Shown piece after piece: positions 1 through 50,467 of a stretch of DNA of 50,467 nucleotides (position 1 is the first letter of the stretch; every line of letters starts with the position of its first letter). Position numbers and translations under genes: made by a program. The stretch lies in assembly GCA_018818165.1 (NCBI GenBank), contig JAHISP010000076.1:1-50467 (forward strand), given 5' to 3'. The notes beneath the pieces are model-generated. The model made no database searches. It was not told where the DNA came from and worked only from the letters and a program-made list of their open reading frames with translations. Source of the stretch: Bacteroidota bacterium (lineage in GTDB: Bacteria > Bacteroidota > Ignavibacteria > Ignavibacteriales > Melioribacteraceae).

Positions 1-60
1 CTCACTTATCTGACCTGGGGCTAGTAGTGATACTAATCTACCTATCAAATCTTTTTCCAT
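1..60 (-). CDS. 5' end of an unidentified gene, cut by the left edge
   Basis: Reading the minus strand from position 60 gives an open frame starting MEKDLIGRLVSLLAPGQ that is still open after 20 codons at the window edge. An AAGG motif lies about 8 bases upstream of the ATG (minus strand, around 69-72), a plausible ribosome binding site, so this looks like a real start. Too little is visible to assign a family: it is a short amphipathic helix with no signal peptide. It is divergent from the endonuclease gene at 502, so the stretch between them would carry both promoters. Confidence 0.5.
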   Translation of the reverse strand, partial: MEKDLIGRLVSLLAPGQISE

Positions 61-501
61 TTTTATTACCTTATTATTTTAATATGAAGAAAGTTAATAA
101 TAATTATCTTTGGTTCCAGCACATCAAAATAATATTTAACCGAATTATCCAAATTTAGAATAATTTTAACTACATTTGTTAACTTAAAATTTGTATTAAT
201 TTAAAGTAATATAAACTACTTTCGATAGTAACAACAACCAAATGGTTTTATTCATGAATTCATCTGATATTCATGAATAAAGCATCAAAAACCTAGTTCG
301 GTTCCGAACAAACCTAGTGGCAAAAGGGAAGAGGCTTAATCATAGTTTCGAGCTGTTTTATACATCTCGTCTATAATCAAGTTTATTTTAACTAATTATT
401 GAGTGAAAATTGCTTTCCCTTATGCTAGTTAATTTAATTTTAATAGTAATTATGATCTCCTGAAATTCTATAAAAGGAGTTCTGTTTAATAAATAAAGTG
501 A
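61..501. other. Divergent intergenic region with nested inverted repeats
   Basis: No gene is visible in these 441 bases. The region holds a perfect inverted repeat (arms TTTATTCATGAAT and ATTCATGAATAAA, 247-259 and 269-281, loop of 9), a tight palindrome GTTCGG-TT-CCGAAC at 296-309 flanked by two copies of CCTAGT, and a longer-range imperfect pairing between about 313-331 (CTAG..AGGGAAG) and 413-428 (CTTTCCC..CTAG). None is followed by a T-run, so they do not look like ordinary terminators. They could be operators for the two divergent genes or a structured leader for the downstream gene; this is inference. Confidence 0.5.
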
Positions 502-2517
502 ATGCTAAAAATGAAAAAAATTAAACAAGTGGTATTTATAATATTTTTTCTATCAACCTTTGCAAATCTATTTGCTCAGTATTATGATGGAATTTCAACT
601 TCAAGTTCAACGTTTGTAGAGGATTTGCAAACATTGATTCGTTCAAATTATATAAAGAAAAGCTACAATACGTATGACGAAAATATGATTCCTGGCTTTT
701 ATGCTCGGGATAATGGAGATAGCACTAATTCTGTTTTTTGTGTCTATTCACATTTTGAATATGTTTATTCTGGAACTTTTACTTGGACAGTCTTTAGTCG
801 CGAACATACATTTTGTTATAGTTGGATGCCTACAAATGGAAGCACAAGCAATGACGAATACTCCGATTATCACCATCTTTTTCCAACTCATCAAAATGGA
901 GCAAACGGTGTGAGGAGCAATCATCCTTTGGGAATAGTTCAAACCGTAACCTCAGCTTTTTTGGAAGGAACTTATGGAAAAAATTCCAAAGACGATAATG
1001 TTTACGAACCACGGGATGAACATAAAGGAGATGCTGCGCGAGCTTTGTTGTATATGGTTCTACGCTATGATGGAATAAATGGAAATGATTGGGATTTTAA
1101 TTGGTTGAATGGAACCAGACTTCCAGCTTTGAATGAAGGCGAGCAAGATTTACAAACTTTGCTAGATTGGCATGTTCAAGATTTACCAGATTCTTTGGAA
1201 ATAAGTAGAAACGATTATATTTATAACTTGCAGAATAATAGAAATCCTTTTATTGATCATCCAGAATATATTGATTTAATAAATTTTAATGATTTATCAA
1301 AAATATCAACTGAGCTAGTACTGGAACCAGAAAACCAATTAACAAATTTAAGTTCAAATACATACAATAATTCAATAACTTTGAGTTGGACTGATGCTGT
1401 TGCTAGTACACAAGCTCCATCTGGTTATTTAATAGAAGTATTTACAGGTGATGAAGATTTTGTTCCAATTGATGGAATTGTTTATCCAGATGATTTTGAC
1501 TTTTCGGATGGAAGTGGTATTGCGCATATAAATTATTCCGATGTTGATACTTATACTTTTTCAAATTTGGATACTACAAAAACGTACTATTTTACAATAT
1601 TTTCATACAATGGTGCTGCATCGGAGATTAATTACAAAGATGATGGGCTTATTCCAAAAGCAAACTCAACTGTTGCTGGAATAATAGCGAACTCTATCTC
1701 TGATTTAATTATTACCGAATATATTGAAGGAAGTTCAAATAATAAGGCTTTGGAAATATTTAATGGAACTGGACTTGACATAGATTTAAGTTTAGAAAAT
1801 TATAAAATTGAGATTTACTATAATGGCGCTTCAATAAATTCCACTACTATTAATCTATCTGGAATTGCATTAAATAATGATGTTTTTGTGATTTCTAATT
1901 CGAGTGCAAATTCTTCAATATTAAATATTTCAGATCAAACAGCAGGTAATTTAAATTATAATGGTGATGATGCAATTGTTTTAAAAAAGGGTTCTACAAT
2001 TATTGATTCATTTGGGGAAGTAGGATTTGATCCTGGAACAGAGTGGGGAAGTGATCTTGAATCTTCTGCTGATAATTCTTTAAGAAGAAAGCAAGGAACC
2101 ACATTTGGCGATATTAATCCAAATGATACGTTTTTACCTAGTGTTGAATGGAAAGGATATGAAAAAGATACTTTTGATGATTTAGGAAACAGCAATCCTT
2201 TGCCTATTCAAATAACAGATGTAAATGAATGTGAAAAATTTGAAAAGACACAATTATTTCAAAATCATCCAAATCCATTTAATCCAAGTACACAAATTAG
2301 TTTTTCATTGGCAGAAACTGGTAAAGTAAATCTTTCTATTTACAATATAATTGGTCAAAAAATTGCTGAATTGATAAACCAAAATATGGAGTATGGAAAT
2401 CACAATGTTGAATTTAATGCTTCAACTAATGGTGGATACTATGCAAGCGGTTTATATATTTATAGGCTAGAAACACCAAATTATACAAAATCTATGAAGA
2501 TGATTTTTCTGAAATAA
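502..2517 (+). CDS. Secreted endonuclease I family nuclease with lamin-tail domain and T9SS sorting domain
   Basis: The protein has 671 residues. A signal peptide is clear (KKIK then a hydrophobic stretch ending FANLFAQ, residues 1-26). Residues about 27-260 match the endonuclease I (EndA/NucM) family: SREHTF with H102 as candidate catalytic base, DYHHLFP at 122-128, conserved Asn at 132 and 140, then KGDAARALLYM and NRNPFIDHP, both family signatures. A fibronectin-like segment follows (about 280-390), then a lamin-tail domain (about 400-530, starting LIITEYIEGSSNNKALEIF). The end (583-671, NHPNPFNPST) is a type A T9SS sorting domain. Expected role: exported or surface-anchored degradation of extracellular DNA or RNA. 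The start is uncertain: ATG at 502 or 511 both fit, and the only good AGGAG (475-479) is too far upstream of either. Confidence 0.9.
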   Translation: MLKMKKIKQVVFIIFFLSTFANLFAQYYDGISTSSSTFVEDLQTLIRSNYIKKSYNTYDENMIPGFYARDNGDSTNSVFCVYSHFEYVYSGTFTWTVFSREHTFCYSWMPTNGSTSNDEYSDYHHLFPTHQNGANGVRSNHPLGIVQTVTSAFLEGTYGKNSKDDNVYEPRDEHKGDAARALLYMVLRYDGINGNDWDFNWLNGTRLPALNEGEQDLQTLLDWHVQDLPDSLEISRNDYIYNLQNNRNPFIDHPEYIDLINFNDLSKISTELVLEPENQLTNLSSNTYNNSITLSWTDAVASTQAPSGYLIEVFTGDEDFVPIDGIVYPDDFDFSDGSGIAHINYSDVDTYTFSNLDTTKTYYFTIFSYNGAASEINYKDDGLIPKANSTVAGIIANSISDLIITEYIEGSSNNKALEIFNGTGLDIDLSLENYKIEIYYNGASINSTTINLSGIALNNDVFVISNSSANSSILNISDQTAGNLNYNGDDAIVLKKGSTIIDSFGEVGFDPGTEWGSDLESSADNSLRRKQGTTFGDINPNDTFLPSVEWKGYEKDTFDDLGNSNPLPIQITDVNECEKFEKTQLFQNHPNPFNPSTQISFSLAETGKVNLSIYNIIGQKIAELINQNMEYGNHNVEFNASTNGGYYASGLYIYRLETPNYTKSMKMIFLK

Positions 2518-2560
2518 ATTTATTTATGGACGCAAAATATGCGTCCATTATGTGCAATTA

Positions 2561-3691
2561 TTAAAAAACTGTTTTTTGATAAACAATGCCTCTTTCTTCC
2601 AACCCATTCAAAATAAAATTAACACAGCTTTCATCTTTGCCAATAAACTCGGGTAGAATCAATCCTTTTTTATCAAAAACACCTTTTGCTAACATTCGTA
2701 AAGCCATTGTGGCAGTATAGCCAGTTGTACGAGCCATTGAATGAACTTTTGTTTCAGCATCATATTTATCGTATAAAAAGTAGGATGAATTAACTTTAAG
2801 TCCATCTTTTATTCCATTTACAATAATTTTCATTACAGTTATATCCACTTCGCCTTCTTCTAATTTCCATTTTGGAAATAACAATTTTGCTGTAAAATCC
2901 AAAGGAGAAATTGTCATTCCATTTACTTCAATTTCTTCCTTCTCGAAAAATCCAGTTTCTCTTAACAATTTCATTTTGTCAACGTGACCTGGATAGCGAA
3001 GCGTTTTTTCTTTCATATTTGGAGCATCAATAGTTTCAGCAAGCGATCTTAATCCATCACTATTGAACGATTCAAGAGTTCCAATATTTGGGAAGTTCAT
3101 TAATTCTTGATCTGTAAGAGCTGGTTTAATAACCATTTTGCCATTTTCAATATAGCGAGCTGGACGAGTATATTCTTCAATTACATCAATTGGCGAAAAT
3201 ACGGCTTTATATTCATATGGTAATTTTCTTACTTCTGGAAGTCCGCCAACATAAATTTCTACATTTTCAGTTTTATCCAATTGTGAAGAAAGATAACCAA
3301 CAAGAATATTGCTCATTCCAGGCGCTACTCCACAATCAATAATTGCGGTAACATTATTATTTTCTGCTAAATCTTTCAAGTCAAATTGGTTTTCGGGAAA
3401 AAATGAAATATCTACAACGTTTTTCTTCGATTCAATTATCGTTTTCATTGTTTCAAATCCAAGAAAACCCGGAACTGCGTTTAGTACAAAATCAAAATTA
3501 CTAATTGCGGATTTCAAATCATCTTTTTTAGTAACATCAAGTTGAATTGTGTTAATGTTTTCATATTCTGCAAATTTATTTAAAGATGCTGTGCTAAAAT
3601 CAGCAACAGTAACATCAAATTCATTGTCTTTTGCTAAATCAAAAGCCATTGGTGCACCTACTAAACCAGCACCGAGTACAATTACTTTCAT
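2561..3691 (-). CDS. Saccharopine dehydrogenase family oxidoreductase (lysine 6-dehydrogenase-like)
   Basis: The protein has 376 residues and no signal peptide. It begins MKVIVLGAGLVGAPMA, a Rossmann dinucleotide-binding GxGxxG motif, and the rest follows the saccharopine dehydrogenase pattern (VLNAVPGFLGF, IDCGVAPGMSN, YVGGLPEVRKLPYEYKAVF, LRYPGHVDKM). Members use NAD(P) in lysine metabolism: saccharopine reductase or dehydrogenase, carboxynorspermidine synthase, or lysine 6-dehydrogenase. The length and the GGLP/YEYKAVFS segment favour the lysine 6-dehydrogenase-like subgroup, but the exact substrate cannot be read from sequence. The start is supported by AGGAG seven bases upstream on the minus strand. 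The gene is followed within 45 bases by the convergent nuclease gene and preceded by the DUF559 repeat region, so it is probably transcribed alone. Confidence 0.85.
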   Translation of the reverse strand: MKVIVLGAGLVGAPMAFDLAKDNEFDVTVADFSTASLNKFAEYENINTIQLDVTKKDDLKSAISNFDFVLNAVPGFLGFETMKTIIESKKNVVDISFFPENQFDLKDLAENNNVTAIIDCGVAPGMSNILVGYLSSQLDKTENVEIYVGGLPEVRKLPYEYKAVFSPIDVIEEYTRPARYIENGKMVIKPALTDQELMNFPNIGTLESFNSDGLRSLAETIDAPNMKEKTLRYPGHVDKMKLLRETGFFEKEEIEVNGMTISPLDFTAKLLFPKWKLEEGEVDITVMKIIVNGIKDGLKVNSSYFLYDKYDAETKVHSMARTTGYTATMALRMLAKGVFDKKGLILPEFIGKDESCVNFILNGLEERGIVYQKTVF

Positions 3692-3714
3692 TTAAATCTC
3701 CTATCTGTTTATAG

Positions 3715-3770
3715 AACTCATCCCCAACCCTTCTCTTAAAAAGAGAAGGGAGCTTCGAGCAATTAATTTA
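3715..3770. repeat. Palindromic repeat, 3'-side type of the DUF559 element, copy 1
   Basis: This copy contains the hairpin CCCTTCTCTT-AAA-AAGAGAAGGG followed by AGCTTCGAGCAATTAATTTA. The same block recurs at 4262-4317 and, with small changes, at 4531-4586. In this copy the last bases form the stop codon of the DUF559 remnant (3763-3765). The block lies on the 3' side of each DUF559 reading frame. Confidence 0.85.
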
Positions 3771-4143
3771 ATTTTGAAATTATCGTTTTTATTACTGCGT
3801 TTAAATTGTTTTCAACATCATTGTTTGTAAATCGCATAACTTTTATTCCAAGTAAATTTATTATTTCAGTTCTCATTGTATCATATTCAATCTGGCGCTT
3901 ATGCTAACCACCATCTATTTCAATTACCAATTTTGTTTCATGATTGTTGAAATCAGCAATGAAAAATTTTGAAAGTCCATCAATATCATAAAATATTGGA
4001 TACTGTCTATAAAACTTTCTGTTATTTAATTTTCTATTTCTAACAACATCCCACATAATATTTTCAGAATTAGTAGAGTTCTTACGTAAATCTCGGCACA
4101 ATTGTTTAGCCATATTTTTAAGCTCAAAAGAAAAAGAACTCAT
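3763..4143 (-). pseudogene. DUF559 (Vsr-like) endonuclease gene with an in-frame stop
   Basis: Reading from ATG at 4143 gives 79 residues with the DUF559 pattern (LRKNSTNSENIMWDVVRNRKL, KFYRQYPI, YDIDGLSKFFIADF, LVIEIDGG), then a TAG at 3904-3906. The same frame continues without further stops through HKRQIEYDTMRTEII, LLGIKVMRFTNNDV and NNLNAVIKTII to a TAA at 3763-3765, which is the rest of the domain. The family normally reads GGQH at this point, so the stop is best explained by one CAG to TAG change. The full frame would be about 126 residues, the usual size. DUF559 belongs to the PD-(D/E)XK/Vsr-like nuclease group. Palindromic repeats flank the gene on both sides. Unless the stop is read through, the product lacks the last third of the fold. 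Confidence 0.85.
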
Positions 4144-4159
4144 CTCAAAACCTCTTAAA

Positions 4160-4317
4160 CAAATTCAAAGTCCCTCTCTTTTTAAGAGAGGGATTTAGGG
4201 AGAGTTCCCAATAAGTTTTGAAAAATAATTTTAAGTTTGTCAAAGTGTTGCTGTATCTAAAAACTCATCCCCAGCCCTTCTCTTAAAAAGAGAAGGGAGC
4301 TTCGAGCAATTAATTTA
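4160..4317. repeat. 157-bp repeat block, copy A (two hairpins and a spacer)
   Basis: The block starts CAAATTCAAAG and contains hairpin TCCCTCTCTT-TTT-AAGAGAGGGA with the tail TTTAGGGAGAG, a spacer ending GTTGCTGTATCTAAA, and the second hairpin CCCTTCTCTTAAAAAGAGAAGGG ending GAGCAATTAATTTA. It recurs at 4429-4586, offset by exactly 269 bases, with only a few differences. This is a recent tandem duplication of a unit that includes the 3' part of a DUF559 gene. The two hairpins are different palindromes with a fixed order. Confidence 0.9.
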
Positions 4318-4432
4318 ATTTCGAAATTATCATTTTTATTACTGCGTTTAAATTATTTTCAACTTCTTCGTTTGTAAAACGTATCACTTCAATTCCCAGT
4401 AAAACAATTATTTCAGTTCTCATTGTATCAAA
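4310..4432 (-). pseudogene. 3' fragment of a second DUF559 gene
   Basis: The minus strand from about 4432 to the TAA at 4310-4312 reads FDTMRTEIIVLLGIEVIRF, then TNEEVENNLNAVIK and MIISKLN. This is the C-terminal 40 residues of the same DUF559 domain as the gene at 3763, with several substitutions. No N-terminal half is present; the frame runs straight into the repeat block at 4429. It is a deletion remnant of a second copy, and it carries substitutions relative to copy one, so the copies were not identical when the region rearranged. Confidence 0.8.
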
Positions 4433-4586
4433 TTCAAAGTCCCTCTCTTTTTAAGAGAGGGATTTAGGGAGAGTTCCCAATAAGTCTTGAAAAATAATTT
4501 TAAGTTTGTCAAAGTGTTGCTGTATCTAAAAACTCATCCCCAGCCCTTCTCTTAAAAAGAGAAGGGAGTTGCGAGCAATTAATTTA
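4429..4586. repeat. 157-bp repeat block, copy B, overlapping the stop codon of the antiporter gene
   Basis: This is a near-identical copy of 4160-4317. The differences include AAGTCTTG for AAGTTTTG and GAGTTGCG for GAGCTTCG. The last shared bases, AATTAATTTA (4577-4586), include TTA at 4584-4586, which is the minus-strand TAA of the antiporter gene. The repeat boundary therefore coincides with the end of that reading frame. Confidence 0.85.
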
Positions 4587-6068
4587 CATAATAAATCCAA
4601 GCGCAACATATAAAAATGTAGTTATTACTCCACCAAATAATGCATAAGGCAATTGAGTTTTTACGTGATCAATATGATCGCAAGCAGAAGCCATTGATGA
4701 AATAATTGTCGTGTCAGAAATAGGGGAACAATGGTCGCCAAAAACTCCACCACCTAAAGCTGCGGCTAATGTTAAATAAATATTTGCATCCAAACCTTGC
4801 GCCATAGGAATTCCAATTGGAATCATGATGGCGAAAGTTCCCCAAGAAGTTCCAGTTGAAAATGCTATAAAACTAGCAACAACATAAACTACTGCTGGAA
4901 CAAAGCTAGGGGAAATCCAAAGTTTTGAAACTTCAGCAACATAAATTCCAGTACCAAGTTCTTTACAAACATTCCCTATTGCAAAAGCAAGCATCATCAA
5001 TAATGCTAAAGGAATTAAACCGCTAATTCCTTTCATAATTAAATCGAAAGTTTCTTTAAATGTGAAAAGCTTTTGGCTGCTGTATAAAATAGAAGCCGTA
5101 ATTATTGCAATTAGAACAGAATATAAAACAGAAGTTGAACCAGAACCTTTTCCAATGGCTTCAAATATTTGTAGTAGAAATGGCAGTTCGGAAATATTAG
5201 GAACATTTTCCCAACCTGTATAAATAAGCATTAAAGGCATCATTCCAACCATTGTTGCAATTGGAACAATCATATTCCTACCGCGTGGAATAATTCCAGT
5301 TTTTGTTTCGAGTGAAATAATATCGCTTGAAATCATTGGAGTAGCACCATCACGCAAAACTTTTCCAGTAGTTTTAACTCTCTCCTCAGCTTTTTCCATA
5401 GGTCCAAAATCTTTTTTTGTAAGAATTACAACTAACACCATTGCTAATGCAATCATTGGATAGAAGTTTAGTGGAAATGCCTTTATCATTACTCCAAATG
5501 GATTGTCAAAACCCTGAGCTGCAATTAAGCCCATAATATAAGCACCCCAAGCGTTTAGTGGAATTAAAATACAAGTCGGTGCTGAAATAGAATCTGCAAT
5601 GTAAGCAAGTTTTTCGCGAGGAATTTTCATCTTATCAAAAATTGGACGGTAAATAGCGCCAACAGTTAAAACATTTATACTAGATTCAACAAAAATTAAA
5701 ATTCCGGTAAACCAAGCTAGAAGTTGAACAATAACTCTTGAATTACCAGGTCTTTTTGCCTCAATTTTTTCTACAAGTTTATTAATATTTTTAATAAAGC
5801 CTTCAACCCCGCCAGAGTGTTGGATGAAAGCAATTAATGCACCAACAAGTGAACTGAACATAATTGTTCTTGTATTTCCGCTATCTTTAAAAACATCAAC
5901 AAGAGCTTGAATTGTTGCGGCAGTTCCTGTAAGAGGATTGAAATTGCTCATTATTACCCAACCCAGCCAAATGCCGAATAAAAGTGAAATGTAAACTTGT
6001 TTTGTTTTAATTGCTAGAAAAATAGCAATAAGCGGCGGTAATAAAGACAGATAACTGTAATGGTCCAT
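4584..6068 (-). CDS. nhaC: Na+/H+ antiporter, NhaC family
   Basis: The protein is a 494-residue polytopic membrane protein with at least ten hydrophobic segments and no soluble domain. Diagnostic NhaC-type segments are visible: GVEGFIKN near residue 88, ISAPTCILIPLNAWGAYIMG, FIAFSTGTSWGTFAIMIPIGIP and VFGDHCSPISDTTIISSMAS, the last being the conserved HCSPISDTT motif. The family exchanges external Na+ (sometimes organic anions) for protons at the inner membrane and supports ion homeostasis. The start ATG at 6068 is preceded only by a weak GAGA. The gene is divergent from the secreted-protein run at 6288 and would have its promoter in the shared 219-bp gap. Its stop codon lies inside a repeat block, so the C-terminus may have been reshaped by the element. 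Substrate beyond Na+ is not certain. Confidence 0.88.
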   Translation of the reverse strand: MDHYSYLSLLPPLIAIFLAIKTKQVYISLLFGIWLGWVIMSNFNPLTGTAATIQALVDVFKDSGNTRTIMFSSLVGALIAFIQHSGGVEGFIKNINKLVEKIEAKRPGNSRVIVQLLAWFTGILIFVESSINVLTVGAIYRPIFDKMKIPREKLAYIADSISAPTCILIPLNAWGAYIMGLIAAQGFDNPFGVMIKAFPLNFYPMIALAMVLVVILTKKDFGPMEKAEERVKTTGKVLRDGATPMISSDIISLETKTGIIPRGRNMIVPIATMVGMMPLMLIYTGWENVPNISELPFLLQIFEAIGKGSGSTSVLYSVLIAIITASILYSSQKLFTFKETFDLIMKGISGLIPLALLMMLAFAIGNVCKELGTGIYVAEVSKLWISPSFVPAVVYVVASFIAFSTGTSWGTFAIMIPIGIPMAQGLDANIYLTLAAALGGGVFGDHCSPISDTTIISSMASACDHIDHVKTQLPYALFGGVITTFLYVALGFIM

Positions 6069-6287
6069 ATAAATCTCGTAGTTATAATTATTTCTGTTTC
6101 TTAAAATTAGAATAAAATTATGTTAAATCAAATTATTTGAGAAATGCTTTTCCAAGTTTTGAAAATAATGTTTTTTTATATTTAGAACTAAATGCTTTAT
6201 ACGAAAGAGTGTTATTAATAAATTGTTAATAGCAAAAAAATGATAGTAAATTTAAAAAACATTTTCTAACTTGGAAGCCCATTTTTA

Positions 6288-8420
6288 ATGGAGTTGTCAA
6301 AAGTATTTTTTAACAAAATCGATTTAATGTCCTTTATGAAATTTAAATTACTTGTATTATTAGTTACATCTATTTTTCTATTCTCATTCACCACACAAGA
6401 CGATGACAAGAATTCAAGATTAGCAAAAATTACGAAAGATGATAATTCCCATTATACAAATGTTGGAAATATTGGAATAACTGTTACTAACTTTGGGACT
6501 ATTGGACATGGATTTGGTCTTTGGCCTCAGCAACCAAACTGTGAGTATCCACTTGGAAGTGGTATTGAACATCTTTTTGATGGTGGACTGTGGATTGGTG
6601 GTTATCTAAGCAATGATGCAAACGGTTCTGGCAGAGTTGGTCCTTTTGTTACAACTGGTGCTGTTGATGCTTCATCTGTTAGTAACCGTGGTGGTGGGTT
6701 TGAATATACTAATGCTACTTCTTCAACTGTGGTAGAAAGATCTTCACTAATAAATTCTAAGTTTTTCTCACCAACAGCTATTTCACATCAGGATTTAAGC
6801 ATGAATTTTACTGATTCAAATAAAACTTTGAACAATGGTGAATTAATTGTTGATCACGTTCCATTAGGTGTGGTTGTAAAACAGCAATGTTATGCTTGGA
6901 ATTATCCATTTGCTGATTTCTTTGTAATATTTAATTATTGGATTAAAAACACATCTAAAAAATATATAGATTCAGTTTATGTTGGTTTATGGAATGATAC
7001 TGTAGTTCGTAATACAAATATTACTTCTCCAAGAACAGGTGCTCCTTTCTTTAATAAAGGCGGTAATGGATACAACGATTCATTAAAAATTGCTTATGAG
7101 TTTGATGCAGCGGGAGATGTTGGCTTTTCTGATTCGTATATTGGAATTCAATTTCTTGGTTCATCCATTTTGAAAGACAAAGCACATTTTTTAACTTGGC
7201 AATATAAAAATACAACTGACCCTAAATATTTTGCACCACAAAATGATGTTCAACGATATAAAAAAATGACTGGATATTTTTCCGAAGGAATTGTTTTTAA
7301 TGAGGCAATTGCTTCAGATATAAAATCAGCAAGTAATCGTTCATTGTTAATAACTTCTGGTCCTTACACCTCAATAGCTCCTGGAGATTCAATAAATATT
7401 GTATTTGCATACGTTGCAGCAAAAAAAGCTGGTTATGATGATCCCGCTTTGGATACAGAAGTTCAAAAAGCAAATTTGTATAGCAATGCTGGTTGGGCAA
7501 TTAGAGCCTACAATGGCGAAGATAGAAATGGTAATAATGTTTTAGATGCTGGTGAAGACCTTGATGGTGATGGTAAAATAACTCGTTACATATTACCAGC
7601 TCCACCACTTTCTCCAACAATTAAAGTTGTTCCCGAAAGTGAAAAAGTTACAGTTTATTGGGATAAAAGAGCAGAAAATTCGGTTGACCCAATTAGCGGA
7701 AATAAAGATTTTGAAGGTTATAGAATTTATAGAACAAATCTTGGTTTTGATTTAACTGCATCTCAAGATATGATGAAATCATTAACACTTGCTGCAGAAT
7801 TTGATAGTGTTAATAATGAAATTGGCTACAATACAGGATTTGATTTTATTGAAATGGATGAGCCTAAAATATTTCCAGATGATACAACAAAATATTGGTA
7901 TAAATTTGAATTTGACAATTTATTAAATGGCTGGCAGTATTTATATTCAGTAACTTCATTTGATGAAGGTGATGCTGCAAATAATCTTGAATCACTTGAA
8001 TCAAGTTCACTTGCAGGTATCAATAGAGTATTACCAGGAACACCTCCAACAAGTAATAAAGAAGTGGAAGTCGGAGTTTATCCAAATCCATATTATGGCA
8101 GTGCTATTTGGGATGGTGGCTACGAAAGATTAAGAAAAATATATTTTTATAATTTACCAGAAGAATGTGAAATTACTATTTATACACTTTCTGGAGATAT
8201 AGTTAAAAGAATACATCATAATCAGCAAAGTAATGGTTCCAATATTCGTTGGTTCGAAACATTTGCTTCGGATGAGAAACAAAAAATGTCTGGTGGTGAA
8301 GAGCCATGGGATTTAATTAGTGATTATGATCAAGCAATTGCAACAGGCTTATATCTTTTTAGCGTAAAAGATATTAGCAACAACAATATAAAAGTTGGAA
8401 AATTTTTAGTTATTAAGTAA
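6288..8420 (+). CDS. Large secreted surface protein with Fn3-like domain and calcium-binding loop
   Basis: The protein has 710 residues. A hydrophobic signal (KFKLLVLLVTSIFLFSF) starts near residue 17, so the ATG at 6336 is a possible alternative start; a GGAAG 11 bases before 6288 favours the longer form. Residues 40-430 are an unrecognised beta-rich region (GIGNTVTNFGTIGHG-like start, SGIEHLFDGGLWIGG). A DRNGNNVLDAGEDLDGDGK stretch (about 412-430) resembles EF-hand/dockerin calcium loops. A fibronectin-like domain follows (437-570), then a terminal beta-domain (591-710, VYPNPYYGSAIWDGG to GLYLFSVKD) that looks like a divergent T9SS-type C-terminus without the canonical QNYPNPFNP. It is the first gene of the surface-protein run, 10 bases before the next gene. 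Function unknown. Confidence 0.8.
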   Translation: MELSKVFFNKIDLMSFMKFKLLVLLVTSIFLFSFTTQDDDKNSRLAKITKDDNSHYTNVGNIGITVTNFGTIGHGFGLWPQQPNCEYPLGSGIEHLFDGGLWIGGYLSNDANGSGRVGPFVTTGAVDASSVSNRGGGFEYTNATSSTVVERSSLINSKFFSPTAISHQDLSMNFTDSNKTLNNGELIVDHVPLGVVVKQQCYAWNYPFADFFVIFNYWIKNTSKKYIDSVYVGLWNDTVVRNTNITSPRTGAPFFNKGGNGYNDSLKIAYEFDAAGDVGFSDSYIGIQFLGSSILKDKAHFLTWQYKNTTDPKYFAPQNDVQRYKKMTGYFSEGIVFNEAIASDIKSASNRSLLITSGPYTSIAPGDSINIVFAYVAAKKAGYDDPALDTEVQKANLYSNAGWAIRAYNGEDRNGNNVLDAGEDLDGDGKITRYILPAPPLSPTIKVVPESEKVTVYWDKRAENSVDPISGNKDFEGYRIYRTNLGFDLTASQDMMKSLTLAAEFDSVNNEIGYNTGFDFIEMDEPKIFPDDTTKYWYKFEFDNLLNGWQYLYSVTSFDEGDAANNLESLESSSLAGINRVLPGTPPTSNKEVEVGVYPNPYYGSAIWDGGYERLRKIYFYNLPEECEITIYTLSGDIVKRIHHNQQSNGSNIRWFETFASDEKQKMSGGEEPWDLISDYDQAIATGLYLFSVKDISNNNIKVGKFLVIK

Positions 8421-8430
8421 TGAGGAAAAA

Positions 8431-10545
8431 ATGAAAAAATTATATTTACTAATTTTAATTGGATTTTTAGCAAGCAATTTGTTTGCACAAAATTATCCAG
8501 AAGTTACAATCAAGGATATTCAATATCAAACAAATGAAGCTCTTTTAACTGCTGGGGCTGCTAATTCAGAACCAATTCCTGCTTTAGCTATATCAAAAGA
8601 TACAGTTATTGTAAGTGGTGTTGTTATGTGTCCAGCTTGGGAAGGCGCAAATCCAGATAGTATAAGTACTTTACATGCCGGAGCTAACGCAATTTATTTA
8701 CAAGATCCTAATGATAGAAGTTGGTCTGGTATTTTAGTACGAGATGTTGCTGCTACTGATGCTTTTGCAATTTTAGATACTGGACTTGTAATTAAGTTCA
8801 AGGCTGTTGCAAATGAGTATTACACAACAACTCAACTAACAGCAATTGATTTTCAAGCTTCTGATATTATCGGAATGCAAACACGTCCTAAACCTGTTAT
8901 TTTAACTTTAGATTCTCTTGTTGTAAAAGGAAGTTCTAATCCAAATTATCTTGCAGAAAAATGGGAACAAGTTTATGTAGAATTCCAAAATGTAACTGCA
9001 ACTGACCCTGCAATTATTGGATATAACACATTTAAAATATTTGATGAAAATAATTCTGCTATTATTGTTGGAAATAACTCCGATTATTTTAGAAGAACGT
9101 CTGCTCCTTTACCAGGAACTAAACTTCTAAAAATTCGTGGATATATTGAAACTCGTAATAATATTACTGGTGGTTGGTTTATGATTAACCCAGTTTATCC
9201 TGATGATGTGGTTTATGGTGAAGTGTTTCCTCCAAACGTATCTAATGTTGTTAGAGATTTAGCCGAAGTAAAATATGGCGAAACTGTAAAAGTTAGTTCA
9301 ACTCTTACAGATAGAGATGGAACAATTGCATCGGCACAAATAATATATGATGTTAATTCAGTTTCACAAGAAATAGTTAATATGACTGCAGAAAATGATT
9401 CTATCTGGAGTGGTGTAATTCCAGCAATTAATGACTCTGCTTTGGTATCATACTTTGTTAAAGCTTATGATAATGAAGGTAATGTTTCTTATTCTCCAAC
9501 TGATACTGTAAACGGGAAGTACTTTTTCTTAGTTCTTGATAGACCATTAACAATTAAAGATGTTCAATATTCACCTTTTGGAAGTGGTTATAGTGGATAT
9601 AATGGTTATACTGTGACAGTTGAGGGAGTTGTTACTTCTGATGTTTCAGATATTACTGGTGACGGAACAACAGCCCCACAAGTTTATGTGCAAAGCGGTA
9701 CTGGAGCATGGAGTGGAATTCAAATATTCGGTACTCAAGCTGAAAGTTTAGTTAGAAATGATAAAGTTTCAATTACTGGTATTGTAAATGAAACTTATGG
9801 TGTTACAAGAATTGGTAATTTAGATCAAGGTGCTCAAATTACTGTTTTAGGTAACGATGGAACTGGTCCGGAACCAACTGAAGTTGCTACCGCAATTATT
9901 GGTGCATCTCGTGGAGGAGTTTTACCCGCAGAATCTTTCGAAGGTGTGTTAATTAAATATGTAAACATATCTGTAGTTGATGAAAATGCTGATGGTGGAG
10001 TTGGCCCAAGTGTACCTCTAGTTAATAGTAATTTTGGTGAAATATTAGTTGCCGATGGCTCTGGTGTTGGAACAAGAGTTGAGTTACAAGATGGTGGAAA
10101 TAGTTATAATAATTTTTGGGACTCTTCTCAAGAAGATGATTCATATAGAGTACTAGAAGGTTCAAAATTTGATGAACTTGCTGGTATACTTTACTTTTCT
10201 TTTAGTAACTTCAAACTGATACCAAGAAAAGATAGTGATTTTATGGGATATACAGATGTTGAAGAAAGTGTGGAAATTCCAGAAATATTCTCATTATCAC
10301 AAAATTATCCTAATCCTTTTAATCCAACTACTGTAATAAAATATTCTATTCCAGAAGTTACAAATGTAAAATTAAAAGTATTTGATATGCTTGGTCGTGA
10401 AATTATAACTCTTGTTAATAAGGAACAAAATGCTGGCGTTTACAATGTTCAATTCAATGCTGCAAATTTATCAAGTGGTGTATATTTCTACAGATTTGAA
10501 GCTGGTAGTTTTACTGCTTCTAAGAAATTATTGCTTTTGAAATAA
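8431..10545 (+). CDS. T9SS-secreted protein with two OB-fold-like (DUF5689-type) domains
   Basis: The protein has 704 residues. The signal peptide is MKKLYLLILIGFLASNLFAQ. Two OB-fold-like regions are visible. The first is about 25-265 (TVIVSGVVM.., SWSGILVRD, LKIRGYIETRNN). The second is about 371-555 (YTVTVEGVVTSDVSD, YVQSGTGAWSGIQIFG, VRNDKVSITGIVNE). An Ig-like segment lies between them (268-370). The end (about 615-704, SQNYPNPFNPTTVIKYSIP) is a type A T9SS sorting domain. OB domains of this style are often found beside secreted nucleases and metallophosphatases, but no catalytic motif is seen here. GAGG lies seven bases before the ATG, and only 10 bases separate it from the upstream stop, so the two are probably co-transcribed. 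Confidence 0.85.
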   Translation: MKKLYLLILIGFLASNLFAQNYPEVTIKDIQYQTNEALLTAGAANSEPIPALAISKDTVIVSGVVMCPAWEGANPDSISTLHAGANAIYLQDPNDRSWSGILVRDVAATDAFAILDTGLVIKFKAVANEYYTTTQLTAIDFQASDIIGMQTRPKPVILTLDSLVVKGSSNPNYLAEKWEQVYVEFQNVTATDPAIIGYNTFKIFDENNSAIIVGNNSDYFRRTSAPLPGTKLLKIRGYIETRNNITGGWFMINPVYPDDVVYGEVFPPNVSNVVRDLAEVKYGETVKVSSTLTDRDGTIASAQIIYDVNSVSQEIVNMTAENDSIWSGVIPAINDSALVSYFVKAYDNEGNVSYSPTDTVNGKYFFLVLDRPLTIKDVQYSPFGSGYSGYNGYTVTVEGVVTSDVSDITGDGTTAPQVYVQSGTGAWSGIQIFGTQAESLVRNDKVSITGIVNETYGVTRIGNLDQGAQITVLGNDGTGPEPTEVATAIIGASRGGVLPAESFEGVLIKYVNISVVDENADGGVGPSVPLVNSNFGEILVADGSGVGTRVELQDGGNSYNNFWDSSQEDDSYRVLEGSKFDELAGILYFSFSNFKLIPRKDSDFMGYTDVEESVEIPEIFSLSQNYPNPFNPTTVIKYSIPEVTNVKLKVFDMLGREIITLVNKEQNAGVYNVQFNAANLSSGVYFYRFEAGSFTASKKLLLLK

Positions 10546-10566
10546 GATTGAAAAAATGAAATTGAG

Positions 10567-10638
10567 GTCATTCCCGAATGTTTGTATCGGAAATCTCATT
10601 AATTCAAAAGATTACCACTAAAAGCATGTGGGGATGAC
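10567..10638. repeat. 72-bp dispersed hairpin element (GTCATTCCCG type), copy 1
   Basis: Terminal inverted repeats GTCATTCCC and GGGGATGAC bound a 72-bp element with an internal CGGAAATCTC and AAAGATTACC pairing. A second copy of identical length lies at 16838-16909. It fits the small non-coding inverted-repeat elements (GTCATTCCCG...CGGGAATGAC) widespread in bacteria. It lies in the 324-bp gap between two surface genes. Confidence 0.75.
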
Positions 10639-10869
10639 AGAATATATAAAACGAAGCAATTTTTATAGATTGCTTCTTAAAAGATGCTAGCAATAAAAAT
10701 AGAAAAGTAAGTTAATATAAATAAGAATAATTGAAACAAACACATCCCTAACCCCTCTCAAGAGGGGAATGTGTTTACCGCTCCAAAGGGGCGGGAAGTA
10801 ATTGTTTCCCCTCTTGGGAGGGGATTAAGGGGTGGGTTCTTGAAATGTGAGTAAAATAAATATAATTAA
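10639..10869. repeat. Gene-free gap with an inverted-repeat element at 10744-10839
   Basis: The left arm CCCTAACCCCTCTCAAGAGG (10746-10765) and the right arm CCTCTTGGGAGGGGATTAAG (10809-10828) are imperfect reverse complements, and each arm is itself a small hairpin. Between them is CCGCTCCAAAGGGGCGGG. The organisation (two outward arms, each a palindrome) resembles the DUF559-linked blocks at 3715-4586, although the sequence differs. No reading frame is carried. The rest of the gap shows nothing recognisable; the following lipoprotein start has no clear ribosome binding site. Confidence 0.7.
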
Positions 10870-12438
10870 ATGACAAATAAAAAAATAAATATAGCTACCA
10901 TTTTTCTAATTTTAATAGCTTTCATTGCATGTACAGAGCTAAGTAATGATCCATTGAATGAGAATAAAGCTCCAAATACTAGCATATTCTTATATCCTGA
11001 TAATCCAGATTCAATAAATCAGCAAAAAAGTAGATTGCAAGTTCATTGGTGGGGTGAAGATCCAGATGGAGTTGTTCTTGGCTATTATTTCCGTTGGGTT
11101 GGTATTGATTCTGAATGGAATTTTACTACAAGAAATGATAGTGTATTTTCTTTACCAATTGGATCAGCCGATACAACTTATGTTTTAGAAATTATTGCTT
11201 GCGACATTCAGGGTAATAGTAAATATGATAATTCTGTAATTTGGAATGGCATTGATATTGGACCAGAACCATTTATTGATAGAAATAGTAATAGTGTTTG
11301 GGATGAAGGTGAATATTATTTTGATATCGGAATGATTGATCCAACACCAGCTTCTATGAAATTTCCAATTAAAAATTCTTCACCAGAAGTTGAGTGGAAC
11401 AAAGAAAGTATTATTCCTGATGTAACATTTCCAGTAATTACAGTTGGTTGGGATGCTACAGATTTAGATGGCGATGAATCAATTGTTAGTATCGATTTAG
11501 CAATTAACGATATTAATTTAGCTGTAAACTTACCAGGTAATACAAGATTGGTTACTTTACGCATCAAAGATGTTAATGCAGTTCAACCAGAACTTCAGAT
11601 TCTTATAAATGGTTCAGAAGATAAAATATTTGAAAAAACATTAACTGGAATTAAATTGGATGACTTTAATAGATTATATGTTAGAGCAACCGATATTTCA
11701 GGTTCAACTTCAGAAATTCAGTCGCTTCCAGATACTAGTAGAACATGGTTTATAAAAAAACCAAAAGGTGATATTCTAATAGTTGATGATTACGCTGGTG
11801 GGGCAGATGCAATATCATTTTATAACAATCTTTTTTCTTCTATAGATAATGGAAGTTATATAAATAAGTATGATGTAATGGATATTGAAGCAACTAAACT
11901 TCCATTCGCAAATATTACTTTTCTTGAGACATTGAAATTATTTAAATATATTTATTGGTATTCCGATGCTTCACCATCTTTGGAGTTAGCAAGCTCAATA
12001 ACTCAAAAATATATTGTTTCAGGTGGTAAAATCGGTTATTCAATGACATTACAAGAGCCGACTGTAGCATATACTTATGATTTAGCTACAGTTCAGAGCT
12101 TCCTTCCAATTGAAGGTTTTGGGGAAGCAAAAGCACTTAATTTTATGTTTCCTGGTGCGCTTGCAAATCCTATAACTGATTCTACAGGTACTATTTATGG
12201 CTATCCTCAATTGAAAACTGCTACTACTATTAGTTATGTAAGAACATATGTCCCTAGTCCATATAGTGCAAAAGCAATTCATATGTTATCAAGTTCTCAA
12301 ATAAGTGGAACAATATCATTGATTACAAATGATAAAAAAATATTCTTTATCGGGATTCCACTTCACCAGTCTAATGGTATTGAGGGTTCTGTTAAAGCAT
12401 TAATTGAAAAAGTATTCATTGACGAATTTGGAATGTAG
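10870..12438 (+). CDS. Surface lipoprotein with Ig-like domains and a Rossmann-like C-terminal domain
   Basis: The protein has 522 residues. The N-terminus MTNKKINIATIFLILIAFIAC has a lipoprotein signal with Cys21. Residues 35-125 form a fibronectin/Ig-like domain (DPDGVVLGYYFRWVGIDSEW). A DRNSNSVWDEGEYYFD loop (about 138-153) resembles a calcium-binding motif like the one in the gene at 6288. A second Ig-like region spans about 165-295. The C-terminal part (about 298-522, GDILIVDDYAGGADAISFYN, then FKYIYWYSDASPS and YIVSGGKIGYSM) has the alternating beta/alpha pattern of a GATase-like or ThuA-like fold, without a recognisable catalytic Cys. It lies immediately upstream of the TonB receptor, suggesting a surface partner in the same system. 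The exact role is unknown. Confidence 0.75.
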   Translation: MTNKKINIATIFLILIAFIACTELSNDPLNENKAPNTSIFLYPDNPDSINQQKSRLQVHWWGEDPDGVVLGYYFRWVGIDSEWNFTTRNDSVFSLPIGSADTTYVLEIIACDIQGNSKYDNSVIWNGIDIGPEPFIDRNSNSVWDEGEYYFDIGMIDPTPASMKFPIKNSSPEVEWNKESIIPDVTFPVITVGWDATDLDGDESIVSIDLAINDINLAVNLPGNTRLVTLRIKDVNAVQPELQILINGSEDKIFEKTLTGIKLDDFNRLYVRATDISGSTSEIQSLPDTSRTWFIKKPKGDILIVDDYAGGADAISFYNNLFSSIDNGSYINKYDVMDIEATKLPFANITFLETLKLFKYIYWYSDASPSLELASSITQKYIVSGGKIGYSMTLQEPTVAYTYDLATVQSFLPIEGFGEAKALNFMFPGALANPITDSTGTIYGYPQLKTATTISYVRTYVPSPYSAKAIHMLSSSQISGTISLITNDKKIFFIGIPLHQSNGIEGSVKALIEKVFIDEFGM

Positions 12439-12526
12439 TGTGAACCGAGCATGTGAAAATATTGAAATTCAAATGGATGATTATAAGTGCGAGCAGCATC
12501 TGACAAAAATGTACAATTATAAACTG

Positions 12527-15337
12527 ATGAAAAAAATACTTATTTATATATTGCTTTTTACTTCTACAATTATTTTTTCGCAAAATGGAAAATTGCAGGG
12601 ACTTGTTGTAGATAAAACAAATTCCAATACTCCGCTTCCAGGTGTAAATTTATTGCTTGAAGGAACTTACTATGGAGCTGCAACTGATTATGATGGAAAT
12701 TATGTTATAGAAAATATTTCTCCAGGTACTTATACAGTTGCTGTAACTTTTATTGGATATAAAGCAATGAAGTATACAGGAATTGTTATTAAAGCTAATA
12801 GTAGTACAAGTCTTGATGTTGAATTAGAGGAAACTTCCTTAACAATTGGTCAAGATGTAGTTATTGTTGGTGAAAAACCAATGCTTGATGTTGAAGATAC
12901 TCAAAGTAAATCGTCCGTTTCTAGAGTTGATATTGAAAATGCAGTTATTGAAAATATTCAAGATGTTGTTACTCAACAAGCTGGTGTTGTTAAATCTGAT
13001 AACGCAATTCATATTCGAGGTGGACGAGCGTATGAAAATGCTTTCCTACTTGATGGTGTTTCTGTGCAAGATCCTCTTGCTGGAACAGGCTTTGGACTTG
13101 AAATGAGTGCAAACTCAATTGAAGAAGTTGAAGTAATTACTGGCGGTTTTAATGCTGAATACGGACAAGCTACTTCCGGTATTGTTAATGTTAAAACTCG
13201 TGAAGGAAGAGATAATTACTCAGGATCCATTGCATATAAAAGAGATGACCTTGGAAATGGGGAAACCTCAAATCATGTATTTAATGTTGAAATATTAGAA
13301 GCTAGTATCTCTGGTCCTGAACCAATAACACATTTTCTATTACCAGCTCTTGGATTACAAATACCTGGAAAACTTACATTTTTTGGCTCATTTTATATGG
13401 GCTTAACAGATGATTTAACACAAGGATATTATAAACCCACTGCAAATCAACTTTATTCATCTACATTTGGTGGAACAAAATTTGCACCTAAAGCCTCAAA
13501 TACATGGTTTTGGATGGGAAAATTAACTTATAATATTGAATCAACTAAAAAATTAACTTATTCTTATAATCAATCGGTTAATATAAATCAGAACTCACAA
13601 TCTTTGCAGTCCAATTTGGAATATGTTGAACCAAGTCCTGGTTATCAATACGTTTTCCAAAATATTCTTGATAGTGCAAATACATTTACACATCAAAATA
13701 GTTTTCATAATATTAGTTGGACTCATACTTTAAACCAAAGCACTTTTTACGAATTGAAATTGAATAAGTTCTATTCTAATCTTCGTGCTGATGCTAATGG
13801 AAAATATTATTACGACTATACAGAGCAAAAAGATATTGTAACATTTCCAGTTGAATATTATAACTTAGGACGTGATACTATTGGAGTTATTCCTGGGGAT
13901 GGTTTTTGGGATGTTGGTAATCCTACAACTTGGCGTGATCATTATGTTGATGAAATTTCTTTGAAAGGTGATTTAACTAGTTTCTTTGATGAGAAGAATA
14001 AATTTAAAGCTGGTTTTTATATGGCTTTTCAAGAAATGCAAGTTGTTGATATCTATAAACCTTGGATTGGCGAACTTGGATTAAACAATGATATTTACAA
14101 AGTATTTCCTGCTGTTGGAGCTTTATACGCTCAAGATAATGTAAATTTTAGTGGAATGATTCTTAATTTTGGACTTCGTTTAGATTATTGGTTCCCGGGT
14201 AAATTTGTTGATGATGCAGTTGCAAATCCAGATGTTGTTACAATTCCAGACCAAGTTAGAGAGGATTATTATACTGATTCTTATAAATGGCTCAATGGTC
14301 AAAGATTTAAAATGCGATTATCACCTCGTTTGGGAATTTCACATCCGGTTTCTGATTTCCAAACTTTATTTTTCTCATATGGTCATTTTAGTAAATGGCC
14401 AAGACCAGAATATATTTATGCTAAAATGTCCCCATCAAATGCGCAATCATCATTTCAACGTTTTGGTAATCCAAATCTTAATCCAGAAACAACAGTTGCT
14501 TATGAGTTAGGAATTAAAACACAATTTTCAACTGATGATGTTCTGACAGTTACTGCATATTACAAAGATATTTTTGATTACGTTTCAACCAGAACTGCTC
14601 AAATACAATCAGCACGTTTTACAAGTCAGTCTTTTATTACATATGCAAATCTTGATTATGCACGTTCTCGTGGTATTGAGTTGGAATATAAAAAACGTGT
14701 TGGAAAATGGTTTACTGGTTTGTTCTCATTTTCATATGCCACTATTACAGGCAAATCTTCTTCGGCGGATGAAGGTGTTCTTATTTTACGTGGTGATTTA
14801 AATGAATCGATAAAAGAAACTTACATGGGTTGGGATAGACCAATTACAACTTTTGCATCGTTAAATTTTTATGTTCAAAAAGATAATCCTCTTTTTGGTT
14901 TTGCTCCAGGTATTTTGGATGATTACAATTTTTATATCCGATTTTTCTATGAATCAGGTAAAAGATATACACAATACATTTTTAGCGGTAATTATGATAC
15001 AGATGGTCGTCCAGAATATGTTTCTGATATTGAAAACAGAAGTGGTTCTATTGGCGAAGATTGGTTTTGGATTGATTTAAATTTTGAAAAAGCTTTTGAT
15101 ATTGGTAAAACCACACTTACTTTCAGTATTGAAGTTAATAACTTACTAGATTGGCAAAACTCTGCTATAATTAACCCAGTTACTGGAAAAGCATACGAAT
15201 ATGGTGATCCAACTCCGTCAACATGGAATGATCCTAAATATCCAGATTTACAATCTCCAATATCTGCTTATCCATATAATCCAGCAAGATATTTAACAAG
15301 AAGAAATGTAAAATTTGGTATGAGTTTTAGATTTTAA
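12527..15337 (+). CDS. TonB-dependent outer-membrane receptor with CarboxypepD-regulatory N-domain
   Basis: From the ATG at 12527 (MKKILIYILLFTSTIIFSQ, a clean signal peptide) the protein has 936 residues. The frame is open from 12404, but that would add 41 non-signal residues and overlap the previous gene, so the internal start is chosen. Residues about 20-105 are a carboxypeptidase regulatory-like beta-sandwich (GKLQGLVVDKT, GATDYDGNYVIENI-type, SPGTYTVAVTFIGY). A plug domain follows (about 125-235, VSRVDIENAVIENI, HIRGGRAYENAFLLDGVSVQ, EVEVITGGFNAEYGQATSG), then the beta-barrel, ending in an aromatic FRF. Such receptors import or bind substrates at the outer membrane, driven by TonB. No SusD-like partner is adjacent; instead a lipoprotein precedes it and a PorV-like protein follows, so a role beyond sugar uptake is possible. 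Confidence 0.88.
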   Translation: MKKILIYILLFTSTIIFSQNGKLQGLVVDKTNSNTPLPGVNLLLEGTYYGAATDYDGNYVIENISPGTYTVAVTFIGYKAMKYTGIVIKANSSTSLDVELEETSLTIGQDVVIVGEKPMLDVEDTQSKSSVSRVDIENAVIENIQDVVTQQAGVVKSDNAIHIRGGRAYENAFLLDGVSVQDPLAGTGFGLEMSANSIEEVEVITGGFNAEYGQATSGIVNVKTREGRDNYSGSIAYKRDDLGNGETSNHVFNVEILEASISGPEPITHFLLPALGLQIPGKLTFFGSFYMGLTDDLTQGYYKPTANQLYSSTFGGTKFAPKASNTWFWMGKLTYNIESTKKLTYSYNQSVNINQNSQSLQSNLEYVEPSPGYQYVFQNILDSANTFTHQNSFHNISWTHTLNQSTFYELKLNKFYSNLRADANGKYYYDYTEQKDIVTFPVEYYNLGRDTIGVIPGDGFWDVGNPTTWRDHYVDEISLKGDLTSFFDEKNKFKAGFYMAFQEMQVVDIYKPWIGELGLNNDIYKVFPAVGALYAQDNVNFSGMILNFGLRLDYWFPGKFVDDAVANPDVVTIPDQVREDYYTDSYKWLNGQRFKMRLSPRLGISHPVSDFQTLFFSYGHFSKWPRPEYIYAKMSPSNAQSSFQRFGNPNLNPETTVAYELGIKTQFSTDDVLTVTAYYKDIFDYVSTRTAQIQSARFTSQSFITYANLDYARSRGIELEYKKRVGKWFTGLFSFSYATITGKSSSADEGVLILRGDLNESIKETYMGWDRPITTFASLNFYVQKDNPLFGFAPGILDDYNFYIRFFYESGKRYTQYIFSGNYDTDGRPEYVSDIENRSGSIGEDWFWIDLNFEKAFDIGKTTLTFSIEVNNLLDWQNSAIINPVTGKAYEYGDPTPSTWNDPKYPDLQSPISAYPYNPARYLTRRNVKFGMSFRF

Positions 15338-15402
15338 TGAAAACAGATAAATAATAAAAAACAAATAATAAAAAGCAAATAATAAAAAACAAATAAATAA
15401 CA
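15338..15402. repeat. AT-rich direct repeats upstream of the four-helix-bundle gene
   Basis: Three tandem copies of a 14-base unit (CAAATAATAAAAA plus A or G), with degenerate ends, fill the gap between the receptor stop and the ATG at 15403. The stretch after the next gene (15772-15840) is rich in the complementary motifs (TTTGAATTTTATTTG, GGTTATTG), so the gene is bracketed by imperfect inverted AT-rich repeats. Confidence 0.7.
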
Positions 15403-15771
15403 ATGACAGAAAAAGCAAATGACAAACCTAAGTATGACTTGGAAGAAAGAACTTACCAGTTTGCTAAATCTGTAAGATTAAATATTAAAACATTACCTAA
15501 AACTATTGCAAATATTGAAGACGGAAGACAAGTTATCAGATCATCTGGTTCAGCTGGTGCAAATTATATTGAAGCTAATGAAGCACTTAGTAAAAAAGAT
15601 TTTTTAATGCGTGTAAAAATAAGTAGAAAAGAAGCTAAAGAATCAGCCTATTGGTTGAGATTGATTAACGAAACTAACAAACTTGATAACAAAAATGAAT
15701 TTGATAATTTATTTCAAGAAGCAATTGAATTGAAGAAAATATTTTCAGCAATAATTGAAAAGTCAAAATGA
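15403..15771 (+). CDS. Four-helix bundle protein (TIGR02436/S23 type)
   Basis: The protein has 122 residues, soluble and almost entirely helical. Family features are clear: YDLEERTYQFAKSVRLNI at the start, VIRSSGSAGANYIEANEA in the middle (the conserved RS.GS.. N..E segment), then FLMRVKISRKEAKESAYWLRL. The family includes the proteins encoded in 23S rRNA intervening sequences and the Avd accessory protein of diversity-generating retroelements. Most members are stand-alone with unknown function, and nucleic-acid binding is assumed for some. Here no rRNA or reverse transcriptase is nearby. The gene separates a TonB receptor from a PorV-like gene and is flanked by AT-rich repeats on both sides, so it looks like an insertion into a surface-protein operon. 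The start is ATG after AATAACA, with no Shine-Dalgarno. Confidence 0.88.
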   Translation: MTEKANDKPKYDLEERTYQFAKSVRLNIKTLPKTIANIEDGRQVIRSSGSAGANYIEANEALSKKDFLMRVKISRKEAKESAYWLRLINETNKLDNKNEFDNLFQEAIELKKIFSAIIEKSK

Positions 15772-15844
15772 AATATTTGGTTATTGTAATTTGAATTTTA
15801 TTTGAAATTTATTTTTTGAATTTTGGAGTTTTATAAACAACTTG

Positions 15845-16831
15845 ATGAAAATTAAATTAACAACAATATTACTATTTACGCTGCTTTTTTCCATAAAAAG
15901 TAATGCTCAACTATTTCCAACACTCGGTGGACAAAGAGCAGGAATATCTACTCTTCAATTTTTAAAAATTGGAATTGGCGGTAGAGCCACAGCAATGGGC
16001 GATGCTTTTATAGCTGTTGCTGATGATGCATCTGCTCTTTACTGGAATCCAGCTGGATTAGTTTTTGCAAAGCAAAATGAAGTTATGTTTTCACACAATG
16101 CATGGGTTGCTGATATTAGTCAGGAATTTGTTGGCACTTTTTATAAATTTTCCGAAAGTGATGTTATAGGATTATCTCTAAGTTCCTTGCACATGGAAAA
16201 CATGAAAGTTACTGACGAATTTAATCCATTAGGTAATGGTCAATACTTCGGCTTTGGTGATATTGCGTTTACAGTTTCATATTCACGTAAAATGACAGAA
16301 CAATTTAGTGTTGGTGCTTCAATTAGGTATGTTGAAGAAACACTTGATAGACTTAAAATGCGTGGAGTTTTAATTGATATTGGAACTTTATATTGGACTG
16401 GATTAGGTTCAACACGTTTTGCTGTAGCCATAACTAACTTTGGCAACGAAATAGCACCAGATGGTGAAGTTACACTTTGGGGTGGAAGAACTAATTCAGA
16501 TTGGCAAGCATTTTCACCGCCAACTATGTTTAGAATTGGATTTGCCTTTGAACCTTGGCAAACAGAACAAAATAGAATTACAACATCAATTCAGTTAAAT
16601 CACCCAAATGATAATAGTGAAAATGTTTCTCTTGGGGGAGAGTATTCGTACAATAATATTGTTCAATTACGTGCTGGATATAAAATTAATGTGGATGAAC
16701 AAGGACTTACAGCCGGTGCTGGTGTTAAACTTCCACTTGGAATTGGTAATGTTTCTGTTGATTATGGCTACGCTAGTTTTTCGCGTCTTGGTTCCACTCA
16801 CAGATTTTCAATTATTTTAGGTTTGTATTAA
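15845..16831 (+). CDS. PorV/PorQ-like outer-membrane protein
   Basis: The protein has 328 residues from the ATG at 15845; a TTG three bases earlier is also in frame but less likely. The signal peptide is MKIKLTTILLFTLLFSIKSNAQ. The mature protein begins with the PorV/PorQ (UPF0164) signature: LKIGIGGRATAMGDAFIAVADDASALYWNPAGL, followed by FSHNAWVADISQEF and repeated beta-strands ending in LGLY. PorV-type proteins are FadL-like barrels that bind T9SS cargo at the outer membrane and pass it to the attachment complex; PorQ and other paralogues have related roles. Its position after a TonB receptor and before T9SS cargo genes suggests a dedicated shuttle or barrel for this locus, but that is inference. 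No catalytic function is expected. Confidence 0.82.
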   Translation: MKIKLTTILLFTLLFSIKSNAQLFPTLGGQRAGISTLQFLKIGIGGRATAMGDAFIAVADDASALYWNPAGLVFAKQNEVMFSHNAWVADISQEFVGTFYKFSESDVIGLSLSSLHMENMKVTDEFNPLGNGQYFGFGDIAFTVSYSRKMTEQFSVGASIRYVEETLDRLKMRGVLIDIGTLYWTGLGSTRFAVAITNFGNEIAPDGEVTLWGGRTNSDWQAFSPPTMFRIGFAFEPWQTEQNRITTSIQLNHPNDNSENVSLGGEYSYNNIVQLRAGYKINVDEQGLTAGAGVKLPLGIGNVSVDYGYASFSRLGSTHRFSIILGLY

Positions 16832-16837
16832 AAAACT

Positions 16838-16909
16838 GTCATTCCCGAATTTTTTAATCGGGAATCTCAAACTATAAAAAGATTCTCGCTAGAAACATGT
16901 GGGAATGAC
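16838..16909. repeat. 72-bp dispersed hairpin element (GTCATTCCCG type), copy 2
   Basis: The element starts GTCATTCCCGAA and ends GGGAATGAC. The internal ATCGGGAATCTC and AAAGATTCTCGCT are complementary in part. It has the same length and pattern as copy 1 at 10567-10638. It lies seven bases after the PorV-like stop and 22 bases before the next ATG, so it could act as a transcript hairpin in the operon. Confidence 0.75.
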
Positions 16910-16931
16910 AATTAAAAAAAGATTTTAACAA

Positions 16932-18008
16932 ATGAAAAAAACAACTAACATATTATTCATAATTTTTGCGTCTCTTTTATTAACAAATTGTGTTGATAAA
17001 TTTGTTGCCCCTGATAATTCACCTTCCACAAATCAAGTTATCAGCGATACTTTGTATATTCAAAAAACTCCAGTTTGGACTGGCTTTAATAGACCACAAG
17101 ATATACTTATAGGTAAAGATAACTTTATTTACATAGCTGATACTGACAACAATAGAATTGTATTATTAAATCTTGCTGGACATGTTGTTGGTGAACGCCA
17201 AATTAAAAAACCAGTTGCACTTGCTCAAGATTTTCAGTTTAATATAATTGTCTGCGCACAATTTGACACTTTAATTAATGGTTCAACTATTAATTATAGC
17301 GCTGTTTATAAATTGGATATGGTTGCTGGTAATCATCATATTGAAAATGCTCCTATAACAAGATTATTACCAAAAACATCTTTCGATTTTTTAAGACCTG
17401 ATAGAGAATATACTGGAGTAACTTCATTTTATGATAATGGTTTTCTTATTGCTCGTAAAGGTCCAAGTAATGCAACTTTAATTGATCCTGATAATTCTAT
17501 TTTACTTTATCGTAAAGCAATAGTAAATGGTTCAAAAATTGACACTCTTATAAGCCGTGTTCCTTTGCTTGAACCTCTTGGCACTGGACTTATGTCTGCT
17601 AATAAAATTAGTTCGTTGAATTCCTTTAGCGGAAATAAATATGATATAATAATTACTCTTATTGGTGAAAATAGCTTCAAAACTCAAGTACTTGAGTATA
17701 TTCAATCAGAAGATTTTTCTGGATATAGAAATAAACTAGCACCTTTTGTTACTAGTATGATGACTGTTGCTAAATTTGAACAACCAGAAGGTACATGTTT
17801 AGATATTTTTGATAACATTTTTGTTGCAGACGCAGCAAAAGATTCAATATTTAAGTTTAATTCTTTCGGCGACGAAATGGAATCATTTGGTGGCCCCGAT
17901 GTTTTTAACTCTCCTCATGCTGTCGCTTATTTCGACAAAACCCTTTACGTTGTTGATACAGATAATAATAGAATCTTACGATTTGTACTTTCAACAGATA
18001 TAGATTAG
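16932..18008 (+). CDS. NHL-repeat lipoprotein
   Basis: The protein has 358 residues. A lipoprotein signal ends LLLTNC (Cys20). NHL-type beta-propeller blades are visible: RPQDILIGKDNFIYIADTDN at about 54-75, EGTCLDIFDNIFVADAAKDS near 285-305, and SPHAVAYFDKTLYVVDTDN near 328-347. The middle region is a poorer match. NHL propellers act as binding scaffolds and are frequent in surface proteins of this group; no enzyme motif is seen. The gene follows the PorV-like gene by 100 bases with a hairpin element between, and precedes the T9SS phospholipase-D-fold protein. A surface-exposed scaffold working with the receptor is a reasonable but unproven role. Confidence 0.82.
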   Translation: MKKTTNILFIIFASLLLTNCVDKFVAPDNSPSTNQVISDTLYIQKTPVWTGFNRPQDILIGKDNFIYIADTDNNRIVLLNLAGHVVGERQIKKPVALAQDFQFNIIVCAQFDTLINGSTINYSAVYKLDMVAGNHHIENAPITRLLPKTSFDFLRPDREYTGVTSFYDNGFLIARKGPSNATLIDPDNSILLYRKAIVNGSKIDTLISRVPLLEPLGTGLMSANKISSLNSFSGNKYDIIITLIGENSFKTQVLEYIQSEDFSGYRNKLAPFVTSMMTVAKFEQPEGTCLDIFDNIFVADAAKDSIFKFNSFGDEMESFGGPDVFNSPHAVAYFDKTLYVVDTDNNRILRFVLSTDID

Positions 18009-18119
18009 GTATTCAATTAAAAAAGCTTACCATTATAATTGATAAGCAAAAGTAAAGGAAACACAATTTCCTTAAATATTGAACTAACAAATTTTACGAA
18101 TTTCTTTTTCGGAGTGTAA
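18009..18119. promoter_or_regulatory. Intergenic hairpins before the phospholipase-D-fold gene
   Basis: Two small hairpins lie in tandem: GCTTA..TAAGC (about 18026-18048) and AAGGAAA-CACAA-TTTCCTT (about 18056-18074). Neither has a long T-run. They are followed by GGAGTG just before the ATG at 18120, a plausible ribosome binding site. They may attenuate transcription between the lipoprotein and the next gene or stabilise the 5' end. Confidence 0.35.
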
Positions 18120-21100
18120 ATGAAAAGTTATATTTCTATTTTAAGCCTTTTTTTAATTTTATTATTCTCATCAATTACTTTTAGTCAATCCGTAATAATC
18201 AACGAAATATATAATTCAAGTAGTAACGACGAATGGATTGAATTATTAGTTCTGGAAGATGGCTTGGATATGAGAAATTGGAGTATTGTTGATTATAGCT
18301 CAAGTGGCGGTGTTCAAGCTCCATTAAACTTTACATCAAATCTTTTGTGGAGTAATTTATCAAAAGGGACTTTAATTGTAATAGGTAGATCTGAAAATAC
18401 TTTCACGGAGGATACTGATATTTCTGATTATAAGCTAATTGTAAAATCAAATAATGCTTCTTATTTAACTGGAAATGTCTTTCTAATAGCAGGCTCTTCC
18501 GAAGCAGTTCAAATAAAAAATAGTATTGGCTCTCATATTCACGGTGTATCGTGGGGAAGTGCAAATTCTGGTACTTTACCACAACCAAAAATTCATTTTA
18601 CTGAAAGTTCAACAAGTGGCACTTCTAGATTTTTTAATGAAGATGATATATCAAAAATAGGTCTTACAACTAATTGGACAGCAGTTGGGGCTCCAACTCT
18701 AGGTGAAGGTAATACAGCAAATAATTTGAGTTGGATTAGCTCTATGCGCTTAAGATTTGAAGGTTCTGGTATAGTTTCCATTACTCCAAATACTGTTTCT
18801 GGTGATTCAGTTCTAAATATTGTTTTCAATTATAAACGTGATAGTCAGTTCAATATAAATTCCTTAAAAATAGTTTTCCCAAGCGAGTTTATTTGGTCAA
18901 ACGAGGTTTCTGATGTTTTAATTTCAGAATTCGATTGCGATATTTCAGTTACTAATGACACAATTTCTTTTGATAATGTTGTATTTACAACCGATTCTAT
19001 AACAATTGAAATCCAAAACGCTACTTCACCTATCTTTACTGGAATTTACAAATTTGAAATGTTTTCTGGAACAGATAATTCTTTAGGTCTTGTTGGACCA
19101 ACTCCAACCATTACTGTTTTTGGTGCACCTATTCCAATTGCGGATGTAAAAGTAAATGACCCAAATGGAGTTTCTACCAGAATGGGCGACCTTGTTACTG
19201 TGAGAGGAATAATTACTGTTGGTAATGAATTTGGAAGTCCAAGTTACATTCAAGATAACAGCGGGGGAATGTCTATTTACGGACCAGATTTAACAAATGC
19301 AGTAAAAGTTGGAGATGAAATTGTCGTTTCTGGAAATATTACTCAGTTTAGTGGACTTAATCAAATTGAAAATCCAATTCTGCACGAAATTTTAAGCAGT
19401 GGAAATTCACTTGACATTTTAACCGCAAATCCAACTCAATTAGCTAACGATGGAACTTCAGGAGTTGAAATTTATGAAGGAATGTTAGTGAGAATTAATG
19501 GAGTTACAGTAACTGAAACTTCTGGAAGTCAGGTTGCAAGTTGGGAATACAAAAATTATAAACTTACTGGGTCGTCTGAATTGGATATAATAGATGTAAG
19601 AATTGATAACAATACAACAATAATTGGAATGCCGGCTCCAGCAGGTGTATTTGATATTGTTGGCGTATTAAGTCAGTATAAAACAGCTTCTCCATTTATT
19701 GGTGGATATCAAATTATGCCACGTTTTCCTTCAGATATAATTTCAAATGGACCAATAATAGAAAAATATCCTGAAGAAATTAGTTTAACAGAAAATTCCA
19801 TTACACTCCAATGGTCTACATTTAGTCCAAGTACTTCTAGAATCCGTTATGGAAAAACCATTAATCATGAAATGGGCATTGTTGAAGTTGATGATTCATT
19901 AAGAACGTTGCATTCTGTTACTGTTTCAGGATTGGATATTGCTACAATTTATAATTTGCAAGTTTTTTCAGTCGCTAATTCTGATACAAGTTTTTCTGGA
20001 AATATTGTTTCAAGCACAACTTCTAGTTCTTTAACAACTGGTGAGATTAATGTATATTTTAATAAAACTATAGATGAAAGTGTTTCATCTGGGGTGCTTG
20101 CCAACAGTAACATTAATTTAAAACAAAAAGTTATAGAAAGAATAAATAATGCAACTCATTCAATAGATTTAGCTATTTATAGTTTGAGTGGTACTGTTGG
20201 AGCCGAAGTTGCAACAGCATTGGTAAATGCAAAAAATCGTGGAGTTAAAGTTAGAGTAATTGGCGAATATGATACACGAACAACTGCACCTTGGTCAACT
20301 CTTCAAAATAATGGAATTCCATACATTAACGATGCTTATGGACAAAATGACGGTGTTGGACTTTCACATAATAAATTTTACATTTTTGATTACAATGGTG
20401 GCGACCAAGATAAAGTTTGGGTAATTTCTGGCTCTTGGAATGCCACTGATCCTGGCACAAATGATGATCGCCAAAATGTTATTGAAATTCAGGATGTTGC
20501 GCTTGCTGGCGCATATACTACAGAATTCAATGAAATGTGGGGAAGCAGCACTGAAACTCCAAACTCTTCTTACTCAAGATTTGGTGCCAGAAAATTAAAT
20601 AATACTCCACATAATTTTATTATTGGTGGAAGAAAAGTTGAAAATTATTTTAGTCCGAGTGACCGAACTACATCTTATATTGGAAAAACTCTTGGAAAGG
20701 CTAAAAATACAATTAATGTGGCTCTTCTTACGTTTACCAGAAGGGAACTTGCAGATTCCATTTTATCACTAAAAGATAGAGGTGGAAAATCTAGAGTTAT
20801 TTTGAGTAATGACACTGATTTAGGAACACAGTTTCAATATCTTGAAAACAATGGAATAGATATTCTAATTAAAGGTGGTGGTGCTGGATTTCTACATCAC
20901 AAATATGCAATTATTGATGCAGAGCCTTTTGGTAATACTTCATACGTAATAACTGGTTCGCATAATTGGTCATCTGCTGCGGAAAATAGCAATGATGAAA
21001 ATACATTGATTATTCAAGACAATCAGATTGCAAATTTTTATCTTCAAGAATTTACAGCAAGATATTACGAAGCGGGTGGTTTAGATTCAATAGTTGTTAC

Positions 21101-21407
21101 TTCAATTGATGATAATATAATTCCATCTGAGTTTTCTTTATCCCAAAATTATCCAAATCCATTTAACCCAAGTACAACAATAAATTATTCAATTCCTCAT
21201 AGCACTGAATATCATTCTGTGCAGCAAACAACATTGAAAATTTTTGATATTCTTGGAAGGGAAGTAATTACACTTGTAAATAAAGTTCAATCTCCAGGAA
21301 ATTATTCTGTTAAGTTTAATGCTTCAAATTTAACAAGTGGAATTTATTTCTGCAGAATGCAAGTAAACGATTTCATCGCAGTTAAAAAAATGATTTTGAT
21401 GAAATAA
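18120..21407 (+). CDS. T9SS-secreted phospholipase D-fold enzyme with lamin-tail and OB domains
   Basis: The protein has 1095 residues. The signal peptide ends SITFSQ. Domains in order: lamin-tail (about 24-190, VIINEIYNSSSNDEWIELL), a beta-domain, OB-fold (about 337-440, GDLVTVRGIITVGNEF, VGDEIVVSGNITQFSG), second OB-like region, fibronectin type III (about 550-640), two phospholipase D half-domains (about 660-990), and T9SS sorting domain (about 1003-1095). Both HKD active-site motifs are intact: H750-N-K752 (SHNKFYIFD, then GSWN) and H926-H-K928 (LHHKYAIIDA, then GSHNWS). The fold covers phospholipases and nucleases such as Nuc; the OB and lamin-tail partners favour a secreted nuclease acting on extracellular DNA, but lipid cleavage is not excluded. 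An in-frame palindrome lengthens a turn in the sorting domain. Confidence 0.88.
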   Translation: MKSYISILSLFLILLFSSITFSQSVIINEIYNSSSNDEWIELLVLEDGLDMRNWSIVDYSSSGGVQAPLNFTSNLLWSNLSKGTLIVIGRSENTFTEDTDISDYKLIVKSNNASYLTGNVFLIAGSSEAVQIKNSIGSHIHGVSWGSANSGTLPQPKIHFTESSTSGTSRFFNEDDISKIGLTTNWTAVGAPTLGEGNTANNLSWISSMRLRFEGSGIVSITPNTVSGDSVLNIVFNYKRDSQFNINSLKIVFPSEFIWSNEVSDVLISEFDCDISVTNDTISFDNVVFTTDSITIEIQNATSPIFTGIYKFEMFSGTDNSLGLVGPTPTITVFGAPIPIADVKVNDPNGVSTRMGDLVTVRGIITVGNEFGSPSYIQDNSGGMSIYGPDLTNAVKVGDEIVVSGNITQFSGLNQIENPILHEILSSGNSLDILTANPTQLANDGTSGVEIYEGMLVRINGVTVTETSGSQVASWEYKNYKLTGSSELDIIDVRIDNNTTIIGMPAPAGVFDIVGVLSQYKTASPFIGGYQIMPRFPSDIISNGPIIEKYPEEISLTENSITLQWSTFSPSTSRIRYGKTINHEMGIVEVDDSLRTLHSVTVSGLDIATIYNLQVFSVANSDTSFSGNIVSSTTSSSLTTGEINVYFNKTIDESVSSGVLANSNINLKQKVIERINNATHSIDLAIYSLSGTVGAEVATALVNAKNRGVKVRVIGEYDTRTTAPWSTLQNNGIPYINDAYGQNDGVGLSHNKFYIFDYNGGDQDKVWVISGSWNATDPGTNDDRQNVIEIQDVALAGAYTTEFNEMWGSSTETPNSSYSRFGARKLNNTPHNFIIGGRKVENYFSPSDRTTSYIGKTLGKAKNTINVALLTFTRRELADSILSLKDRGGKSRVILSNDTDLGTQFQYLENNGIDILIKGGGAGFLHHKYAIIDAEPFGNTSYVITGSHNWSSAAENSNDENTLIIQDNQIANFYLQEFTARYYEAGGLDSIVVTSIDDNIIPSEFSLSQNYPNPFNPSTTINYSIPHSTEYHSVQQTTLKIFDILGREVITLVNKVQSPGNYSVKFNASNLTSGIYFCRMQVNDFIAVKKMILMK
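21202..21222. repeat. In-frame palindrome inside a T9SS sorting domain, copy 1
   Basis: Arms GCACTGAAT and ATTCTGTGC (one mismatch, loop ATC) encode STEYHSVQ in a turn between two strands of the sorting domain (SIPH..TTLKIFD). The other canonical sorting domains in this window have a shorter turn here (for example SIPEVTNVKLKVFD at about 10350). The same palindrome lies at the same place in the GH5 gene at 32998-33018. Confidence 0.75.
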
Positions 21408-21471
21408 GGTTTGATTTAGAGTAAGTTAAAATATTAACTAGTTAATTTTTCACTAATTAAGAGGAAATAAA

Positions 21472-24400
21472 ATGAGTAAAATCTTCAAATTATTTACGTT
21501 TTTAATTCTATTTGCAGGATTAACAATGCTTAACGCACAAGTATTTATTACTGAGATTGCGGATCCAAACAATAATGCAGGTGGCAGATACATTGAGCTA
21601 TATAATGCTGGTGCAACAGCAGTTAACTTTACAGAAGGCTCAAACTGGCGTATAGATAAATATACAAACGCTTCCGCAACTGTTAGTCAAACACTAAACC
21701 TAACAGGTACTATTCCAGCTGGAGGATTTTATATAATTGCTACTGGAATTGTTGATGGTGATTTTTTAGCACTTTATGGTGTTGATGCTGACCAATTTGA
21801 TGGTGCAGATAATCATGTAGCAGGAAGTAATGGCGATGATAATCTAGAGCTTTATGATGGTACAGGAACATTGATTGACCAATTTGGTGTGCCTGGGGAG
21901 GATGGAACAGGAACAACTCATGAATTTGAAGATGGCAGAGCCGAAAGAGTTGCAACTGTAACTTCAGGTAATGCACTTTGGAATATTGCAGAATGGAATA
22001 TTGATAGCGATGCTCCAACAGGTGATGGACCTCAAGATGCACCAAGTGCTTTCGATCCAAGAGTATGGATTGGTGCTGGAAGTAGCCCAGTTAATCCTGA
22101 ACCAACAAATCATATTTCTAGTTTTACGGCAATAGCAAATGGCTATGATGAGGTTGATCTGACTTGGACAGAAAATGATGGTGCACAAATTCCAGCTGGT
22201 TATTTAATAAAATCAAGTACAGTAAGCTATGCATCTATTGAAGCACCAGTTGATGCTATTGCTGAAGCAACAGATACTGATATGTCCGATAATTCTGGCG
22301 CTGTAAATGTTGCTCACGGAAGTAGCTCATATAGTTGGACTGGATTAGATGGATCAACAACTTTCTATTATAAAGTATATCCGTATTCAAATAGTGGTAC
22401 TGATATTGATTATAAAACTGATGGGACAGTTCCTGAAAGTAATGCTACTACAGATGCAGCACCAGTATTGCCAAATTTAATAATTAATGAGTTTTTAGCA
22501 GATCCAGATGCAACAAATGGAGATGCAAATGGCGATGGAGTTGTTAATACTACTCAAGATGAATTTGTAGAAATTGTAAATAAAGAAGGAAGTAGTGTTG
22601 ATATAAGTGGCTATACAATAGCAGATGGAAATGGAATTAGGCATACATTTCAAGCTTCTACTATTATTCCCGATGGTGGGTCAGTTGTTGTTTTTGGAGG
22701 TGGAACCCCAACAGGAATAAAAGGAACGGTAGTGGTTGCTAATGATGCAACAGCTACACTAAGCTTAAATAATGGTGGAGACATTATAACTTTTAAGGAT
22801 ACTTTAGGCAATATAATAGATACTTATACATATGGTGCTGAAGGTGGAGAAAACGAATCATTAGCAAGAAATCCAGATTACACAGGTGACTTTGTAAAAC
22901 ATTCAACAATTCTAACTAATGCAGTTTTATTTTCTCCAGGTAGAGTTAATTTAGATAATCTTCCATTTATTGATGAACCTACTCCAACTTCTAAAGATTT
23001 AAATTTAACATTTGAGGATAATTCTGAAGTAACAAAATGGAGTCATTGGGATGAAGCAAATCTTTATACAACAGAAGCGTTTGATGCTACAGGTGGTGTT
23101 GATGGCAGTGGTGCATTAATGTTAGGTGATGCTGGTTATGGCATGATTGATAAAAGGAAAGTTTATGCAACACCTGGAAAAAACTTTTCATTAAGAGTTG
23201 CAATTAAAACTCAAGGTTGGGCAGTTCCTGGCACTTATCCTTTATCAATTTCTGTTGAAGGCATTGCAACAGTAACACCTGTGCTAATAAATTCTGATTC
23301 AGGTTTTACAACTTTTAATATTTCTGGTTTAGTTACAAGTGACTCTGGATATATTAGAATTGCTGGAAGTAATACAGCTGGACAAAATTATATTTGGATT
23401 GATAATTTAGTATTTGATGATGATATAACTGTAGTTCAAGCACCAAACCTAATCTTTTCAGAATATATTGAAGGAAGCAGTAATAATAAAGCTATAGAAA
23501 TATACAACGCAAATGGTGGCGATGTAGATTTAAGTGAATTTAGAGTAATTCGTGCAAATAATGGTGCTGTTGCTTTAAGTGATTCACTTGTCCTTTCTGG
23601 AACATTAGGTGCTGGTGATGTTTTTGTAATTGGAAACTCATCTGCTGTTTCTCAAATTCTTGATGTTTCAGATATAACTTCAACATTAACATACTTTAAT
23701 GGTGATGATTTTATGGGCTTGCAGTTTAATAAAGCCGGTATTTGGGAAACCATCGATGTAGTTGGCTTACTAGGAGAAGATCCTGGTGCAGGCTGGAAAG
23801 TTGCTGGAGTTACTGATGCAACAGCAAATCATACTTTAGTAAGAAAAGAATCAGTAACCATTGGTAACAAAGATTGGGCTGTATCAGGCGATACAACTAC
23901 TGGAAGTTCAGAATGGATTGTATATGATAATGATGTTTTTGAATATCTTGGACAACATCCAGGTGGAAGTGTTGACCCAAATAACGAACCTCTAATTGCT
24001 GCTCCAACACCAACAGTTGATTCAGCTAATGTTATTTCTCTATTTAGTAATGTTTATAATAATGCTATTGTAGACACTTGGTCAGCAAGTTGGGATGTTG
24101 CTGATGTAGCCGATACACAAGTTGTTGGTAATGATACAAAATTATATACAAATTTAGTTTACGCAGGTATTGAAACAACTTCACTAGTTATTGATGCAAC
24201 TGCAATGACTCATTTTCATATGGATATTTGGACACCAGATCCAACAGTTGACCCAGCAGTCTTCAAAATTAAATTGGTTGATTTTGGTGCTGATGGTGCA
24301 TGGAGCGGTGGTGATGATGTAGAATATGAAATTACTCTTTCTGCAGCAACTACTCCTGCTTTAGCTACTGGCGAATGGATTTCTATAGACCTTCCATTAT

Positions 24401-26223
24401 CAGATTTTACTGGACTTACTACAACTGAACACATGGCTCAGTATATAATTTCTGGTGACTTAAAGACAGTTTATGTTGATAATATATACTTTTATAAAGC
24501 TTTAAATCCTATCCATTTTTCAAATTATGAATCTGGTCTTGGTGATTGGGCTGGATATTCTGTAGCAAGCACAAATGCTTGGGTTCAAAAAACTGGTACT
24601 GGCGCTAATGGTACATCTGGGTTTGCGGAAATGAATGGATATCAAGAAGATGTGATAAGTAATGATTATTTAATTGCTGGTCCATTTAACTTAAATGATT
24701 ATACTGGTGAGTATTTAGAATTCTGGTCAGCTGCAAAATATGGTGGTTTTGAGAAGGAATTAACTTTAGAATATTCAACAAATTATGATGGAACATCTGA
24801 TCCATCTACTTTCACTTGGACTGAACTTACTTTTACTCGTCCAATAGATAACAATGACACATGGACAAATTCTGGGAAAGTAAATTTAGCTGATATTACT
24901 TCTGATGCAGTTTATTTTGCATTCCATTATTTAAGTGATGGAACAAAAGGACGTTGGAAAATTGATGAAGTTGGTATTTATGGAACACCAGAAGAGGGTG
25001 TTGATTTACCTCCAGTTGTTGAAAGTGTTAACAGAACAGTTCTTATTCCAGATGCAAATCAAAATACAGAAGTTACTGCAATAGTAACTGACGACAAAGG
25101 TGTTTCTGCAGTTAGTTTAATTTACAGTAATGATGGATTAGTTTTTAATTCTGTTGCAATGAGTAACACTACAGGAAATACTTGGGTTGGTTATGTGCCA
25201 GAATCACTTTATAACGATGGTGATTTGTTTGGATATTTTGTTGGTGCTATGGATAATAGCGGAAAAACTGATACATCCGATATTATTATGTTATTTGCAG
25301 GTAATACTCCAATAGATAATATTAAAATACAAAATGAAGATGGTGCACTTGAGTTTACAGGACTCATGGCAAGGGTTACTGGAACCGTTTCTGCAGGAAG
25401 TGGTATTTATTCAACAGGTAGAATTGAAGCATATATGCAAGATTCTACTGCAGGTATTTTAGTTATTGCTTTTGGAACCGAAACTCCAGTTATGGTTGAA
25501 GGTAACAATTATACTGTTACTGGAAAAATAATTCAATATAACGGTTTAATTGAAATTGAACCAGTTACTCCAGCAACTGATATAGTTGATAATGGTGCTG
25601 TTACAGCTCTTGTTCCAAAAGTACTTTCAATTTTTGAAATTAACGTTGACCCAGAAAATTATGAAAGTCAACTTGTTAGTATAAAAGGTGCAGAGTTATC
25701 TTCAAGCACTGCTTGGTTAGTTGGAAGTTCATCTGGTTCTACAATGAAAATATACACAAATACTGATACTTTAGACCTTAGAGTTGATGCTGATACAGAT
25801 ATTTGGGGAACTGATTCTCCAGAATTTCCACAAGATATTACTGGTGTTTTAGGGCAATATGATTCAAGTACTCCTTTTTATTCTGGTTATCAATTAATGC
25901 CTAGAAGACTTTCTGACTTTGAAACAGCAGTTTCAGTTGATGATAAAAATGGCATTCCATCTGTGTATGCATTAAATCAAAACTATCCAAATCCATTTAA
26001 TCCTAGTACTAAAATTCAATTTAGTATTCCAGAAAATGGAATGGTTACATTAAAAATATTTGATATTCTAGGAAGAGAAGTTATGACTCTTATCAATGAA
26101 GAATTACCAGCTTCTTACCAAACTATAGAATTTAATGCATCAAGCTTAACAAGTGGAGTTTATTTCTACAGAATGCAAGTAAATAATTTCACTTCAGTTA
26201 AAAAGATGATTTTGATGAAATAG
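21472..26223 (+). CDS. Giant T9SS-secreted protein with three lamin-tail domains and an OB-fold
   Basis: The protein has 1583 residues; GAGG lies upstream of the ATG. The signal peptide ends TMLNAQ. Domains in order: lamin-tail 1 (about 23-150, VFITEIADPNNNAGGRYIEL), fibronectin-like (215-330), lamin-tail 2 (340-470, NLIINEFLADPDATNGDANG, including a DANGDGVV calcium-type loop), a carbohydrate-binding-like sandwich (510-650), lamin-tail 3 (656-840, LIFSEYIEGSSNNKAIEIY, close to the one in the endonuclease at 502), another sandwich, a MAM/choice-of-anchor-J-like domain (1015-1175), Ig-like (1180-1280), OB-fold (1281-1400) and T9SS sorting domain (about 1499-1583). No catalytic motif was found. 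It looks like a multivalent surface adhesin or scaffold. It shares its lamin-tail/OB style with the preceding phospholipase-D-fold gene, 64 bases upstream, and may be its partner. A strong terminator follows. Confidence 0.85.
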   Translation: MSKIFKLFTFLILFAGLTMLNAQVFITEIADPNNNAGGRYIELYNAGATAVNFTEGSNWRIDKYTNASATVSQTLNLTGTIPAGGFYIIATGIVDGDFLALYGVDADQFDGADNHVAGSNGDDNLELYDGTGTLIDQFGVPGEDGTGTTHEFEDGRAERVATVTSGNALWNIAEWNIDSDAPTGDGPQDAPSAFDPRVWIGAGSSPVNPEPTNHISSFTAIANGYDEVDLTWTENDGAQIPAGYLIKSSTVSYASIEAPVDAIAEATDTDMSDNSGAVNVAHGSSSYSWTGLDGSTTFYYKVYPYSNSGTDIDYKTDGTVPESNATTDAAPVLPNLIINEFLADPDATNGDANGDGVVNTTQDEFVEIVNKEGSSVDISGYTIADGNGIRHTFQASTIIPDGGSVVVFGGGTPTGIKGTVVVANDATATLSLNNGGDIITFKDTLGNIIDTYTYGAEGGENESLARNPDYTGDFVKHSTILTNAVLFSPGRVNLDNLPFIDEPTPTSKDLNLTFEDNSEVTKWSHWDEANLYTTEAFDATGGVDGSGALMLGDAGYGMIDKRKVYATPGKNFSLRVAIKTQGWAVPGTYPLSISVEGIATVTPVLINSDSGFTTFNISGLVTSDSGYIRIAGSNTAGQNYIWIDNLVFDDDITVVQAPNLIFSEYIEGSSNNKAIEIYNANGGDVDLSEFRVIRANNGAVALSDSLVLSGTLGAGDVFVIGNSSAVSQILDVSDITSTLTYFNGDDFMGLQFNKAGIWETIDVVGLLGEDPGAGWKVAGVTDATANHTLVRKESVTIGNKDWAVSGDTTTGSSEWIVYDNDVFEYLGQHPGGSVDPNNEPLIAAPTPTVDSANVISLFSNVYNNAIVDTWSASWDVADVADTQVVGNDTKLYTNLVYAGIETTSLVIDATAMTHFHMDIWTPDPTVDPAVFKIKLVDFGADGAWSGGDDVEYEITLSAATTPALATGEWISIDLPLSDFTGLTTTEHMAQYIISGDLKTVYVDNIYFYKALNPIHFSNYESGLGDWAGYSVASTNAWVQKTGTGANGTSGFAEMNGYQEDVISNDYLIAGPFNLNDYTGEYLEFWSAAKYGGFEKELTLEYSTNYDGTSDPSTFTWTELTFTRPIDNNDTWTNSGKVNLADITSDAVYFAFHYLSDGTKGRWKIDEVGIYGTPEEGVDLPPVVESVNRTVLIPDANQNTEVTAIVTDDKGVSAVSLIYSNDGLVFNSVAMSNTTGNTWVGYVPESLYNDGDLFGYFVGAMDNSGKTDTSDIIMLFAGNTPIDNIKIQNEDGALEFTGLMARVTGTVSAGSGIYSTGRIEAYMQDSTAGILVIAFGTETPVMVEGNNYTVTGKIIQYNGLIEIEPVTPATDIVDNGAVTALVPKVLSIFEINVDPENYESQLVSIKGAELSSSTAWLVGSSSGSTMKIYTNTDTLDLRVDADTDIWGTDSPEFPQDITGVLGQYDSSTPFYSGYQLMPRRLSDFETAVSVDDKNGIPSVYALNQNYPNPFNPSTKIQFSIPENGMVTLKIFDILGREVMTLINEELPASYQTIEFNASSLTSGVYFYRMQVNNFTSVKKMILMK

Positions 26224-26241
26224 TATCAAAATAAATTATTC

Positions 26242-26276
26242 AAAAAGCCCAATTCTCAATAGAATTGGGCTTTTTT
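26242..26276 (+). terminator. Rho-independent terminator, copy 1
   Basis: Stem AGCCCAATTCT, loop CAAT, AGAATTGGGCT, then TTTTTT. It lies 19 bases after the stop of the giant lamin-tail gene. The hairpin and its upstream flank (61 bases, 26216-26276) recur with one mismatch at 31095-31155. Confidence 0.92.
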
Positions 26277-26462
26277 ATATTTCCCCAAATAGCGGATAAA
26301 CTATCCCATTAAAAGACATAAAAAACTTGTTTTATTTTCGTATAATAATTAACTTGCATACAGTGTTGAGGAATGCTTGTAAAAGGGCAAACTGCATATT
26401 AAATAGTTTCTAATATTTTTTGAAACTTGGCTTATTATACAATTATCATTTTCGGAGGGAAA

Positions 26463-26612
26463 ATGAAATATTACAAAATTCTATCACTTACCATTATAAT
26501 TCAATTAATAGTTATTACAATCCTCTCTAATGCACAAGATATTTGTGGACCATACACTACAGTGGAATGTCTGCAGGGGATCTATTTCTCATGTGTACAA
26601 ACTCCTAATTAA
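26463..26612 (+). CDS. 49-residue secreted cysteine-containing peptide
   Basis: The ATG at 26463 follows a strong GGAGGG at 5-bp spacing, which decides it over the open frame starting at 26427. Residues 1-24 form a good signal peptide (KYYKILSLTIIIQLIVITI, then LSNAQ). The mature peptide of about 25 residues begins DICGPYTTVECLQG and has three cysteines. It matches no family I recognise. The GPYTT motif also occurs once in the next gene (DIGGPYTTDDN near residue 740, at the start of its LamG-like domain), so this may be a relic of, or related to, that domain family. It lies 131 bases upstream of the C10 peptidase gene. It could be an inhibitor or signal peptide product, a leader, or a decayed gene. 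Confidence 0.6.
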   Translation: MKYYKILSLTIIIQLIVITILSNAQDICGPYTTVECLQGIYFSCVQTPN

Positions 26613-26743
26613 AAACGCAATTTTCTAACTTTTATACTTTTTGATGTTTTTTACAATAGGTTAGAATTATAGTCTTTACTCACTCAGGCGATAGATGAGA
26701 ATAAATATTTTGATAAATATCAATAATTATTTATGGAGGTAAT

Positions 26744-29700
26744 ATGAAAAAAAAGAACGGATTTTTAGTGTTGTCACTATTAATTTCCCTTTTTTATGTT
26801 CGAGAGGTTCATGCGCAATTAATTACTGTCATGAAATTAAATTCTAATATTGCCATTGATGGACAACTTGAAGAATCTTTTTGGGATCTCACAAATCAAA
26901 TTTCAATAAATCTTGGTAGCTCTAACAATACAGCAAACTTTGGGGTATTGTGGGATGAGAACTATTTATACATAGGTGTGAATGTTTTAGATGGAACCCT
27001 TTGTAAGACTGATGGTAATAGTTGGTATAGTGATGGTATTGAAATTTGTATTGACGGTGATAATAGCAAAGGCACAACTCTTGATCAATATGATCGGCTT
27101 TTTGCCAAACCTGTTAAAAGTTATTGGATTCAAGAATTAGATGAACGCTATGAAGGTATAATTCATCAATGGAAAGAAACCAATGATGGGTATTCAATGG
27201 AGTTTGCAATTCCCTGGACTAATTTTGATATCAGTCCGACAACCGGTGTTAATATTGGACTTAACATCGCTGTAAATGATGATGATGACAGTACAACAGA
27301 TTATCGTTCATCTCAATTAGTATGGTCAGGTAATGCAAATTATTTTAATGACCCTTCAACTTGGGGTACACTTAATTTATCTAATCAAATTGTTTCATAT
27401 GCGGGGGATTATTTGGCATTATTAAATCCTAATGGAGGCGATTTTTGCATCAATAATAAAACAACAGAAATAAATTGGGTTAGTAATGGAATATCAAATA
27501 TTGATCTGGATTATAGTACGGACAATGGTAGCAGTTGGAATTCTATTGCAACACATATATCAGCCAGTTTAGAGTCATATAGTTGGAGTGTATATGCAAC
27601 TCCATCAAAAGAGTGTCTATTAAAAATCTCTGATTCAGAGAATGCATCGGTAAACGATATAAGTGAAAGCCAATTTTCAATTTCTAGTTCTTTATCTTCA
27701 GTAGGTCCGTTTATTAGAGATGATTGGCAAGTTTTTAAATGGCCATATAATGCATATTATCCTGAAGATGCTGATGGAATAAATGGACATGTGGGTAATG
27801 CTTGTGGCCCTACTGCAGTAGCAACTGTATTACATCACTGGGAATACCCAATTGTTGGGTTTGGTGATACAACTTTTACATATTATTATGGTGGGCCAAC
27901 ATATTCTGCAAATTTTGGTGCTACAACTTATAATTATGATAACATGCCTAATGGTTTATCAATTAATAGTACCGAAGCAGAGTACACTGATGCCGCCACA
28001 TTGTTTTATCATGCTGCTACAGCAATATTTTCAAAAGGTGCTGATATTTATGGTGCATCCAAATCAATGAAACGTTTCTTTAATTATAACAGTAGTATTG
28101 CCTATAGAAATGATTATACACGTGCAGAATGGATTGAATTAATTCAAAATGATTTAGATAACGGAAGGGTGATTTTAATGGCTGGATTGACTCCTGAAAT
28201 TGTTGCCGGCTGGCACGGAGGAGGAGGTGCAGGACACTTTTACCATATCGATGGATATAATGAAAATGGTGAATTTCATGTAGACTATAATATGGGATCT
28301 AATGGCTTTTTCGATGCCGATAGCTTCCCAGGGTATTCTACTAACCATGTAATATTAACCGGCCTGGAACCCAACTTTAACGGCAAAGAACTATCCCTCC
28401 AAACTCATAATGAAGGTGAAATTTTAAAAACCAGTGAAGTTTCTGAAATTATTTGGAATAGTACAAATGTTTCTGATATTAGAATTGAATATACCATTGA
28501 TAATGGTAAAAATTGGGAGGTGATTACTAACAGCACTTCTACTTCTAATGGGAGTTATAATTGGACAACTCCTGTTGTTAGTACTGATGAATGCAAAATT
28601 AAAATAATAGATGTTAGCGATATTAATGTTTATGATAAAAGCAATGATGTATTTTCAATTAAACCTTATGAATTAAAGCTAAGTAGTCCAAATGGTGGTG
28701 TCTATTATGTTCCTGGGTATTCAATCCCAATTAGTTGGGAGAATTCTCCTATAAGTAATATCAAGATTGAATACACAACTAATAATGGGGATGGCTGGAA
28801 TGTAATAGCAACAAATGTAGATGCAAGTTTAAGAATCTATGATTGGGTTATTCCTAATACCATTTCCAATCAATGTGGAGTGAAAATTTCAGATATTTCA
28901 AATCCATCAGTCTTTGATGAAAGTGATGATACTTTTGAAATAGGAATTGCAAATGATATTGGTGGACCTTATACTACTGATGACAACACTATTTTACTAC
29001 TTCACTTTGATGATAATCTAGAGGAAGAGGCATCTAACTATTCGTTAGAGGAGCATGGAAATACAATATCATTCATTTCATCGCCTGTCTTAGGTTTAGT
29101 TGATGCTATATATTTCGACAATAGCAATTCATATCAAAAGTCTTATATAACAGTCCCTTATTCCTCCAAACTGAGTTTAACTGGTAACTGGACTATTGAG
29201 TTATGGTTCTATATTAAAGAATGGGATCAAAGCCATAACAATTGGCCAGAGCTAATTCGACTTCCAACAATTGATTGGGATGCAAATTACTTCCTGGAAT
29301 TATCTTCCACAGATGCAAGACTTAACTATGGTTTTAATAGTACTAATGGTATTAAGAAAGTATATTCTTCACAGAACAGTATCACTATAGGTAAATGGTA
29401 TCATATTGCATTAATAAATGATTATGATAACAGTACACTTAAATTAATTTTACACGATAAAGATTGCATTAAGCTTGAGGAGCAATCGTCAACTTACACT
29501 GCTGGTACAACAATAAGTACTGGAACTGAAGACCTAAAAATTGGGTATGGGCTTTTTAGTCGTAGTTGGTTTAATGGTTATATGGATGAAGTAAGGATTA
29601 GTAATGTTGTTAGAGTTTTCAATAGTGCCCCTGTTCTTTCTGATATTCCTGACCAAATAGTGAGCGAAGGTGGTAGTTTTACTAAAATTAACTTGAATAA

Positions 29701-31102
29701 TTTCGTAACTGATCTCGATAATTCTGATAATGAAATAACATGGAGCTATAGTGGGAATATAAATTTAAGTGTTTCAATTAATAGTAGTCGGGAAGCCACA
29801 ATTACATCATCCAATGCAGAGTGGAATGGAAGTGAGACTATTTCGTTTATTGCAACAGACCCAAGTGGTGCAACGGCAAGTGATAATGCAACATTTACAA
29901 TTACTCCAGTAAATGATTCACCAGTCGTAAATAATCTTCCAAATCAAACGATTAATGAAGGAAGTAGTTTTACAACAATTCAATTAGACAATTATGTTAC
30001 TGATTCAGATAATTCTGATAGCGAATTATCTTGGAGTTATAGTGGTACAAATGAGTTAGTTGTAACAATTGATAATAATAGAGTTGCCAGTATTACAGTA
30101 CCAAATATCGAATGGAATGGTAGTGAAATTATTATGTTTGTTGCAACAGACCCAAGTGGTGCAAGTGGAAGCAACCAAGCAACATTTACAGTTTCAAATG
30201 TCAATGATGGTCCTGTGATAAGTAATATTGCAGATCAAACAATCGACGAAGGAAGTAGTTTTGCAACTATTAAATTAGATGATTTTGTTACAGATATAGA
30301 CAATGACGATTCGGACATTATCTGGACTTTTGGCGGTAATAATGATTTGTCTATTGAAATTGATGAAAATAGAATTGCCACAATTACAACACCAAATGAA
30401 GATTGGTTTGGAAGTGAAACAATATCATTTACAGCGAAAGACCCTGGAAGTGTCTCAGATAGTAAAGATGTAAAGTTCACTGTTAATGCAATAAATGATC
30501 CGCCATTAATTAGTGATGCTCCTGCACTAATTGAATTTGTCTCAGACACTAGTTTCACAATTGATATTTTAAAATGTGTTTCAGATGTGGAGACAGTAAA
30601 TGATTCTCTTATTTGTGAATTCAGAGTTGATTCAGATTCAATACATTATTCTTATGATGATGGAACTGGAATACTCACACTTAGTGCTGAGATAGAATTT
30701 GGTGGTGAGGGAAATTTAATTTGGAGTGTAAGTGACTCAGAAGCAATAGTTAAAGATACAATCCACATTGCAGTTGAAAAAGCTGTTGTTATTGGGGTTA
30801 ATGATGAAATGATAATCCCAGATGAGTACGTACTTCATCAAAATTATCCAAATCCATTTAACCCAAGTACCATGATTAAATATGGAGTTCCTGAACAAAG
30901 TAATATTAGAATTGAAGTATTTAATATGCTTGGTCAACGTGTTGGTTTATTAGTTAACTCAGAAAAATCAGCTGGATATTATGAAACAACTTGGAATGCA
31001 GCAAACTTACCAAGTGGAATTTATTTAATAAGCATTAAAGCGGATGGCTTGAACTCTAAAAAGAATTTTACACAAATTAAAAAAGCCCTTTTATTGAAAT
31101 AG
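26744..31102 (+). CDS. Giant T9SS-secreted C10 (streptopain-type) cysteine peptidase
   Basis: The protein has 1452 residues with a strong GGAGG ribosome binding site. The signal peptide ends VREVHAQ. Domains in order: CBM9-like sugar-binding sandwich (about 25-215, IAIDGQLEESFWDL), Ig-like (225-315), papain-fold peptidase of family C10 (about 320-545), two Ig-like domains (550-735), LamG/concanavalin-like domain (740-960), three cadherin-like repeats (970-1255, each with DQ.V.EG.SF and a WNGSE/WFGSE strand), one more beta-domain, T9SS sorting domain (1370-1452). The candidate nucleophile is C354 in GNACGPTAVATVLHHWEYP, and the catalytic His is H498 in GAGHFYHIDGYNENGEFHVDY; both match the C10 pattern (GC.ATA.AQ...YP; GHA...DGY). 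The usual streptopain prodomain is not visible. Role: extracellular proteolysis with carbohydrate targeting. Confidence 0.85.
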   Translation: MKKKNGFLVLSLLISLFYVREVHAQLITVMKLNSNIAIDGQLEESFWDLTNQISINLGSSNNTANFGVLWDENYLYIGVNVLDGTLCKTDGNSWYSDGIEICIDGDNSKGTTLDQYDRLFAKPVKSYWIQELDERYEGIIHQWKETNDGYSMEFAIPWTNFDISPTTGVNIGLNIAVNDDDDSTTDYRSSQLVWSGNANYFNDPSTWGTLNLSNQIVSYAGDYLALLNPNGGDFCINNKTTEINWVSNGISNIDLDYSTDNGSSWNSIATHISASLESYSWSVYATPSKECLLKISDSENASVNDISESQFSISSSLSSVGPFIRDDWQVFKWPYNAYYPEDADGINGHVGNACGPTAVATVLHHWEYPIVGFGDTTFTYYYGGPTYSANFGATTYNYDNMPNGLSINSTEAEYTDAATLFYHAATAIFSKGADIYGASKSMKRFFNYNSSIAYRNDYTRAEWIELIQNDLDNGRVILMAGLTPEIVAGWHGGGGAGHFYHIDGYNENGEFHVDYNMGSNGFFDADSFPGYSTNHVILTGLEPNFNGKELSLQTHNEGEILKTSEVSEIIWNSTNVSDIRIEYTIDNGKNWEVITNSTSTSNGSYNWTTPVVSTDECKIKIIDVSDINVYDKSNDVFSIKPYELKLSSPNGGVYYVPGYSIPISWENSPISNIKIEYTTNNGDGWNVIATNVDASLRIYDWVIPNTISNQCGVKISDISNPSVFDESDDTFEIGIANDIGGPYTTDDNTILLLHFDDNLEEEASNYSLEEHGNTISFISSPVLGLVDAIYFDNSNSYQKSYITVPYSSKLSLTGNWTIELWFYIKEWDQSHNNWPELIRLPTIDWDANYFLELSSTDARLNYGFNSTNGIKKVYSSQNSITIGKWYHIALINDYDNSTLKLILHDKDCIKLEEQSSTYTAGTTISTGTEDLKIGYGLFSRSWFNGYMDEVRISNVVRVFNSAPVLSDIPDQIVSEGGSFTKINLNNFVTDLDNSDNEITWSYSGNINLSVSINSSREATITSSNAEWNGSETISFIATDPSGATASDNATFTITPVNDSPVVNNLPNQTINEGSSFTTIQLDNYVTDSDNSDSELSWSYSGTNELVVTIDNNRVASITVPNIEWNGSEIIMFVATDPSGASGSNQATFTVSNVNDGPVISNIADQTIDEGSSFATIKLDDFVTDIDNDDSDIIWTFGGNNDLSIEIDENRIATITTPNEDWFGSETISFTAKDPGSVSDSKDVKFTVNAINDPPLISDAPALIEFVSDTSFTIDILKCVSDVETVNDSLICEFRVDSDSIHYSYDDGTGILTLSAEIEFGGEGNLIWSVSDSEAIVKDTIHIAVEKAVVIGVNDEMIIPDEYVLHQNYPNPFNPSTMIKYGVPEQSNIRIEVFNMLGQRVGLLVNSEKSAGYYETTWNAANLPSGIYLISIKADGLNSKKNFTQIKKALLLK

Positions 31103-31120
31103 TGTCAAAATAAATTATTC

Positions 31121-31159
31121 AAAAAGCCCAATTCTCAATAGAATTGGGCTTTTTTTTTT
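31121..31159 (+). terminator. Rho-independent terminator, copy 2
   Basis: This is the same hairpin as at 26242-26276 (stem AGCCCAATTCT, loop CAAT) with a longer T-run of ten. It lies 18 bases after the C10 peptidase stop. The flanking bases also match copy 1, so this is a duplicated segment, not convergent evolution of a terminator. Confidence 0.93.
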
Positions 31160-31247
31160 GTAGAAATTTATAGTTATAAATAATCCTATATTATCGAGAA
31201 AGATGTTACTTTTAAATAGTAATTATTTCTTTTATTATGGACTTAGC

Positions 31248-33203
31248 ATGAAAAAAATTATAATAATTTTATTTTTAATAGCAATTACCATTTCTGCTCA
31301 AAATCATTTTAATAAAGGTGTTAATTTAACATCGTGGTTTCAAGTTGATAGTCCGCAACAAATCCAATTTACTAAGTATACTAAACAAGATTTTATAAAC
31401 ATAAAATCACTTGGATGTGATGTAATCCGCTTGCCAATTAATTTGCATTCAATGACTGATGGAACAACTGAACACAATTTAGACCCTTTGTTCCTTTCAT
31501 TTTTAGATGAAGTTGTTGATTGGGCAGAGGAATTAAATATTAATATTATATTAGATAACCATTCTTTTAATCCAGCAGTAAACACAGATGGAAGTATTAT
31601 CCAAACATTAATTCCAGTTTGGAAAAATATGGCGGAGCATTTCAAAAATAGAAGCAATAACATTTACTTTGAAATTTTGAATGAACCGCATGGAATTTCA
31701 GATGCAAATTGGAATGCAATACAACAAGCAATAATAATGGTAATTAGGCAAATAGATGCCATTCACACAATTGTCGTAGGTCCAGCAAATTGGAACAGTT
31801 ATTCAAGTCTGGACGATATGCCAATTTATACAGACAAAAACTTGATTTACACTTTCCATTTTTATGACCCGTTTTTATTCACTCATCAAGGTGCAAGTTG
31901 GACTGAGCCATCATTAGTACCTTTAGCAGGAATGCCTTTTCCATATAATGTAAATGCTATGCCAACTTTTCCAGCAGAATTAAACGGAACTTGGATACAA
32001 AGTTCTTATAATAATTATATAAATGATGGAACTGTCGCAAAAGTTAAGGAATTAATAGATATTGCAGTTAAGTTCAAAAATGATAGAAATGTAGAAATAT
32101 TTTGTGGTGAGTTTGGAGTTTATATTCCAAATAGTAATAATGAAGATAGAGTTTTATGGTATGAAATTGTTAGAAAATATTTTGAAGAAAAAAATATTTC
32201 GTGGACAATATGGGATTATCAAGGTGGTTTTGGATTATTTGAAAAAGATTCGGAAGAGATGTTTAATTATGATTTGAATACTCCACTGATAAATGCATTG
32301 GGTTTTAATGATATTCCACAAACAGAATATATTAAAACGCAAGAATCCTCTCCATTTTTGATTTATAGTGATTACGTTGAAAATGGAATTACAAACTCAA
32401 GTTATAATGCAAATGCAACATTAAATTTTTATTCTACAAGTTCGCCTTATAGTGGAAAATATTGCATAGAATGGAAAAGTCCAAAACAATATGATTTTAT
32501 TGGTTTTGATTTCATTCCAAACAAGGATTTATCTCTTTTTGCTAATATTGGCTCAAATATTTATCTTAGTTTGATGGTAAAAGGTGATACTCCAAATTCT
32601 AAATTTCATATTCGATTTGTTGATTCAAAAACAGATATTCCAGAAGATCATCCTTGGAGAATGAAATTTACAATTGAAGATAACGAGAGTACAAAATGGG
32701 ATAATCAATGGCATAAATTGAAAATTCCACTTTCAATGTTTAGTGAGCAAGGCTCTTGGGATAATAATCAATGGTATAATCCAATTGGTGCATTTGATTG
32801 GAGTGATGTTGATAATTTTCAAATTGTTGCCGAAGTTCAAGATTTAAGTGGAAGATTATTTGAATTTGACAATATTGAATTTGTTGATATTACCACTGGA
32901 ATTAAAGCGGATGATGTACCAACAGAATATAAATTATCACAAAATTATCCAAATCCATTTAATCCAAGCACAACAATTAAATATTCAATTCCACGCAGCA
33001 CAGAATACCATTCTGTGCAACATACATCATTAAAAGTATTTGATATTCTCGGTCGTGAAGTTGCAACGCTTGTAAATAAGCACCAAAAAGCTGGAAATTA
33101 TGAAATAATTTTTAATGCTGCTTCTCTTTCTTCGGGAGTTTATTTCTACAGATTGCAAAGCGGAAGTTTTGTTGAAAGCAAGAAGTTGATTTTAATTAAA
33201 TAG
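31248..33203 (+). CDS. T9SS-secreted glycoside hydrolase family 5 (endoglucanase-type)
   Basis: The protein has 651 residues from the ATG at 31248 (KKIIIILFLIAITISAQ signal peptide); the longer frame from 31203 is rejected because it would precede the signal. Residues 20-360 form a GH5 barrel: FNKGVNLTSWF, CDVIRLPINLH, IILDNHSF, YFEILNEPHG with acid/base E146, FHFYDPFLFTHQG, FCGEFGVY with nucleophile E288, and WTIWDYQGGFGLF. GH5 enzymes cleave beta-1,4-glucans, mannans and related chains with retention. The C-terminal part has a galactose-binding-like/CBM11-like sandwich (about 375-550) and a T9SS sorting domain (about 565-651) with an in-frame palindrome in its first turn. It follows the C10 gene and converges on the symporter gene, sharing a bidirectional terminator. 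Exact polysaccharide unknown. Confidence 0.9.
   Translation: MKKIIIILFLIAITISAQNHFNKGVNLTSWFQVDSPQQIQFTKYTKQDFINIKSLGCDVIRLPINLHSMTDGTTEHNLDPLFLSFLDEVVDWAEELNINIILDNHSFNPAVNTDGSIIQTLIPVWKNMAEHFKNRSNNIYFEILNEPHGISDANWNAIQQAIIMVIRQIDAIHTIVVGPANWNSYSSLDDMPIYTDKNLIYTFHFYDPFLFTHQGASWTEPSLVPLAGMPFPYNVNAMPTFPAELNGTWIQSSYNNYINDGTVAKVKELIDIAVKFKNDRNVEIFCGEFGVYIPNSNNEDRVLWYEIVRKYFEEKNISWTIWDYQGGFGLFEKDSEEMFNYDLNTPLINALGFNDIPQTEYIKTQESSPFLIYSDYVENGITNSSYNANATLNFYSTSSPYSGKYCIEWKSPKQYDFIGFDFIPNKDLSLFANIGSNIYLSLMVKGDTPNSKFHIRFVDSKTDIPEDHPWRMKFTIEDNESTKWDNQWHKLKIPLSMFSEQGSWDNNQWYNPIGAFDWSDVDNFQIVAEVQDLSGRLFEFDNIEFVDITTGIKADDVPTEYKLSQNYPNPFNPSTTIKYSIPRSTEYHSVQHTSLKVFDILGREVATLVNKHQKAGNYEIIFNAASLSSGVYFYRLQSGSFVESKKLILIK
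32998..33018. repeat. In-frame palindrome inside a T9SS sorting domain, copy 2
   Basis: Arms GCACAGAAT and ATTCTGTGC pair perfectly (9 bp, loop ACC). It is read as STEYHSVQ between SIPR and HTSLKVFD, the same codons and site as at 21202-21222 in an otherwise diverged gene. The sequence around it (CACGCA..CAAC) is less similar, so the palindrome is the conserved core. Confidence 0.78.
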
Positions 33204-33231
33204 CAATTATTGTGTGATTAGAAATTGAAAA

Positions 33232-33265
33232 AATAAAGGCAAGTTAATTAAAACTTGCCTTTATT
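33232..33265. terminator. Bidirectional terminator between convergent genes
   Basis: Perfect 14-bp stem AATAAAGGCAAGTT (33232-33245), loop AATTAA, AACTTGCCTTTATT (33252-33265). It has A-rich and T-rich sides and lies between the GH5 stop (33203) and the symporter stop (33272), so it can end transcription from both directions. Confidence 0.85.
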
Positions 33266-33271
33266 GAAAAA

Positions 33272-35389
33272 TTACATCTCTTTTTCAGCTTCTAAAAGTC
33301 GTCCATCTACAAATAAGCCTTTTTCAATATGTAGTTTTCTGATATAAACTACACCTTTTTCACTGTGAGGTTCACCAAAAACTGTATGACAAGATTTTAA
33401 TCCACCCAAAAATTTTCGTTTATCAGAAATATATACTAAATCACCAACCTCAGCGGCCATTTTGTGCATATCATGTTTTGAAAAATTGATTATATCTTCA
33501 TTGTCATTTTCAGCCAATTTCCAGTTAACAATAGCATTTTCACCTTCGCGTTCATTTAGTTTGCTGCCTTTAAACCATTCTTTAGCTTGATGAATTGACC
33601 AAATTGTTAATCCTAAAGTTTGTGCTTTTGCGTCATATTTTACATAGTAGGTAGTTGCAAGGGCAACTAATCCAGACATTAAAATTGTTATTAAAAGTAG
33701 TGGTACCAAAGGCACAATTGAAAGGCTAAATAATGCAGTAAATATATCAAAAACAACAACGATAACAATAAAAGCTATAACTCCAAACATTATTGATTTA
33801 TGATGAGCATTTTTTCTAATTATTTTAACAAACGTTTTTAATTGTCTTTGGAACACAGTGGCTAAAATTGCAACAGAAGAAGTGACTATTAAATTATAAA
33901 GTGCTGCCATATAAGTAAATGGATGAACAGGGTCATATGGAGTTCCTTGAGCAAGTGGACCAATTAATTCCAGAGGATATCTGTTACCTAAAAGCATTAA
34001 GCCTATTCCACCTATAACAGTTGTAATTAATCCAGCAGGAGTAAATCTTTTCCAAAAAACACCAAAGAAAATTGCAACCATTAATGGTGGAGTTAATGTT
34101 GCATGGAAAAATGCATGTGCTTGATAAACTGTTGGGTAAGAACTAAACGCATAAACAGCTAGTACTCCAAGTAAAGTAAAACCAACAGTAGCACTCCGTG
34201 CAACAACCATGGCTCTTTTTTCATCAACCTTTTCTTCTTTTTTTACTTTTTTCAACCAGATTCTTAACGGTCTATCAACATCATTTACCCAAATAGCTGC
34301 CGCTGCGTTTACCAAAGTTGATACTGTTGACATTAATGCTGCCGCAATTGCTGCAATTACAAATCCAAAGACTCCCGGGCCTGTTAAAATATTTGCAATT
34401 ACGACAAAAACTTCATCTGCTGCAGTTCCTGCAGGAATAATAGTAGGAAATTTAACAGAAATTGCTTTTGCAACCCAACCTCCTCCACCAACAACAATTG
34501 CAGAAAGAGGAAGCATAAAAAGAATATTTACTGTAGCGGCTTTTCTTCCTTCGTGAACACTTTTTGTAGCCATAAAACGCATTATTAAGCCCATGTTCAT
34601 AAATAAAAATCCAACCGAGCCAGCAATTCCATCCTCCCAAAATGTTCCAACCGAATTAAACTCAGATGGGGAGTTAAAGTGAGCAAGTGGAAGTTTCCAA
34701 GTGGTAGGCAATAAATTCCAAAATGAATCCCAACCGCCGACATATGCAATTCCGAGAAAAAAGACAATAAATCCAGCAGTCATAAGCATTAATCCTTGTA
34801 CAAGGTCGGTAAAAATAACTGCGGTTTGTCCACCAAAAGTTATATAAGCACCAGTAATAACTGCCGTAATCCAAATTAAGCCCATTAGGGTAATATGAAA
34901 TTGAATTCCAAAGAAAGTAAGATATTCAGGCATAAGTGGCATGATAGCTTTTCCTAATGTTAAGAACCCAATACCAACATATCCTACTAAATAGAGAAGT
35001 TGTAAAATGGTTACTAAGAACCTTGCTGATGGAGAAAATCTTCTTTCAAAATATTCTGGAATGGAACGTACTCGTGAGTATATAATTATTGGTAGCCATC
35101 CGAAGAGAAAAAACGGGACGAAAAACCAATCATTTATATAGGACATTGATGAAGAAAATCCATACTTAAAACCCATAGCGGAGTATTTAATGAAACTATG
35201 GCTACTAATTCCAGTAGCTACAATTGACATTGCAATTATCCACCATGCAAATCTTTTTCCGCCAAAAAAGAAATCATTTGTATCTTTATTATATTTTGCA
35301 AAATAAGTACCAAAAAGTAACATTGCTATCATGTAAACAACGAGAACAACCCAATCTAATTCTGTTCCTATACTGTGTATTTGATTCAT
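33272..35389 (-). CDS. Sodium:solute symporter (SSS family) with C-terminal extension
   Basis: The protein has 705 residues. About 13 hydrophobic segments are visible to residue ~590. Family features: DWVVLVVYMIAMLLFGTYFA (TM1), FFFGGKRFAWWIIAMSIVATGIS, FLVTILQLLYLVGYVGIGF and FGGQTAVIFTDLVQGLMLM, typical of the solute:sodium symporters that bring sugars, amino acids or organic anions in with Na+. The substrate is not determinable. The last ~110 residues are hydrophilic (KWKLAENDNEDIINFSKHDM to LEAEKEM), an extension not needed for the core fold that may be a cytoplasmic regulatory part. A small membrane-protein gene precedes it by 7 bases, and the pair is probably an operon. The NhaC-type antiporter elsewhere in the window also uses Na+. 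Confidence 0.88.
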   Translation of the reverse strand: MNQIHSIGTELDWVVLVVYMIAMLLFGTYFAKYNKDTNDFFFGGKRFAWWIIAMSIVATGISSHSFIKYSAMGFKYGFSSSMSYINDWFFVPFFLFGWLPIIIYSRVRSIPEYFERRFSPSARFLVTILQLLYLVGYVGIGFLTLGKAIMPLMPEYLTFFGIQFHITLMGLIWITAVITGAYITFGGQTAVIFTDLVQGLMLMTAGFIVFFLGIAYVGGWDSFWNLLPTTWKLPLAHFNSPSEFNSVGTFWEDGIAGSVGFLFMNMGLIMRFMATKSVHEGRKAATVNILFMLPLSAIVVGGGGWVAKAISVKFPTIIPAGTAADEVFVVIANILTGPGVFGFVIAAIAAALMSTVSTLVNAAAAIWVNDVDRPLRIWLKKVKKEEKVDEKRAMVVARSATVGFTLLGVLAVYAFSSYPTVYQAHAFFHATLTPPLMVAIFFGVFWKRFTPAGLITTVIGGIGLMLLGNRYPLELIGPLAQGTPYDPVHPFTYMAALYNLIVTSSVAILATVFQRQLKTFVKIIRKNAHHKSIMFGVIAFIVIVVVFDIFTALFSLSIVPLVPLLLITILMSGLVALATTYYVKYDAKAQTLGLTIWSIHQAKEWFKGSKLNEREGENAIVNWKLAENDNEDIINFSKHDMHKMAAEVGDLVYISDKRKFLGGLKSCHTVFGEPHSEKGVVYIRKLHIEKGLFVDGRLLEAEKEM

Positions 35390-35396
35390 TAATTCC

Positions 35397-35615
35397 TCAT
35401 AAGTAAAGTGCTGCGATAATTAAAAAAGCGTGAATTGCTACAAAATAAAAATAACCGAAAATTAGCACTTTCCACCAAAAACGATCTTTTTTTAAGCGCA
35501 TATCGATTGCCTTGGTTCTTCTGATTAAAATCATTCCACCAAGAAAAAAGATTCCACCACCCACATATAAGTATAGAAAGGGAAACCAAGTGTTAAAAAA
35601 ATCAACCATAAACAT
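35397..35615 (-). CDS. Small two-helix membrane protein paired with the symporter
   Basis: The protein has 72 residues, or 70 if translation starts at the second Met (35609), which has GGA at better spacing. There are two membrane helices (PFLYLYVGGGIFFLGGMIL and VLIFGYFYFVAIHAFLIIA) joined by a basic loop (RRTKAIDMRLKKDRFWWK). The gene ends 7 bases before the symporter start, so translation is probably coupled. Small partner proteins next to SSS or other carriers are common, but this one matches no family I can name. Proposed role: assembly or regulation of the symporter, by inference from position. Confidence 0.7.
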   Translation of the reverse strand: MFMVDFFNTWFPFLYLYVGGGIFFLGGMILIRRTKAIDMRLKKDRFWWKVLIFGYFYFVAIHAFLIIAALYL

Positions 35616-35724
35616 TCCATTTTTTATTGAAAAACGTTTACGAATTTACATAAATTAACAACGGGTTGAAAGAGTTTGGTCGTTTTTATGACAGTTTTTA
35701 TTGTCTGTAAGTATGAATAATAAT

Positions 35725-35869
35725 ATGAGTCTGGTCTAAAAAGGTTTTTCCCGTCATTGCGAGGAACGGAGTGACGAAGCAATCTTTTGATTTTGCGCTA
35801 AATTCGACAGATTGCTTCGCTCCGCTCGCAATGACATTATTCAATAGAACCTTTTTATAGTAGACTCAT
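35725..35869. repeat. Nested inverted-repeat (MITE-like) element
   Basis: The core 35753-35835 (83 bp) has terminal inverted repeats GTCATTGCGAG and CTCGCAATGAC and internal GACGAAGCAATC / GATTGCTTCG arms, the GTCATTGCGAGG...CGCAATGAC element common in bacterial genomes. Outside the core the pairing continues: ATGAGTCTGGTCTAAAAAGG (35725-35744) against CCTTTTTATAGTAGACTCAT (35850-35869). Either the element is larger than usual, or it inserted into an older palindrome. No coding capacity. The rest of the 35616-35991 gap holds nothing else recognisable. Confidence 0.82.
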
Positions 35870-35991
35870 AATATAAAATATTATTATAGTTATTAAAATC
35901 GCAGATTAACGGACTTACATATCAATCTGCGCTAATTAATAATTTTAGATTTGTCTATTTAGGATAAAAAATAGCGGGTCAATTCATAATA

Positions 35992-36117
35992 TTAGTTGAA
36001 GAAAATACTATAAATTATATAAATAATCATTCCAACGAATGATAAAATAATGGAACCAACTAATATCATAAATGGCATATCAGACCAACTTATTTTGTTT
36101 TGGGATAAACTTGACAT
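35992..36117 (-). CDS. 41-residue single-helix membrane peptide
   Basis: ATG at 36117 has AAGG eight bases upstream on the minus strand. The frame encodes MSSLSQNKISWSDMPF, then a single hydrophobic helix (MILVGSIILSFVGMIIYII), ending YSIFFN. It is below usual gene-calling size. The combination of a ribosome binding site, a polar start and one clean membrane helix makes it plausible, but there is no homology support here. It lies 376 bases upstream of the symporter's partner, across the nested repeat element. Confidence 0.5.
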   Translation of the reverse strand: MSSLSQNKISWSDMPFMILVGSIILSFVGMIIYIIYSIFFN

Positions 36118-36187
36118 ATTATTTGCCTTGTATTTTTATTATGTAAATATAAAATCAGTAAGTTTGTATTGATTGATAACCATACTA

Positions 36188-36577
36188 CTATAAAAATATT
36201 GGAGGACTTCTTGGATTTGAATGCGAATAATAATTTGCAAACTCATTTATTGGGTGTGTAGTAATTGGGAAAACAAATAAATATGATATCGTGCTACTAT
36301 CTGCATAAAGAAGAAAATAGTTTAAACTATAATTCTGTAACTCTTTTTCGCCGGAAAGTAATCTTTCAAAATTTCTGTCAATTAATTTGGGTGAAATAAT
36401 AAATTCTATGCTTGATAGAATTGTGGCATTATTTGGATAATTGAAATCTAAAGGATTTTTTGATTCGTTAAATTTTAAATGTAGAGGCAGAAATATTATT
36501 GTAAATGTTAAATAAATAAAAAATGCAATGGAGATTTCTCTTCTGTTTTGTTTGCTTAATCTTTTTGTGAAAATCAT
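36188..36577 (-). CDS. Hypothetical membrane-anchored protein
   Basis: The protein has 129 residues. A basic N-terminus (IFTKRLSKQNRREIS) is followed by one membrane helix (IAFFIYLTFTIIFLPLHL), then a 90-residue polar domain (ILSSIEFIISPKLIDRNFER, YADSSTISYLFVFPITTHP). It is probably exposed on the periplasmic side. No family recognised and no Shine-Dalgarno seen. It lies 71 bases upstream of the 41-residue peptide in the same direction and is divergent from trhO. Confidence 0.5.
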   Translation of the reverse strand: MIFTKRLSKQNRREISIAFFIYLTFTIIFLPLHLKFNESKNPLDFNYPNNATILSSIEFIISPKLIDRNFERLLSGEKELQNYSLNYFLLYADSSTISYLFVFPITTHPINEFANYYSHSNPRSPPIFL

Positions 36578-36740
36578 GGAAATATTCTAAAAATTGTCAT
36601 ATCAAAATTATCATTAAAAAAATGACAAAACAAAATGAGAAATTAAATATTTTGAAAAGAAGTGATTTAATAAGTTTTGAATTAAAAAGGACAATTAGTA
36701 CTATTACATTCTAAAAATTATTAATTACTTAAAAGAGAAA

Positions 36741-37823
36741 ATGAGTTCAAAAAAAATATACCATTTATTAGCGTTTTATAAATTTGTTAATGTATCAAAT
36801 CCAGAAAATGAAGTGAAAAAGCTAAATATATTTTGTAACGATATTGGCATGAAAGGCAGAATATATATTGGTGAAGAGGGAATAAATGCACAATGTTCAG
36901 TTAATAATGGACAAAAACAAGCACTAATACTTTATTTGGAATCGAATACTTTCTTTAATAATATACCAGATATTGAAACAAAATCTACTCCAGTTTCGGA
37001 GCATCAATTTCCTAGAATGATTGTTAGATATAAAAAAGAAATAGTGGGACTTGGAGAGATTTATAATGCCTCAGAAATTGAAGGATCTAAGTTCAAAATT
37101 AGTACAGATGAATTTAAAAAAATTATTGACACTGGAAATAAGGATGACTATTTAATTCTAGATATGCGTAATAATTATGAATATGATCTAGGTCATTTTA
37201 AAAATGCACAACCAGCTGGAACAATGACATTTAGGGAAACTGAAAAATACATTGCAAATTATAGAGAAAGCGCTGGTGACAAAGAAGTAATTATGTATTG
37301 CACTGGGGGAATTAGATGCGAAAAATTAGCTGTATTGTTAAAAAATTCTGGAATGGAAAAAGTTAAACAGCTTGATGGTGGTGTTATTAAATATACCAAT
37401 CTCCATAATGATGGAAATTGGTTAGGCAATTTATACACCTTTGATGATAGAGTTTCAACATACATTGGCGATAACAAAACGCATACTGTAATTGGAAAAT
37501 CTCATTATTCTGGTAAACCGGCAGAAGATATGTTTAATTGTAGATATGCAATTTGCAATCGACAAATAATAGCCAAGCCAAAAGAGTACAAAGAGCATTT
37601 TGGATTCTGCTCTGGAAAGTGTTTAGATGAAGCAGTTAATGATTTAAATATTCGTAATGTTGATTTTGATGGTTTTGATTACAATGAATTGCGCAATAAA
37701 GTGAAAAAGGGAATTGAGAGCAAGGATAATGTAATTCAACTAATTTCGGAACATTTGTCAGAAAAGCTCTCCAAAATAGATTTTAAAACTAAAACTTCTG
37801 TTCAATTGGGAAACTATTCCTAA
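36741..37823 (+). CDS. trhO: tRNA uridine(34) hydroxylase TrhO (rhodanese-like)
   Basis: The protein has 360 residues, cytoplasmic. It matches the UPF0176/YceA family: N-terminal ferredoxin-like domain (YHLLAFYKFVNVSNPE, MKGRIYIGEEGINAQCSV), the rhodanese domain (about 125-235) with DDYLILDMRNNYEYDLGHF and active-site loop CTGGIRCEK (C187), and a cysteine-rich tail (FNCRYAICNRQ, HFGFCSGKCLDE). TrhO makes 5-hydroxyuridine at position 34 of tRNAs that carry cmo5U/mo5U-type modifications, using molecular oxygen. AAGAGA lies upstream of the ATG. It is a single gene, divergent from the small membrane gene at 36188 and followed by hairpins. Confidence 0.92.
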   Translation: MSSKKIYHLLAFYKFVNVSNPENEVKKLNIFCNDIGMKGRIYIGEEGINAQCSVNNGQKQALILYLESNTFFNNIPDIETKSTPVSEHQFPRMIVRYKKEIVGLGEIYNASEIEGSKFKISTDEFKKIIDTGNKDDYLILDMRNNYEYDLGHFKNAQPAGTMTFRETEKYIANYRESAGDKEVIMYCTGGIRCEKLAVLLKNSGMEKVKQLDGGVIKYTNLHNDGNWLGNLYTFDDRVSTYIGDNKTHTVIGKSHYSGKPAEDMFNCRYAICNRQIIAKPKEYKEHFGFCSGKCLDEAVNDLNIRNVDFDGFDYNELRNKVKKGIESKDNVIQLISEHLSEKLSKIDFKTKTSVQLGNYS

Positions 37824-37857
37824 CTAAAAGAAATAGTTAAAATAGTGAAAACTTTTT

Positions 37858-37878
37858 AAGCATATTATAAATATGCTT
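37858..37878 (+). terminator. Hairpin after trhO
   Basis: Stem AAGCATAT and ATATGCTT with loop TATAA (37858-37878), 35 bases after the trhO stop. A lone right arm of the window's common terminator (AGAATTGGGCTTGTTTTTT) follows at about 37886. Termination is plausible, but the T-run is not directly attached. Confidence 0.4.
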
Positions 37879-37919
37879 CTTAAAAGAATTGGGCTTGTTT
37901 TTTCTCTTTTATTTAATGA

Positions 37920-37997
37920 GTTCACTCCAAATGGATTTCTTCGGAGCTTCGCTCCACTCACAAAGACAGTCAGGGGAATATTATTTTTGGAGTGAAC
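37920..37997. repeat. 78-bp inverted-repeat element with GTTCACTCCAAA ends
   Basis: Perfect 12-bp terminal inverted repeats GTTCACTCCAAA (37920-37931) and TTTGGAGTGAAC (37986-37997) bound a short interior containing CGGAGCTTCGCTCC, itself a small palindrome. No coding capacity. Looks like another small non-autonomous element family, seen once in this window. Confidence 0.7.
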
Positions 37998-38079
37998 CAT
38001 AAAATAAATAATGATATTAAATGGTTATTATCATTATTTTAATAACGTGTTCATTTATAAATATTTAAAAGGAGAACAA

Positions 38080-41000
38080 ATGAGAAAAATAAATGTATTT
38101 ACCTTCTTCTTAATTCTAATTCCATTTATTATTACTAATACTTCTCTTAGTCAAACAAATTACACTCGACTTAGTGGTTTTCAGAATAGTCCATATTTTG
38201 AAGAACAAATTCTAAGCCTTAACTATCCAAATGAAATTAAAATACATATTAATGCTCCTTCTCCTGCTATGTTCAATCCCGATAAACCAATTTCGATCGC
38301 ATTGTTTGCGCTTCCAAACGGAAATACTACGGAGCAAACAATCGGTAAAATAATGGAACCTGGTGACGATTGGCATTTCGATATTCAACATATTGGAGCA
38401 CAAACTAGGTTTTTGCGAAATCATTTAACCGAAAGTAATCTTGTAACAGTCTATCTTGAAAATGAACAAAAAAGCTGGCCGACTTGGAAGGCAAAATATT
38501 CAAATCACGATGAAATTATTAAAGGACTTGTCGATTACATCCGAAGTATTTTTAACGAATATGAATCTACAGTTATTTTAACTGGGCATAGTGGTGGTGG
38601 AAGATTTTCATTTAGTTTTATGGATGCATATTCAGAAATTCCAACATTTGTTAAACGAATATCATTTTTGGATAGCAATTATGGATATGAGCACACATAT
38701 GGCGATAAAATGATAAACTGGCTAAATTCCAGTTCGGATAACTTTTTATCCGTTTTTGCATACAACGATAGCGTGGCTCTTTATAATGGCGCTCCAGTTG
38801 TTAGTGCTACTGGTGGAACTTGGTACAGAAGCAGATTGATGAAAAATTATATGTCATCGTTTTATACTTTTACTGATTCAGAAGATACCGAGTTTATTAA
38901 ATACGAAGCATTAAATGGACGTATAAAAATAATATTAAAGAAAAATCCACAACAATTAATTTTGCACACAGTTCAAGTTGAAAGAAATGGATTTATTCAA
39001 GGAATGGTCTCTGGAACTGAGCTTGAAGGAGTTGATTACAATTATTATGGAGAAAGAGCTTATTCGCAATACATTCAAAAAAGTATAAATGCTCCAGAAC
39101 AATTAAAAATTCCTCCCCGTCCTTTAGATGCTATTACAGGTTCGCAGTTTATGAATAGTGTTTCAAATTTAAGTTTTGAAGATAGAGAAAATAGAATTTA
39201 TGATGAAATATCAAAAGGAAATATTCCAGATTTTTTACGATCTTTAACCAAAATTGAAACTACTTTTAATGATGCAAACGGAGTAAATCATTCCGTTATT
39301 TATGAAGTAATGCCAGATTATCTTGCAATTGGCTCCAATGAAGATTTTTGCAGAATTCCAATGGGACCAATTACAGCACAAAAATTAGCCGATTTATTTG
39401 GTGCCGCAATGCCAACTAGTAAAATAGTGGATAATATTTATGCAAATTGTGTTACAAAATTAGCTCCACAATTTTATACTCCTGTTGGAAATGAAAATGA
39501 ACTTGTAGCAAAATTTGTTTTACATAATAAAGATATTGAGGAACAAAGAATTTCAAAAGGTGGAGAACTTGGGCAGCTAACTGGTGGAATAAAAAAAGAT
39601 ATAATTCTTAGCAATAAAATTGTAGATCCAACACGTACGCATCATGTTGTAATTTATGGTTGGCATCAGCTTAATGGTTCGCCCATTCAACCAGTTTATA
39701 ACGGACATATCAATACATATGTGGATTACAGCCACGGAATTCGTTTTATAAATTCTCAAATGTTAATTGATTCGGTTGTAACCGATTACAAAAATATTCT
39801 CACAGATGGAGTTTTATATAAAATATTAAGTAACGAAACTGGAGCAATGGAACAGCCAAGTTATTTAAAAGTTGATGGAATTCCAGAAACACCAAAATCC
39901 TTTGGAGTAATTAACAGTGGTGCGGATGAACTTAAAATTGTTTTAACTGAAGATTCCAATGTGGAATCATATAAAGTATTTTTAAGCAATGATGGAATTA
40001 ATTTTAATGATGCAATTTCATTAAATCCAGATAATTTGATTATAACAAGTTTAACAGAGGATAATATTTATTACATTAAACTAAAAGCTATTAATCAAGT
40101 TGGTGAATCGCCATATACCGAAGTTTTGGCTGGAGTTCCATCATCCGATTTAAAACTAAATTCACTTATTGTAAATGGATTTGATAGAGCTTCCGAAGGG
40201 AATACTTACAATTTTATTCGTCAACATGCTTCAACGCTTAATGCTAATTTACAAGGATTTAATTCCGCCACAAATGAAGCAATAATTGATGGAATTTTTA
40301 ATCTGAATAATTATTTTATTGTGGATTATATTTTAGGCGAAGAAAGTACTGTTATGAAACATTCAGCAATGTGGAACAAACAATTGTTTCTAATTACTTA
40401 AAAAATGGTGGAAATTTATTTGTTTCTGGAAGCGAAATAGCTTGGGATTTGGATTACAAAGGCAGTTCTAGCGATAAAAATTTCATCTGGAATTATCTCA
40501 AAATGCAATATGCAGCAGATGCTCCCTTCAATACTTCGGGTACTTATTATAGTGTAACTTTATTCCAAAATAATTATATAAAAAATATTAGTCCGTTTAG
40601 TTTTGATAATGGAACACACGGTACAATTAATGTTAAATGGCCAGATGTAATTAAGTCAATAAACGGAGGAATTGGATTTCTGCAATATTCAGCTTTAGAT
40701 GCACAAAACGGATTTGCGGGAATATTATATGATGGAATGTTCCCAAATGGTTTGGCAAATGGAAAAGTACTTTCGCTCGGTTTCCCCTTTGAAACAATCT
40801 ATCCAGAAGAAACTAGAATTGCTCTAATGTCCGAAATAATTAAATATTTCAATTCCATTTCCGATATAAATGATTCTGAGAATTCTGGAATTATAACAGA
40901 ATATAAGCTTGAGCAAAATTATCCAAATCCTTTTAATCCAACAACAACTATAAGATATTCAATCCCAAATAACTTAGGGACAATTCAAAACTTACCTTTA

Positions 41001-41207
41001 CAAAATGTAAAATTGACTATTTATGATATTCTCGGAAGGGAAGTGACTACACTTGTAAATGAAGCACAGAAATCAGGAAATTATGAAGTTACTTTTGATG
41101 CTTCAAATTTAGCCTCTGGAGTATATTTATACAGATTACAAAGTACAACTTCATCAAACTCTGGCAAAGACTTTTTTGATACAAAAAAAATGATACTTCT
41201 TAAGTAA
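38080..41207 (+). pseudogene. T9SS-secreted serine hydrolase gene broken by a one-base frameshift
   Basis: ATG at 38080 has AAGGAGA at ideal spacing; the signal peptide ends TNTSLSQ. The N-terminal part has a serine-hydrolase nucleophile elbow GHSGGG (S171). A fibronectin-like domain (about 605-690) and a Rossmann-like domain (SLIVNGFDRASEG, NNYFIVDYILGEEST) follow. The frame then runs off into VMKHSAMWNKQLF and stops at 40401. The correct continuation, ETFSNVEQTIVSNYL, NGGNLFVSGSEIAWDL and a T9SS sorting domain (EQNYPNPFNPTTTIRYS), is in another frame to 41207. Adding one G after 40353 (GTT-GAT-GAA-ACA) restores a single frame of about 1042 residues. No slippery heptamer is present, so this is either a real mutation that removes the export signal or a sequence error. 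Confidence 0.85.
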
Positions 41208-41353
41208 AATTTTAAAAATTCTTATTACACCAGTTTAAAAGGGTATTTTTTATTCCTTGAATATCTAATCAACAATAACTAAATTAAAGACAAATATATT
41301 CTGTTTATATTCCAATATTCTTAAAAATAATAGTATTTAAAAAGGGAGAAACA

Positions 41354-42238
41354 ATGCATCAATTCAAAATTATTTCTGTTTCATTTGTGCTTACAAGTTT
41401 GTTTTATTTTGGGTGTTCAAATTCAGTAACTCCACCAATTGATAATAATTCAATTAATATTGAATTCCCCATTAACAAAAAAGCTGTTTACGCTATTGGG
41501 CTTTATGAAGGTGATTTGGTTGATTCATTAAAACCTTTGGGAGTTAATATATTTTCTCTACAATTTGATACCGTCATTACCAAAGCAGATGGACTTGAGT
41601 ATATTGGTAATATAGAATTATATTATTCAATTTTAGATAGTAGTTTGGGAACAGGTGCTGAATTTAATTCTTCGGGAAGTATAAAGGTTTCGGTTGATAA
41701 TAAATGGGTTCTTTTTCAACATAGTGAAATAATTGAAAGTGGAAGTATTTTTATGAAACAAACATCAATATTAACAGATACAACATTAATTCCGACATTG
41801 CTAAATAATCAATTTCCAGTATTTCCCAAAAAAATCACTCCAAATACTTATTATTCAGTTTATAGACCTGATGATGATACATCATATTTTATTGGTGTTC
41901 AAAGAGATTTAGATGTAATAGATTATGTTGAATGGAATGATATTTATGGAAACAGTCGTGGATTATATTATACAACTGAGCATGTTTTAAAATTTGGAAA
42001 TGATATGCTACTTAATTTTAGAGGAATTATTGATAAAAATGGAGTTGTCACTTCAGTAATAACTTTCGAAAATTCGGTTATATCAACTATTAATAATCCT
42101 GATGGTGGAGATACTGTAAATGTTCACCAAATAAACAGAAGGATTATTGATTTTACAGAACCAGAAAATGTAAAAGAATTATTTTGGTATGCTGATTATG
42201 TTCTTGAAAATGGATTAGTTTATTTGGAAGAAAAATAA
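41354..42238 (+). CDS. Hypothetical lipoprotein
   Basis: The protein has 294 residues with AGGGAGA upstream of the ATG. The signal ends SLFYFGC (Cys21), a lipobox. The mature part is polar and beta-rich (VYAIGLYEGDLVDSLKPLG, YIGNIELYYSILDSS, TYYSVYRPDDDTSYFIGVQ) with no recognisable domain or repeats. It lies 146 bases after the broken hydrolase gene and may be expressed separately. Probably an outer-membrane-anchored surface protein; function unknown. Confidence 0.72.
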   Translation: MHQFKIISVSFVLTSLFYFGCSNSVTPPIDNNSINIEFPINKKAVYAIGLYEGDLVDSLKPLGVNIFSLQFDTVITKADGLEYIGNIELYYSILDSSLGTGAEFNSSGSIKVSVDNKWVLFQHSEIIESGSIFMKQTSILTDTTLIPTLLNNQFPVFPKKITPNTYYSVYRPDDDTSYFIGVQRDLDVIDYVEWNDIYGNSRGLYYTTEHVLKFGNDMLLNFRGIIDKNGVVTSVITFENSVISTINNPDGGDTVNVHQINRRIIDFTEPENVKELFWYADYVLENGLVYLEEK

Positions 42239-42570
42239 ATTAACCGCCAAATATGCATTAGAAAAGCATTAATGCATATTCGACTAACTCGCTCTCACAA
42301 TGGGATCACAATGTGATAATATTATTGTTCACTTAACCTTACTTCGGCTGCGCTCAGTAACCATTTGGGTGCAAATGCTAATACCCAGTAAGTCGGGGCA
42401 TGTTCGCTTCTATATTGATTAATCTTTTACTATAATTGTTTATTTTAATCCTATTGAATTATCCAGGCTGAATTGATTTAATTAGAAAATATTCTATAGG
42501 TAAAGGCTAGAACTTGATATTATATAAGAAATTAACTACTTTATTTGAAGTGAAAAATTTGAGGTTTTAA
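42239..42570. other. Gene-free region with one hairpin
   Basis: The only clear structure is an 11-bp inverted repeat AATATGCATTA / TAATGCATATT (42250-42280, loop of 9) just after the lipoprotein stop, possibly a weak terminator. A fragment TTCGGCTGCGCTCAGTAA (about 42345-42362) resembles pieces of dispersed elements but has no partner arm. No coding frame is evident. Confidence 0.5.
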
Positions 42571-42960
42571 ATGAAAGATTTTGGTTTAAAAAAATTATAT
42601 TATTCAATTAGTGAAGTCAGTAAATTAACTAATTTGGAACAATATATTCTAAGATATTGGGAAACCGAATTTGAACAATTAGCACCTTCAAAAAATAGGG
42701 CGGGCAATAGAATTTACACAAACAAAGACATAAAATTAATTTTAGAAATAAAAATTCTTCTTAGAGATAAAAAATATACTATTGAGGGTGCAAAAAACAT
42801 ACTTTCTGAAGGTAAAACCGCAGGCAATTTAATCTCCACAAAGACACCACTTAAAAATGAAACAAAAATAATAACGCCACAATTAAGCAAAAAAGAATCA
42901 ATTGAAGTTGACCTTATGGAAATAAGGAATTTTTTGTTAGATTTAAAGTCTAAATTATAA
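42571..42960 (+). CDS. MerR family transcriptional regulator
   Basis: The protein has 129 residues. The N-terminal winged helix-turn-helix of the MerR family is clear (YYSISEVSKLTNLEQYILRY, WETEF, NRAGNRIYTNKDIKLILEIK, LLRDKKYTIEGAKNIL; residues about 9-80). The C-terminal part is short and has no effector domain or cysteine cluster, as in the compact MerR-like regulators common in Bacteroidota. Its target is not known. It lies directly upstream of tRNA-Pro and purF, but a regulatory link to them is not shown. Confidence 0.88.
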   Translation: MKDFGLKKLYYSISEVSKLTNLEQYILRYWETEFEQLAPSKNRAGNRIYTNKDIKLILEIKILLRDKKYTIEGAKNILSEGKTAGNLISTKTPLKNETKIITPQLSKKESIEVDLMEIRNFLLDLKSKL

Positions 42961-42965
42961 TTACT

Positions 42966-43039
42966 CGGAACGTAGCGCAGTCCGGTAGCGTACACGGCTG
43001 GGGGCCGTGTGGTCGCGGGTTCAAATCCCGCCGTTCCGA
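42966..43039 (+). tRNA. tRNA-Pro (anticodon GGG)
   Basis: 74 nt. Acceptor CGGAACG pairs with CGTTCCG (43032-43038), discriminator A at 43039. The anticodon stem CACGG/CCGTG closes the 7-base loop CTGGGGG, giving anticodon GGG. The T arm is GCGGG-TTCAAAT-CCCGC. CCA is not encoded. It lies 5 bases after the MerR gene and 33 before purF. Confidence 0.95.
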
Positions 43040-43072
43040 CTAACTGCTTTTTTAACTTTAACGATAAGACTA

Positions 43073-44554
43073 ATGAATAAAAATATAAAATTTACAGTAG
43101 ATAAGCCTACTTGTAATTGTGGCATTTTTGGAATTGAGGGTAATGATAACGATTTACCATTAACTACATATTTTGGACTCCATGCATTGCAGCATCGCGG
43201 ACAAGAAGCTAGCGGAATTGTAAAGGCATTTAATATTGAAAATGGTAATACTAAATTTATAACTCATAAAGGATTTGGTTTAGTTTCAGATGTTTATGCA
43301 AATAGTCATGTAATGCTTACCGAAGATATCAATTATAAAATAACAATTGGACATAATCGATATTCAACATTTGGTGCCACAGATTCAAGAAGCAATATTC
43401 AGCCATTTGTTGTTGATTATAGAGATGGAAATTTGGCTATTGCACATAATGGAAATATAACTAATGCAAAGTATCTTAGAAAAAAATTAGAAAAAGAAGG
43501 TGCAATTTTTCAAACAACCAGCGATTCTGAGGTATTACTTCATCTTATTGCAAGATCAAAAAAAGAAAATCAAATTGATCAGATTAGAGAAGCAGTTGAG
43601 GAAATTGAAGGTGCTTTTAGCCTAATAATAATGACTGATGATAAACTTATTGGCGTAAGAGATATTAATGGCGTAAGACCTCTTTGTTTGGGTAAAAAAG
43701 GGGATTCATACATAATTACTTCTGAAACATGTGCATTGGATATAAATTGCGCTCAATATATTAGAGATATAGAACCAGGTGAAATATTGGTTATTGATAA
43801 ATCTCCAAATAAAGAGAAATCGCTTCATTCATACAAATTAATAAAACAAGATGATATTAAACACTGTATTTTTGAATATATCTATTTTTCCCGACCAGAT
43901 AGTAAAATTTTTGGTTCTTCTGTGGATAAAATTAGAAGAAAATTAGGAAAAAATTTAGCACAAAATCATCCAGTGATAGATGCAGATGGAGATAAAGTTA
44001 TTGTTATGAGTGTTCCAGATAGTTCAAATACTGCAGCAATTGGTTATCAAAACCAGTTGGAAAAAGATGGAATTCTCTCTAAACTGGAAATTGGCTTAAT
44101 AAGAAGTCATTATGTAGGAAGAACTTTTATTCTTCCAGCTCAGAAAAAAAGAGAAATAGGTGTGCGAATTAAATTTAACACAGTAAAAGGCGTAATTGAA
44201 AACAAAACAATTGTATTAATTGATGATTCTATTGTTAGAGGAACCACATCAAAACAGTTAGTAAATTTAATAAAAGAGGCTAATCCTAAATCAATCCATA
44301 TTAGAATTACTTCACCACCAATATATTTTCCTTGTTATTATGGAATGGATTTCCCTTCAAAGGAGGAATTGATTGCAAATAAATTTGGGAGCATAGAAGA
44401 AATACGTTTATATTTAGGTGTAGATAGTATTGAATATATGACCGAAAATGAATTATTAGACTCGATGATTGATCATGCTCCCAATGACTTTTGTACTGCT
44501 TGTTTTACTGGTAAATACCCAATTCCAATTAAAGATTTAGAAGAGAATAAGTAA
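43073..44554 (+). CDS. purF: Amidophosphoribosyltransferase
   Basis: The protein has 493 residues from the ATG at 43073; the open frame from 43007 would run through the tRNA and is rejected. It catalyses the first step of purine synthesis: PRPP plus glutamine to phosphoribosylamine. The N-terminal glutaminase starts at Cys16 in CNCGIFGIEG after a 15-residue propeptide that is normally cleaved, then LQHRGQEASGI and GHNRYSTFG. The phosphoribosyltransferase half has the PRPP motif VLIDDSIVRGTT. Conserved cysteines of the Fe-S-containing (Bacillus-type) enzyme are present: HCIFEYIYFSRPDS, PCYYGMDFPSKEEL and CTACFTGKYP. It is followed 96 bases later by the pgsA-like gene. Cytoplasmic housekeeping enzyme. 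Confidence 0.96.
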   Translation: MNKNIKFTVDKPTCNCGIFGIEGNDNDLPLTTYFGLHALQHRGQEASGIVKAFNIENGNTKFITHKGFGLVSDVYANSHVMLTEDINYKITIGHNRYSTFGATDSRSNIQPFVVDYRDGNLAIAHNGNITNAKYLRKKLEKEGAIFQTTSDSEVLLHLIARSKKENQIDQIREAVEEIEGAFSLIIMTDDKLIGVRDINGVRPLCLGKKGDSYIITSETCALDINCAQYIRDIEPGEILVIDKSPNKEKSLHSYKLIKQDDIKHCIFEYIYFSRPDSKIFGSSVDKIRRKLGKNLAQNHPVIDADGDKVIVMSVPDSSNTAAIGYQNQLEKDGILSKLEIGLIRSHYVGRTFILPAQKKREIGVRIKFNTVKGVIENKTIVLIDDSIVRGTTSKQLVNLIKEANPKSIHIRITSPPIYFPCYYGMDFPSKEELIANKFGSIEEIRLYLGVDSIEYMTENELLDSMIDHAPNDFCTACFTGKYPIPIKDLEENK

Positions 44555-44650
44555 ATTATTCTTAAAAGGTAAACATTATATTAAAGCTGCTAAGTATAGA
44601 CATTATAATTGGTTAACCATAATATACAATAAAAACAATACTAAGTAATT

Positions 44651-45229
44651 ATGAAATACAGTAAGAAAGATATCTTTAATATATCAAATTTTGTTAGCAT
44701 GTTAAGAGTGTTGCTAGTAATGCCAACTGCATACTTTCTTTCTGGAATTAATGAAGTTGAATATTACAGAATTATTGTAGTTTTATTTTTTGTGGGAGCA
44801 TATTTAACCGATTTGTTAGATGGTTTCTTAGCTAGAAAATTAAACCAAATTACTGAATTTGGAAAAATTATTGATCCACTGGCAGATAAAATTTTTGTTA
44901 TAATGATTGTCTTTCAACTATTTTGGATGAAAGAAATTCCAGAATATTATTTTTGGATTATTATCTTGAGAGATGTTATCATTTTTACTGGTGGAATATT
45001 TGTTTCAAAAATAATTGGCAAAGTGCTCCCATCTAATTTACTTGGTAAAATTACAGTTGCTTCAATTGCTGCATTTTTATTAGCCGTTGTTTGTGGAGTA
45101 CAAAAAATTGAATGGTTATATGGTATTTTGTTAAATCTAAGTATCTTTTTGAGTTTTGCTTCTGTTATTGGATACGGAATTAGGGCTTATGAAAATATAA
45201 AATGGATAAAAGAGAATAAGAATGTTTAA
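44651..45229 (+). CDS. pgsA: CDP-diacylglycerol-glycerol-3-phosphate 3-phosphatidyltransferase
   Basis: The protein has 192 residues with about five membrane helices. The CDP-alcohol phosphotransferase motif is complete: DLLDGFLARK, then FGKIIDPLADK (residues about 55-85). Such enzymes make phosphatidylglycerol phosphate from CDP-diacylglycerol; the length and the N-terminal NISNFVSMLRVLLVMPTAY fit PgsA best, although phosphatidylserine-type relatives share the motif. The last 8 bases overlap ftsY, suggesting translational coupling of a membrane-lipid and a membrane-targeting gene. Confidence 0.85.
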   Translation: MKYSKKDIFNISNFVSMLRVLLVMPTAYFLSGINEVEYYRIIVVLFFVGAYLTDLLDGFLARKLNQITEFGKIIDPLADKIFVIMIVFQLFWMKEIPEYYFWIIILRDVIIFTGGIFVSKIIGKVLPSNLLGKITVASIAAFLLAVVCGVQKIEWLYGILLNLSIFLSFASVIGYGIRAYENIKWIKENKNV

Positions 45230-46154
45230 AAATTTTAATCTGGATAAATTAAAAAACGGGCTGTCAAAAACAAAAAAACGACTATTTGATGGTATTACTG
45301 AAGCTATTAGCACAAAAGCAGTTATTGATGAGGATGTATTAGATGAATTGGAAGAGATTCTAATAACAAGTGATATTGGAGTTGATACAGCGATGAAAGT
45401 AATTAAAAATACTCGAGCTGAATTGTATTATGAATCTGATAGATCTAAAATAAATATCAAGCAAATAATTAAAAATGAGTTGGAATCAATCCTTCAAAAA
45501 AATACCGGTAATGAAAATGATAATCAAGACTTGGCTAGTAAAAAACCTTACGTAATTTTAGTAGTTGGAGTTAATGGAGCAGGAAAAACAACAACAATTG
45601 GGAAATTAGCTTATAATTATAAAAATGCTGGGCTAAATGTTCTAATTGCTTCTGCGGATACTTTTAGAGCCGCCGCAAATGAACAATTAGAAATTTGGGC
45701 AAATAGAGCTGGTGTTAAAATTATTCAAAAAAGTTCGGGAGCAGATCCTTCATCTGTAGTTTTTGAGGCTTTAGAACACGCTAAGTTGAACAATGTTGAT
45801 ATTGTATTAATTGATACAGCTGGACGCTTGCACACAAAATCTAATTTAATGAAGGAGTTGGAAAAAATTAGAAATGTAGTTACTAAAGTAGTTCCTCATG
45901 CTCCCAACGAAGTACTTTTAGTTGTGGATGGAAATTCGGGGCAGAATGCACTTGTTCAAGCAAATGAATTTTCAAAATCAACACAATTAACAGGATTAAT
46001 TGTTACAAAACTTGATGGAACAGCAAAGGGTGGTGTAATAATTCAAATTTCAGCGGAACAAAAAATTCCTATCAAATATATAGGTGTTGGTGAAGGAATT
46101 GACGATTTACAAGATTTTGATTCAAAAGAATTCATAGAAGCATTGTTTAGTTAA
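45222..46154 (+). CDS. ftsY: Signal recognition particle receptor FtsY
   Basis: The protein has 310 residues, a short form without the long acidic N-terminal A-domain. The NG core is complete: helical N domain (residues about 1-95), P-loop GVNGAGKTTTIGKLAY, ADTFRAAANEQLE, DTAGRLHTKSNLMKEL, and TKLDGTAKGG near the end. FtsY is the membrane-associated GTPase that receives SRP-ribosome complexes for co-translational insertion. Start overlaps pgsA by 8 bases. Followed by a 194-bp gap containing only a weak inverted repeat (ATTTGTTTG / CAAACAAAT, about 46219-46250). Confidence 0.95.
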   Translation: MFKNFNLDKLKNGLSKTKKRLFDGITEAISTKAVIDEDVLDELEEILITSDIGVDTAMKVIKNTRAELYYESDRSKINIKQIIKNELESILQKNTGNENDNQDLASKKPYVILVVGVNGAGKTTTIGKLAYNYKNAGLNVLIASADTFRAAANEQLEIWANRAGVKIIQKSSGADPSSVVFEALEHAKLNNVDIVLIDTAGRLHTKSNLMKELEKIRNVVTKVVPHAPNEVLLVVDGNSGQNALVQANEFSKSTQLTGLIVTKLDGTAKGGVIIQISAEQKIPIKYIGVGEGIDDLQDFDSKEFIEALFS

Positions 46155-46348
46155 AGATTGATGTATCTTTTTATTTTACATTAAATCAATTCTTTAAGTT
46201 ATATCAATTAAATCAAATAATTTGTTTGCTTTCTTTATAACTCAAACAAATAGTACATAAAATTCCTAAAATATTACTAAAATTTTGATTTAGCCTTATT
46301 TATTTCCTATTTTTTACAATTCGTTATTTTACAACAATTTGAGATAAT

Positions 46349-47296
46349 ATGAAACTAGTTAAACCTAAGAAATTATTAAAGGGGGATGTAATTGGAATTA
46401 TTTCGCCCGCATCTTCTACAAAAGACAACACTAGAATTGAAAAAGGTGTAAAATATTTAGAAAAACTTGGTTATCGCGTTGAAGTTGGCAAAAATGTTGG
46501 GAAAACACATGGCTATTTAGCTGGAACAGATGAAGAAAGACTTGATGACCTTCATTCAATGTTTGAAAATAAAAATGTTAAAGCAATTATAAATGTTCGT
46601 GGCGGATATGGCTCTGGAAAATTATTAGATAAAATTGATTATAGTTTAATAAAGAAAAATCCAAAAATATTTGTTGGATATAGCGATATAACTGCTTTGC
46701 AAATGGCTTTTCTTAAAAAAACTGGATTAGTCACTTTTGCTGGTCCAATGCTTGCTGTAGATTTTTGGAAAGATGAGGTAAATGCTTTTACAGAGGAAAA
46801 TTTCTGGAATATGATCACTTCTACAAAAAAGATTGGCAAACTTCAAAATCCAGATAATGAGAATTTTTATACTTTAACAAAAGGAAGAGGCGAGGGAAAT
46901 TTAATTGGTGGAAATTTAGCATTATTTAGCTCGCTTTTGGGAACCCCATATTTACCGGATTTTAAAAATTCAGTTTTAATGTTTGAAGAAATTGGTGAGG
47001 AGCCTTATAGAATTGACAGAATGTTTTACCAAATTAAATTTGCATCAAATAATTTTAAGGATGTTGAAGGCGTAATAATTGGTAGATTTGTTGATTGTTA
47101 TATTAAAGATAAAGAAAGTCCTTCACTAACATTAAACGATGTTATTTCAGATTATTTTGAACAACTTAAAATACCAATAATTTATAATGTAAAACATGGT
47201 CATATTGAACAAAATTTAACAATTCCATGGGGATTAAAAGTTAAATTAAATGCATCTAGAAATTTTATTGAAATTGCTGAATCTGCAGTAATATAG
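46349..47296 (+). CDS. LD-carboxypeptidase (peptidase family S66)
   Basis: The protein has 315 residues, no signal peptide. Family S66 (LdcA/MccF) features: LKKGD-like start (LLKGDVIGIISPAS), NVRGGYGSGKLLD, catalytic Ser in VGYSDITALQ, MFEEIGEEPYRIDRM with the catalytic Glu, and VKHGHIEQNLTIPWG with the His. LdcA trims the terminal D-Ala from murein tetrapeptides during recycling in the cytoplasm; MccF-type members instead degrade microcin-like compounds. Sequence alone does not separate them, so no symbol is assigned. Single gene with its own upstream AT-rich region. Confidence 0.9.
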   Translation: MKLVKPKKLLKGDVIGIISPASSTKDNTRIEKGVKYLEKLGYRVEVGKNVGKTHGYLAGTDEERLDDLHSMFENKNVKAIINVRGGYGSGKLLDKIDYSLIKKNPKIFVGYSDITALQMAFLKKTGLVTFAGPMLAVDFWKDEVNAFTEENFWNMITSTKKIGKLQNPDNENFYTLTKGRGEGNLIGGNLALFSSLLGTPYLPDFKNSVLMFEEIGEEPYRIDRMFYQIKFASNNFKDVEGVIIGRFVDCYIKDKESPSLTLNDVISDYFEQLKIPIIYNVKHGHIEQNLTIPWGLKVKLNASRNFIEIAESAVI

Positions 47297-47426
47297 TTCT
47301 TCACTTCATTATATTTTTTGTTGAGAGTGACTCATATTTTATGTAAATGGCAGAATTCTCATTTGATGGACGGTTACAGCCATTTGTTAAGTAAATTGAG
47401 AAATTATGAAAACATAAATTGTAGAC

Positions 47427-49082
47427 TTATAATTGTCTCTGCTCTATTAAATTTTTAATTGTTGAAATTAAATTTTTTCTATCAACTGGTTTTTCCATAA
47501 AACCATTGAAACCATGTTCTGAAAATTTCTTTCTATCAAGTTCTGACCCATACGCCGTTACAGCAATTATTGGAATGTGCTTACAATTAGGAAGTTTACG
47601 TATTCTATGGAAAGTTTCAATGCCATCAATTCCGGCACCAAGATTAATATCCATTAAAATAATATCATATGTTAGTAGCTCCGCCATAGCTATAGCAGTA
47701 ACTCCATTAGCAGCCTCTCCAACAGAAAAAATATCTTCTAAATATTTATGAAAAAGAATGCGGATATCTTTATTATCTTCAACCAATAGTACTGAAGGCA
47801 TACCATTTGTCGGGGACAAATAGTTCATGTTTAATGAAGTCTTTTTTAAATCAATCCTATTAGTAAAATCTTGATCTGAATCTATTGCCGGAAAATTTAA
47901 AATTACAGTAGTTCCTTCACCAACCGCACTTTCAATTTTAATATCACCATTTAGAGCATCAATTAACTGTTTTGCAATTGAAAGTCCAAGTCCCATTCCT
48001 TCAAACGAACGGCTTAAGCCTTCGCTTTCTTGTCTAAATGGTTCTAAAATGTTTTTAATCTTATTCGGATTTATTCCTACGCCAGTATCTAGAATTGTGA
48101 TTTCCGCATAAGAGTTTGGTGTATCTGATTGCAAGTCAACATTTATTGAAATAATCCCATTATTTGTAAATTTTAGTGCATTATCTAAAATATTTTCAAT
48201 AATATTTTTTAGAAGTTTTGAATCTGATTGAATCCATATATCATGTTCACAAAGATTTAAATTGAACTTTAGCCCTTTATTAGTTGCATCAGCTTTATAA
48301 GGTTTAATAATTTTTTTAATTAAATTTCTTAACTCAAAACGTTGAATTGACAGCACTGTTTTCTTTTTTTCAAGTTCATGAAATGACAAAATGTTGTTTA
48401 TTGTATTTTGAAGATGTTTGCCAGATTCCAAAATATACTTAGCATTTTCAATATGTTCGGGGTTTTTTAACTCTTCAACTAGAATCTCTGAAAAACCAAG
48501 AATAGAAATAAGTGGTGTTCGCATTTCGTGACTAACATTTGATAAAAAATAGGATTGTAGTTTACTCATCTCTTCTGCATTATATTTTGCATAACTTAAC
48601 TCTATATTTGTCTTTTCAAGTTCTTTAGTCCGCTCCCTCACTATTTCATCCAAATATTTATTCTGATTTTCTAAAAATTGATGAGAATAGTAAACTTTAA
48701 GTAGATTTTTAATTCGAAGATCTACTTCAATTAAATCATAAGGTTTAGTTAAAAAATCACTTGCTCCACCAGAAAGTGCAAGTTGTTTTGCCTCTGTAGT
48801 TAAATCTGCAGTAAGAACAAGTATTGGGATATAGGAATTATCTGGCAATAAAGATTTCAATTGTTCCATCACTTGATAACCAGTAAAGTGTGGCATTTGC
48901 AAATCTAACAAAATTATATCAGGTTTAAAATCAATGAACAAATCAACAACCTTTCTTGAATCGGTTGTTGTTTTAATATTTATATACCCTGTTATTTCCA
49001 ACAAACCAGTAAGAATATCTATATTGTCTTGTTTGTCATCTACTATTAGAATATTAGCATTTTTTAATGTTGAATCAATCAT
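47427..49082 (-). CDS. Soluble receiver-histidine kinase-receiver hybrid
   Basis: The protein has 551 residues, no membrane segment. Domains in order: receiver (about 10-125) with ILIVDD and phosphoacceptor D60 in ILLDLQMP; a coiled-coil linker (135-175); HisKA with H185 in SNVSHEMRTPL; HATPase (about 285-400) with N-box ENILDNALKF, G1 DTGVGI and G2 GMGLGL; second receiver (about 428-548) with VLLVEDN, D478 in ILMDINL, and Lys in MEKPVD. The input is probably phosphorylation of the first receiver, or signals through the linker. No output domain and no adjacent sensor gene, so its partner is unknown. Upstream is the REP array. Confidence 0.92.
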   Translation of the reverse strand: MIDSTLKNANILIVDDKQDNIDILTGLLEITGYINIKTTTDSRKVVDLFIDFKPDIILLDLQMPHFTGYQVMEQLKSLLPDNSYIPILVLTADLTTEAKQLALSGGASDFLTKPYDLIEVDLRIKNLLKVYYSHQFLENQNKYLDEIVRERTKELEKTNIELSYAKYNAEEMSKLQSYFLSNVSHEMRTPLISILGFSEILVEELKNPEHIENAKYILESGKHLQNTINNILSFHELEKKKTVLSIQRFELRNLIKKIIKPYKADATNKGLKFNLNLCEHDIWIQSDSKLLKNIIENILDNALKFTNNGIISINVDLQSDTPNSYAEITILDTGVGINPNKIKNILEPFRQESEGLSRSFEGMGLGLSIAKQLIDALNGDIKIESAVGEGTTVILNFPAIDSDQDFTNRIDLKKTSLNMNYLSPTNGMPSVLLVEDNKDIRILFHKYLEDIFSVGEAANGVTAIAMAELLTYDIILMDINLGAGIDGIETFHRIRKLPNCKHIPIIAVTAYGSELDRKKFSEHGFNGFMEKPVDRKNLISTIKNLIEQRQL

Positions 49083-49140
49083 GATAGCCTCTATAACTTG
49101 ATTTATTAAAATCTAAAAATATATCTTTCTTTTCATTTTG

Positions 49141-49437
49141 CTCGAAATACTGTTTCGAGTGTTTTTACAATTTGCAAATTAGCGATTCAGCGAATCGCAC
49201 TACATTTTGCTCGAAATACTGTTTCGAGTGTTTTGCAATTTGCAAGTTAGCGATTCAGCGAATCGCACTACATTTTGCTCGAAATACTGTTTCGAGTGTT
49301 TTGCAATTTGCAAATTAGCGATTCAGCGAATCGCATTACATTTTGCTCGAAATGCTGCTTCGAGAGTTTTTGCAATTTGCAAGTTGCGATTCAGCGAATC
49401 GCACTACATTTTGCTCGAAATACTGTTTCGAGTGTTT
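49141..49437. repeat. REP array, left side, five units of about 68 bp
   Basis: Two alternating palindromes make each unit: CTCGAAATACTGTTTCGAG (copies at 49141, 49210, 49278, 49346 with changes, and 49414) and GCGATTCAGCGAATCGC (copies starting at 49182 and about every 68 bases), joined by TTTGCAAATTA and ACTACATTTTG. Spacings between the first palindrome are 69, 68, 68 and 68. All units face the same way. The stop codon of the transposase gene falls at the right end. Confidence 0.95.
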
Positions 49438-50187
49438 TTAAACTAAATATTTTGGATTGCAATAACTCCACTTCCAGTCTTCTTGTTTGATAACTAAACC
49501 AGCTTTAACTGGGTTTTTCAGAATATAATTTACAATTCTTCTAAGCTCAGCAATATTTCTTACTACATGATCGTAACTTTCGTGCTGCCAAAAGGTACCT
49601 TGTCGGCCTAATATTATATTTGATTCTAAAGCTGTATGTTTTTTTAATTCATGTAAAATTTTTGTTACTATGAAATTTGAATTGCTGTTTTGTGAGTTAT
49701 GCAATTCAGGGTCTTGTGATTCAGCGAATTGTATTGCATTGTAGCTCGAAACGCTGTTTCGAGTACTTTTAATTACATCATGGTCAATAATTGTAATCGG
49801 TGTAAAAACTAAATGTACATGATTTGGCATTATTGTGTATGCAATTAATTCATATTCACTTTTATCTCTGTAATGAATTGCTTCTTGTGTAATTTTTGCA
49901 ATATTTTCGTCCATTAACCATTTTGGACTACTTTTACAACTTTCCAACAAATTATCAAATATTGCAAAGTACTTTTTCTGATATTCATAATATTTTTCAG
50001 TTCTAAGTTTATTATTAATTATACTAGAAATGATTTGTAATTCTTTTTCTCTATCTAATTTTAATTTTTTCACTACATCAACTGGTAATGAACCAGCGAG
50101 TCTAAATGTTACAAAAAAAGTATATCCCATTGGTTGGTAATGGGGTAAATTTCTTTTGTAATATATTTCGCTATTTTTTTGTTTCAT
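49438..50187 (-). CDS. REP-associated tyrosine transposase (RAYT, Y1/HUH family)
   Basis: The protein has 249 residues. RAYT features: GYTFFVTFRLAGSLP near the start, the HUH motif PNHVHLVF (H123, H125), LHELKKHTA, GTFWQHESYDHVVRN (Tyr205 is the likely catalytic Tyr, by analogy), YILKNPVKAGLV and WKWSY near the end. The family cuts and rejoins REP hairpin DNA as single strands and is thought to spread REP sequences. It is flanked on both sides by REP arrays in direct orientation. A REP-like unit is also inside the gene (49716-49770), read in frame as about residues 141-158 (STRNSVSSYNAIQFAESQ), between the HUH motif and the next conserved helix. Whether the enzyme is active is unknown; all key motifs seen are intact. 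Confidence 0.93.
   Translation of the reverse strand: MKQKNSEIYYKRNLPHYQPMGYTFFVTFRLAGSLPVDVVKKLKLDREKELQIISSIINNKLRTEKYYEYQKKYFAIFDNLLESCKSSPKWLMDENIAKITQEAIHYRDKSEYELIAYTIMPNHVHLVFTPITIIDHDVIKSTRNSVSSYNAIQFAESQDPELHNSQNSNSNFIVTKILHELKKHTALESNIILGRQGTFWQHESYDHVVRNIAELRRIVNYILKNPVKAGLVIKQEDWKWSYCNPKYLV
49716..49770. repeat. REP unit inside the RAYT coding sequence
   Basis: GTGATTCAGCGAATTG followed by GCATTGTAG and CTCGAAACGCTGTTTCGAG reproduces the order and spacing of the array units (GCGATTCAGCGAATCGC, CTACATTTTG, CTCGAAATACTGTTTCGAG). The second palindrome keeps perfect 7-bp arms. The first has changed at its ends. Confidence 0.85.
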
Positions 50188-50242
50188 TTGTGTTCTTGTC
50201 TAATTTATAAAGATATAATATATAATTTCCTAATCAATTGTT

Positions 50243-50467
50243 AGCGATTCAGCGAATCGCACTACATTTGCTCGAAATGCTGTTTCGAGTATTTTTACAA
50301 TTTGCAAATTAGCGATTCAGCGAATCGCACTACATTTTGCTCGAAATACTGTTTCGAGTGTTTTTACAATTTGCAAATTAGCGATTCAGCGAATCGCACT
50401 ACATTTTGCTCGAAATACTGTTTCGAGTGTTTTGCAATTTGCAAGTTCGCGATTCAGCGAATCGCAC
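50243..50467. repeat. REP array, right side, continuing past the window edge
   Basis: GCGATTCAGCGAATCGC occurs at 50243, 50312, 50381 and 50449, alternating with CTCGAAA...TTTCGAG at 50271, 50340 and 50409. Same unit, order and orientation as the left array, period 68-69. It begins 55 bases upstream of the transposase start and is cut by the window end. Confidence 0.95.

Follow-up and report, generated by a model that had tools for sequence, protein, structure and literature searches.

A REPIN read in frame within its own RAYT gene in a Bacteroidota bacterium, and its relation to the REPs flanking that gene

Introduction

How does the gene for a REP-associated transposase (RAYT, or TnpA_REP) come to contain, in frame, a pair of the very repeats that flank it? 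The question is raised by the last gene of a complete 50,467-nt contig (C27) in a draft genome of 4.88 Mb; this contig, at its full length, is the window analysed here. An earlier note on the same DNA had described the pair as a self-insertion tolerated in frame. The case is not an isolated one: in-frame REPs are a recurrent and published property of one RAYT subclass. The in-gene REPIN (REP pair) is real, is well over chance and is known in outline from print. What can be added beyond print is an enrichment of tagged hairpins in the linker, the locus-specificity of the repeats, a preference for one reading frame, a loop change shared between internal and flanking REPs, and a genome (G187) in which the sole REPIN of the strict pattern lies inside the RAYT gene.

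Palindromic repeats read in frame within proteins are familiar from the Rickettsia palindromic elements (RPEs), which have many genes as hosts. We know of no link between RPEs and RAYTs, and the host in the window is the RAYT itself. RPEs are mentioned in PMC3733652, a paper that, in the portion available, describes GTAG-tagged REPs read in frame within the proteins of other genes, mostly repair and replication genes; the likeness to the window is thus the in-frame reading, and the difference is that here the host is the repeat's own presumed transposase. The closest precedent is that of Quentin et al. (2018; PMC6006769), in the available portion of which TnpA_REP subclass 2.4 alone is said to have in-frame REPs in its own gene; these generally lie in a peripheral variable loop between HuH and Y, and tolerance is the favoured explanation. 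Subclass 2.4 and the window are alike in their GTAG-tagged flanking REPs and in the in-frame REPs inside the RAYT, and we see no basic difference between them. That portion of PMC6006769 mentions neither a frame bias nor internal and flanking REPs that change together; such joint change is likewise without mention in the corresponding portion of PMC3116915, no matching passage was found in that of PMC8266576, and a literature search found no paper on the subject.

The RAYT gene and its protein

The gene occupies positions 49438..50187 on the minus strand as a single open frame of 249 aa. Its product has the HUH and single-Tyr motifs of a Y1 transposase fold, namely NHVH (residues 122-125; 49813-49824, minus strand), WQ and YILKNP, with the catalytic Tyr221 encoded at 49525-49527 (minus strand); N122, H123, H125, W200, Q201 and Y221 are invariant across 40 sequences. 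The protein scores 67.3 bits against the NCBIfam RAYT profile NF047646 (REP_Tyr_transpos; cut-off 80) and 20.1 bits against PF01797 (cut-off 23), under the cut-off in both cases, and the TnpA_REP structure 4er8 ranks first for it both in a profile search of solved structures and in a fold search. The E. coli protein of 4er8, which belongs to subclass 2.2 (PMC6006769, in the portion available), shares the HUH/Y1 fold, and the W, Q, H and R of its GTAG-contact set align with W200, Q201, H207 and R210 of the window protein, which has D206 in place of E100; unlike the window RAYT, 4er8 has no REP-coded loop. The gene is, moreover, flanked by GTAG-tagged REPs that have dispersed copies, the arrangement by which a RAYT is recognised.

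The motif table for subclass 2.4 gives NH[IFV]H, WQ and a Y motif YIxNNP (PMC6006769, in part). The window protein has NHVH and FWQ, its YILKNP is one residue from YIxNNP, and several close relatives have YVLNNP or YILNNP; the in-frame REPs between HuH and Y that mark the subclass are present in the window gene as well. Judged by its sequence, the gene is a RAYT that belongs to subclass 2.4 or stands near it. A second RAYT, elsewhere in this genome (C34, L033), has a 7-aa linker and no tagged hairpin within the gene; the tagged hairpins around it are of other sequence and all lie outside that gene.

The internal REPIN

The internal REPIN lies at 49714..49771, as delimited by the direct-repeat families D3 and D4, the genome pattern and the flank score, and both REP halves are present there in the order and spacing that had been claimed for them. 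Hairpin B (49741..49763, plus strand) has an intact GTAG tag (49741-49744) followed by a perfect 8-bp stem around the loop GCT, CTCGAAAC-GCT-GTTTCGAG (49745-49763); its core is matched exactly and it folds. Hairpin A (49716..49732, minus strand) is decayed at its ends, with neither tag nor outer G-C pairs, and matches at 81% in family D4, in agreement with the earlier description of one perfect hairpin and one that had drifted. Residues ~142-158, which follow the HUH motif and precede the next helix, are encoded by the REP proper; the span first given (141-158) was correct to within one residue. The segment is REP-derived and in frame. Against the flanks of the same gene the linker scores 40, whereas the best of 40 control windows (of equal length, overlapping, from the same gene) reaches 15. 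Homologues having the same residues without such REPs, which would have spoken for ancestral protein sequence, were not seen: the aligned homologues differ there, and many of their linkers are coded by REPs of their own.

An AlphaFold2 model built on 40 sequences has a mean pLDDT of 81.4, with values <50 at residues 139-142 and 144-169, between a strand (123-130) and a helix (173-193). The rest of the fold is predicted well. The low pLDDT fits a flexible REP-coded loop and is no proof of one. The earlier note had put forward that the transposase could be a target of its own activity, or be regulated by the REP hairpin in its mRNA. The mRNA of the REP stretch folds stably (z -2.62, with 1 of 200 shuffles equally stable), and any REP would show such stability, from which a putative mRNA switch is not distinguished.

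Flanking arrays and dispersed units

REP arrays of families D1-D4, with a period of about 68 nt, flank the gene on both sides, downstream at 49134..49437 and upstream at 50242..50467, the latter supported also by the own-genome search and reaching the end of the contig. Another contig (C78:1-479) opens with the same array as window positions 50242-50467, at 93-94% identity; with the window contig ending inside a REP array and C78 beginning with it, the contig end is probably an assembly break in the repeat.

In the own genome, the REPIN pattern has 12 matches, seven on the window contig (internal copy included), four on C78 and one on C22, and the reversed control pattern has none. A search with part of the array yields 30 matches: four on the window contig (one of them the internal copy), three on C78, and a further 23 spread over 16 other contigs. 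Whichever strand is read, none of these 23 dispersed places falls inside an open frame that reaches 120 codons; the longest has 116 (C19). The typical dispersed unit, to judge from most of those read, is TTGCGATTC[AG]GCGAATCGCACTACATTGTAGCTCGAATCGCTGATTCGAG; its centre CATTGTAG is common to the internal copy and the dispersed units, and the hairpin CTCGAAACGCTGTTTCGAG is common to the internal copy and the unit on C22. The GTAG tag of hairpin B is kept by the internal copy and by most dispersed units and is lost in the array units beside the gene, which keep the tag at hairpin A only. With these features of dispersed units, the internal copy was apparently not copied from the present array units. 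The claim that the internal unit copies a flanking one holds as regards the family, and fails if a simple copy of today's array is meant.

Linker REPs in related genes

A first draw gave a match at E <=0.001 in 36 of 58 genomes (own genome counted), and wider searches gave matches, at their respective thresholds, in 47 of 164 genomes of the order, 32 of 391 of the class and 19 of 395 of the phylum. A scan of named-genome contigs with a single protein query found no relative; with the alignment query A1, 80 of 173 loci were kept. From 148 deduplicated open frames, 129 passed E <=1e-50 and, after removal of three without usable motifs, 126 genes remained, among them L110 and L121, whose linkers are set too long because the WQ motif is missing.

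Among the nearest proteins, the inserts between NHVH and the helix YIVTKI vary in sequence and length, and several are built from the REPs flanking their own locus. Across the set, the linker outscores every in-gene control window against its own flanks in 35 of the 81 genes with linkers >=12 aa and in three of the 45 with shorter ones; the other 46 long linkers have no special flank match. Flanks were measured from the LPH motif in this test and from the open-frame start in the test with 81 flank sets described below, a choice on which some scores depend, such as that of L102 (37 and 11, respectively). The open frame L164:3001-3867 (same gene as L102) has an N-terminal extension in which a degraded piece of a RAYT, with a REP-like linker of its own, is repeated.

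Perfect hairpins with a GTRG tag, double-foot REPs being counted on both strands, reach 8.63 per kb in the linkers; the flanks have 0.97 per kb and the remainder of the genes 0.69, a density 12-fold below that of the linkers; 41 of 126 genes have such a hairpin in the linker. In L154, as in some other genes, the repeat makes up nearly the whole loop (VGRRDSSPY). The RAYT of L095 (G217:C67:6471-7241) has two tandem copies of its internal REP unit, with the frame kept.

Related genes without the insert, which the earlier note proposed to seek, do occur: many relatives are without it, and in one near relative, L009 (same gene as L042), no internal REP was seen. L131 (same protein as L073) had to be dropped as a close relative of this kind, its linker ending in a REP-like hairpin. 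A quick tree built from 112 core proteins (genes at E <=1e-60) requires 18-19 changes of the trait, at least eight of them forced by starred branches; with shuffled labels the number is about 36.

Reading frame of the linker REPs

The linker REPs prefer one frame beyond what the avoidance of stops demands. The forward tag is read GTA/G (slash, codon boundary) in 23 of 24 distinct units, where random stop-free frames would give 13.5 and 5 per million simulations reach 23; the reverse tag is read C/TAC in 26 of 36, where 10.2 are expected and none of 200,000 simulations reaches 26. These probabilities are too small, because some loci are related, and hence not independent, and because double-foot REPs are counted on both strands. 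When each 6-nt stem top is allowed a single unit, GTA/G is read in 12 of 13 (7.5 expected) and C/TAC in 13 of 18 (4.8 expected). The shared frame would reflect either an old insertion that changed in sequence and not in position, or a preference of the repeat ends for one site.

Internal and flanking REPs compared

Of the 35 linkers that match their flanks, 15 have the own flank as unique best among the 81 flank sets, as does none of the 46 others. Among the 36 loci that combine a linker >=12 aa with a tagged hairpin, the own flank wins over that of the nearest REP-bearing relative in 25, loses in 10 and ties in one (sign test p 0.017); where core identity to the nearest relative is >=0.8, the own flank wins in just two of six. 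The window gene (L001) and its sister L004, with cores 70% alike, have very different REPs, each matched to its own flanks.

A joint change is seen in one locus pair, L035 and L008 (same gene as L041), which have their downstream neighbour in common: a single difference in the loop, GCT versus TCC as read on one strand, separates the two loci in the upstream, the internal and the downstream REPs alike. At these loci the RAYT is also bracketed by direct repeats of 87-94 nt with 78-80% likeness (L035:1349-1435 and 2274-2360; L041:1418-1511 and 2478-2571). One copy forms the beginning of the gene downstream, whose 5' end looks as though it had been duplicated by the insertion.

In genus g81, the strict REPIN pattern has one match in G187, inside the RAYT gene, whereas G178 has an internal REPIN and one directly past the stop with an identical spacer, and G196 has no strict-pattern REPIN and a RAYT linker without a tagged hairpin. 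The G178 arrangement is consistent with the internal copy as donor, but the RAYT gene there has an in-frame stop and single hairpins of this type recur elsewhere in the three genomes. Because the evidence of the frame is joined by that of the shared change, we favour the reading that REPs are exchanged between gene and flank.

Origin of the internal REPIN

The account that we prefer, with a probability of roughly 0.6, is that of a tolerant loop in which the REPIN has been replaced by, or homogenised with, the flanking REPs. The shared frame and the same-site pair suggest an old resident REPIN so treated, and the earlier proposal of a self-insertion tolerated in frame accordingly stands as to its REP origin and frame, while the insertion need not be recent. 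A REP would have entered the loop between HUH and helix long ago, or repeatedly, because that loop tolerates it; internal and flanking copies would afterwards have been exchanged or homogenised, either through ordinary recombination or because the RAYT cuts and joins REP hairpins in single-stranded form, with only frame-keeping versions surviving. The window RAYT protein would probably work normally, and the internal copy would mainly be a member of the local REP population sheltered by coding. Weighing against this account are the ten loci matched better by the nearest relative's flank, the two wins in six at high core identity, the 46 long linkers that show no special flank match, the single pair behind the shared loop change, and the difference between the window's internal copy and its present array.

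A somewhat unlikely, if still credible, alternative dispenses with exchange altogether: REPs would land frequently near RAYT genes, where those landing in frame in the loop survive and the others destroy the gene. Such independent insertions would account for the number of trait changes on the tree, forced ones included, and for the quite different REPs of the sisters L001 and L004, and they sit well with the predicted flexibility of the loop and with the tolerance favoured by Quentin et al. (PMC6006769, in the portion available). They leave unexplained a frame shared beyond the demands of stop-avoidance and one loop difference recurring at three positions in a single locus pair.

It seems to us very unlikely that the internal REPIN is kept for a selected function, be it that of a master copy or that of a hairpin with a regulatory role at the DNA or mRNA level. 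The g81 arrangements in G187 and G178 and the mRNA z value would suit this, as would the silent codons of REP-bearing linkers, which are identical in 125 of 145 cases compared with 882 of 1169 in the rest of the genes (Fisher p 0.0034), a weak test on seven pairs hand-picked from 40 listed rows with each locus used once, L001/L004 being left out (4 of 9 in the linker, 87 of 144 in the rest) and L099/L101 not being among the rows. Against it, linker codons are conserved without REPs too (L188/L189, 21 of 21; L198/L194, 16 of 17), many relatives have no internal REPIN, the G178 RAYT gene carries an in-frame stop, and single hairpins of the same type occur elsewhere in all three g81 genomes. Chance resemblance or ordinary ancestral protein sequence is ruled out for practical purposes by the flank-score controls, the empty control pattern and relatives alike in arrangement with other sequences.

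Implications

The findings bear on the movement of REPs and on the means by which a RAYT and its repeats remain matched. On a speculative and decidedly doubtful reading, the internal REPIN would be a master copy under selection and sheltered by coding, which the enzyme uses to re-seed or overwrite the flanking REPs; if true, enzyme and cognate substrate would share the same codons and would stay matched as the repeat sequence drifts. A REP that codes for protein is not free to drift, so that REP replacement is naturally recorded at loci with both internal and flanking copies. If the two kinds of copy are confirmed to change together widely, this would show directly that RAYT loci are still exchanging REPs.
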